NCBI RefSeq assembly: GCF_001644025.1
Contig: NZ_LUUK01000052.1
Coordinates: forward strand, 1-40,606
DNA length: 40,606 bases
Source of the DNA: Methylomonas koyamae
Lineage (GTDB): Bacteria > Pseudomonadota > Gammaproteobacteria > Methylococcales > Methylomonadaceae
Direction of reading: 5' to 3'
The translations under genes and the position numbers were made by a program. Of this stretch, positions 1 through 40,606 are shown piece after piece. Under the pieces are notes generated by a model that was not told the DNA's origin, did not search any database, and was given only the letters and a program-made list of their open reading frames with translations. Positions within the stretch are counted from its first letter, which is position 1, and each line of letters opens with the position of its first letter.

Positions 1-310
1 GCAAGGCTCCAAGCCTTGCGGGCAAGGCAAATAGTGATTCCCGCAATGCTAAAAGAGTTGCGCGCAACACTCCGAGCAATAAACGCAAGGCTCCGAGCCT
101 TGTGCGTAACACTAAAAGCTTTGCGGGCAAGGCAAAAAGTGATTCCCGCAACACTAAAAGAGTTGCGCGCAATTCTCCGAGCAATATACGCAAGGCTCCG
201 AGCCTTGCGCATAACACTAAAAGCCTTGCGGGCAAGGCAAATAGTGATTCCCGTAATACTAAAAGAGTTGCGCGCAACGCTTCGAGCAATAAACGCAAGG
301 CAAAAAGCGG
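1..310. repeat. 105-bp higher-order tandem repeat built of 21-bp units
   Basis: A 105-bp unit starts at 18, 123 and 228 (each begins GCGGGCAAGGCAA) and the array runs off the left edge. Each 105-bp unit is itself five related 21-bp units with the loose form CGCAACACTnnnAG. Several units are palindromic, for example GCAAGGCTCCGAGCCTTGC (an 8-bp stem with a 3-base loop) and GTTGCGCGCAAC. Because 21 and 105 are multiples of three, more than one frame stays open. The frame from base 1 to 603 would encode 35-residue repeats made of five heptads rich in Leu, Arg and Ala, which could be a helical repeat protein. No start or ribosome site is visible in the window, so coding and non-coding readings are both possible. 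Confidence 0.85.
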
Positions 311-916
311 GACGGACGGGGATTTTCATTTACGGCGGCAAGTATGTTGCCGTTCAGGCTTCGATAGGACGCTTGCATGTTCCGATCAAACCCACTGGCG
401 ATTCCGACTTCAAAACCGCCAGGTATTCCGGTCGCAAAGCGGCCGGCGGTTCCAACCCAAAGTCGGCCATCGATTCCGATGCCATTACGCTAGTAAAGAA
501 TGACGGCTTTTGGGAATGGCGAATTTCGGCGCTTAGCGAGCGAGCGCGGGGCGAGATTTGCACCCCGCCTCCAGAGGTTTTAGCAATCGCAAATGTCCCC
601 TGAACACACATTCTGAAACGTTATGAGCGGCAGTGAACCATCAGCGGCAATGTGCCGGTTCCCAATCTGGGCTTATTGGGGCGAATGTTTTCCGCAGCCC
701 GAGGAACGGCAAAAATTCGATTCCAATTCTACTTTGTCAGATTTGTTCAAGATCGGCATGCCTGTCGGGAAACGGGCATCCGGTGCCATGATGGGTAGGC
801 TTAAATCCGTCCATGGCGTCCGGATTCGCTCCGAGCTCTAACGGGTCCTGCGATCCAGGCCGGAATCACGAAGTTTATACAGTCTTCCGACAACGTGGAA
901 TTAGCTTCAGACCCCA
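311..916. other. no convincing gene; weak 24-bp periodicity
   Basis: The open frame from the tandem array continues to 603, but its sequence after about 310 has no recognisable domain. Between 380 and 477 the tetramer TTCC recurs at 22- to 24-bp steps (380, 402, 426, 450, 474). This suggests a decayed short-period repeat, which read on the reverse strand would be an eight-residue pattern. An open frame at 623-841 (72 codons) has no ribosome site or family resemblance and I do not call it. Confidence 0.4.
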
Positions 917-2566
917 TCAGACCACGGTAAAGCCGGATACGATACTTTCCAAGTTGCGGGCCAACGCCGCCAATTCCTGAGCCGAGCGCGCGGCGCCGCC
1001 GGCGGTTCGACTATTTTCGGCGGCGCTATCGGCGATCAGTTTAATCCGGTGAGCCATTTCTCGGGTCGCGGCGGATTGCTCAGCTAGAATCCGAGTCATG
1101 TCGCCGATCGCTTCGGCCACTTGTTGGCTGCTATCGCGGATTTCCGAAATCGAGTCGGCGGCCTGGTTCGCCAAGTCAACGCCGTCGCCGACCCGACTGA
1201 CGCCGGCTTCGATTTCCTTGGCCGCGCGTTGCGTGTTGACTTGGATTTTTCCGACCATATCGGTGATTTCCTGCGTTGAACTGGCCGTGCGTTTCGCCAA
1301 CTCCCGGACCTCTTCGGCCACCACGGCAAAGCCGCGGCCTTGTTCGCCGGCGCGAGCGGCCTCGATCGCGGCATTTAGGGCCAGCATGTTGGTCTGATCG
1401 GCTATACCGCTAATGATGTTGACGATGCCGTAAATTTGCCGGGAAAAGTCTTCCAATTCCTGTATGGTCGTGGCAGTGGATTTGACCGCCGCCGCGACGT
1501 TCCCCATTTCGCTGGAGGTCTGATGTATGATGCGGCCGCTGGCGAGCGATAGGTTGCCGGACTCTTCGGCGATTTTATGCACCTGTTTGGCTTGCTGGCC
1601 GATTTGCTCAAAGGACACCGACAGTTGTTCGACCGCGCTGGTCATCATTTCCGACGATTCCGCCTCGACTATACTGGCGCGCTCGCTTTGAACCGCGGCG
1701 GTCGCCAGCGAGTCGGCGGATAAATTCAAGGTCTTGGTGTTATTGACGATGACGCCTATGATCTCCAACAACCGCAAACGCATGCTATCCAACGTTCTGA
1801 CCAGTTGGGCAATTTCGTCGCCTCCGGTCGTATCGGATGTCTTGGTTAAATCGCCGGTTTGGATGCGCTCGGCGATCTCCACACATTGCCGCAACGGCGT
1901 GGTAATTGAAATGGTCGCTATTCTTCCCAGCAATAATCCTAGGACTAACGCCGCGCCTATCAACGCAATCAATATCAATTTACTTTCCGCGTCGGTGGCT
2001 TTGAGGTTTTGCAACGATAGTTTAACGTCGCCTTGAATCGCCGTTTCCAGCTTGTCGATTTCCTCGATAAAATCATCGAACGCCGCATCGAATTGGGCGT
2101 CCAGTTGATGAAACTCGGTCTCTCCCAGGTTTTGGCCCAAGGTCGCGTACCGGTTTTCCAGTGCCGTACGTAAAGTCCGGAACTTTTCGTTTGAAATACT
2201 TAATTGGGCCAGCGTCGCGGGATTATCCACCGGGAAGTATTTGCCTTCGGCATTTTCGCCGCCCTTGCCGATCACGTTTAGATACCATTCGGCCTGATCC
2301 ATTTTACTCTTAACGACAGTTATGGATTCATTCGCATCGCCACCCATGATTTCTTCGAATTTCAAATGCGCCTCGGTCGCGAGCAATTTGGATTCCATTA
2401 CCGCATCGACCAAGGGTGCGGCGGATTCGCCGACGTAAATCCCGGTATTACCTACCTTGTCGACAAAGTAAATGCCGAACAGCCCGGTGGCCAAGGTAAT
2501 CAGGGTGCTTACCAAAAATGCGCCGGTTAGCCGTGTGCCGATACCGATATTCTGAAACATATTCAC
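917..2566 (-). CDS. methyl-accepting chemotaxis protein
   Basis: A 549-residue transmembrane chemoreceptor that would pass a periplasmic signal to CheA/CheW. TM1 is at about residues 11-31 and TM2 at about 195-217. The ~160 residues between them would form a periplasmic four-helix-bundle sensor. A HAMP linker follows (about 217-270), then a long coiled-coil signalling domain to the C-terminus. The hairpin tip carries the typical [20 protein letters not shown] and [15 protein letters not shown] segments. No C-terminal CheR/CheB tethering pentapeptide is seen. The start is supported by AGAGGTG seven bases upstream of the ATG. It is a single gene with no chemotaxis neighbours. The ligand cannot be told from the sequence. 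Confidence 0.95.
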
Positions 2567-3006
2567 CTCTAACTAACACGCTTTGCAATTAGTATTGCCG
2601 ATAAACGGAATTTGCCAATGATACGGCGGGTGATCGCCTTGGATTTTCCTCAACCACTCGACAATCGCCGCTGGAGCTTGGCTGATAGCCCTAGCCTAGT
2701 GGAATAGACGCTAGAATTGAGGCGAAGTCAGGGCAAGCGGTTTCGCATATGCCCAACTTCTGTTTAACACGCCAACCTGGGGAGCAAGTATGAGTACGAC
2801 AATCGCTCCGATACCGCTGGCCGAGCATGGTGGAGGCAATTGTGGGCTTTTGGCCGGATTTTTTGCCGAAACTGTTGGAAGCCGCAACAGCTCGTGCCTG
2901 GTCCGGGCTGGAGAACAGCTTAGCCGAGAATTGACAAACCACCGTCAGACATGGCCGGTTCCGGGCGTTGCATGTCGTGCTTGGAGTCAACGAATCGGAT
3001 CGAGAA
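2567..3006. other. intergenic stretch, nothing recognised
   Basis: This stretch lies between the chemoreceptor promoter side and the HNH gene. Open frames on both strands (for example a 75-codon one from 2790) have no ribosome site and look like noise. It presumably holds the promoters of the two divergent genes, but I could not define one. Confidence 0.4.
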
Positions 3007-3321
3007 ATGGCAAATAATTGGAACATACCCGCTTGGCTGGAAGCGGAAGTCAGAGCAAGAGACAAGACTTGTGTTTACTGCGGCATTGAATTTACACCGG
3101 CCAAGGTGTCTTATAAATCCGCGGCCAGCTGGGAACACATCGTTAACGATGCGACGATTGTCACCAGAGAAAATATCGTTCTTTGTTGCCGTGGCTGCAA
3201 TGCCAGCAAGGGACCGAAGAGACTGTCCGTATGGTTGCAGTCTAAATATTGCACGGAGCGAGGTATCACGTCGGCTTCGGTGAGTCCAATAGTCCAACAG
3301 GCAATTGCCAATGGTCAATAA
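3007..3321 (+). CDS. small HNH endonuclease-family protein
   Basis: A 104-residue protein with a compact zinc-linked HNH (beta-beta-alpha metal) fold. A CxxC pair (C22, C25) comes first, the core is WEHIVND with H44, and it ends in CCRGCNASKG (C61, C64, N65). These match the His-Asn-Cys layout of the HNH family, which is mainly nucleases. The ATG at 3007 is preferred over upstream in-frame starts because the conserved WNIPAWLEAEVRARD segment begins right after it and a GAG lies just upstream. It stands alone, with no methylase, phage or toxin genes beside it, so its target and role are unknown. It could be a solitary nuclease or a nicking or repair factor. Confidence 0.75.
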   Translation: MANNWNIPAWLEAEVRARDKTCVYCGIEFTPAKVSYKSAASWEHIVNDATIVTRENIVLCCRGCNASKGPKRLSVWLQSKYCTERGITSASVSPIVQQAIANGQ

Positions 3322-3486
3322 GGCCACGGGTTACCCGGCGCTCAAAGGACGCTCCCCTCGGTTATTTACCCTTGGCTTTGAGGTGGGTCGTTTGCGAAAT
3401 CCGATGAATCTTATCCTTGAACTTACCGGAGTGCGGGCGGTACCGTTTGAGCAATTGTCGCCTCCACGAAGCGGTCAACAGCGGTG

Positions 3487-3984
3487 CTAACGTTTTCCAA
3501 AGCTATCGGCGAACCATCGATCCAGCATCGCCTTTTCGTAACGCAAGGGATCGTTGTTTGGGTAGCGTGCCGAGTCCTGTAGCATCAGGTAATTCAGATC
3601 GCTGATCTGTTCCTGCTTCTCGGCTTTGATTTGGCCGTCCGGGCCGTACCAGCGGTAGTTCAATTTGATGCGCGGATAGTATAGGTCGCGGATGAAGCGG
3701 GTATTGGTGGCATTGGGCGTTTGCCAGGGTTCGAAGGCGCCGGCCATGTCGATGTCCTCGACCGCCAAATCCAGGCTGTCGCCGGCCGGCAAATATTGCC
3801 CCGCCAATTTGCGAAAATGCGCTTCGAATTGCTGGAGTAAATCCGCCTGTACTCTTGGGGTAGCGGCGCCGGACAGGGCCAAGTCGGTGTAATGCTCGAC
3901 ATTCTCGAAGCGGATGCTGATGTCCGCGCACGCTGCTTGAGCCATGACCAGCATAGCTATTGCCAGCAAGGTAAGTTTTGGCAT
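3487..3984 (-). CDS. secreted DUF3016 protein
   Basis: A 165-residue protein with a clear Sec signal peptide (residues 1-20, ending AACA). The mature part begins with the ISIRFENVEHYTDL segment and a LDLAVEDIDMAGAFEP block, as in the DUF3016 family. It also has the conserved RIKLNYRWYGPDGQI stretch. The family has no assigned function; the proteins are exported and about this length. GGGGGAAT lies just upstream of the ATG. It is transcribed alone, and the neighbouring genes give no hint about its job. Confidence 0.75.
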   Translation of the reverse strand: MPKLTLLAIAMLVMAQAACADISIRFENVEHYTDLALSGAATPRVQADLLQQFEAHFRKLAGQYLPAGDSLDLAVEDIDMAGAFEPWQTPNATNTRFIRDLYYPRIKLNYRWYGPDGQIKAEKQEQISDLNYLMLQDSARYPNNDPLRYEKAMLDRWFADSFGKR

Positions 3985-4033
3985 GGAATTCCCCCGTCAT
4001 ATTGCGGTTATCGTAGCGCCGCCGCACACATGA

Positions 4034-4138
4034 TTCACCCGGCCCTTAAATACCGCTCGCCTGTCGAAGGGCTGGCCAGCCTGGGCTTCGGCCAGCTCGG
4101 CCCGAATGGATTATCAGTGATCTATAGGGCGGGGTTAA
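4034..4138. repeat. degraded copy of the palindromic repeat also found at 9975-10086
   Basis: It shares CCCGGCCCTTAAATACCG with the copy at 9975, followed by the same TCGAAGG / CTTCG palindromic core and a terminal GGGGTTAA. The outer arms (TTCACCCGGCCC and GGGCGGGGTTAA) are mismatched here but perfect in the other copy, so this copy has decayed. It resembles REP-doublet or REPIN-type intergenic repeats. Confidence 0.7.
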
Positions 4139-4725
4139 TGGGTTAATGTGCTCATCGCTGGGCTACTTGCGCGATATCGACCCGGAAATTCGATAAAAAT
4201 TTCGTCGATGCGCAAATCCAGGCGGGATTTAGCGTTCTCAAGTCGAATAGCAATTTTCGCGCGGCTGGTTGGAACACGCTAGTCAGTCGCCGAAAACTTT
4301 AAAACAACTGGCTTCCGCCCGATTATGTGGCCGCCACCAAAACGGGCGGGGGCTTGGTAAGGCCATCGTCATAATACCCAAGAGTATTGGCATGCCGGGG
4401 TTGGAAATCGACACGCTCCATGGTTCCGATCTGAGCCGAGTCACGCAAGAGTTGGTTGGGCTGGCAATCGGCCACTTTGGGATATTCGAATATTTCAGCG
4501 AATTTCGGCAGTAACGCCTGAATCTCACAGGTTAACCCGTACGCTGGAACAAACCAGAGGGAATTCTTATCCCGAACTGATCGAATGAAAGCACGGTTTT
4601 GGCAAGATTAAATACTCAAATCGTCATCAATGTATTGAATGATGCGTGATTAAATTATGTCATTTAACAATGATTTAACGATCCAGTATGGTGTTGTCCA
4701 ACCCAACAACATACCGGAGAGGGTA
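4139..4725. other. intergenic stretch, no gene called
   Basis: About 590 bases without a convincing gene. Two short open frames (4269-4514 forward, 4283-4528 reverse) overlap each other and show no family resemblance or ribosome site; they could be remnants of a lost gene. The AT-rich part from about 4600 to 4680 probably carries the promoter of the downstream secreted protein. Confidence 0.4.
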
Positions 4726-5820
4726 GTGAATCTTGTAACTCTATTTTGCGCGGCCATGGTGTTTGCGACCAGCGACGCCTTGGCTGAAGGCAACTCGAAT
4801 TTTGATGTATTCGCCAACCTCGATACCGGGCCGGGCAATGTCACGGCGACAGCCAACGGCCGGATCATCATGAGCCAACATCAGTTTTATCAACCGCAAT
4901 ACACCGTGGTTGAATACAAGGATCAGACCTTGCTGCCTTTTCCGAATAAGGAGCTGTCCGCGGCCGATTCAACCGCGCCTATCAAGCTCGACTCGGTACT
5001 AGGTATCCGCTCCGACAGCAACGGTATCGTCTGGATGCTGGACAACGGCATGCGCAGCGGCGTGACGCCCAAATTGGTCGGCTGGAATACCAAAACCAAC
5101 AAGCTCCAGCGCTTGATTTATTTACCCGCACCGATCGCACCCAAGGATGCGTTCGTCAACGACTTTGCGTTGGATGCCATCCACAATTATGCCTTCATCA
5201 GCGATCCGGCGGGGGGCGCGAATGCGGCCTTGATCGTGGTCAACTTGTCTACCGGCGCCGCTCGGCGGGTGCTGGAAGGTCATAAAAGCGTGGTGCCGGA
5301 AAACGTCGATTTGGTCATCGACAATGTGCCGATTCAGCTGAAAACCGCGTCGGGCGAATTGGTGAAACCGCATATTGGCGTGAATCCCATTACCGAGGAT
5401 TTAGCCAACGAATGGGTTTATTTCGGGCCGATGCACGGCCTTAGTCTTTACCGGATTAAAGTGGCGGATTTGATCAACGAGTCGTTAATGCCGCAAGAAC
5501 TTGCACAGCGGGTTGAACGCTATAGCGACAAACCAATCTCGGACGGCATCAGCATTGACGAGAACAACAATATTTATCTAGGCGATCTGGCCAATAATGC
5601 GATTGGCGTGATCGCGCCTAACCGACAATATCGGCAATTGGCGCAATGTCCAAGATTGTCTTGGGTCGATTCCTTCAGTTTTGGCGCTAACGGACAACTC
5701 TATGCCGTCGTTAATCGCTTGCATCGTTCGGCGACGTTGAACGGCGGCGATAATCAATCCAAACCGCCGTACTTTTTGTTGAAGGTAAAGTCCTTGGCAG
5801 CAGGCCTACCAGGACGTTAA
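4726..5820 (+). CDS. secreted major royal jelly protein/yellow-family beta-propeller protein
   Basis: I chose the GTG start at 4726 because GGAGAGGG precedes it by about six bases and it gives a clean signal peptide (MNLVTLFCAAMVFATSDALA). An in-frame ATG at 4657 lacks both. The 364-residue product has the pattern of the MRJP/yellow family of six-bladed propellers: a GNVTATANGRI opening, LGIRSDSNGIVWMLDNG, and DGISIDENNNIYLGDLANNAIGV near the end. Bacterial members are exported and of unknown substrate; some relatives act as lactonases or bind small ligands. The stop codon lies inside the target duplication of the element at 5826-5986. It converges on the LysR gene. Confidence 0.8.
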   Translation: MNLVTLFCAAMVFATSDALAEGNSNFDVFANLDTGPGNVTATANGRIIMSQHQFYQPQYTVVEYKDQTLLPFPNKELSAADSTAPIKLDSVLGIRSDSNGIVWMLDNGMRSGVTPKLVGWNTKTNKLQRLIYLPAPIAPKDAFVNDFALDAIHNYAFISDPAGGANAALIVVNLSTGAARRVLEGHKSVVPENVDLVIDNVPIQLKTASGELVKPHIGVNPITEDLANEWVYFGPMHGLSLYRIKVADLINESLMPQELAQRVERYSDKPISDGISIDENNNIYLGDLANNAIGVIAPNRQYRQLAQCPRLSWVDSFSFGANGQLYAVVNRLHRSATLNGGDNQSKPPYFLLKVKSLAAGLPGR

Positions 5821-5994
5821 AGATTGGCTATGTTAGCGTTAATAGTTGAATGAGATCGAAACCGTCATCCCGGCATGGATTGCCGGGATCCATGGTACAA
5901 GGATGTGTTGAAACTTCGCCGTCCGTGGCTTCTGGGCCCCGGCAATCCATGCCGGGGCGACGCCAACTACTAACGCGAACATAGCCTAAAGATT
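5818..5994. mobile_element. MITE-like element (5826-5986) with 8-bp target duplication
   Basis: The element is 161 bp with terminal inverted repeats of 23 bp differing at two positions. The left arm starts GGCTATGTTAGCGTTAATAG at 5826; the right arm, read inward from 5986, starts GGCTATGTTCGCGTTAGTAG. TAAAGATT directly repeats at 5818-5825 and 5987-5994, consistent with an 8-bp target duplication (9 bp if the next G is counted). Inside lies a second long inverted pair around CCCGGCATGGATTGCCGGG and its complement (about 5864-5892 and 5943-5971). There is no transposase, so it would move only with help in trans. The strong internal hairpins could also end transcription from both sides. Confidence 0.8.
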
Positions 5995-6921
5995 GATTTG
6001 GGATGCGCTTATTTTCCGGCCTATGCTGCTGATTTGCTCGCGCAACCAGCCATGAGCCGGGTCTTTTTCCCACAACGGATGCCAAATCATCGCCAAATCG
6101 TAGTCCGGCAAACTCACCGGCACCGGCAACACTTGCAGTGGCACCAGTTTCTGAAAGGCGATGGCCAAACGATAGGGTAAGGACAAAATCATATTGGACT
6201 GGGCCACGATCAAGGGTGCCGATAAAAAATGCGGCACGATGAAGTTAATCCGGCGCTCCAAGCCCAACTCAGTCAATTTCTCGTCTATCACTCCCAATTT
6301 ATCGCCGGTTCTGGAGATCAGCATGTGCGTGGCGGCCAAATACGTCTCCAGCGACGGTGGCGCTTTTATGCTGGGATGATCCTGCCTAACCACGCAAGCC
6401 ATGCGATCCATGAATAAATGTTCGCAGTGTAAATGCGCCGGCGGATTCAATACCGAGGCAAAGCCCAACACCACATCCAGACTGCCGTTTTCCAACTGCG
6501 CCAACGGAAAAGCAGATTCCGTGCGTTTGACATGAATATCCACGCCCGGTGCCGACTGCTCAATCGATTGCGACAGCTCCGGCAAGATCAAAAACTCCAT
6601 GTAATCGGTGGCGGCGATAGTGAAACGGCGCTGACTGGATGCCGGATCGAAGGCTTGCGGCGCCTCGAGCAAACGTTCCATTTCCTGCAAAAGGCTACGT
6701 ACCGGCTCCACCAATGCTAGTGCCAATGCCGTCGGCTGCATGCCGGCGGGCGATTTAACCAAGACCGGATCGTTCAATTGCTGGCGCAAGCGATGCAAGG
6801 TATGGCTCATCGCCGACTGGGTGACGAACATGGATTCCGCCGCGCGGGTGACGTTGCGCTCCCGCATCAATATATCGAAAGCCAGCAACAGGTTTAAGTC
6901 GAAGGTGCGCAGGTTGGCCAT
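5986..6921 (-). CDS. LysR-family transcriptional regulator
   Basis: A 311-residue LysR regulator. The N-terminal winged helix-turn-helix occupies about residues 1-62 (RNVTRAAESMFVTQSAMSHT then LHRLRQQLNDPVLVK). A substrate-binding-type effector domain follows (about 90-300), with the FTIAATDYMEFLILPEL opening typical of the NodD/LinR/PcpR-like group. I start at 6921 (MANLRTFDLN) because the domain begins there and GGAA precedes it. The longer frame upstream is unlikely. It is divergent from pxmABC with 249 bp between starts, so control of pxm is a reasonable guess from position. Its TAG stop is made at the junction with the MITE-like element. Confidence 0.92.
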   Translation of the reverse strand: MANLRTFDLNLLLAFDILMRERNVTRAAESMFVTQSAMSHTLHRLRQQLNDPVLVKSPAGMQPTALALALVEPVRSLLQEMERLLEAPQAFDPASSQRRFTIAATDYMEFLILPELSQSIEQSAPGVDIHVKRTESAFPLAQLENGSLDVVLGFASVLNPPAHLHCEHLFMDRMACVVRQDHPSIKAPPSLETYLAATHMLISRTGDKLGVIDEKLTELGLERRINFIVPHFLSAPLIVAQSNMILSLPYRLAIAFQKLVPLQVLPVPVSLPDYDLAMIWHPLWEKDPAHGWLREQISSIGRKISASQINL

Positions 6922-7053
6922 GTGGATATTCCATAAAAAATTCGGCTGCATACTAAACAAAATCGCTGCTGGCCAGCATGAACAGTCTTGATGATAACGG
7001 ATGAAATTTGACCATTTCACAGCTCATCAAATTCTCCTTACCTTATATCGCGA

Positions 7054-7114
7054 GCGTGTCGTTCAACCTATATGACGTTACTCCCCCAAGGGTAGTTTTC
7101 GGTTGGCGACACGC
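7054..7114. promoter_or_regulatory. inverted repeat in the LysR/pxmA intergenic region
   Basis: GCGTGTCGTTCAACC (7054-7068) pairs with GGTTGGCGACACGC (7101-7114) apart from a small offset. It encloses a weaker nested pair ACTCCC / GGGTAGT. The structure ends 56 bases before the pxmA start codon. It may be a regulator site, possibly for the divergent LysR protein, or a hairpin in the pxm leader. I could not place a confident -35/-10. Confidence 0.45.
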
Positions 7115-7170
7115 CCAGTTTCGATGGCTATCGCCGTCATTTACTACAAAACGTTACGGGGGAAGCACAC

Positions 7171-7923
7171 ATGTCCGCACAAATTCCTATTTCAACATTT
7201 AAACCTTATCGGGGCGAAAAAGCCCGCTTGGCCAGAGCTTACGATTATCTGATCCTGGTGCTGGCCCTATTCTTATTCATCGGTTCGTTTCATCTACATT
7301 TTGCCCTGACCGTCGGCGACTGGGACTTCTGGGTCGATTGGAAAGATCGGCAATGGTGGCCGCTGGTCACGCCCTTAATCGGCATTACCTTTCCCGCCGC
7401 CGTACAGGCGGTGTTGTGGGATAAGTTCCGACTGCCTTTGGGGGCTACGCTGTGCGTCGCCGCCCTATTGCTAGGCACCTGGGTAACCCGCGTGTTTGCC
7501 TACCACTACTGGAACTACTTCCCCATCAACATGGTGTTGCCGGCGACCATGGTGCCGGGCGCATTGGTACTGGATACCTTGCTGATGCTCAGCAACAGCC
7601 TGACCATCACCTCCATTTTTGGCGGCGGCGCGTTTGCCTTGTTGTTTTACCCGACCAACTGGCCGATCTTCGGCATGTTCCACCAAGCTGTCGAATACCA
7701 CAACAGCCAGCTGACAGTCGCCGATTTATTCGGTTTCCAATATATCCGTACCGGCATGCCGGAATACTTGCGCATCATCGAGCGCGGCACCTTGCGCACC
7801 TATGGCCAGTACGCCACACCGTTGGCGGCATTTTGTTCGGCGTTGTTGTGCTCGTTGATGTATCCGCTGTGGTGGTACATCGGCAAATGGTTCGCCAATA
7901 CCAGCTATCTGAAAAAAATCTAA
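7171..7923 (+). CDS. PxmA, PmoA-type subunit of the divergent copper monooxygenase pXMO
   Basis: A 250-residue membrane subunit homologous to PmoA/AmoA. It has seven hydrophobic segments and the hallmark GDWDFWVDWKDRQWWP. The matching DNA at 7315-7332 fits the widely used A189f pmoA primer site. Other family blocks are LPLGATLCVAALLLGTWV, the NMVLPATMVPGALVLDT region and GTLRTYGQYATP. It begins an operon with the order A-B-C, which is diagnostic for pxmABC rather than pmoCAB. GGGGGA sits nine bases before the ATG. The family carries out copper-dependent oxidation in intracytoplasmic or cytoplasmic membranes. In Methylomonas, pxm expression has been tied to low oxygen and denitrifying conditions. 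The true substrate of pXMO is not settled. Confidence 0.93.
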   Translation: MSAQIPISTFKPYRGEKARLARAYDYLILVLALFLFIGSFHLHFALTVGDWDFWVDWKDRQWWPLVTPLIGITFPAAVQAVLWDKFRLPLGATLCVAALLLGTWVTRVFAYHYWNYFPINMVLPATMVPGALVLDTLLMLSNSLTITSIFGGGAFALLFYPTNWPIFGMFHQAVEYHNSQLTVADLFGFQYIRTGMPEYLRIIERGTLRTYGQYATPLAAFCSALLCSLMYPLWWYIGKWFANTSYLKKI

Positions 7924-7934
7924 GGGGAACAGTC

Positions 7935-9173
7935 ATGAAATCACTATTTAAACCTTGGCTGTTGGCAGTGCTTTGCATCAACGTTTTGTTGGTGTTGACT
8001 GTACCCGCTGCGCAGGCGCATGGCGAAAAAGCCCTGGAGCCGTTCATTCGCATGCGAACCATACAGTGGTACGACGTGCAATGGTCCACGCAAACATTCA
8101 ACGTCAACGATGAAGTCAGCGTCAGCGGCAAGTTTCATGTCGCCGAAGACTGGCCGATCAGTGTGCCGAAACCGGAAGCCAGCTTCTTGAATATCTCCAC
8201 CCCAGGACCGGTGCTGATTCGTACCGAGCGCTACCTGAACGGTAAGCCTTGGACCAACTCGGTATCGCTGGAGCCGGGCGGCGACTACGAGTTCAAGGTG
8301 GTCATGAAAGGCCGTTTGCCGGGCCGTTATCACATTCACCCGTTTTTTAATTTAAAAGACGCAGGCCAGGTGATGGGGCCTGGAGTATGGCTGGAAATCG
8401 GCGGCGATCCCGGCGATTTCACCAATACGATTAAAACCATTAACGGTGAATTGATCGACATGGAGAGCTTCGGCTTTGCCAACGGGATTTTCTGGCACTT
8501 GTTCTGGGGCGCGTTGGCGGCGGGCTGGTTGTTGTGGTGGGTGCGTCGGCCCTTGTTCATCAGCCGTTACCGCATGCTGGATGCCGGATTGGAACATGAA
8601 CTGATCACCAATCAGGACAAAACCATCGCGAAGGCGGTATTAGTCGGCGTGCCAGTATTGGTATTGGCGCTGAATGCTGTCACCGCCAACCAGTACCCGG
8701 ACGCCATCCCATTACAGGCAGGCTTGGATCGGATTTTGCCTTTACCGGCGCAAGTCAATGCCGGCATGGTCAATGTAGATACGCTAAAAGCGGAATATAA
8801 CGTGGCTCAACGCGCGATGCTATTGCAGTTCAGCGTCGACAATCGCAGCCAAGGCGCGGTCAGGATAGGCGAATTTTCCAGCTCCAACGTGCATTTCATG
8901 AATGCCGACTTAGCCAATCTGCACAGCAAGCCCGGCAAGGATGACGTCAGCAATAACGGTTTGAGCCTGAGTGACAATACACCTATCGCCCCCGGCGAAC
9001 AACGCACCGTCACCGTAGAAGTGCGCGATGCCGCCTGGGAATCGCAAAAGCTGGACGGGCTGATCAAAGACGCGGATAGCCGAGTGGGTGGTTTGTTGTT
9101 TCTTTACGACGAGGTGATGGGGAAACGCTATATCTCCAGCATTTCCGCCGCCGTCATTCCCAAATTCAATTAA
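7935..9173 (+). CDS. PxmB, PmoB-type periplasmic subunit of pXMO
   Basis: A 412-residue subunit with a signal peptide cleaved after AQA, which leaves His29 as the mature N-terminus. His29, His133 and His135 correspond to the CuB ligands His33, His137 and His139 of Methylococcus capsulatus PmoB. His68 matches His72. The position of His48 is Gln44 here (RTIQWYDVQW), so one ligand of the variable mononuclear site is missing. Two cupredoxin-like periplasmic domains flank two membrane helices (about 183-203 and 229-253). AGGGGA lies seven bases before the ATG, and the gene follows pxmA after 11 bases, so they are co-transcribed. Confidence 0.93.
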   Translation: MKSLFKPWLLAVLCINVLLVLTVPAAQAHGEKALEPFIRMRTIQWYDVQWSTQTFNVNDEVSVSGKFHVAEDWPISVPKPEASFLNISTPGPVLIRTERYLNGKPWTNSVSLEPGGDYEFKVVMKGRLPGRYHIHPFFNLKDAGQVMGPGVWLEIGGDPGDFTNTIKTINGELIDMESFGFANGIFWHLFWGALAAGWLLWWVRRPLFISRYRMLDAGLEHELITNQDKTIAKAVLVGVPVLVLALNAVTANQYPDAIPLQAGLDRILPLPAQVNAGMVNVDTLKAEYNVAQRAMLLQFSVDNRSQGAVRIGEFSSSNVHFMNADLANLHSKPGKDDVSNNGLSLSDNTPIAPGEQRTVTVEVRDAAWESQKLDGLIKDADSRVGGLLFLYDEVMGKRYISSISAAVIPKFN

Positions 9174-9188
9174 TTCAGGAGAAAAATC

Positions 9189-9962
9189 ATGGCTACCACG
9201 ACAGAACACGTGCGCTTAAGCAGCGAAAACCCCAAAACCTTGCCTTGGTATTTGATCGACTTACCCAAATATTTAAAGGGATTTGGCTTTTTAACCGTTA
9301 TGTACATCAGTTTACGATTGTATCAGGGCGCTTTTGCGATAGAACACGGTTTGGATTCCACGGAACCGGCGTTCGAACAATACTGGATGCGGCTGTTTTA
9401 TATCGAACTGGCGGTGATTGCTGCCGTCGCCAGCGGCTTCTGGGGGTACTTATGGACCACGCGCGACCGCAATCTGGATCAACTGGCACCCAAGGAAGAG
9501 ATTCGCCGCTATTTCACGTTGACGATGTGGATCAGCATTTACACCTTTGCCGTGTACTGGGCAGGCAGTTATTTTGCCGAACAGGACAACTCCTGGCACC
9601 AGGTGGCAATCCGCGATACGCCGTTTACCGCTAACCACATCATCGAGTTTTATTTCAATTTCCCGCTGTACGTGATCCTGGGCGGCTGTGCCTGGCTGTA
9701 CGCCAGAACCCGCTTGCCCTTGTATGCCAAAGGCATCTCGCTGCCATTGACCTTGGCGGTATTCGGGCCCTTCATGATTCTGGTCAGCGTCGGTTTCAAC
9801 GAGTGGGGACATACCTTCTGGTTTAGAGAAGAATTCTTCGCCGCGCCGATTCATTGGGGCTTTGTGATCGGGGTTTGGTTTGCGTTGGGCGTCGGGGGCA
9901 TTTTGTTACAGGGCGTGACTCGGCTGATCGAACTGATGGACAAAATCGAAGACGCCGAATAA
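9189..9962 (+). CDS. PxmC, PmoC-type membrane subunit of pXMO
   Basis: A 257-residue membrane protein that closes the operon 15 bases after pxmB, with CAGGAG upstream of its ATG. The metal-site residues known from PmoC are all present. Asp133, His137 and His150 match CuC ligands Asp156, His160 and His173. Asn204, His208 and His222 match the CuD ligands Asn227, His231 and His245. The stretches GYLWTTRDRNL and FNEWGHTFWFREE are strongly PmoC-like. The complete ligand set argues for a working enzyme rather than a relic. Having C last instead of first is what separates pxm from pmo operons. Confidence 0.93.
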   Translation: MATTTEHVRLSSENPKTLPWYLIDLPKYLKGFGFLTVMYISLRLYQGAFAIEHGLDSTEPAFEQYWMRLFYIELAVIAAVASGFWGYLWTTRDRNLDQLAPKEEIRRYFTLTMWISIYTFAVYWAGSYFAEQDNSWHQVAIRDTPFTANHIIEFYFNFPLYVILGGCAWLYARTRLPLYAKGISLPLTLAVFGPFMILVSVGFNEWGHTFWFREEFFAAPIHWGFVIGVWFALGVGGILLQGVTRLIELMDKIEDAE

Positions 9963-9974
9963 GTCTGCTTACTA

Positions 9975-10086
9975 TTAACCCGGCCCTTAAATACCGTTCG
10001 TCCTGAGCTTGTCGAAGGACGCGCCACATCAGGCTTCGACAGGCTCAGCCCGAACGGTGTACCAGTGTTCGATGGGGCCGGGTTAA
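9975..10086. repeat. 112-bp palindromic repeat with perfect 12-bp outer arms
   Basis: The outer arms TTAACCCGGCCC (9975-9986) and GGGCCGGGTTAA (10075-10086) are perfect inverted copies. Inside are two REP-like palindromes of the CCTGAGCTTGTCGAAGG and CTTCGACAGGCTCAG type facing each other. It lies directly after pxmC and may end pxm transcription. It is the intact version of the element at 4034-4138. Confidence 0.8.
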
Positions 10087-10107
10087 CAATGAATAATCGC
10101 TTCCCGT

Positions 10108-10165
10108 CCACCCTTCGACAAGGCTCTCCTGAGCGCAGCCGAAGGGCTCAGGGCGAACGGTAAAG
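10108..10165. repeat. REP-type palindromic repeat
   Basis: It contains CACCCTTCGACAAGGCTC followed by the inverted CCGAAGGGCTCAGGGCGAAC and GGT. This is the same family of CTTCGACAAGCTCAGG sequences seen at 9975 and 13931, here as a single unit between pxmC and the MFS gene. Confidence 0.65.
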
Positions 10166-10218
10166 CCTATATGTGCCCCGCTTTAAACGGAAAGCCTCAC
10201 AATTAAAACCACACGACT

Positions 10219-11472
10219 ATGTCTCAGCCAAAGTCCGATGTCATCATGCCCAAGAGTCGTTCCGATTCAGTTCACTATGCCTGGGTAATACTCGCGGTCA
10301 CGTTTCTGTGCTTGTTTGTTGCATCGGCACTGCGCTCTGTTCCAGGGATCATCATGCTGTCCCTGGAACAGGAGTTTGCCTGGAACAGAGAAACCATTAG
10401 CGGCGCGATTTCGCTCAACCTGCTGTTATTTGGCCTTGCCGGGCCATTTTTAGGCCGATTGATGGATGTCTACGGCGCCAAACGCATCAGCGTTATCACC
10501 TTGATTTTGTCGGTGGCAGGCGCCGGTGGCAGCGTTTTTATGCAGGAATCCTGGCAACTGTATGTGTTTTGGGGATTGCTGATTGGCGCGGGTTCGGGCG
10601 GCACGTCGATGATTATGGGGTCGGCGTTGATCAATCGCTGGTTCCATAAACACCGGGGACTGGCATTAGGCATATTGGGCGCTGCTTTCTCCTCCGGCCA
10701 GTTAGTGTTCACCCCGCTGCTCATGCAAATCAATGTTCATGAGGGCTGGCGAGCGGCGACGCTGTTTATCGCCGTAGCCTTAGGTTTAGTGGTTTTACCT
10801 TTGGTGCTGAAATATTTAAGAGACGATCCCGAATCCAAGGGGTTGCAGCCCTTTGGCGCCAATGGCGTTCATGGAACAGTACTTAAGCCCGATCGACATC
10901 CCATGCGATCGGCCATGAGCAGTCCGCAATTCTGGCTGTTGGCTTCGAGTTTTGGCATTTGCGGATTAACCACCTCCGGATTGTTTCAAACCCATTTGAT
11001 TCCGCACGGCATCGAACACGGCTTTACCGAAATGACCATGGCCATGTCCTTAGGGGTAATGGGCGCGGCCGATGTGTTCGGCACCATTTTATCCGGTTGG
11101 TTATGCGACCGGTACGGCAAGCGTTGGCCGCTGGCGTTTTATTATGTCGTCAGAGGCGCAACGCTGATCGTTCTGCCCAGCATAGCTACCACCGGACAAT
11201 TAATGATGTTCTCGATTATCTACGGCATGAATTGGTTGTCCACGATTCCGGCAACCTCGGCGTTAACTGCCGATTTGTTCGGCAAGCAAAACGTCGGCGT
11301 GGTGTTTGGCTGGATCTGTTTTGCCCATCAAATCGGGGCGGCCATAGCCGCCTACAGTGCAGGGTACGTCCATAGTCTGATTGGTGACTACAACTTGGCT
11401 TTTGTGGCGTCAGGCCTGTTCGCATTTGTCGCAACCGGCATCGTTCTTTTTATAAAAGAACCCAGCGGCTAA
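10219..11472 (+). CDS. MFS transporter
   Basis: A 417-residue major facilitator with twelve hydrophobic segments split 6+6 by a cytoplasmic loop (about residues 195-235). The loop 2-3 motif is GRLMDVYGAKR and the equivalent in the second half is GWLCDRYGKRW. Overall shape and motifs resemble the monocarboxylate/oxalate-formate antiporter-like branch, so a small organic acid is a guess for substrate. The ribosome site is weak at this ATG; Met10 is an alternative start. Palindromic repeats separate it from pxmC, so it is probably its own transcript. Confidence 0.85.
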   Translation: MSQPKSDVIMPKSRSDSVHYAWVILAVTFLCLFVASALRSVPGIIMLSLEQEFAWNRETISGAISLNLLLFGLAGPFLGRLMDVYGAKRISVITLILSVAGAGGSVFMQESWQLYVFWGLLIGAGSGGTSMIMGSALINRWFHKHRGLALGILGAAFSSGQLVFTPLLMQINVHEGWRAATLFIAVALGLVVLPLVLKYLRDDPESKGLQPFGANGVHGTVLKPDRHPMRSAMSSPQFWLLASSFGICGLTTSGLFQTHLIPHGIEHGFTEMTMAMSLGVMGAADVFGTILSGWLCDRYGKRWPLAFYYVVRGATLIVLPSIATTGQLMMFSIIYGMNWLSTIPATSALTADLFGKQNVGVVFGWICFAHQIGAAIAAYSAGYVHSLIGDYNLAFVASGLFAFVATGIVLFIKEPSG

Positions 11473-11742
11473 AAATGAAAATATTGCTGACATAGGCTCA
11501 AATGAGGTGACCGGCAGCAAGGCTCGTAACAAGACGCTCAAGTGCTGATGCGATTTCCGGCAGGCGGTCGGTGTATCTTGTAAGCGAGCGTTTAAAACGA
11601 TGGTGAAGAGGCGGGGACGGGGTAGATGGAGCAATGCGAGCGGATCGGACGGTGCCATCGTTCGAGGGTGGCAGGCGGCCAACCCTCGAATGCAAATAGC
11701 CCGGAAAGCCGCCCGTGCGGGCGGTTTTCTGGATGGGACGGT
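11473..11742. other. convergent intergenic region with two hairpins
   Basis: It lies between the MFS gene and the reverse-strand cytochrome c' gene. It holds a perfect 9-bp inverted pair TTCGAGGGT / ACCCTCGAA at 11661-11690 and the terminator-like stem at 11709-11724. No gene is supported. Confidence 0.6.
11709..11730. terminator. GC-rich hairpin with T-run between convergent genes
   Basis: CCGCCCGTGCGGGCGG forms a 6-7 bp GC stem. It is followed by TTTTCT on the forward strand and by CTTTCC on the reverse strand. It sits between two converging genes and probably works in both directions; the forward T-run is the better one. Confidence 0.65.
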
Positions 11743-12207
11743 TTATTCTCTAACCCGGATCAAGTCGTGGCAACTTTTGCACGACGCGCCGAGTTTACCG
11801 AATTGCGCTTTGATATCCGCAACATCGCCGTCGTCGGCGACCTTTTGCAATTCGTTGGCTTCCTTAATAAAAGTGGCTTCCAGTTCTTTGACTTCCGCTT
11901 GTTTTTGAAAATATTCCGGCTTCAGGCGGGTGGGTTTCCAGCCGGTGCCTTGATCGGTGCCGGGGCCGTAAAGTTGTTCCAGGATGCCGGAATTGGCGGC
12001 GGCCGCGATGGCGTTGGCGGCGGCTATCACTTGGTCCTTGTTGAAGGTTTCCGGGTGATCGACGGCCTGAGCCTTGATTTTCGCGGTGTTCCAGCCCAGG
12101 AAGGAATAGGCGGATTGGCGGAAACGGATTTGTTCTTCTATCGGCCCGGCCAGTGCCGCCGTGGTGACGGCGCTCAGCGCCAGTGCGATAGCCAGTTGGG
12201 ATTTCAT
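11743..12207 (-). CDS. cytochrome c'
   Basis: A 154-residue periplasmic haem protein. The signal peptide is residues 1-20 (ending ALA) and a four-helix-type mature protein follows. A single haem site, CKSCH (C143, C146, H147), lies close to the C-terminus, as in class II cytochromes c. The family binds NO and CO and is linked to NO tolerance. It is the last gene of a reverse-strand operon behind cytochrome b561, 65 bases apart, so the two may exchange electrons. A ribosome site GGAGCAACGC precedes the ATG. Occurrence near pxm fits a hypoxia or nitrogen-oxide theme, but that is inference. Confidence 0.92.
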   Translation of the reverse strand: MKSQLAIALALSAVTTAALAGPIEEQIRFRQSAYSFLGWNTAKIKAQAVDHPETFNKDQVIAAANAIAAAANSGILEQLYGPGTDQGTGWKPTRLKPEYFQKQAEVKELEATFIKEANELQKVADDGDVADIKAQFGKLGASCKSCHDLIRVRE

Positions 12208-12272
12208 GCGTTGCTCCTATGGGTGATAAAAACTCGGTGTGGGGTTTCGTTCGGTGAAGCCGGGCCTGCGCC

Positions 12273-12980
12273 TCAGCGGCCGCCGGCTTGCGCCGACCGC
12301 ACGCCGGCCAACGGCGGCAAATAGCGCAAGGGGTCGCCGCCCCAGACGCTCCAGACCACCGTCGCGGCGATCAGCAAACTGGCGGTCAGCCGCAAGACGC
12401 CGGCCGGACGTGCGTCGGCCGGGGCCAGCGAGCGGGGCAGGCGCTTCTTGCCGGTCAGCATCGGCACGACCAGATCGGCTTTTTTGACGCGTTGGTAAAA
12501 CGCAATCGCCGCGACGTGGGCGCCGACTAAAAACAGCAGGACGTTAACGCTACGGATATGCCAGCCGCTGAGTTTGTCGCTGAAATCCTTGTCGATCAGA
12601 TCGAACAGCGGGCCTTCGAAAGCGATGTCGTCGTTGGCGAACAAGCCGGTGCCGACCAGCACCGCCAACACCGTCAGCAACGCGAACACCGCCAGCGCGC
12701 CGGCCGGATTGTGACCGACGCCTTGCCAGTCGCCCCGGACATAAGCCAGCAGGCGGGACAGCGTCGGGAAAAAGTTGACGAAGCGGGCGTGGGTATTGCC
12801 GACAAAGCCCCACAGCAGGCGGAACACCACCAGGCCAAGGGTCAGGCTGCCGAAGCGGCCATGCCAGTCGGTCCATTCGCCGCCGGCCTTGCCGGTCAAA
12901 TAGGCACCGGTAACCGCCAATACCAACAGCCAATGAAACAGCCGCAACGGCCAATCCCAGACATGTACTTCCACTTTCAC
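12273..12980 (-). CDS. cytochrome b561-type membrane cytochrome
   Basis: A 235-residue integral membrane protein of the b561 / Ni-hydrogenase b-subunit type, with four core helices plus a C-terminal one. Likely haem ligands are His16 (LRLFHWLL), His40 (TDWHGRFG), His141 (SGWHIRSV) and His155 (LVGAHVAA). It starts with the family opening VHVWDWPLRLFHW. It sits 15 bases after the dienelactone-hydrolase gene and before cytochrome c'. It could pass electrons from the quinone pool to, or take them from, the periplasmic cytochrome c'. Confidence 0.9.
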   Translation of the reverse strand: MKVEVHVWDWPLRLFHWLLVLAVTGAYLTGKAGGEWTDWHGRFGSLTLGLVVFRLLWGFVGNTHARFVNFFPTLSRLLAYVRGDWQGVGHNPAGALAVFALLTVLAVLVGTGLFANDDIAFEGPLFDLIDKDFSDKLSGWHIRSVNVLLFLVGAHVAAIAFYQRVKKADLVVPMLTGKKRLPRSLAPADARPAGVLRLTASLLIAATVVWSVWGGDPLRYLPPLAGVRSAQAGGR

Positions 12981-12995
12981 GTGAACCTCCGCGCG

Positions 12996-13889
12996 TTAGC
13001 TGTCGCGCAAATAAGCGTTGAAGAAGGCGACGGTCCGGTCCCAGGCCAATTTGGCGGTACCGGCGTCGTAACGCGGCGTCGTGTCGTTGTTGAAACCGTG
13101 CTGGACGCCGGCATAGGTATGGGCTTCGTAATTGGTGCCGGCCTTTTGCAGGGCCGCTTCGAAGGCCGGCCAACCGGCGTTGATCCGGTCGTCGACGCCC
13201 GCGTAATGAATCAGCAAGGCGGCCTTGATCTTGGCGACATCCTCGGCCGGCGGTTGGGCGCCGTAGAACGGCACGCCGGCGGTCAGGTCGGGCAATCGGG
13301 TCGCCAGGAAGTTGACGATGCCGCCGCCGTAACAAAAGCCGACCGCGCCGAGCTTGCCGTTGCCGCCCGGCAGCTTTTTCAGCGCTTGCGCGGCGGCCAG
13401 AAAATCGTTTTGGGTTTTGGTTTTGTCCAATTTCTGAAACAGTTCCCTGGCCTTGTCTTCGTCGCCCGGATAGCCGCCCAGCGTGAACAGCGCGTCGGGC
13501 GCGAAGGCGATGAAGTTGTCCAGCGCCAGCCGGCGGGCGATGTCTTCGATGTGCGGGTTCAGCCCGCGATTTTCGTGGATGACCAACACCACCGGCAGTT
13601 TGCCCTTGGCGTTGGCCGGTTGCGCCAGATAACCGCGCACCTTGCCGTTGCCCTGCGGCGACGGGTATTCCAGGTAACTGGTTTTGATGCGCGGATCGTT
13701 GCCGGCCACCTGCTGGGCTTGGGCGAAGCGCGGGTTCAGCGCATCCAGCAAGGCCTCGGCGGTCAGGCCGAGCAGGGCGTATTTGGGGACCGAGGATAGG
13801 AACTCGCGGCGGGAAATATCGCCGTGTACGTATTCGTCGAATTTTTTCAAGGCTTCCGGGTGGAAGTCGTTGGCGGTTTGGCGCGCCAT
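12996..13889 (-). CDS. Tat-exported dienelactone hydrolase family protein
   Basis: A 297-residue alpha/beta hydrolase. The start at 13889 has AGGAG eight bases upstream. The N-terminus carries a twin-arginine signal (SRREFLSS, Arg27-Arg28, followed by a hydrophobic stretch ending AQA), so it should be exported folded. Likely catalytic triad: Cys186 in GFCYGGG, Asp233 or Asp234 in YAGVDDR, and His264 in GVQHGF. The Cys nucleophile is typical of dienelactone hydrolases (carboxymethylenebutenolidase, YghX-like). It is the first gene of an operon with two cytochromes, which is an odd pairing; the natural ester or lactone substrate is unknown. Confidence 0.88.
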   Translation of the reverse strand: MARQTANDFHPEALKKFDEYVHGDISRREFLSSVPKYALLGLTAEALLDALNPRFAQAQQVAGNDPRIKTSYLEYPSPQGNGKVRGYLAQPANAKGKLPVVLVIHENRGLNPHIEDIARRLALDNFIAFAPDALFTLGGYPGDEDKARELFQKLDKTKTQNDFLAAAQALKKLPGGNGKLGAVGFCYGGGIVNFLATRLPDLTAGVPFYGAQPPAEDVAKIKAALLIHYAGVDDRINAGWPAFEAALQKAGTNYEAHTYAGVQHGFNNDTTPRYDAGTAKLAWDRTVAFFNAYLRDS

Positions 13890-13930
13890 GCAGCGTCTCC
13901 TAAAAAACAAAAGCCATCCCGGCGCCGTCC

Positions 13931-14043
13931 CAATGTCGTTAAGTTAAGCCGTTCGTGGTGAGCTTGTCGAACCATGAACGGCTTAACCATTCTCCCTTCG
14001 ACAAGCTCAGGACGAACGGTCAATCCTTAACTTAACGGCATTG
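13931..14043. repeat. 113-bp palindromic repeat with 18-bp outer arms
   Basis: CAATGTCGTTAAGTTAAG (13931-13948) and CTTAACTTAACGGCATTG (14026-14043) are inverted copies with one mismatch. They enclose REP-type palindromes containing GAGCTTGTCGAA and TTCGACAAGCTCAGGACGAA. The element lies between the end of exbD and the start of the next operon. It may act as the terminator of tonB-exbB-exbD. Confidence 0.75.
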
Positions 14044-14069
14044 AGCGCCGGCCGGGATGGGAGGTACGG

Positions 14070-14483
14070 TTATTGGGGAGCGGTCAGTACCGCCAGTTTG
14101 GTGACGCCGGCCCGTTCGATGGCGGCCATCACCTTGGCGACGATGCCGTATTGCACGCCGTCGTCGGCATTCAGGTTCAGAGCCAGTTCCGGATCGGCAC
14201 CCTTGCGGTTTTTCAATTCGGTTTCGACCGCATCGACCGCGTATTCCTGTTTGTCGATGAAGACTTTGCCGGTGGCGTCCACGCTCAGGTAGACGGCGGC
14301 TTTTTCCTCGGGCGGCGCGGTTTCGGCGGTCTTGGGCAGATTCACGTGGACCGCGTTGGTCAACAGCGGGGCGGTGACGATGAACACCACCAGCAGTACC
14401 AGCATCACGTCCACCAGCGGGGTGACGTTGATTTCGCCCATGACGTCGTCGTCGCCGCCGTTGTCTTTGGTATTGATGGCCAT
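14070..14483 (-). CDS. ExbD biopolymer transport protein
   Basis: A 137-residue protein with a short cytoplasmic N-terminus, one membrane helix at about 22-44 and a periplasmic domain. The helix opens with INVTPLVDVMLVLLVVF, where Asp25 is the proton-carrying aspartate of the ExbD/TolR family. Its start overlaps the exbB stop (TGATG), so the two are translationally coupled. It works with ExbB to energise TonB. Confidence 0.93.
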   Translation of the reverse strand: MAINTKDNGGDDDVMGEINVTPLVDVMLVLLVVFIVTAPLLTNAVHVNLPKTAETAPPEEKAAVYLSVDATGKVFIDKQEYAVDAVETELKNRKGADPELALNLNADDGVQYGIVAKVMAAIERAGVTKLAVLTAPQ

Positions 14484-15241
14484 CAGGCGTGCGCCTCCTT
14501 CGCGATTAAGTCTTCATGAGCGGCATCGCGGGTTTTTTTGCCGCCGCCGATTTCAGTCAGTTTGGCGGGCTTCGCGGCGCTGGCGCGCTCGATGACGAAG
14601 GCGTTTTTCAGGGCCAGATGCACGAAGTCGATCGCGAAGTCGTCCAGGAAGGCCCAGATCACTTTGTTGCGGCGAATGAAGAAGTTGTAGCCGACCACCG
14701 CCGGTACCGCGACCGCGATACCGACCGCCGTGGCCACCAAGGCCTCGCCGATCGGGCCGGCGACCACTTCCAGACTGGCCGAGCCGCTTTTGCTGATGTT
14801 GGTCAGCGCGCCCATGATGCCCCACACCGTGCCGAACAGTCCGACGAAGGGCGAGATGCTGCCGATGGTGGCCAGCACGGCCAGGCCGCTTTCCAACGAG
14901 CCGCGCTCTTTTTGCATTTGCTGGCGCAGACGCCGATCCAGCAACTCCTGACGATCCCAGGTATGTTCCAAATCGTGGGTCGAGGCGCCGCTGTCGGTTT
15001 CGATCAAGGTCGAAAAGCCGATGCCCGCCACGCGGGCCGCCGGACCTTGCTGGTCCTGCAATTGGGCGGCGGCCTGAATGTCCGGCGCGCCCCAGAAGCG
15101 CTTGCTGAAATTGCGGTTATGGTAGGAAATCCGGATGTGCTGGATGCCCTTGATCAGGATCAGCGCCCAGGTGATCGCGGAAGCGCCGATCAGAGTGTTT
15201 AGTGTGCCGTCGACGATGACGGTGGTAGCGATATCGGACAT
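14483..15241 (-). CDS. ExbB proton channel protein (MotA/TolQ/ExbB family)
   Basis: A 252-residue inner-membrane protein with three membrane segments: one near the N-terminus, then two after a cytoplasmic loop. The conserved core runs from about 120 to 195: LAVLATIGSISPFVGLFGTV, WGIMGALTNI and GPIGEALVATAVGIAVAVPA. Start at 15241 (MSDIATT) has TGAGG upstream and overlaps the end of tonB. With ExbD it forms the proton-driven motor for TonB-dependent uptake, here plausibly for the two receptors downstream. Confidence 0.93.
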   Translation of the reverse strand: MSDIATTVIVDGTLNTLIGASAITWALILIKGIQHIRISYHNRNFSKRFWGAPDIQAAAQLQDQQGPAARVAGIGFSTLIETDSGASTHDLEHTWDRQELLDRRLRQQMQKERGSLESGLAVLATIGSISPFVGLFGTVWGIMGALTNISKSGSASLEVVAGPIGEALVATAVGIAVAVPAVVGYNFFIRRNKVIWAFLDDFAIDFVHLALKNAFVIERASAAKPAKLTEIGGGKKTRDAAHEDLIAKEAHA

Positions 15242-15249
15242 GAAGTACC

Positions 15250-16062
15250 TCAAGATAAGTTAAAAGTAATCGGAACGGTCACGTAGCCGGCGACCGGCGT
15301 CTCGCCGCGCTTGGCCGGCACGAAGGACCATTTGGAAACGGTTTTGACCGCCGCGTCGTCCAGTACCGCTTGGCCGCTGGATTTGACGACGCTGACGCTA
15401 TCCGGCTTGCCGTTGGGTTGAACGTGGACCTTCATCAGCACTTTGCCTTCCCAACCGCGCTCCTGAGCGATTTCCGGGTATTCGGGCGGCGGGTTGTTCA
15501 GGTAGTCGGCGCCGGCCGTCGGCGGCGTGATCTTTTCCTCGACCACCGGCGCCGGCGGTGCCGGTGGAGCAGGAGTCGGCGCGGCGTCGACGATAGGCGC
15601 CGGCGTCGGATCGGGTACCGGCGCTTGCTCGACGACCGGCTTCAACACCGGCTTGGGTTTTTCCTTGGGCGGCTTGAGCGGCACGACCTTGGGCTTGGGC
15701 GGCGGCGCTTGCACGATCGGCGGCGGCACCACCGGGCGCGGCCGGCTCAAGGTAATTTGCACCTTGGGTTCCGGTTTGGGCGGTTCCACGAAATCCTGCT
15801 CCAGCGACGCGCCGCGAAATTGATCCATCGCCGCGCTGTGAATCAGCACCGACAGCACGCCCAGCAAGACATAGTCGAACCATTTGTGGTCGCTGCTCGC
15901 GCTACGGTATTGAAAGCCTTGCAAGGCGCCGGCTAGCGGATTCAGCGCCAGCTCGCCGGCCGCCGCGCCGGTCGGCTCCAGCGGTAACAAACCGCCGGCC
16001 TGCCAGTTCGACCCGGCCGCGAGCGGCTGGAAATGGTGGCGTGTCGCGAAAAGATTGCTCAT
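15250..16062 (-). CDS. TonB energy transducer with an extended N-terminus
   Basis: A 270-residue TonB. The single membrane helix lies at about 62-79 and contains the SVLIHSAA motif with His75, equivalent to the functional transmembrane His of TonB. A Pro/Lys-rich spacer follows (about 92-180), then the C-terminal TonB domain with PPPEYPEIAQERGWEGKV and KWSFVPAKR. Unlike E. coli TonB, about 60 residues come before the membrane helix and would lie in the cytoplasm. GAGGA eight bases upstream supports this start. It is the first gene of tonB-exbB-exbD. Confidence 0.92.
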   Translation of the reverse strand: MSNLFATRHHFQPLAAGSNWQAGGLLPLEPTGAAAGELALNPLAGALQGFQYRSASSDHKWFDYVLLGVLSVLIHSAAMDQFRGASLEQDFVEPPKPEPKVQITLSRPRPVVPPPIVQAPPPKPKVVPLKPPKEKPKPVLKPVVEQAPVPDPTPAPIVDAAPTPAPPAPPAPVVEEKITPPTAGADYLNNPPPEYPEIAQERGWEGKVLMKVHVQPNGKPDSVSVVKSSGQAVLDDAAVKTVSKWSFVPAKRGETPVAGYVTVPITFNLS

Positions 16063-16233
16063 GTCGATATTCCTCGTTCATCGGTACGCATTGCTGTGAA
16101 AGTCGGCGCGGGGCTGGGTTCTCTGGCGGAGACCTTGCCGGTACCCGACTCGCCGGGCGTTAGCTCGTTCGGCGCGGTGTGTATCACTCGCCACCGCATC
16201 GGCGCGGATTTCGGCCGACTTCGCAACGACTTT

Positions 16234-16249
16234 CGCACGAGGCGTGCCA
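16234..16249 (-). promoter_or_regulatory. predicted sigma-54 promoter for tonB-exbB-exbD
   Basis: On the reverse strand TGGCACGCCTCGTGCG fits the -24/-12 pattern, with GG and GC ten bases apart and one departure from the core consensus. It points toward tonB, about 160 bases before its start codon. A sigma-54 activator gene lies divergently upstream. The region is GC-rich, so a chance match is possible. Confidence 0.45.
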
Positions 16250-16977
16250 GCTTGCGCGAATCGCCGCCGAGAGGACGGGTTTTGTTCGGCGGGTTTGGAG
16301 ACAAGATATTGATTGTTAATGGATACTTTATCCTTGGCCGCTGCCGCGCACACGGGGTCGGGCGACGCGGTGGAGCGGATCGCGGCTGGGTTCGGTGCTG
16401 AACAGGCACCAGATTTTGGGTCTTTCTGTTTGTAGGGTGTTGCTGGATCAACAGTTGTTCGGATCGGGGCTGTTTGACCGAATGAGGTCTGGTCGGTCGC
16501 GAATTTAAGCGCCCGGCGCGGGACAGGTTTGGTCGCCGCTAAAGCGCCGCCCATCTGAAAATGTCGGAAATATGCCCGCCAAGCGGTATTGCCCAATCGT
16601 CCGCTATTTCGCTAAAACACAAATTCGCTCGCGGGAGCGGTTTCAGCCGCGATTGAGGTCGGCCGGTATTTGGACAAGGACTCAAAACGCCTCACGCGCG
16701 GCAAGCCAAACATGGGCAACGCATCAGCCCGCCATCCACGCGCTGTAAGTTGTTTATCTGTAAATTCGATTTAATTTTCGAAAATTAACGTTTTATTCGC
16801 TATATGGCCGGCTTGTATATTGATCCCGGAACAAGAATTACCGTTTCGCGGGTTTCGAACCGTTGCTCGAAAGTGCCGGGCATCGGTGCCGGCATGTGCG
16901 CGACGCGAAGGCGCGATTCGGACGACTTGTGAAATATTTGATATGCGATGCAACGCTAGCCGGAATCCGGGGGACTT
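16250..16977. other. intergenic region with a REP-type repeat, no gene called
   Basis: About 730 bases between the tonB promoter and the sigma-54 activator. A REP-like palindrome of the GGGAGCGGTTTCAGCCGCGA type lies at 16630-16661, and a weaker relative at about 16510-16555. From 16770 to 16800 the sequence turns AT-rich and may hold a promoter of the activator gene. Open frames in the GC-rich part look like noise. Confidence 0.5.
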
Positions 16978-18042
16978 ATGACTTTATTGGCTTTTGACGA
17001 ACAACAATCGCGCTCGCTGGCCTTGTCGGTCCGGGCCAGCGCGTTGGTTTTCGAAGATCCGGTGTCGCGGCGCTTGCTGGAACAGATCGAACGGATCGCG
17101 CCCAGCGACGCCACGGTATTGATCATCGGCGAAACCGGCACCGGCAAGGAGCTGGTGGCCCGGCATATTCACGCCTTGAGCAAGCGCCACCGGGAAACCT
17201 TCGGCGCGTTGAATTGCGCGGCCTTGAGTGAAAACCTGATCGAGAGCGAATTGTTCGGCCACGAGCGCGGCTCGTTTACCGGCGCGCTGTCCACCAAGTT
17301 GGGCTGGTTCGAGACCGCCAACAAAGGTAGCTTGTTTCTGGACGAAGTCGGCGACTTGCCGCTGGGCTTGCAAGCCAAACTGCTGAGGGTCTTGCAGGAA
17401 CGGGAAGTGGTTAAGGTCGGCTCGCGCCATCCGGTGCCAGTGGACGTACGCATCATCGCCGCCACCAACGTCAATCTGGAAGACGCGGTCGCCGCTCAGC
17501 ATTTTCGCGCCGATTTGTATTACCGCTTCAACGTCGCGACGATCCAGTTGGCGCCGTTGCGGGAACGGCCGGGCGACATCCTGCCGCTGACCGAACATTT
17601 CCTGAAGATATACGCCGATCGCCTGGGGTACGGCGACGTCAAACTGACCCCGGCAGCCGAAGTGGCGCTGTTGAATTACGACTGGCCCGGCAATATTCGA
17701 GAACTGGAAAACGCCGTGCATCGAGCCTTGCTGGTGTGCCCCGGCAATCGGCTGCGGCCGGAGGACTTCAAGTTGTCCGGGGTGCGTGTCGCCGAGCAAA
17801 GCCCGTCGATTTCGACGGTCTCGTTGGAAAACGCGCTGCAGCGTTTGTTCGACCAGACGCCGCCCAAGTTGTTTGAAATCATCGAGGAAACCGTGATTCG
17901 CTCGGCTTTCGAATACTGCGAGCGGAATCAGGTGCAAACCGCCAAAATGCTGGATATCAGCCGCAACGTGCTGCGCCACAAATTGGGCTTGTACGGCATG
18001 CTGCCAGCCAGCCGTCGGGTCAGCGAGCAGGAAGTCGCTTAA
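16978..18042 (+). CDS. sigma-54-dependent activator without a sensory domain
   Basis: A 354-residue enhancer-binding protein. Only ~25 residues precede the AAA+ domain. Walker A is GETGTGKE (51-58), the sigma-54 contact loop reads GSFTGA (98-103, a variant of GAFTGA), and Walker B is GSLFLDE. The arginine-finger region with FRADLYYRFNV follows. A Fis-type helix-turn-helix lies at the C-terminus (NQVQTAKMLDISRNVLRHKL). With no receiver, GAF or PAS domain, control must come from a partner protein or from its level. GGGGGA precedes the ATG. It is divergent from tonB, whose promoter region carries a sigma-54-like site. Confidence 0.92.
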   Translation: MTLLAFDEQQSRSLALSVRASALVFEDPVSRRLLEQIERIAPSDATVLIIGETGTGKELVARHIHALSKRHRETFGALNCAALSENLIESELFGHERGSFTGALSTKLGWFETANKGSLFLDEVGDLPLGLQAKLLRVLQEREVVKVGSRHPVPVDVRIIAATNVNLEDAVAAQHFRADLYYRFNVATIQLAPLRERPGDILPLTEHFLKIYADRLGYGDVKLTPAAEVALLNYDWPGNIRELENAVHRALLVCPGNRLRPEDFKLSGVRVAEQSPSISTVSLENALQRLFDQTPPKLFEIIEETVIRSAFEYCERNQVQTAKMLDISRNVLRHKLGLYGMLPASRRVSEQEVA

Positions 18043-18357
18043 GTCATTCTCCGCGGTTCGACGCCGGTGGCGAGCCCGTACATCCCGGACCGATCAACTT
18101 CAAAGGTGTTGGCTGGCGTGTTGACATCCGGCGTGCGGGTCTACGGTTGAGAGTATGTCGGTCGGCATTTTGCGCGGCAGGTCGGGCCTAGATAACACAA
18201 TCAGAAGCGCGGCGACGATGACGGCATATCGGCGGTGGAGAGCTATTTGGACGATCCGCACGGCGCTTGGGTTTGAGCGCAGGCCGGCGGTGGTGGAGGG
18301 CCTCGGTCGGTGGGCAGTCGCTCAGCACGTGCTGCCGATACGGCAGCAGGCGGCGGG
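18043..18357. other. intergenic stretch, nothing recognised
   Basis: This is the space between the convergent sigma-54 activator and the small membrane protein gene. I see no clear terminator hairpin with a T-run and no supported gene. Confidence 0.4.
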
Positions 18358-18540
18358 TCAGCGGCTGCGGTCGTCGAGATCCGCGTAGAGAGTGTCCACC
18401 AGCGTCTTAAACCAACGCGGGCGAAACAGCGATACGTACAAACCGATCGAACTGGCGATCGGAATCGGGCCGATGCTGAAGACCATGAACAGGATGAAGA
18501 CCAGCGCGCATTTGATCCGGGCCGAGGTGGATGGGGTCAT
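18358..18540 (-). CDS. small membrane protein of unknown function
   Basis: A 60-residue protein too short to name. It has a basic N-terminus, a hydrophobic span at about 10-38 (CALVFILFMVFSIGPIPIAS, then a short continuation) and a charged tail ending LYADLDDRSR. GGAG lies eight bases before the ATG, which supports real translation. It is the last gene of the TonB receptor-PepSY-PiuC series, 74 bases after piuC, so an iron-related role is likely by association only. Confidence 0.65.
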   Translation of the reverse strand: MTPSTSARIKCALVFILFMVFSIGPIPIASSIGLYVSLFRPRWFKTLVDTLYADLDDRSR

Positions 18541-18614
18541 CGGCGTTCTCCGCAGTGGTCGACGTGACCGGGACACTACGCCGGACGCCAGCGAATAGCA
18601 AGCGGCGCTTGGTT

Positions 18615-19298
18615 TCAGACCTCGGCCCACATTCTGAGCAGGTTGTGGTAACAGCCGGTCAGATTGACGGCGGGCGCGGTATCGCCGCGGGTGGCGCGCA
18701 GTTCCAGGATGGCCATATCCATCTCGAACAGCAAGCGGCGCTTTTCGGTCTCGCGCACCATGCTTTCTATCCAGAAGAAACTGGCAATACGCGCGCCGCG
18801 AGTTACCGGTTCGACCCGGTGCAGGCTGGAGCCGGGGTATAGCACCATGTCGCCGGCGGCCAGTTTCACGGTGTGTCGGCCGTAAGTATCTTCGATGACC
18901 AGTTCGCCGCCGTCGTAACTGTCCGGATCGGTCAAAAACAGCGTGGCCGACAAGTCGGTGCGCACCCGTTGGCCGGTGACCGGACAATGGCGGATCGCAT
19001 TGTCGATGTGGTCGCCGAAGGTATTGCGCTCGCCGGCGTAGCGGTTGAACAGCGGCGGGAAAATTTTCTTGGGCAGGGCCGCCGACAGAAACAGCGGGCT
19101 TTGGTTGAGAGCGTCCCGCACGATGGTCCGCAGCGCCTGGCTTTGCGGACTTTGTTCCGGTAGCTGATCGTTGTTTTTAACTTGAGCCGATTGGCTGCCG
19201 GCGGTAATCCGGCCGTCGGTCCACGGCGCGTCGGCCAACAGTTCTCGGCATTGTTGCAAGGCCTGGACCGACAGCACTTCCGGTATTTCGATCAGCAT
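18615..19298 (-). CDS. PKHD-type Fe(II)/2-oxoglutarate hydroxylase, PiuC/YbiX type
   Basis: A 227-residue dioxygenase. The iron triad is His97 and Asp99 in GDHIDN, and His160 in SSLHRVEPV. Arg170 (GARIASFFW) would bind 2-oxoglutarate. The [20 protein letters not shown] block is characteristic of the PiuC/YbiX family, which usually sits next to siderophore receptor genes; the substrate is not established. It begins three bases after the PepSY gene, so they are co-transcribed. Confidence 0.92.
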
Positions 19299-19301
19299 CG
19301 C

Positions 19302-20012
19302 TTAGCCGCCTATCGCTTGCAGGATAAAAAAGGTCGCGAGAGTTAACGAGCCGAAACCCAGCCCGGCGGCGGCCAAGCGGCTGCCGTGTAGGCGGGTCCA
19401 AAGCAGCGTGCCGGTCAAGCTCAGCAAGATCAGGCCGCCGGCCAAGGTATCGATCAACAATACCCAACCGACCCCCATGCCGGTGCCTTTGTGCAGATTG
19501 TTCAAGGTTTGCAACAGGTTCGCGTCGCTTTGCTTAACCGTGACGAAAGCATTGCCTTCCCAATAGTCTGCCGACAACAGGTGCTGTGGGTTGCGGATGT
19601 TGATTTGCCAGGACGCCGGTTGTTGAACCGGTTGATCGTGCCAAATCAGGGTTCGGGCCGGTTCGCGGCGGATTCGGGCGAGGTGGGTGTCCACGCTCAA
19701 GGCTTGCCCCAACCACGCGGCCAGCGCCTTCGGGTCGGCGGGGCGGGGATCGGGCAGCGCCAACTGGATTTCCCGAGGCTCCATGCGGCCGATCGGAATT
19801 TTCATCACGTCGCGGTGGTTCAGCAGGATGCCGGTAAAGCCGAACAATAGCCCCAGCGAGGCGCCCCACAGGCCGAACCAGGCGTGGGTGCGGCGCAGCC
19901 ATTTTAAAAAAGCGCCGCGCGAGAGCGAGTGGGGCAGGAATAAATAGCCGCCGTTCGGCTTATGTTGCGGGCGGCGAGCTGGCGTTGCGGTGGTGTCGGC
20001 GGTGGTATTCAT
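19302..20012 (-). CDS. PepSY-associated membrane protein
   Basis: A 236-residue inner-membrane protein of the PepSY/PiuB-like type. The first helix (about 46-65) follows a cytoplasmic basic segment (LKWLRRTHAWFGLWGASLGL). A periplasmic region (about 75-175) precedes C-terminal helices (about 182-235) with LLSLTGTLLWTRLHG. Relatives near siderophore receptors are thought to reduce or release iron from ferri-siderophores, but this is not proven. It lies 106 bases after the receptor gene and directly before piuC. Confidence 0.82.
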   Translation of the reverse strand: MNTTADTTATPARRPQHKPNGGYLFLPHSLSRGAFLKWLRRTHAWFGLWGASLGLLFGFTGILLNHRDVMKIPIGRMEPREIQLALPDPRPADPKALAAWLGQALSVDTHLARIRREPARTLIWHDQPVQQPASWQINIRNPQHLLSADYWEGNAFVTVKQSDANLLQTLNNLHKGTGMGVGWVLLIDTLAGGLILLSLTGTLLWTRLHGSRLAAAGLGFGSLTLATFFILQAIGG

Positions 20013-20118
20013 GGGCGGGTCGTCGTTAAATTGGAAAGGTTTGCGGATGCCGCCGCCGAACTCGGTGCTTGAGCATTCGGGGCGGCAATCCGTCGTATCT
20101 TGCGCCAGTCGGGCTGAA

Positions 20119-22320
20119 TTAATACTTAAAACCGACCGTCAATTGTCCGGATACCGGCGTGCCGGGTAAGGCCGAGTTGGTTTGACCGGATTCGTAATAG
20201 ACCGTATCCGTCAGGTTAAACACGTTGAGCTGCACGTCGTAATGCTTTTGATGGTAGGCGACCACGGCATCCAGGCGAGCGTATCCGGGTAAAACCGCTT
20301 CGTTGACCGAGTCTGCGTAGCGGTGGCTGGCGTAATAGACACCGCCGCCGATTTCCCAGTTGTCGGTCAGGTGGTAGGTGGTCCAGGCCACGCCGCTGTG
20401 TTCCGGGACGTTCGTCGCGGTCATGCCCTCATAGGATTTCACTTGGCCGCTGACCGAGCCGGTGGCGGTGGTGTTGGATTTGATGATTTTCGCATCCAAA
20501 TAGGCGTAGGTCAGCGACACGTCCCATTTCGGCAGGATTTCGCCGGCCAGGCCGGCTTCGAAGCCGTCGGTACGCTGTTCGCCGGCCAGGACTTGTAAAG
20601 TCGAGTCGACCGGAGATGTAGTGCGGGCGTTGGACTTTTCCAGTCGGAACAGCGCGGCGGTGGCCGACAGCTTGCCGTCGAACAAATCGAATTTGGCGCC
20701 GATCTCGTAATTGTTGTTCTGCTCGGGCGGCAGGTTGGCATTGTTGGCCGCCAGGCTCAGGCTTTCCGCCGACGGGTTGAAGGATTTGCCGTAGCTGAAA
20801 TAGTAAGACTGCCAGCCAGTCGGTTGCCACAACAGGCCGCCACGCGGGCTGAATTGACTATCGCTACGGCTAAAATCCAGCGGGCCGATTTTATCGTCCT
20901 GCTGGGCTTCAAAAACATCGTAACGGGTGCCGCCCAGCAATTTGATTTCCGGGGTGATGTCGAATTGATCCAGCACGTAGCCAGCGTAGGTTTGAGTATG
21001 CGTCAGCCGGTTGGTCGCCAGGGTTCCGCTGAAATCGACCGCCGTCAGCGGCGTACTGGCCGTCAATATTGGGTCGAAAATCGAGATTGGAAACGTGGTT
21101 GTGGTGCCGTTGGCGCGCGTCGAGTTTTTCGACTTGAAATCGTATTCCTCCCAGCCGAATTCGCTGCCGAACATCAGAATATTGTTATGACCGAACAGCG
21201 GTTTTTTGTAGACGAAGTCGGTCTGGTTGTAAACGTTCTCTTGCGTGTTGAGGCGCAAGGCTTGAGTGCGGTTTATCGTCGGCGCCGCGCCGGCCGAGGC
21301 ATTGCCGTTATACAGGTGCGTCAGATAGTTGCGCTCGTAATCGCCGTAGCGGACGGTGTTTTTGACCGAAAAATCGCTGGAAAAACGATGAGTCAGCGCC
21401 ACGGTGGCCACATTGACATCGGTGTCCAACATTCGGTTGTTTATGAAGCCGTAATAGGTGTTGACCGGAACGCCGGCCGGACGGCCTTTGTACATCGGCA
21501 CGCCGTAGTCGAATACGCCGTCTTCCTGTTGATGGAGCAAATTCAAGGTCAGGTCGGTATCGGCGCTGATGTCCCATTTGAAGGACGGCGCGATGCCCCA
21601 GCGGTTGCTGTAGTTGTAGTCGCGGTAGGAATCGGCGTCCTGATACATCACGTTCAAGCGCGCGGCCAGGTCTTGATATTTGGTTTCGGCGTCGATCGCG
21701 GTCCGCTTGAAGTCGTACAAACCATAGGTGAAGCTGCCGCTGACGCCGGTCTTGCCGGTCGGTTTTTTGAAGACCTGATTGATCACGCCGCCGGTGGCGC
21801 CCCGGCCGAACAAGATCGACGAAGCGCCTTTCAGCACTTCGGCGCGCTCGATGAAAAAGGTATCGCGGTTGTATTGGCCATTGTCTTTCACGCCGTCGAG
21901 ATATTGGTCGGAATTGGCGGCGAAACCGCGCAGCGTGATCGAGTCGCCGGTGCGGCCGCCTTCGCCGGCGGCGATCGTCAAACCGCTGACGTTGCGTAGC
22001 GCGTCGCGCAAGTTAAAGGCGTTCTGCGATTCGATCAATTCTTTCTTGACGACGCTGATCGATTGCGGAATGTCGCGGATCGCCATTTCGGTTTTGCTGC
22101 CGGTGGTCGAGGTATCGGCCTTGAAGCGGCTCGTCGGTTTGTCGCGTCCGGCTTTGACCTTGACGTCGTCGAGGACGATTTCCTGCTCGCTATCGGCGGT
22201 CTGGCCGGCAGGCGGTTCGGCTAGCGCCATGCCGCTCAAGGCCGCGCCAAGTGGCAACAAGGCGCCCAGTCGCCATTTGGCGGCACTGGGCTGGTTTCGG
22301 TTTGGATGAGTATCGGGCAT
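20119..22320 (-). CDS. TonB-dependent siderophore receptor (first)
   Basis: A 733-residue outer-membrane receptor. I start at 22320 because GAGGA lies six bases upstream; longer frames exist. Signal peptide ends at about residue 34 (GMALA). A TonB-box-like segment EIVLDDVKVKAG follows, then the plug (DIPQSISVVKKELIESQNAF, LRDALRNVSGL, FFIERAEVLKGASSILFGRG). The 22-strand barrel ends with a C-terminal aromatic (QLTVGFKY). The layout is that of catecholate/Fiu-like siderophore receptors. A Fur box lies about 160 bases upstream, and it shares a leader motif with the second receptor. It leads the operon with the PepSY protein and piuC. Confidence 0.93.
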   Translation of the reverse strand: MPDTHPNRNQPSAAKWRLGALLPLGAALSGMALAEPPAGQTADSEQEIVLDDVKVKAGRDKPTSRFKADTSTTGSKTEMAIRDIPQSISVVKKELIESQNAFNLRDALRNVSGLTIAAGEGGRTGDSITLRGFAANSDQYLDGVKDNGQYNRDTFFIERAEVLKGASSILFGRGATGGVINQVFKKPTGKTGVSGSFTYGLYDFKRTAIDAETKYQDLAARLNVMYQDADSYRDYNYSNRWGIAPSFKWDISADTDLTLNLLHQQEDGVFDYGVPMYKGRPAGVPVNTYYGFINNRMLDTDVNVATVALTHRFSSDFSVKNTVRYGDYERNYLTHLYNGNASAGAAPTINRTQALRLNTQENVYNQTDFVYKKPLFGHNNILMFGSEFGWEEYDFKSKNSTRANGTTTTFPISIFDPILTASTPLTAVDFSGTLATNRLTHTQTYAGYVLDQFDITPEIKLLGGTRYDVFEAQQDDKIGPLDFSRSDSQFSPRGGLLWQPTGWQSYYFSYGKSFNPSAESLSLAANNANLPPEQNNNYEIGAKFDLFDGKLSATAALFRLEKSNARTTSPVDSTLQVLAGEQRTDGFEAGLAGEILPKWDVSLTYAYLDAKIIKSNTTATGSVSGQVKSYEGMTATNVPEHSGVAWTTYHLTDNWEIGGGVYYASHRYADSVNEAVLPGYARLDAVVAYHQKHYDVQLNVFNLTDTVYYESGQTNSALPGTPVSGQLTVGFKY

Positions 22321-22347
22321 AAGTTCCTCTGCAATTGGCATCAAAGT

Positions 22348-22379
22348 GGTTGGCTGCCTGGCGAGGAACGCTGGGTGGC
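22348..22379 (-). promoter_or_regulatory. leader motif shared with the second siderophore receptor
   Basis: On the forward strand this reads GGTT, then GGCTGCCTGGC, a variable 7 bases, then GCTGGGTGGC. The same blocks occur at 25958-25988. It begins 28 bases before the receptor ATG here and 30 bases before the other. It lies within the likely mRNA leader. No strong hairpin is evident. Confidence 0.6.
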
Positions 22380-22480
22380 TAGAGTATTCGCGGCCCGAAT
22401 CGGCGTATCGTCTCAAGGTCGGTCCGGGCAAAACTTTCATCGCAATTTCACCCGAGAACATCGGAAATCAATTGCTTTCA

Positions 22481-22500
22481 AATAATAACGATTCTCATTT
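22481..22500 (-). promoter_or_regulatory. predicted Fur box
   Basis: AATAATAACGATTCTCATTT resembles the Fur consensus, especially the ATTCTCATT half. It lies upstream of the first siderophore receptor, as expected for iron-repressed uptake. The left half is imperfect. Confidence 0.6.
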
Positions 22501-22832
22501 TATGGGGTTTTCCCGGCTTGTCAACCGGCGTAGGCAGGTGCCTTCCGGGCTAATAAGACGGGTGGAATACGGCGAATGAGCTTGGCGGGGGAGGTCAAAG
22601 CGTCCTTGACCGGATCCCTGTCAACTGTATTGGGGATCGTGTTTGGGTTGACCAAAACCGTAACATTCCGAGAGTTTTTCCCTATTCCCAAGGGATTTTT
22701 CCACATCGAACGTCGAATATTGCCAACCTGAGTAATGGCTATTATTTCAGCGGACTGGCTTCGCACTTTGCGTGCCGTAACGGCATTGCTTATTGAACGC
22801 GAATAGACCGTTTCATTAGAGGAGGCAAAAAA

Positions 22833-22853
22833 ATGTCTTTACGTCTTAAATGA
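22833..22853 (+). other. six-codon open frame with a strong ribosome site
   Basis: GAGGAGGC sits 6-7 bases before an ATG that encodes only MSLRLK before TGA. The stop overlaps the following Fur box. It may be a leader peptide or the stub left by a deletion. Translation is unproven. Confidence 0.35.
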
Positions 22854-22867
22854 GAATAATTATCATC
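22849..22867 (+). promoter_or_regulatory. predicted Fur box, near-consensus
   Basis: ATGAGAATAATTATCAT lies in this 19-base site and fits the Fur consensus closely in both halves. It ends 29 bases before the first of three small forward genes, so it probably covers their promoter. Confidence 0.75.
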
Positions 22868-22896
22868 TATCCAACTTCTCAAATTGCCCTGTCACC

Positions 22897-23103
22897 GTGA
22901 AAAGATTTTTCTCATTTTTCAGCAAGACGGAAAGCGTCAAGCTCGCGATAGCGCCAGATGTGTTGGCGGTATTGGTGGAGAAGGGCGAATTGCACGCTAC
23001 CGATTTCCGCTGTCTGGATTTGGGCTCGAAACAAATCGTCTGGAAGATGTTTTTATCGCTGGCGGTCGCCAAACTTTGCGACCGGCAAACCCGCCACACC
23101 TGA
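22897..23103 (+). CDS. unrecognised small protein behind a Fur box
   Basis: A 68-residue product starting at GTG (VKRFFSFFSKTESVKLAIAP). There is no clear ribosome site, so the start is uncertain. The sequence is amphipathic rather than membrane-spanning, with a basic-aromatic N-terminus and the segment LHATDFRCLDLGSKQIVWKM. I recognise no family. Its position just after a Fur box and ahead of two further small genes suggests an iron-regulated operon. Confidence 0.55.
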   Translation: MKRFFSFFSKTESVKLAIAPDVLAVLVEKGELHATDFRCLDLGSKQIVWKMFLSLAVAKLCDRQTRHT

Positions 23104-23129
23104 TTTTTATCAAACCCGAGGAACGACTG

Positions 23130-23378
23130 ATGAGCAAGAAACCCTGTAATCACGAATATCTGGCCGCCACCGAATTCGGCAAGGCGCAAATTTGCCGGGA
23201 ATGCGGCGTCGTACACTTGCACGTGCAGAATTTGACAATGCGCTTCGAAGTCGCCGATTTTCTTGGATTGGCCGATACGCTGGCCGATGCAGCAATCCAG
23301 GCTAGAACCGGCGGAGACAAGGATAAGGCCAAGCTCTCGGCATTTACCGTCGTCAAATCAAGCCAGCGCTTGAATTAG
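23130..23378 (+). CDS. unrecognised small protein with a putative metal-binding Cys/His cluster
   Basis: An 82-residue protein. GAGGAACG precedes the ATG. The N-terminal third holds CNH (C6, H8) and CRECGVVHLH (C22, C25, H29, H31), a layout that could bind zinc or iron. The rest is helical and charged (LGLADTLADAAIQARTGGDK). I do not recognise the family. It lies 26 bases after the previous small gene and nine bases before the next, in a Fur-linked trio. Confidence 0.65.
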   Translation: MSKKPCNHEYLAATEFGKAQICRECGVVHLHVQNLTMRFEVADFLGLADTLADAAIQARTGGDKDKAKLSAFTVVKSSQRLN

Positions 23379-23387
23379 GCCTGGCTG

Positions 23388-23681
23388 ATGCGCTACCACC
23401 CGCAAGCGTTGATCGTCGCGGCCTTGTCCGCGGCAATCGGCTCCAGCTTCGTCGTTAACATTCTGTTCCCGGAAACCCGCGCGAAGATCCTTGCCGCATT
23501 GGCTAGCGATGCCGCGCCCATTGTCTGGCTGGCCTTGCTGTCCGCGCTGATTGCATTGGTGTTTTTCGTGAAAGCCAACAAATCCATCATAGACAAGGTC
23601 TTGAGCGGCCGGGCAACACCAGCCGAAGTCTGGCGTTCGTTCGTCAAGCCCGGCGCGACCCAATCCCGCAAACGCGATTAG
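23388..23681 (+). CDS. small membrane protein of unknown function
   Basis: A 97-residue protein with two hydrophobic spans (about 5-25 and 45-62: APIVWLALLSALIALVFFVK) and a basic C-terminal tail (IIDKVLSGRATPAEVWRSFV, then KPG). The ribosome site is weak. It follows the Cys/His protein by nine bases and is the last gene of the Fur-linked trio. It converges on the second siderophore receptor. No family recognised. Confidence 0.6.
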   Translation: MRYHPQALIVAALSAAIGSSFVVNILFPETRAKILAALASDAAPIVWLALLSALIALVFFVKANKSIIDKVLSGRATPAEVWRSFVKPGATQSRKRD

Positions 23682-23687
23682 ATTATC

Positions 23688-23708
23688 CCGGCGGACCTCG
23701 CCCGCCGG
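23688..23708. terminator. GC-rich hairpin between convergent genes
   Basis: CCGGCGG and CCGCCGG form a perfect 7-bp stem around a 7-base loop. It sits between the stops of the small membrane protein and the second receptor. There is no real T-run, so it is only a weak candidate terminator. Confidence 0.4.
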
Positions 23709-23717
23709 AATTGCTGC

Positions 23718-25928
23718 CTACCAGTTATAACGCAAACTCGCCAACACGTTGCGGCGGTCGCCGTAGTAGCACGAGCCTTCGCCGCAAGTCGCGACGTACT
23801 CGCGGTCGAACAAATTGCTGATATTCACGCCCAGCCGGGCGCCGCGCAGGCGGCGGTCCAGTTTGCCCAATTCGTAATGCACAGAAGCGTCGATCAGCGT
23901 GTATGACGGCGCTTTTTGGCTGTTGCTCAAATCACCGTAATTGCTGCCGGTATAGCGCACGCCGCCGCCCAGGCCCAATCCTGCCAGCGCACCGCTCGGC
24001 TGGGTGTAATCCAGCCATAGCGAGCCTTGCGTTTCCGGTGTGTAGCTAAGTTTCTTGCCGAGTTGGTTGGCCTCGTTGGTTTTGGTGACTTGGCTTTCGA
24101 TCAGCGCCAAGGCCGCCGTAACGTCCAGGCCCATCTCCAAGCGGGCCTTGCCTTCCAGTTCGATGCCGCGCGAACGCGCCGCGCCGGTCTGGATGCTGAA
24201 GCCGACGTGCGCCGGGTCTGGGTCCGGCGTCACTACGTTTTGCTGGGTCAACTCGAATGCGGCCAGCGTAATCAAGGCGTTGACGCCGGGCGGTTGGTAT
24301 TTGACGCCGATTTCGAATTGCTGACCGGTGGTGGGTTTGAACGGCGTGCCGGCGAAGGTGCTGCCGGCGGTGGGCTCGAAAGACTCGGAATAATTGAAGT
24401 AGGGTGCGACGCCGCTGTCGAACAAATAGCTTAGACCGGTGCGGTAGGTAAACGCGGCGTCGTCCTGGCGGCTGCCGGAGTAGCGGGGTTTGGCGTAATC
24501 GATGCGATCAGTATCAGAATCGTAATAGTCGGTGCGCAAACTGGCGTTGCTAGCCCAGTCGTAGCGTACCCCTATCGTCGCGATCCATTGCCTCCATTGG
24601 ATTTGGTCCTGGCCGTACAAGCCGATCTGGTCCTGCTGCTGGTTGACCAAAGTCTCGATTTGCGGCGCGGCAAACGGCTGGCCGTACACCGGGCTGTACA
24701 TATCCAGGTCGCTGGGAGAACCGAAACCGCGCTGGCGGTCGCCGTTGATTTGGCGAAAATCCAAACCCAACAATGCCGTATGCCGCACATCGCCGATGGC
24801 GAAATCGGCTTGCGCGTGGTTGTCCAGGGTGAAAGTCCCCGCTTGATCGCGGTACAGACCCGCCAGCCGGCTGACCGTGCGGTAATCGACCGGCACTCTG
24901 TCGTTGTCGGTGACAAAACCCAGCGCAAACGTCACCGGATAGTCGCTTTTGACGTCGGCGTAGCGCAGATTTTGCCGCACGGCCCAGTGTCGATCGAAGC
25001 GATGTTCGAAGGCGTAACCGACCGCGAATTGCTCGCGCCGGTAGTGGTCGAAACCGGGCTCGCCGAGGAAGGTGCTGGTCGGCAGCCGGCCGTTGGGATT
25101 GCCGACTACGCTGCCTTGGTAAGGCAGAAACTGCATGGTGTTGCTGGCGTCGTCTTTTTGATAATGGCTCAGAAAAGTCAACGAGGTGTTGGCGTCCGGC
25201 TGCAAGGTGAAACTGGGTGCGACGAAATAGCGGTCGTCCTTGCTGAAATCGACCTGACTGTCGCTGCCGCGGCCCAGCGCAGTCAATCGGTATAAAAATT
25301 TACCCTGTTCGTCGAGCGGGCCGCTAAAATCCAGCGCTCCCTGTACCCGGCCAAAGCTACCGCCCAACATTTGTAGTTCGTGAAACGGCTGCGCGGTCGG
25401 CCGTTTACTGACCATATTGATCAAACCGCCCGGCGGATTTTGGCCGTACAACACCGATGCCGGCCCGCGCAGCACTTCGATGCGTTCCAGGCCGTAGGGG
25501 TCTATGCGCAGATTGGCGTAGTTGGCGCCGGCCAGCCGGGTACCGTCCAGATATTGCGGGGCGTCGAAGCCGCGCAGATTGAAATAATCGTCGCGGGTGC
25601 TGGGGCCGAACATGCCTGTCAACAAGCCCGGCGTATACGCCACCGCTTGGGTGATGTTCTGCGCGGCGCGGGCCGTGAATTCGGCATTGTCGATCACGCT
25701 GATCGCCTGCGGCGTTTCGATCAGCGGCGTATCGGTTTTCGAACCGGCCGTACTGCGCTTGGCGACGTAACCGTTATCCGCCTCGGTTTCCGCTTGCGCT
25801 TTAACTTCAATGGCCGGCAGGGTCGTGTCGCTATCGGTTTCGGCGGCGTATAAGCCGGGTTGACTGTGTAAAAAAAGGAGCGTCGCGGCAACTGCCGGCG
25901 CGGCACCGTGTGCTTTGGTCAATGACAT
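23718..25928 (-). CDS. TonB-dependent siderophore receptor (second, ferrichrome type)
   Basis: A 736-residue outer-membrane receptor starting at 25928, with AAAGGTG upstream. The signal peptide ends near residue 28 (GLYA). A TonB-box-like TLPAIEVKAQ follows, then the plug with TPQAISVIDNAEFTARAAQN, AVAYTPGLLTG and LERIEVLRGPASVLYGQNPP. The barrel ends in SLRYNW, with a terminal aromatic. The late pair of cysteines in ATCGEGSCYYGDRRN is a feature of FhuA/FoxA-like ferrichrome and ferrioxamine receptors. I see no Fur box in front, but its leader carries the motif shared with the first receptor. Confidence 0.93.
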   Translation of the reverse strand: MSLTKAHGAAPAVAATLLFLHSQPGLYAAETDSDTTLPAIEVKAQAETEADNGYVAKRSTAGSKTDTPLIETPQAISVIDNAEFTARAAQNITQAVAYTPGLLTGMFGPSTRDDYFNLRGFDAPQYLDGTRLAGANYANLRIDPYGLERIEVLRGPASVLYGQNPPGGLINMVSKRPTAQPFHELQMLGGSFGRVQGALDFSGPLDEQGKFLYRLTALGRGSDSQVDFSKDDRYFVAPSFTLQPDANTSLTFLSHYQKDDASNTMQFLPYQGSVVGNPNGRLPTSTFLGEPGFDHYRREQFAVGYAFEHRFDRHWAVRQNLRYADVKSDYPVTFALGFVTDNDRVPVDYRTVSRLAGLYRDQAGTFTLDNHAQADFAIGDVRHTALLGLDFRQINGDRQRGFGSPSDLDMYSPVYGQPFAAPQIETLVNQQQDQIGLYGQDQIQWRQWIATIGVRYDWASNASLRTDYYDSDTDRIDYAKPRYSGSRQDDAAFTYRTGLSYLFDSGVAPYFNYSESFEPTAGSTFAGTPFKPTTGQQFEIGVKYQPPGVNALITLAAFELTQQNVVTPDPDPAHVGFSIQTGAARSRGIELEGKARLEMGLDVTAALALIESQVTKTNEANQLGKKLSYTPETQGSLWLDYTQPSGALAGLGLGGGVRYTGSNYGDLSNSQKAPSYTLIDASVHYELGKLDRRLRGARLGVNISNLFDREYVATCGEGSCYYGDRRNVLASLRYNW

Positions 25929-25957
25929 GGCTTGCTTCACCTTTGGTCGATTTAATA

Positions 25958-25988
25958 GGTTAGGCTGCCTGGCACGCGGCTGGGTGGC
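25958..25988 (-). promoter_or_regulatory. leader motif shared with the first siderophore receptor
   Basis: The forward strand reads GGTTAGGCTGCCTGGC, five variable bases, then GCTGGGTGGC. This matches 22348-22379 apart from one inserted base and the short spacer. It begins 30 bases upstream of the receptor start codon. Confidence 0.6.
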
Positions 25989-26557
25989 GGTGGCTTGTTG
26001 TTACATCGTTTTATTTTCTGTTATTTATGGCTGGATGCTAAACCGCGCCGGGTTTTCTGCTTTCCGGTCGTGGTGTGCGGTTAGGGAAGCGAACCGCACG
26101 GAATAAAGTATGCCGTTTCCCGAGCGGTGTGGTTCGCAAGCTTACCGTCAGCGCATGTTATCACCAGAGGCAGGGTGGTCAAAATTGTTCACCATTTAAA
26201 TCCAGTGGGCTCAAAAATCGTGTCCCTCCAGACTTTCCGTCGAAGGTATTCGCTTAGCCATATTCAAACAATGTCGATTTTAGTTTCACCGGCTTTTGAT
26301 GACATGCGTCGTCGGATCGGAAGAACCGTAGCGCGGTATTATTGTTGGAACCCCGCTGCTTGGAAATCGATGCCCAGTTCCGGCTTGCCGGGCCGATGGT
26401 CGGGAAGCCGGGCGGGGTTGGTGCAATGGCGCTGAATCTTGCTTTGTAAGCGATTGGAAAATCCAAGGCTGCCCGTGTGGGAACGGCTTCCGTCGCGGCG
26501 AAAGCCCCTCCTACGCCGGTATTGTTCTGCGTCGGGGCGAATTCCGGTTGGTGGTCG
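25989..26557. other. intergenic region with a REP-type repeat, no gene called
   Basis: About 570 bases between the second receptor and glyA. At about 26474-26515 lies a REP-like palindrome: GTGGGAACGGCTTCCG facing CGGCGAAAGCCCCTCCTAC. This is the same broad family as 16630-16661. It lies just after the glyA stop and could end its transcript. Other open frames here lack support. Confidence 0.5.
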
Positions 26558-27817
26558 CTAAGACGCGGAATACACCGGAAACCGCTTGCACAAAGCCGAG
26601 ACTTTTTCCCGCACCGAGGCAATCACGCTGTCGTCTTCCAGGTTGTCCATCACGTCGCACATCCATTGGGCGATTTCGCGGACTTCGGCTTCCTTAAAGC
26701 CGCGCGTGGTCGGGGCTGGCGTGCCGACGCGGATGCCGCTGGTGACGAACGGCGATTGCGGGTCGTTGGGCACCGCGTTCTTGTTGACGGTGATGTGGGC
26801 GCGGCCCAGCGCGGCGTCGGCGGCTTTGCCGGTGATGCCCTTGGGGATCAGCGACACCAGCATCAAATGATTGTCGGTGCCGCCGGATACCACGTCGTAG
26901 CCGCGTTCGATAAACACCGCCGCCATCGCTCTGGCATTTTTGACCACTTGTTCCTGATAGGCTTTGAATTCCGGCGTCAAGGCTTCCTTGAAGGCCACGG
27001 CTTTGGCGGCGATCACGTGCATCAACGGGCCGCCTTGGATACCGGGGAATATGTTGGAGTTGAGTTTTTTCTCCAGTTCCGGATTGGATTTGCACAAAAT
27101 CAAACCGCCGCGCGGGCCGCGCAACGATTTATGGGTGGTGCTGGTGACGACGTCGGCGATCGGCACCGGATTCGGATACAGGCCGGCGGCGACCAGGCCG
27201 GCGACGTGAGCCATGTCCACCACCAAGTACGCACCAACCTTGTCGGCTATGTCGCGGAAACGCTGCCAGTCCCAGATACGGGAATACGCCGAGAAGCCTG
27301 CGATGATCATTTTCGGCTTGTGTTCCAAGGCCAGGGCTTCGACTTGCTCGTAGTCGATTTCGCCGGTGGTTGGGTTCAGGCCGTATTGAATCGCGTTGTA
27401 GATCTTGCCGGAGAAGTTGGGTTTGGCGCCGTGGGTCAAATGGCCGCCGTCGGCCAGGCTCAAGCCCAGGATGGTGTCGCCGGGTTGCACCAGCGACATG
27501 AACACCGCCATGTTGGCTTGCGAACCGGAGTGCGGCTGGACGTTGGCGTAATCGGCGCCGAACAGCGCCTTGGCGCGGTCTATGGCCAGTTGCTCGACGA
27601 CGTCGACATATTCGCAGCCGCCGTAATAGCGTTTTTCCGGATAACCTTCGGCGTACTTGTTGGTCAGCAAGGTGCCTTGAGCCTCCAGCACGCGTGGGCT
27701 AGCGTAGTTTTCGGAAGCGATCAATTCGATGTGGTCTTCCTGGCGGCGGCGTTCGTTTGCGATTGCCTGGTTTAGCTCGTCGTCAAAGCCGGCAATGGTC
27801 ATCGATGCGTTAAACAT
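26558..27817 (-). CDS. serine hydroxymethyltransferase
   Basis: A 419-residue PLP enzyme that converts glycine and methylene-tetrahydrofolate to serine, the entry step of the serine cycle and a source of C1 units. The PLP lysine is Lys230 in [14 protein letters not shown]. Other family blocks are [37 protein letters not shown] and the Asp201 region [12 protein letters not shown]. Length is normal. AGGAG lies seven bases before the ATG. It is last in the reverse-strand set mtdA-gck-glyA. Confidence 0.96.
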
Positions 27818-27841
27818 GGTTTTCTCCTAATCAGGTTCGAG

Positions 27842-29182
27842 TTATTCGTTGGGATGCAGCAGCAGGATTTGCAGGTCGGCCACATTGGTGCCGGTAGCAC
27901 CGGTAATCAGCAAATCGTCGGCCGCTTGCAGCGCGGGGTATGAGTCATTATCGGCTAGCCGTGCCGCCGGGTCGAGTCCCGCCGCGCGAATTCTGGTCAA
28001 GGTGCCGCCGTCGACGATGGCGCCGGCGGCATCGGTCGGGCCGTCGCGGCCGTCGCTGCCGCCGCTCAACAGCGTCCAGCCCTTGCAGAAGCCGATGCGT
28101 TCGGCACTGATCGCGAACGCCAACGCCAGCTCCTGGTTACGGCCGCCCTTGCCGCTGCCTTGCAAGGTGACCGTGGTTTCGCCGCCGGCGATCAACGCGA
28201 CCGGCTCGCGGATTTCCGTAATCAGGGCTTTCGCTTTCAATGCCCATTCTTCGGCGACGGCGCTGGCTTCTCCGCACAATTGCGTGCTGTAAAGCTGGGT
28301 TTGATAGCCCAGTTCCGCGGCTCGCCGTAGTGCCGCTTCGACGCTAATCGTGTTGCCGCCGATCAAGGCGTGGCTGGTGCGAATAAACAGTGGGTCGCCG
28401 CTTTTCGGGGTTTCCGGGTGCAAGCCTTGCGCGCCTTGTTGTAAATGGCTTTGGACAGCGAGCGGTATTTGCCGGCCGATGCCGAACGAGTCCAGGATTG
28501 CAATCGCATCGGCATAGGTGCTGTCGTCGGGGACGGTCGGGCCGCTGGCGATCGCGCTCAAATCGTCGCCCAGCACATCGGAGAGTATCAAGGTATGCAA
28601 ATCGGCCGGCGCGGCGAGCTTGGCCAGACCGCCGCCCTTAAGTCGGGAAAGGTGTTTGCGCACGCAATTGATTTGGCGGATGTCGGCGCCGCAGGCCAAT
28701 AGCGCTCGAGTGGTGGTGATTTTGTCGGCCAGCGTGAGCGATTCGGCCGGATAGGGCAGTAAGGCCGAGCCGCCGCCGGACACCATGACCAGCACCAGTT
28801 CGCCGGCCTGGGCTTGGGCCAGTCGTCCGGCGACGGTTTTGGCCGCATGCAGGCCCGACGCGTCCGGTAATGGATGGCCGGCACCGAACACCTGGCAGTT
28901 TTTCACCAGATCGACGTTATCGTAGTTGGTGACAACGATGCCTTTCTCGGCCAGCCAGGCGTGGGGGATGATTTCCTGGGCGACATCGGTCATCGCGCAG
29001 GCGGCTTTACCGAAGCCGATCAAATGAATGTGCCGCCAGTTGCCGCTACGCAGACCTAAGAATAAGCGCTCGCCGTCGGTTTGCAGATGGCGCTGAACCG
29101 CTAGCCGGGGATCGGCGGCGATCACGCCGGCCTGAAAAATTTCGGAGGCTTGCGCGCGAAAGCGGTTGGCAAGAGCCGGCAT
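27842..29182 (-). CDS. glycerate 2-kinase (MOFRL family)
   Basis: A 446-residue glycerate kinase of the DUF4147/MOFRL type, which phosphorylates glycerate to 2-phosphoglycerate in the serine cycle. Recognisable blocks: HLIGFGKAACAM, VMVSGGGSALLPYP and CVRKHLSRLKGGGLAKLA in the N-terminal domain. In the C-terminal MOFRL domain they are ALIAGGETTVTLQGSGKGGR, NQELAL and LLSGGSDGRDGPTDAAGA. I start at 29182, 17 bases after mtdA; the frame extends further upstream but overlaps mtdA. It lies 24 bases before glyA, so the three genes form an operon. Confidence 0.9.
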   Translation of the reverse strand: MPALANRFRAQASEIFQAGVIAADPRLAVQRHLQTDGERLFLGLRSGNWRHIHLIGFGKAACAMTDVAQEIIPHAWLAEKGIVVTNYDNVDLVKNCQVFGAGHPLPDASGLHAAKTVAGRLAQAQAGELVLVMVSGGGSALLPYPAESLTLADKITTTRALLACGADIRQINCVRKHLSRLKGGGLAKLAAPADLHTLILSDVLGDDLSAIASGPTVPDDSTYADAIAILDSFGIGRQIPLAVQSHLQQGAQGLHPETPKSGDPLFIRTSHALIGGNTISVEAALRRAAELGYQTQLYSTQLCGEASAVAEEWALKAKALITEIREPVALIAGGETTVTLQGSGKGGRNQELALAFAISAERIGFCKGWTLLSGGSDGRDGPTDAAGAIVDGGTLTRIRAAGLDPAARLADNDSYPALQAADDLLITGATGTNVADLQILLLHPNE

Positions 29183-29199
29183 GGGCTGGCGGCGCCTGC

Positions 29200-30057
29200 T
29201 TACGCCATCGCTTTGGCGAGGTCGAAAATAATTTCGGCGTCGAAGACCTGTTTGTTGCTTTCGAATAGTTTGGCGATGCAAGCGCGGTGCAAGGCTAGTT
29301 TCAAGGTGCCGAAGCCGATGGCGCCCCAGATGATCTTGCCGTGGCGCAATTCGCCTCGGTCCATGACTTCGGTGCCGCCGATACCGACCGGCGGGGTGGC
29401 GTTGGCGTCGGCGAGGATTTCCAGGTGCGGATTGTCTTGCCAATGCTCGGGCTTGAGCAGTTCGACGCCGGCCGCGCCGGTGGCCAGCACGATATTCGCA
29501 TCCTTGACCGCCTCGGCGCGGGCGTCCAGGTCGGCAGCCTCGACCGGCGTCAGGTCAACGTCGAAACGCTCCTTCATCGCGAAGCAGGCTTTTTCGGCGT
29601 TGAAAATATGCCGGGAGGTAATCGATACTTGCGCGCCTTCCAGAGCCATCATCGCCGCCGCACGTTGGCCGACCGGGCCGGTGCCGGCCAGAACGACAGC
29701 TTTCTTGCCTTTCAGGCTGCCGCTACTGGCGATTTTGGCCACCGCCGCCGCCGCCGTGGTGTTGCTGCCGTTGCTGTCCAGCATCACCGATACCTGAAAG
29801 CCGGGGAAAAAGTGCTGTTGCACGGCCGCCAACAAGTTCTGTCCCGCTTCCATATTGCTGCCGCCAATGAAAATCGCGGTGTATTTTTTGTCTTTAGGGG
29901 CGCGGGTAAAAATGCAGCCGTCCACCAAGGCGCCGACGTTTTCCGGGGTGAGGCCGCCGTGGCCGATGACATGATCGGCGCCGCCGTCGTATGCGACAAC
30001 GGTATCGAAAACGGAAGGATGGGTATCGGTATCGAATTGAAATAACAACTTTTTCAT
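29200..30057 (-). CDS. NADP-dependent methylene-tetrahydromethanopterin/methylene-tetrahydrofolate dehydrogenase MtdA
   Basis: A 285-residue protein very close in layout to MtdA of Methylorubrum extorquens: the start KKLLFQFDTDTHPSVFD, YDGGADHVIGHG, SVMLDSNGSNTTAAAAVAK and the nucleotide site VVLAGTGPVGQRAAAM. It also ends with LHRACIAKLFESN and IFDLAKAMA. It oxidises methylene-H4MPT or methylene-H4F with NADP. First gene of mtdA-gck-glyA and divergent from mdh, consistent with a serine-cycle locus. Confidence 0.95.
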   Translation of the reverse strand: MKKLLFQFDTDTHPSVFDTVVAYDGGADHVIGHGGLTPENVGALVDGCIFTRAPKDKKYTAIFIGGSNMEAGQNLLAAVQQHFFPGFQVSVMLDSNGSNTTAAAAVAKIASSGSLKGKKAVVLAGTGPVGQRAAAMMALEGAQVSITSRHIFNAEKACFAMKERFDVDLTPVEAADLDARAEAVKDANIVLATGAAGVELLKPEHWQDNPHLEILADANATPPVGIGGTEVMDRGELRHGKIIWGAIGFGTLKLALHRACIAKLFESNKQVFDAEIIFDLAKAMA

Positions 30058-30269
30058 TAACCTGCCTGTGTATCGGGAAAGAGAGACGCGGCGCGGCGCG
30101 GAATCCGGCGGGCCATTATACAGAAAGTTGGCGGTGCCGCTCGAAAACGGCGACGGCGGCTAGGGGCGGGGAATTGCAGTTGTTTGCCCAAATACTTTAT
30201 GTCATATTGAAAAGTCGAAAGTCGCCCTCCGGCGCGTGGATGACAGTCTAATAATAACGAGGACCGCGG

Positions 30270-31247
30270 ATGAAAACCCCCATCGATATTGCCGTAACCG
30301 GGGCGGCAGGCCAAATCAGTTACTCTCTGTTGTTTCGGTTGGCGTCCGGCGAATTGCTGGGGCCGGAGCAACCCATCGTGTTGCGCTTGCTGGAAGTGCC
30401 TCAGGCCATGCAAACCTTGCAAGGTGTAGTCATGGAGCTGAACGACTGCGCCTATCCCTTGCTGCAAAAAATTGTCATGACCGACGATCCGAAAGTGGCG
30501 TTCGATAACATCGATTATGCCTTTTTGGTGGGCGCCAAACCGCGCGGTCCCGGCATGTTGCGCGCCGATCTGTTGAAGGACAATGCCGAGATTTTCCGGG
30601 TGCAGGGGAAGGCGCTTAACGAATACGCCAGTCGCCGCGTGAAAGTCTTGGTGACCGGCAATCCGGCCAATACCAACGCGCTGATCGCGATCAGCAATGC
30701 GCCCGACTTGGGGCCGGATTGCTTTACCGCGATGGCGATGCTGGATCATAAGCGAGCGATAGGGCAATTAGCCGAAAAGTGCGGTGTAATCAGCCGCGAC
30801 ATCAAAAACGTCATGGTCTGGGGCAATCATTCCTGCACGCAGTATCCGGATTTGCATCACGCCAAGGTCAAGGGGTTGGATGCGTTGTCGCTGGTGGAAC
30901 GCGAGTGGTTTGTTAACGAGTTCATTCCGACCGTGCAACATCGCGGCACGGAAGTGATAAAAGTACGAGGTCAGTCCAGCGCGGCTTCCGCTGCACATGC
31001 GGCGATCGAACACATGCGGATTTGGGCGCACGGCACCGAGATTGACGACTGGGTCAGCATGGCGGTGGCCTCCGACGGCAGTTACGGTATCGAGGAAGGC
31101 TTGGTGTATTCGTTTCCGGTGACCGTCGCGGACGGCCGGATTAGCATCGTCAAGGCTCTTGATCTCAACGAATTTAGTTTGGAGCGCTTGCGCTTGAACG
31201 AAGCGGAGCTAAAAGAGGAGAGACAGGCTGTCAAACACTTGCTGTAA
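30270..31247 (+). CDS. malate dehydrogenase
   Basis: A 325-residue NAD-dependent malate dehydrogenase of the cytosolic-type branch. The dinucleotide loop is [12 protein letters not shown]. The active-site arginines lie in [13 protein letters not shown], and the NPANTNALI block and the catalytic His187 in [11 protein letters not shown] follow. GAGGA lies before the ATG. It reduces oxaloacetate to malate in the serine cycle and TCA cycle. It is divergent from mtdA (212 bases between starts), so the two sides may share control. A clear terminator follows. Confidence 0.95.
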
Positions 31248-31304
31248 ATTTGGAGTCGGCCGGGGCCGGCTTCCGATCCGGCCGGGCGGCCGCCCGCTGA
31301 AGGT

Positions 31305-31326
31305 GCCGCCATCCGTGGCGGCTTTT
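31305..31326 (+). terminator. Rho-independent terminator after mdh
   Basis: GCCGCC (31305-31310) pairs with GGCGGC (31317-31322) around a 6-base loop and is followed by TTTT. It lies 58 bases after the mdh stop. Confidence 0.75.
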
Positions 31327-31391
31327 GTTAACGCGGTGTTCGGGTGGCGCGACCCTAGGCGCTACCGTTAACTGCAACGCCTATAGAGAAC

Positions 31392-32306
31392 TCAAGCGGC
31401 CGACAGGCGACGGCGGTTGACGCCGATCATGCCGGCGATCGCGCTGCCGAACAGCCAGACGGCGCCGGGGACTGGTACCGGTGATGTCGCAAGATCCAAT
31501 TTGTAGCCCGCGACACCGCTATTCCAGCGGTCGAAACCCACGCCGCCCAGATACAGCGAGTAGACTTTGCCGGCTTCGGCGATAAAGGTGTAGCCGATGG
31601 TATCGGTGACGTTGTCGCTATGACCGATATTGGTCAGGCCGGTGGTGCCGAACGGATTTTCGGCGGTAAAGGGTTTTGCCGGAGTGCAACCTGGGCAGTT
31701 CCAGGAGCCGTGGTGGCTGTAGTTACCGGTATTGGTATCCATGCCTTCGAACACGGTGACGCCGAAGCGGCTGAACAAACTATTGGTCGTGGACAAGTTG
31801 ATCGTGACTTTTTGGGTAACGTCGGAGCTGATCAGGCCGATGTCGGTTTGATGTCTCCAACCGGTTGGGCCATTGACAGTGGCTTGGCCTTGCGCATTCA
31901 AGCCGTTGTCGTTCCAGGCACCGCCGCCGGTGTCGATTTCAGCTTGCGTGAAGCCGGTAACGGTACCCGCGTACTTGGCGGAATCGGCGGCGGAAATCAC
32001 CGCGCTGTCGCCCGCTCCGCTCAATTGCACTGCCCAGTTCAAGTGAGAGGAGCCGCTGTAACTATACGGCAGCGCATTGCCGGTGGTGCCTACCCAGGGT
32101 ACCAATGTACCTTTGTTGCCTTGGCTTTCCGGACCGGTCGCCACGCTGTCAACGTCGGCGCCGTCGAACGTGCGAGTCCAGCCATCGGTCGCGGAAGTAT
32201 CGGTGGTGGTAAAGGTGTTGTACATCGTTGTGGACGCGGCTGCCGAGCCGCTCAGAGCAGTGCCGGCGATGACCAATCCAATGGCTTTGGCTAATACGGA
32301 TTTCAT
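31392..32306 (-). CDS. VPLPA-CTERM sorting domain protein
   Basis: A 304-residue secreted protein. Start at 32306 (MKSVLAKAIGLVIAGTALSG), giving a signal peptide that ends near residue 24. The C-terminus holds VPVPGAVWLFGSAIAGMIG followed by VNRRR. This is the VPLPA-type exosortase signal: a short proline motif, a hydrophobic helix and a basic tail. The middle is rich in Ser, Thr, Gly and Asn, like other exported surface proteins of this class, with CPGC as a possible disulphide. No exosortase is in the window. A sigma-54-type promoter and a structured leader lie upstream. Confidence 0.88.
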   Translation of the reverse strand: MKSVLAKAIGLVIAGTALSGSAAASTTMYNTFTTTDTSATDGWTRTFDGADVDSVATGPESQGNKGTLVPWVGTTGNALPYSYSGSSHLNWAVQLSGAGDSAVISAADSAKYAGTVTGFTQAEIDTGGGAWNDNGLNAQGQATVNGPTGWRHQTDIGLISSDVTQKVTINLSTTNSLFSRFGVTVFEGMDTNTGNYSHHGSWNCPGCTPAKPFTAENPFGTTGLTNIGHSDNVTDTIGYTFIAEAGKVYSLYLGGVGFDRWNSGVAGYKLDLATSPVPVPGAVWLFGSAIAGMIGVNRRRLSAA

Positions 32307-32337
32307 AAGACTTACCCTTGTTTTTTGCAAAATAAAT

Positions 32338-32397
32338 TTAAGCGAATCTTGGTTGTCAAGGATCGGCTGATCGGAGCCTTGGCGTTGTTTCGCTTAA
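32338..32397 (-). promoter_or_regulatory. structured leader of the VPLPA-CTERM gene
   Basis: TTAAGCGAA (32338-32346) and TTCGCTTAA (32389-32397) form a perfect 9-bp outer stem. A nested pair CAAGG / CCTTG (32357-32361, 32377-32381) lies inside. If transcription starts about 12 bases past the -12 element (near 32395), nearly the whole structure is in the mRNA leader. Confidence 0.5.
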
Positions 32398-32404
32398 TAC
32401 ATTA

Positions 32405-32420
32405 GGCAATCCTTATGCCA
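32405..32420 (-). promoter_or_regulatory. predicted sigma-54 promoter of the VPLPA-CTERM gene
   Basis: On the reverse strand TGGCATAAGGATTGCC matches the -24/-12 consensus, with GG and GC separated by ten bases and the full TTGC. It is about 100 bases before the start codon. PEP-CTERM-type exoproteins in other bacteria have been reported to depend on RpoN, which fits. Confidence 0.7.
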
Positions 32421-32434
32421 ACCCCGGAAAGCCA

Positions 32435-32452
32435 TGTAAGACGTGGCTTACA
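32435..32452. promoter_or_regulatory. palindrome next to the sigma-54 promoter
   Basis: TGTAAG and CTTACA are perfect 6-bp arms around ACGTGG. The size and spacing suit a dimeric helix-turn-helix protein. It lies only 15 bases upstream of the -24 element. Confidence 0.4.
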
Positions 32453-32483
32453 AGCGATCGGGGGTTGTCAAAAATTTTGAAAC

Positions 32484-32527
32484 TGCGGCATATCACGCAG
32501 TCATGGCGTGATATGCCGCACTTTTTT
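32484..32527. terminator. perfect 15-bp inverted repeat with T-run
   Basis: TGCGGCATATCACGC (32484-32498) and GCGTGATATGCCGCA (32506-32520) are exact inverted copies around a 7-base loop. CTTTTTTAG follows on the forward strand. This is a textbook terminator shape, yet no forward gene lies just upstream. On the reverse strand a poorer T-rich flank follows, which could end the efflux operon. It is also centred about 108 bases upstream of the predicted sigma-54 start, where an activator site would be expected. Confidence 0.55.
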
Positions 32528-32834
32528 AGAGGTAGTTCTCGTAATGAATTGCTGACTCATGTTAGCTGGCCGCTGGTTTTCATCAGGGACAAGGTTACAG
32601 GGTATCAGCAAGGACGGCGGCCAAGGGTACGTTCGAGTCCTTGGGTCGCCGATGGGGGACGTCGATCTACCGGTCGCGCCGCCGGCAAGGCGTTAGAAGT
32701 CGCTCGACCGGTCGTTCGTAGCATGGAACGGGAGAACGCCGTCAACCTTGGAAGGTCGATTTCGCAGCCATCGTGTCAGTACAGGCTTACCGATCGTTTG
32801 CCGTAGTGTCGGCCGGCCGATTCGCGAGAGCGCT
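32528..32834. other. intergenic stretch, nothing recognised
   Basis: This lies between the hairpin and the stop of the outer-membrane factor gene. No supported gene or RNA. If the efflux transcript ends at the hairpin, this is its 3' tail. Confidence 0.4.
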
Positions 32835-34310
32835 TTATCGCGCGGTTGTTCGCGGCGCGGCTTCGGTTTGAGCTTGTGCGTCCGGCACGATTTGCCAACC
32901 GCCGCCCAGCGCCTTATAGACCGCCGCCAGTGCGGTCGCGGTGGCGGTTTGGCTTTGCGCCAGCAGGTCTTGGTTTGCCAGCAGTTGTCGGTCGGCTTCC
33001 AACACCGTCAAAAAGTCGGAGACGCCTTCGCGGTAACGCAAGCGCGCCAACTCGACGGCTTTTTCGCTGGCTTTGGCGGCGGTGGTCAATTCGGCGCGGC
33101 GGACTCGCTCCTGGTTATACGCGACCAACGCATTCTCGGTTTCCTCCAGGGCCAGCAACACGGTTTGCTGATATTGCGCCAGACTGGCTTCGCTACTGGC
33201 ATCCGCGGCCTTGATCCGCGCGTAGACTCTGCCTAGATCGAAGGCCGCCCAACTGATTTTCGGGCCGACCGAATACGATTCCGACCCCGGCGCGACGACA
33301 TTGGACAAGGTACTGGCTTCCAGCGAAAGATTGCCGACGAAGGTTACGCGCGGGAACAGGTCGGCGGTGGCGACGCCGATTTGCGCGGTCGCCGCCGCCA
33401 GATTGCGTTCGGCGACCCGGATGTCGGGCCGACGTTGCAGCAACTGGCCGGGGTCGCCGATCTGAATCGTCTCGGGCGCCGTCGGTAGCGGCTTGTCCGG
33501 CGCCAGTTCGCCGGTCAACGCATCGGGCAGGCGTCCGGTCAACACGCTCAAGCGGTGGATAGTCCGGCTGATCGCGGCTTCCAGATTGGGTATCGCCGCT
33601 CGGGTGTTGGCTAATTGCGCTTCGGCTTGGTTGGTATCCAGTTCGGTGCCGCGGCCGTTGATCAGTCTAACCTGAGTCAATTCCAGTGTTTGGCGTTGGT
33701 TTTCGGCGTTGTCGCGGTTGATGGCTAGCTGGTGCTGCAAGCCGCGCAACTCGAAATAATTGCGCGCCACTTCGGCGATTAGACTGACGCCAACATCGCG
33801 TAGCGTGGCTTGCTCCGCCTCGGTTTGGTCGTTGCTGGCCTCGACGCCGCGCCGGACCCGGCCGAACACGTCCAGCTCCCAGGACGCGTCGAAACCCATG
33901 TTGTACAGCTTCAGCTCGCGCGGCACGAAGGCCCGGTTGTTCAGCGCCGAGGTGCTGCGCTTTTGCTCGGTGTAATTGGCGTGGGAAGTCACGGTCGGCA
34001 ACAGATTTAGGCCGGATTCCAAGTACAAAGCCCTGGCTTGTTCCAGATTGGCGCGGGCGGCCGCCAGGTCGTAATTGTGTTCAACCGCGGTATTGACCAA
34101 GTCCTGTAACTGGCTGTCGCCGAATAAGGTCCACCAGTGGACTTCGACATCGCCGGCGGCGAACTGCGGACCCTGGGCATTGGCGAAGCCGGCCGGCAGT
34201 TCGGTGGTCGGCGTTTGGTAATCCGGGCCGACCGCGCAGCCTGGTAAATAGGCGGCGAATAGCAAAGCGGGTAGCGGTCGCAAGACTATTGAGAAAATCG
34301 CTTTAGGCAT
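32835..34310 (-). CDS. outer-membrane efflux lipoprotein (NodT/OprM family)
   Basis: A 491-residue TolC-like channel. The lipobox is YLPGC with Cys25, so the protein is lipid-anchored. Two repeated outer-membrane efflux domains follow (about 70-255 and 275-465). Family blocks are CAVGPDYQTP, WWTLFGDSQLQDLV, the LLQRRPDIRVAERNLAAA hinge and LARLRYREGVSDFLTVLEA. It overlaps the RND gene by eight bases. It would complete a tripartite pump. Confidence 0.94.
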   Translation of the reverse strand: MPKAIFSIVLRPLPALLFAAYLPGCAVGPDYQTPTTELPAGFANAQGPQFAAGDVEVHWWTLFGDSQLQDLVNTAVEHNYDLAAARANLEQARALYLESGLNLLPTVTSHANYTEQKRSTSALNNRAFVPRELKLYNMGFDASWELDVFGRVRRGVEASNDQTEAEQATLRDVGVSLIAEVARNYFELRGLQHQLAINRDNAENQRQTLELTQVRLINGRGTELDTNQAEAQLANTRAAIPNLEAAISRTIHRLSVLTGRLPDALTGELAPDKPLPTAPETIQIGDPGQLLQRRPDIRVAERNLAAATAQIGVATADLFPRVTFVGNLSLEASTLSNVVAPGSESYSVGPKISWAAFDLGRVYARIKAADASSEASLAQYQQTVLLALEETENALVAYNQERVRRAELTTAAKASEKAVELARLRYREGVSDFLTVLEADRQLLANQDLLAQSQTATATALAAVYKALGGGWQIVPDAQAQTEAAPRTTAR

Positions 34311-37300
34311 CGTGTTCTCCCCGCGCGGGGCTAGAGGGGTGGGTCGGTTTCAAACGCTGGGCGATCGCTTGCACCGTCACGTAAAACACCGGCGTCAGCA
34401 GCAGGCCGAACACGGTTACGCCTATCATGCCGCTGAATACCGCGGTCCCCAACAGGCGCCGGGATTCCGCGCCGGCGCCGCTGGCGACGACCAGCGGAAA
34501 CACCCCCATGATAAAGGCGAACGAGGTCATCAAAATCGGCCGCAAACGGATGCGGGCGGCCTCGACCGCCGCGTCGAAGCGGTTCAAGCCCGATTCTTGC
34601 CGGTGTTTGGCGAATTCGACGATCAAAATCGCGTTCTTGCTGGCTAGGCCCACCAGCACGATGAAACCGATCTGGGTGAAGATGTTGTTATCCATGCCGG
34701 CTAACCAGACTCCGGTCATCGACGACAGGATACACATCGGCACGATCAAAATGACCGCGAACGGCAAGGACCAGCTTTCGTACTGAGCAGCCAGCGCCAG
34801 GAATACAAAGACGACGCTGAGCGGAAACACCAGCAGCGCCACGTTGCCGGCCAAGACTTGCTGCAGGCTCAACTCGGTCCATTCGAAGTCGAAGCCGGGC
34901 GGCAGCGAGGACTTTAGCAATTGGCTCATCACCGAGATGGCCTGGCCCGAACTGACGCCGGGCAAGGTAGCGCCGTTGATTTCGGCGGCCGGATACATGT
35001 TGTAGCGGGTGATCTTATCAGGACCGCTGATTTCCTCGACCTTGGCCAATGCGCCGAGCGGCACCATGCCGCCGGTCTGGTTGCGAGTTTTCAGCTCGGC
35101 GATGTCCTTGGGTTTCATTCGAAACTCGGCGTCGGCTTGGGCGACTACTTGGTAGGTGCGGCCGAAGGCGTTGAAATCGTTAACATACAGCGAACCCAGA
35201 TAAATTTGCAGCGTATTGAAAATATCGCTTAGCGGCACATCCATTGATTTGGCGCGGGCGCGATCGACATCGACGAACAATTGCGGCACGCCGGCCCTGA
35301 AGGTGGTGAACAAGCCCACCAAACCCGGTTGCTGATTGCCTTGGCCTATCATTTCGTTGGCGGTTTGCTGCAATGCGGCTATGCCGGCGTTGTTACGGTC
35401 CTGGATTTGCAATTTAAAGCCGCCGACCGAACTCATGCCGCGAATCGGCGGCGGCTCGAACACCGCGATGTAGGCGTCGCCGATGCCGGACAAGCGTTGA
35501 CCCAAGGTTTTGACCAATTTGCTGGCGTGCAGGTCGGGCCGGCCGGCGCGAGCGTCGAAACCGTCCAGCCGGGCGAACATCGTCGCGACGTTGGACTGGT
35601 TGGCGCCGGTCAGAATCGACCAACCGGCGTAGGCGTTGACGTGAGCGACGCCCTCGGTTTCCAACATGATTTTGGTGGCTTTTTGCACCACGTCTTGGGT
35701 GCGGCCGAGCGCCGCCGCATCCGGCAACTGCGCGTACAGAATTAAATAACCTTGATCCTGCTGGGGAATAAAGCCGGTCGGCACTTTTTCGAAGGCCAGG
35801 AAGTTCAAGCCGTTCAGGCCGACGTATAGGATCAGTACCACCGCCGTGGTCCGGATCATTCGGCTGACCAGTTTGGAATAGCCGACGCTGATCCGATCGA
35901 AAAAGCGGTTGAACGGTACGAAAAACCAGCCGAAGGTTTTATCCACCAAACGGGTAAACCAGTCTTTGTCGCCGTGGGCGCGGTCGAGCAACAGCGCACA
36001 CAAGGCCGGACTTAAGGTCAGCGAGTTAAACGCGGAAATCACCGTCGAGACCGCGATCGTCAGCGCGAACTGCTTGTAAAACGCCCCGGACACGCCGGTG
36101 ATGAAGGCGGTCGGCACGAATACCGCCACCAATACCAACGCGGTGGCGATAATCGGCCCAACCACTTCGCGCATCGCCAGTTTGGTGGCTTCGCGGGCGC
36201 GCAGGCCTTCGGCGATATGGCGCTCGACGTTTTCGACGACGACGATGGCATCGTCGACGACGATGCCGATCGCCAACACCAAACCGAACAACGACAAGGT
36301 ATTCAGCGATAAGCCCAGCGCGGCCATCACGCCGAAGGTGCCGATCAGCGACACCGGCACCGCCAGCAGCGGAATCACCGCCGCCCGCCAGTTTTGCAGG
36401 AACACGATGACGACCAACACCACCAGCAGCAAGGCCTCGAACAAGGTTTTGACCACGGCGTCTATCGATTGCTGCACGAACACCACGGTGTCGTAAACCA
36501 GGATGTAATCCAGGCCCTCGGGGAAGCGGGTTTTCAACTCTTCCATCGCCTTGACCACCGCTGCCTTGGTTTCCAGCGCGTTGGAGCCGGGCAGTTGGAA
36601 CATCGCCAGACCGACGGTGGGTTCGCCGTCCAGATACAGGCCGGCGTTATAATCTTTGGCGCCCAACTCGATGCGGGCCACGTCTTTCAGACGGGTGATC
36701 TCGCCGTTCTTGTCCTGCTTGATGACGATGTCGCCGAACTGTTCGGGTTCGGTCAAGCGGCCCAGGGTACTGATCGTATATTGGTAAGCGGTCTCGCCGG
36801 CCGCCGGTTGTTGGCCGACCACGCCGGCCGCGACCTGGACGTTCTGCTCGCGGACCGCACTGACTACGTCGTTGGCAGTCAGGTTGCGGGCGGCGATTTG
36901 CTCGGGATTCAGCCACAGACGCATGCTGTAATCGCGAGCGCCGAACACCAAAATATCGCCGACACCCGGTAAACGCGCCAGCGTGTCGCGGATTTGCAGC
37001 AGGGCGTAGTTGCTCAGATAGACGCTGTCGTAGCGTTTGTCCGGCGAGACCAGATTGACGACCAGACTCAAATCGGGGCTGCGCTTTTTAACGCTGATGC
37101 CTTGCCGGCGCACTTCTTCCGGCAAGCGCGGCTCGGCCAACGCAACCCGGTTTTGGACCAGCACCTGAGCCTTGTCCAGATTGGTGCCGGGTTTGAAGGT
37201 GATGGTCAGAGACAAGTTGCCGCTGTTGGTCGAGTTCGACGACATATACAACATATCCTCGACGCCGTTGACCTCTTGTTCGATCGGCGTCGCCACCGTT

Positions 37301-37485
37301 TCGGCGACGACGCTGGCGTTGGCGCCAGGGTAGCTGGTGCTGACCACGACCGTCGGCGGAGCGATTTCCGGATATTGGGCGATCGGCAGGCCGATCAGCG
37401 CCAAGCCGCCGACCAACACGATCAAGATCGAAAGTACCGACGCGAATATCGGCCGGTCGATGAAAAAGCGGGTGAAATTTCCCAT
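34303..37485 (-). CDS. RND multidrug efflux pump, HAE1 family (AcrB/MexF type)
   Basis: A 1060-residue inner-membrane proton antiporter. TM1 follows the FFIDRPIFASVLSI start. The proton-relay aspartate pair is in TM4 (LAIGIVVDDAIVVVENVERH), and the porter and docking domains lie in the two periplasmic loops. Blocks such as IAQYPEIAPPTVVVSTSYPG, the GNLSLTITFKPGTN segment and GFIPQQDQGYL are typical of HAE1 pumps. Full length, no disruption. Lies three bases after the adaptor gene. Confidence 0.96.
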   Translation of the reverse strand: MGNFTRFFIDRPIFASVLSILIVLVGGLALIGLPIAQYPEIAPPTVVVSTSYPGANASVVAETVATPIEQEVNGVEDMLYMSSNSTNSGNLSLTITFKPGTNLDKAQVLVQNRVALAEPRLPEEVRRQGISVKKRSPDLSLVVNLVSPDKRYDSVYLSNYALLQIRDTLARLPGVGDILVFGARDYSMRLWLNPEQIAARNLTANDVVSAVREQNVQVAAGVVGQQPAAGETAYQYTISTLGRLTEPEQFGDIVIKQDKNGEITRLKDVARIELGAKDYNAGLYLDGEPTVGLAMFQLPGSNALETKAAVVKAMEELKTRFPEGLDYILVYDTVVFVQQSIDAVVKTLFEALLLVVLVVIVFLQNWRAAVIPLLAVPVSLIGTFGVMAALGLSLNTLSLFGLVLAIGIVVDDAIVVVENVERHIAEGLRAREATKLAMREVVGPIIATALVLVAVFVPTAFITGVSGAFYKQFALTIAVSTVISAFNSLTLSPALCALLLDRAHGDKDWFTRLVDKTFGWFFVPFNRFFDRISVGYSKLVSRMIRTTAVVLILYVGLNGLNFLAFEKVPTGFIPQQDQGYLILYAQLPDAAALGRTQDVVQKATKIMLETEGVAHVNAYAGWSILTGANQSNVATMFARLDGFDARAGRPDLHASKLVKTLGQRLSGIGDAYIAVFEPPPIRGMSSVGGFKLQIQDRNNAGIAALQQTANEMIGQGNQQPGLVGLFTTFRAGVPQLFVDVDRARAKSMDVPLSDIFNTLQIYLGSLYVNDFNAFGRTYQVVAQADAEFRMKPKDIAELKTRNQTGGMVPLGALAKVEEISGPDKITRYNMYPAAEINGATLPGVSSGQAISVMSQLLKSSLPPGFDFEWTELSLQQVLAGNVALLVFPLSVVFVFLALAAQYESWSLPFAVILIVPMCILSSMTGVWLAGMDNNIFTQIGFIVLVGLASKNAILIVEFAKHRQESGLNRFDAAVEAARIRLRPILMTSFAFIMGVFPLVVASGAGAESRRLLGTAVFSGMIGVTVFGLLLTPVFYVTVQAIAQRLKPTHPSSPARGEHDA

Positions 37486-37488
37486 GGC

Positions 37489-38697
37489 TTAGGTTCCTTG
37501 TCCCGAGTTCAGGGCGATGCGTTCCGGATTAACCTTGGCGCCGGGCCGCAGCTTTTGCTGGCCTTCGACGACGACCCACTCGCCGGCCCGCAAGCCGTCG
37601 CTGATCACGCGCATTTCGCCGATCCGCGCGCCCGGCGTGACCTTGCGGTATTCGACTTGTTGTTCCTGATTCATCACCCATACGAAGCGCTGGGCTTGGT
37701 CGGTGCCGACGGCTCTATCGGGTATCAGCAACGCGTCGTAGGGCGCGCCGCCTTGCACGCGCATCCGGGCGAACAAGCCCGGACTGAGCAGTTCGTCGGG
37801 ATTGGCGAATACGCCGCGCAGGGCGATCGTGCCGGTGGCGCGGTTCTCCTGCGGCGCCACGTAATCGAGCTGGCCGCGATGCGGGAAGCCGGATTCGTCA
37901 GCTACCGCCACTTCGGCCGGCGTGCCTTTCAGTTCGGCCGCGCCGGGCTTGCGTTGCAAGGCCTGGCGCCGGTATTTCAATAAGGATTGCTCGTCGGCAT
38001 CGACATAGACATAGACCGGATCGATCGAGGTCACGTTGGTCAACACCGTCACGTCGCCGCCGGTGACCAGATTGCCGGCGGTCAGCATTTCCCGGCCCAC
38101 CCGGCCGGCGATCGGCGCGCGGATCTCGCAGTATTCGACGTTGAGGCGGGCGGCGTAGACGTTGGCTTCGGCCGATTGCACCGCACCGTCCGCTTCGCGC
38201 CAGCCTTTGGCGCGGGTGTCGTATTCTTCGGTGGAAATCGCCTTGGCCTTGACCAGGTTTTCGGCGCGGCTCCAGTCGTTCTTGGCCAGTTCGCGCTTGG
38301 ATTTGGCGCGCTCCAGTTCGGCGATGGCGTAGTTTAGTTGGGCCTTATAGGGACGGGCATCGATGATAAATAACAGATCGCCCTTGTTGACCTTGGCGCC
38401 GGCCGTGAAATTGACCTTTTCCAGATAACCGCCAACTCGGGCACGGACTTCCACCGAGCTGATCGCTTCGACCCGGCCGGTATACTCGTCCCACTCGGTG
38501 ACGCTCTGGGCCAGCGGCTGAGCGGCTTTGACGGCGGCCGGCGGCGGCGCGCCATTGGCGGCATTGCCGGTTTCGCCGCAACCGCTGAGTAAAAACTGCA
38601 GCAAGGCCAGTAGCGCCAGCACGCCAGGCGTGAACGGTGTCGAGAAAAATACGGCGGATTTTGCCGGCGGGACCGAGGGCTGATTTATTCGTGTCAT
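37489..38697 (-). CDS. RND efflux periplasmic adaptor (AcrA/MexE family)
   Basis: A 402-residue membrane-fusion lipoprotein; lipobox LLSGC with Cys40 after an unusually long N-terminal stretch. A biotinyl-lipoyl-like domain (VEVRARVGGYLEKVNFTAGA with a matching half at EIRAPIAGRV) flanks an alpha-hairpin. A beta-barrel and membrane-proximal domain follow. The overall pattern is MexE-like. It is the first gene of the efflux operon and begins 102 bases from the divergent TetR gene, across a perfect operator. Confidence 0.95.
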   Translation of the reverse strand: MTRINQPSVPPAKSAVFFSTPFTPGVLALLALLQFLLSGCGETGNAANGAPPPAAVKAAQPLAQSVTEWDEYTGRVEAISSVEVRARVGGYLEKVNFTAGAKVNKGDLLFIIDARPYKAQLNYAIAELERAKSKRELAKNDWSRAENLVKAKAISTEEYDTRAKGWREADGAVQSAEANVYAARLNVEYCEIRAPIAGRVGREMLTAGNLVTGGDVTVLTNVTSIDPVYVYVDADEQSLLKYRRQALQRKPGAAELKGTPAEVAVADESGFPHRGQLDYVAPQENRATGTIALRGVFANPDELLSPGLFARMRVQGGAPYDALLIPDRAVGTDQAQRFVWVMNQEQQVEYRKVTPGARIGEMRVISDGLRAGEWVVVEGQQKLRPGAKVNPERIALNSGQGT

Positions 38698-38724
38698 GGC
38701 GGTTAACGCTCCTGCGCTATCTAA

Positions 38725-38746
38725 AACGGTAATACATATTACCGTT
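38725..38746. promoter_or_regulatory. perfect 22-bp operator between efflux operon and TetR gene
   Basis: AACGGTAAT (38725-38733) and ATTACCGTT (38738-38746) are exact inverted arms around ACAT. The site lies between the divergent starts and has the size of a TetR-family operator. It is probably the binding site of the regulator at 38800, controlling the pump and itself. Confidence 0.75.
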
Positions 38747-38799
38747 AAGTCTAGGGTATCATCTTGGTTCGAGTCAACTGAATTTATTGGGTTTTACCG

Positions 38800-39420
38800 A
38801 TGGTGAAATGCGGACGCCCTCCCAAGGGCGCTGAGCAACAAAGCCGCGACCGCGTATTGGACGCGGCGCTGCAATTATTCCTGGAACACGGCTACGGCAA
38901 CTTGGCCATGGAAACCATTGCTCGTGACGCCAGGGTATCGCTGCGCACCATCTATAACGAATTCGGTGGCAAGGCCGGCTTGTTCGGAGCCTTGATCAAG
39001 CGTTGCAGCGACCGCATCATCGACACGTTGGCCGGCGACATAGTTCCGGAGGTGGCGCTGGTCGAATTCGGCACGCAATTCTTGTTTCGGGTATCGCGCC
39101 CGGAAGTGGTCAGAATGCGGGCCATTCTGATCGGCGAATCGCCGCGCTTTCCCGATCTCGCCATTCAATTCTACGAGCATGGCCCGCGCCGCACGTTGGA
39201 CTTGTTGAGCCGTTACTTTTCCACGCAGCAGCAGCTGGGCCGAATTCGGCCGGGCGACCCGGAGTTTTTGGCCGGCCAGTTCGTCAGCGCCTTGCGCAAC
39301 GAGCGCTTTCAGCGCCTACAACTCGGTCTGGAACCGACGCCGGACGAGGCGCAGGTCGAAGCTTGGGTCCGGCAATCCTGCGAATTGTTTTTGCGCGGTT
39401 GCGCGACCGGCTCCGGATAA
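38800..39420 (+). CDS. TetR-family transcriptional regulator
   Basis: A 206-residue repressor-type regulator. The helix-turn-helix domain is at about residues 15-62 (RDRVLDAALQLFLEHGYGNL, METIARDARVSLRTIYNEFG). The rest is a helical ligand and dimer domain of the AcrR C-terminal type (RTLDLLSRYF, FLAGQFVSALRNE). It is divergent from the RND operon across a perfect palindrome, so it most likely represses the pump until an inducer binds. Confidence 0.94.
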   Translation: MVKCGRPPKGAEQQSRDRVLDAALQLFLEHGYGNLAMETIARDARVSLRTIYNEFGGKAGLFGALIKRCSDRIIDTLAGDIVPEVALVEFGTQFLFRVSRPEVVRMRAILIGESPRFPDLAIQFYEHGPRRTLDLLSRYFSTQQQLGRIRPGDPEFLAGQFVSALRNERFQRLQLGLEPTPDEAQVEAWVRQSCELFLRGCATGSG

Positions 39421-39573
39421 GTCTAACGCATCATGCGAGGCGAGCCGTAGCGCTGGACGGTTTGAGGTTAAAAACAATGAAATAAACCTGATAAAACTCA
39501 GGATATGTTCCCGAGTCTGACCAGGTCGCCGCCGTCGATAATGCCGGGCTTTTATCCACTACCGGTCATTACG

Positions 39574-40101
39574 ATGCAAAAATTGCTACTCTCCTTCGGT
39601 GCGCTGCTACTGTCCAATTCCGTTCTGGCGCACGGTCCGACCCCGCAAAAAGCCAAGGAAAGCGTCACTATTCAGGCGCCGGTCGCCAAGGTTTGGGAAG
39701 CGGTCAAAAATTTCGACGACATCGGCCAATGGCATCCCGATTTGAAAGCCGCCGAAGGCGACGGCAAAAATGCCAGCGGCGGCACCCGCAAACTCACCTT
39801 TCGAAACGGTGAAAGCGTCGTCGAGGAGCTGGATTACTACAGCGAGCCCGAGCACGAATACAGCTATCGCTTGAAAGCCGAAAACGTCAAGGCCTTCCCG
39901 ACCAGTTCGCACACCGTCGATTTGAAAGTCGCCCCCGGCGATGGCGCCGACAGTAGCGTGGTGACCGTGAAAAGCCGGTTTTATCGCGGCGACACCGGCA
40001 ACACCCCGCCGGAAAACCTCAGCGACGAAGCCGCCGTCAGGGCCATGACTCAATTTATCAAGGACGGTTTGAGCGGGTTGAAGGCCAAGCTCGAGAAATA
40101 G
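39574..40101 (+). CDS. MxaD-like periplasmic SRPBCC protein
   Basis: A 175-residue exported protein. The start at 39574 gives the signal peptide MQKLLLSFGALLLSNSVLA followed by HGPTPQKAKESVTIQAP, close to my recollection of MxaD proteins. The mature part is a START/SRPBCC ligand-binding fold with VWEAVKNFDDIGQWHPDLKA and ends with FYRGDTGNTPPENLSDEAAV. MxaD is a periplasmic factor reported to help methanol dehydrogenase interact with its cytochrome cL. No mxa or xox genes are nearby, so it may be a paralogue. The ribosome site is weak. Confidence 0.75.
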   Translation: MQKLLLSFGALLLSNSVLAHGPTPQKAKESVTIQAPVAKVWEAVKNFDDIGQWHPDLKAAEGDGKNASGGTRKLTFRNGESVVEELDYYSEPEHEYSYRLKAENVKAFPTSSHTVDLKVAPGDGADSSVVTVKSRFYRGDTGNTPPENLSDEAAVRAMTQFIKDGLSGLKAKLEK

Positions 40102-40244
40102 TCGTTCCGCGACTGCGGCGGCACTTCGTGGTATCGAAAGCGGTGCCGCGAGACTTGGCTACACATGCAGGCGAACGGGGGCATTGTCGGTTCGCCGAAA
40201 GCATTGCCTCGTCCCTCCCTACAACGATGGTTGCTTAGTGCTAC

Positions 40245-40357
40245 GTCGTTCCGGCATGGATTGCCGGACCCGTTGGAGCGCGGAGCGAATTCAGGCCCAA
40301 CGGACTGGTTTAAGCCTACCGTCCAAGGCACTGGATGCCCGCTTCCCGGCCGGCGGG
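40245..40357. repeat. REP-type palindromic repeats
   Basis: GTCGTTCCGGCATGGATTGC followed by CGGAC (40245-40269) forms a palindrome of the type also seen inside the MITE-like element at 5826. A second hairpin CCCGC / GCGGG lies at 40338-40357. They sit between the MxaD-like gene and the intron-like sequence. Confidence 0.6.
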
Positions 40358-40369
40358 AATGAGTGCTTC

Positions 40370-40606
40370 GTGTGGACGCTTTGTTAGCAAGGTGAAAGTC
40401 CTTGTTGTGGGTAGTCACATCCCACATAGCAGAAGGTAACTGCGTCGCCGCGAGGTGGGGTGGAGAGCAATCGGAAGCGAAAGAACAGCCCTTAGGCTAA
40501 CGAACCCGACTCGGCGACATGTGACGGCGAGCCTGCTCGGAAAATTTCAAGCTAGTTGTCGCCTCAATGTAAAAAGTCATGCGGGGATATTGCCCTGATT
40601 GGCGGC
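40370..40606 (+). mobile_element. 5' part of a probable group II intron, cut by the window end
   Basis: The segment begins GTGTG, fitting the group II 5' splice consensus GUGYG. It continues with AGCAAGGTGAAAGTCCTTG, GAAGGTAACTGCGTCGCCGC and GGAAGCGAAAGAACAGCCC, which read like the first domain of bacterial group II ribozymes. Many short complementary pairs are present (for example GTGGG / CCCAC at 40407-40426). The reverse transcriptase/maturase gene would lie beyond the window. It starts 12 bases after a small REP hairpin. The call is by pattern memory. Confidence 0.6.

Follow-up and report, generated by a model that had tools for sequence, protein, structure and literature searches.

The stretch of DNA considered here (the window, 40,606 nucleotides of contig NZ_LUUK01000052.1 from the Methylomonas koyamae assembly GCF_001644025.1) carries two convergent genes, one for a protein of the major-royal-jelly-protein (MRJP) family and the other for a LysR-type regulator, and between them a short element flanked by a target-site duplication. 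The genes were delimited from the list of open reading frames (ORFs) and profile matches, the duplications from the sequence and a repeat search, the element and its terminal repeats from the repeat search and a comparison of ends, the core from the repeat search and a comparison of cores, and the two palindromes from the repeat search. The features of the locus are:

4657..5820, plus strand: forward gene, MRJP family, 387 aa
5818..5825: left target-site duplication TAAAGATT, 8 bp
5826..5986: MITE with IS1595-type ends, 161 bp
5826..5848, plus strand: left terminal inverted repeat GGCTATGTTAGCGTTAATAGTTG
5863..5962: core of two REP-like palindromes in opposite orientation, with edges CGTC...GACG
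5867..5889, plus strand: left REP-like palindrome
5936..5958, plus strand: right REP-like palindrome
5964..5986, minus strand: right terminal inverted repeat, GGCTATGTTCGCGTTAGTAGTTG read inward
5987..5994: right target-site duplication TAAAGATT
5986..7020, minus strand: reverse gene, LysR-type regulator; the longest ORF has 344 aa and the true start may lie further in

The original prediction, made from the letters of the window, described a 161-bp element with 23-bp inverted ends and an 8-bp direct repeat, and this description is correct to the base. The two arms, of 23 nt each, are complementary at 21 of 23 positions, and the duplication of TAAAGATT around the element is perfect (8/8), the chance match of a given 8-mer being 4^-8 by simple arithmetic, or about 1.5e-5. 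The repeat search gives a direct repeat of 9 nt at this place because a G happens to follow each copy of TAAAGATT. The stop codon of the forward gene, TAA (5818-5820), occupies bases one to three of the left duplication, and that of the reverse gene, TAG (5988-5986), combines the TA of the right duplication with the base at the element's end; both stops are as had been described, and the MRJP-type and LysR proteins keep their ends, in agreement with the claim that they were unchanged by the insertion. The element is short (161 bp) and has no transposase of its own. Among ORFs of 80 aa or more, a single one (5828-6085, minus strand) extends far into it, starting inside the LysR gene in another frame, and a search of Rfam with 601 bases around the element returned three matches, all of them under the gathering scores.

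The state of the locus before the insertion can be read in related genomes. Of the 37 genomes of the genus, 24 (the window's own included) were found to have the MRJP protein; relatives of the LysR protein were sought in the same genomes, and the junction was read in the 23 others with an MRJP-type gene. In 22 of these 23 relatives the stops of the two genes overlap, 21 times through TTAA and once through CTAA, in G007, whose LysR gene ends in TAG. G021 is the exception: other sequence follows its MRJP stop, and no LysR end is recognised there. An empty site in related Methylomonas, proposed as a check, is therefore present, and with the predicted joined sequence: the rebuilt junction GGACGTTAAAGATTGATTTG is found letter for letter in five of the 23 relatives (G025, G023, G029, G012, and G003). 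G061, a genome labelled as the same species as the window's, lacks the element and is one base off GGACGTTAAAGATTGATTTG. Within the genomes sampled, only the window's strain has the insertion.

Members of the IS1595 family produce target duplications of 8 bp. The end pattern GGCTATGTTNGCGTTAAT, scanned in one genome collection, occurs in at least 117 stretches. Among the matches listed, paired ends with 8-bp duplications are numerous in methanotrophs, also present in Nitrosomonas, and few in other bacteria, and many single ends have no partner inside 4 kb; in viral contigs, four stretches contain the pattern and none has a partner end. A full-length transposon with the same ends, the existence of which had been suggested as a further check, is represented by two insertion sequences (ISs), of 1048 and 1040 bp, both with IS1595-family transposases. 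The 1048-bp IS is found in Methylovulum miyakonense HT12 at five loci at least (L107, L140, L153, L160, and L187), with exact ends and 8/8 duplications at all five. The 341-aa ORF of the L107 copy matches the NCBIfam model transpos_IS1595 with 178 bits (cut-off 75) and also the Pfam family DDE_Tnp_IS1595. When this transposase was searched in 61 genomes (the window's own and relatives), it was found once, with 73% identity, in Methylomonas G010, where the IS measures 1040 bp, has the ends (A/G)GCTCTGTTAGCGTTAA(T/C)AG and is flanked by the duplication TTATTTAA. This second IS (L284:1452-2491) sits within another open reading frame.

The left end of the window's element is identical at 22 of 23 positions to either end of the 1048-bp IS and at 21 of 23 to either end of the 1040-bp IS; for the right end the figures are 21/23 and 19/23, respectively. 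The element is thus like ISs of this family in its terminal inverted repeats (left 21-22/23, right 19-21/23) as well as in its 8-bp, mostly AT-rich duplications. It differs from both ISs in that it has no transposase and no clear common sequence inside the ends, since over the 17 bases past the 23-base ends only 3 to 9 are shared with either of them. A simple internal deletion of the 1048- or the 1040-bp IS was considered as the source of the element and rejected, given that no clear likeness extends beyond the first 23 bases.

Regarding the source of the transposase, no IS1595 match was obtained in the window's own genome, a draft of 235 contigs, at E 1e-10 with the M. miyakonense transposase as query and with NF033547; ISs can drop out of a draft with this number of contigs, and a missed IS1595 copy is possible. 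An autonomous partner in the same genome is usual with MITEs but no requirement. A search for the whole family finds the transposase in 10 of the 37 genomes of the genus, and the only such gene in G061 is broken. Ends with duplications of at least 7/8 were recovered around 22 of 30 IS1595 transposase loci, corresponding to 21 distinct elements (L284 and L290 are the same), by a search that took only pairs with an 8-bp duplication and is not an independent measure of duplication length. According to their ends, these 21 elements comprise nine of the CCTGATTA type, two of the CTTGATTAGCAAGA type, the one of G010, and nine of G008. The nine IS copies of G008 (L288, L297, L301, L304, L306, L308, L310, L311, and L313) have (C/A)ATGGCTATGAAC-type ends, which have GGCTATG in common with the window's element, three bases further in.

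Further copies of the element are found in the own genome and in others. In the former, a copy 91% identical (L002:1501-1650, contig C183 of G000) is missing the outermost GGCTAT on both sides, and another element (L283:1984-2143, contig C173) has the same GGCTATGTT ends around a different middle and no duplication (1/8). Methylomonas sp. LW13 (NZ_CP033381.1) and G025 both carry an element copy at the same place. Of ten stretches taken from Methylomonas G002, eight have paired ends (six with 8/8 duplications, one with 7/8, and one with 5/8) and two are unpaired; these copies suggest recent mobility within the genus. Two of the G002 insertions seem, when inspected by eye, to overlap a gene stop: one in L265 (about position 1982), with the duplication ATCGAATA before GG, and one in L266 (about 1998), with a duplication, TAAAGAAA, much like TAAAGATT; the crude ORF call places both inside other ORFs. 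A search for further elements with these ends and 8-bp duplications had likewise been proposed at the outset; from 136 loci it yielded a set of 52 paired copies, the window's included, that are non-redundant and have duplications scoring 7/8 or better. For this set, copies with common flanks were merged, and three paired copies with short flanks, 17 end pairings below 7/8, and all unpaired ends were left out; L282 and L283 of the own genome are absent from it. The duplications of the 52 copies are mostly AT-rich, and 43 of the copies lie outside ORFs of at least 100 codons, compared with about 20 expected for AT-matched 8-mers of the same flanks.

Many of the matches listed are confined to the middle of the element. 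From this list 20 stretches were chosen, one of them an array and the other 19 single places, and all near-full cores collected in the analysis were compared. Among 66 distinct cores, paired ends were assigned to 39, namely 23 of GGCTATGTT, 10 of GCCATTAAGTTAAG, 4 of CCTGATTATAAAG, and 2 of CTTGATTAGCAAGA type, and of the remaining ones 14 have one recognised end and 13 none (six of these from one tandem array); the ends were matched with 2-4 mismatches allowed and without a shuffled control, and the GGCTATGTT group is inflated, many loci having been retrieved through that end. The four CCTGATTATAAAG copies represent two sites according to their flanks, each present in G005 and G028. In relatives (L264-L277, L314-L333, and L068), the core is found inside four end types, three of which are of the IS1595 type. 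G028 itself has an IS1595 IS (L289) whose ends match CCTGATTATAAAG, and ISs in G032 (L287 and L296) have ends that match CTTGATTAGCAAGA; these two ends are mutually related by their first bases.

The duplications around these frames, scored allowing one-base shifts, vary in quality. For the CCTGATTATAAAG frame they are 8/8 in L324, 7/8 in L320 and L321, and 6/8 in L325, with no pair in L322; L331 and L068, both of the CTTGATTAGCAAGA frame, have 8/8 each. The GCCATTAAGTTAAG frame has duplications of 10-11 bp (11/11 in L317, 10/11 in L323, 9/10 in L314, and 9/11 in L316 and L326), with poor scores in L319 and L067 and no pair in L327 and L333, and it is probably that of a different kind of IS. 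In 27 loci of four genomes no partner IS was found for the TTAAGTTAAG frame; the end pairs there are 107-483 bp apart, and six loci are unpaired. In 21 representatives of the 66 cores, the first and last 40 bases of cores in frames other than GGCTATGTT match the window at 26-36 of 40 positions (14/40 at one side of the core in L331, which has a small deletion), and the 25 bases adjoining them match at only 2-11 of 25. The core is in turn present in only 22 of the 52 GGCTATGTT elements, and three of these 22 hold just 24-25 nt of it. Given such sharp edges and the existence of GGCTATGTT elements without the core, the ends and the middle have the appearance of interchangeable parts.

As RNA, the 261-nt stretch 5780-6040 is predicted to form, on either strand, one long hairpin from the element (-116.4 and -110.9 kcal/mol, z -6.60 and -7.75, with none of 200 shuffles as low). 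The original prediction had proposed strong hairpins between the converging transcripts; the strong fold is upheld by this calculation, whereas no terminator-like site goes with it, since the intrinsic-terminator test (a G+C-rich hairpin followed by a T-run) gave no site with a terminator-like T-run at the element.

The findings at the locus make it very nearly certain that the element is an IS1595-type MITE, that is, a non-autonomous element with the ends of such an IS, presumably inserted by an IS1595 transposase into the AT-rich TAAAGATT, with duplication of the 8-mer and retention of the ends of both proteins. Against this explanation stand the failure to detect the presumed IS1595 source in the own 235-contig draft, the GGCTATGTT-ended L283 of the same genome with its 1/8 duplication, the many single ends without a partner within 4 kb, and the 17 end pairings below 7/8. 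The composition of the core could alternatively indicate that a REP-associated tyrosine transposase moved the whole 161-bp element as a single large intergenic repeat of REP type, and that its duplication is coincidental. The core is certainly an inverted pair of REP-like palindromes, and the REP half-site has ten exact sites in the own genome and none for the reversed control pattern, but the perfect 8-bp duplication, the exact empty sites, and the match of the ends to IS1595 elements that bear 8-bp duplications make this hardly credible. Moreover, the four Y1_Tnp matches of the own genome (two of which are adjoining pieces) have no REP half-site in flanks of up to 1.5 kb, allowing up to two mismatches, so no rayt gene flanked by the REP of the core was found there. 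For the element as a whole, a REP/rayt origin is excluded by the duplication and the ends; for the core alone, such an origin has no support from the own genome. Within the MITE explanation, a more ambitious proposal is that the core is a discrete parasitic module that would have been picked up repeatedly by different methanotroph MITE frames, travelling interchangeably in three sets of IS1595-type ends and in one frame from a different kind of IS; the CGTC/GACG edges would be a sign that it has its own mechanism of transposition or exchange, and its hairpins might make insertions at gene ends tolerable. We consider this proposal tentative, and rather less probable than its negation.

The position of the insertion at two overlapping stops raises the possibilities that it was chosen or that it was retained. 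It is very unlikely that IS1595 family elements target stop codons or gene ends specifically and not AT-rich DNA in general. Four of the 52 duplications overlap the stop codon of a long ORF (100 codons or more), compared with 0.59 expected for AT-matched 8-mers anywhere in the flanks; however, AT-matched 8-mers outside ORFs overlap stops at a mean rate of 0.066, which gives about 2.8 for 43 copies, one of the four is the window's case, picked for its stops, and the genes were called by long ORF only, a crude procedure. Stop-codon targeting is accordingly unsupported in the 52 copies, and the position is explained well enough by AT-rich targeting together with the loss of insertions within genes. 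An adaptive role, in which the insertion would be kept as a bidirectional barrier between genes formerly without intergenic space, be it a hairpin terminator, a block to RNA polymerase, or a stabiliser of mRNA 3′ ends, seems somewhat less improbable but still unlikely. It would be consistent with the strong fold predicted on both strands, with the ancestral overlap of the genes by their stops, and with the orientation of neighbouring genes, core-bearing copies being in divergent intergenic positions in 0 of 14 classified cases and copies with other middles in 8 of 23 (by a crude gene call; of the 52 copies, 7 were unclassifiable at locus edges and 8 lay inside ORFs). Nevertheless, divergent regions make up 16% of the intergenic bases near copies with the core, for which about 2.2 of 14 would be expected, and 40% near copies with other middles, for which the expectation is about 9 of 23; this base-weighted control accounts for most of the contrast, for which reason an orientation bias was discarded. 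The lack of terminator-like T-runs and the restriction of the insertion to one genome, with G061 devoid of it, also speak against a barrier.

According to the IS1595-type MITE explanation, the MRJP-type and LysR genes would have been convergent in the ancestor, with their stops overlapping in TTAA. After the lineage split from its sampled relatives, an IS1595-family transposase acting on GGCTATGTT ends, probably provided in trans by a GGCTATGTT-type IS that is now lost or elsewhere, would have inserted the element into the AT-rich TAAAGATT, and a staggered cut followed by repair would have duplicated the 8-mer. The forward stop would have been copied whole within the left duplication, and the reverse one would have passed from TAA to TAG when its last A gave way to the element's end base, with the result that both proteins kept their ends. 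The inverted REP-like pair between the ends, presumably captured by the element, would enable either strand to fold into the predicted long hairpin, through which the element may have some effect on transcription.

In its size, long terminal inverted repeats, short duplications, and whole-length hairpin, the element is like QMITE2 of Coxiella, for which the available text of the source gives repeats of 7-9 bp, inverted repeats of 23-29 bp, and a core of 113-145 bp (PMC10969869); the comparison is by description only, and the core in the window is a REP-like pair that occurs in other frames too. With REP pairs and BIMEs, as far as they are described in the portion of the source at hand (PMC2817692), it shares the two imperfect palindromes in opposite orientation, but here the pair sits within MITE frames that have IS ends, no rayt gene was found next to such a repeat in the own genome, and the ten exact half-sites contrast with the more than 100 copies per genome that are usual for REPs (PMC2817692). 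The small repeats BOX, RUP, and SPRITE of Streptococcus pneumoniae insert into one another, in the account available (PMC10969869), and are alike, by description only, in being small mobile repeats nested in each other; in methanotrophs, by contrast, one core with the same edges is common to several end frames. No description of the element, of a methanotroph IS1595 MITE, or of a REP pair common to MITE frames was found in the literature at the level of titles and abstract openings.

The insertion itself is a standard MITE event with IS1595-type ends and a well-proven empty site, and therefore ordinary biology; what may come as a surprise to a specialist is the modular core. The capacity of a single small palindromic unit to occupy several transposon frames matters for the origin of bacterial MITEs, and it also warns against family names based on the middle of a MITE instead of its ends. 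The locus, for its part, constitutes a clean natural experiment, with the insertion in one genome and its absence from G061, labelled as the same species. Since this pair with and without the element is available, and the ancestral stops overlapped, the effect of a MITE on converging transcripts is directly measurable here. The REP-like sequences also occur in other arrangements. A single half-site, CCGGCATGGATTGCCGG, is present at positions 40251-40267 of the window, and in G057 (L318:170-1176) six copies of the core form a tandem array with a period of about 176-185 bp and no recognised transposon ends.
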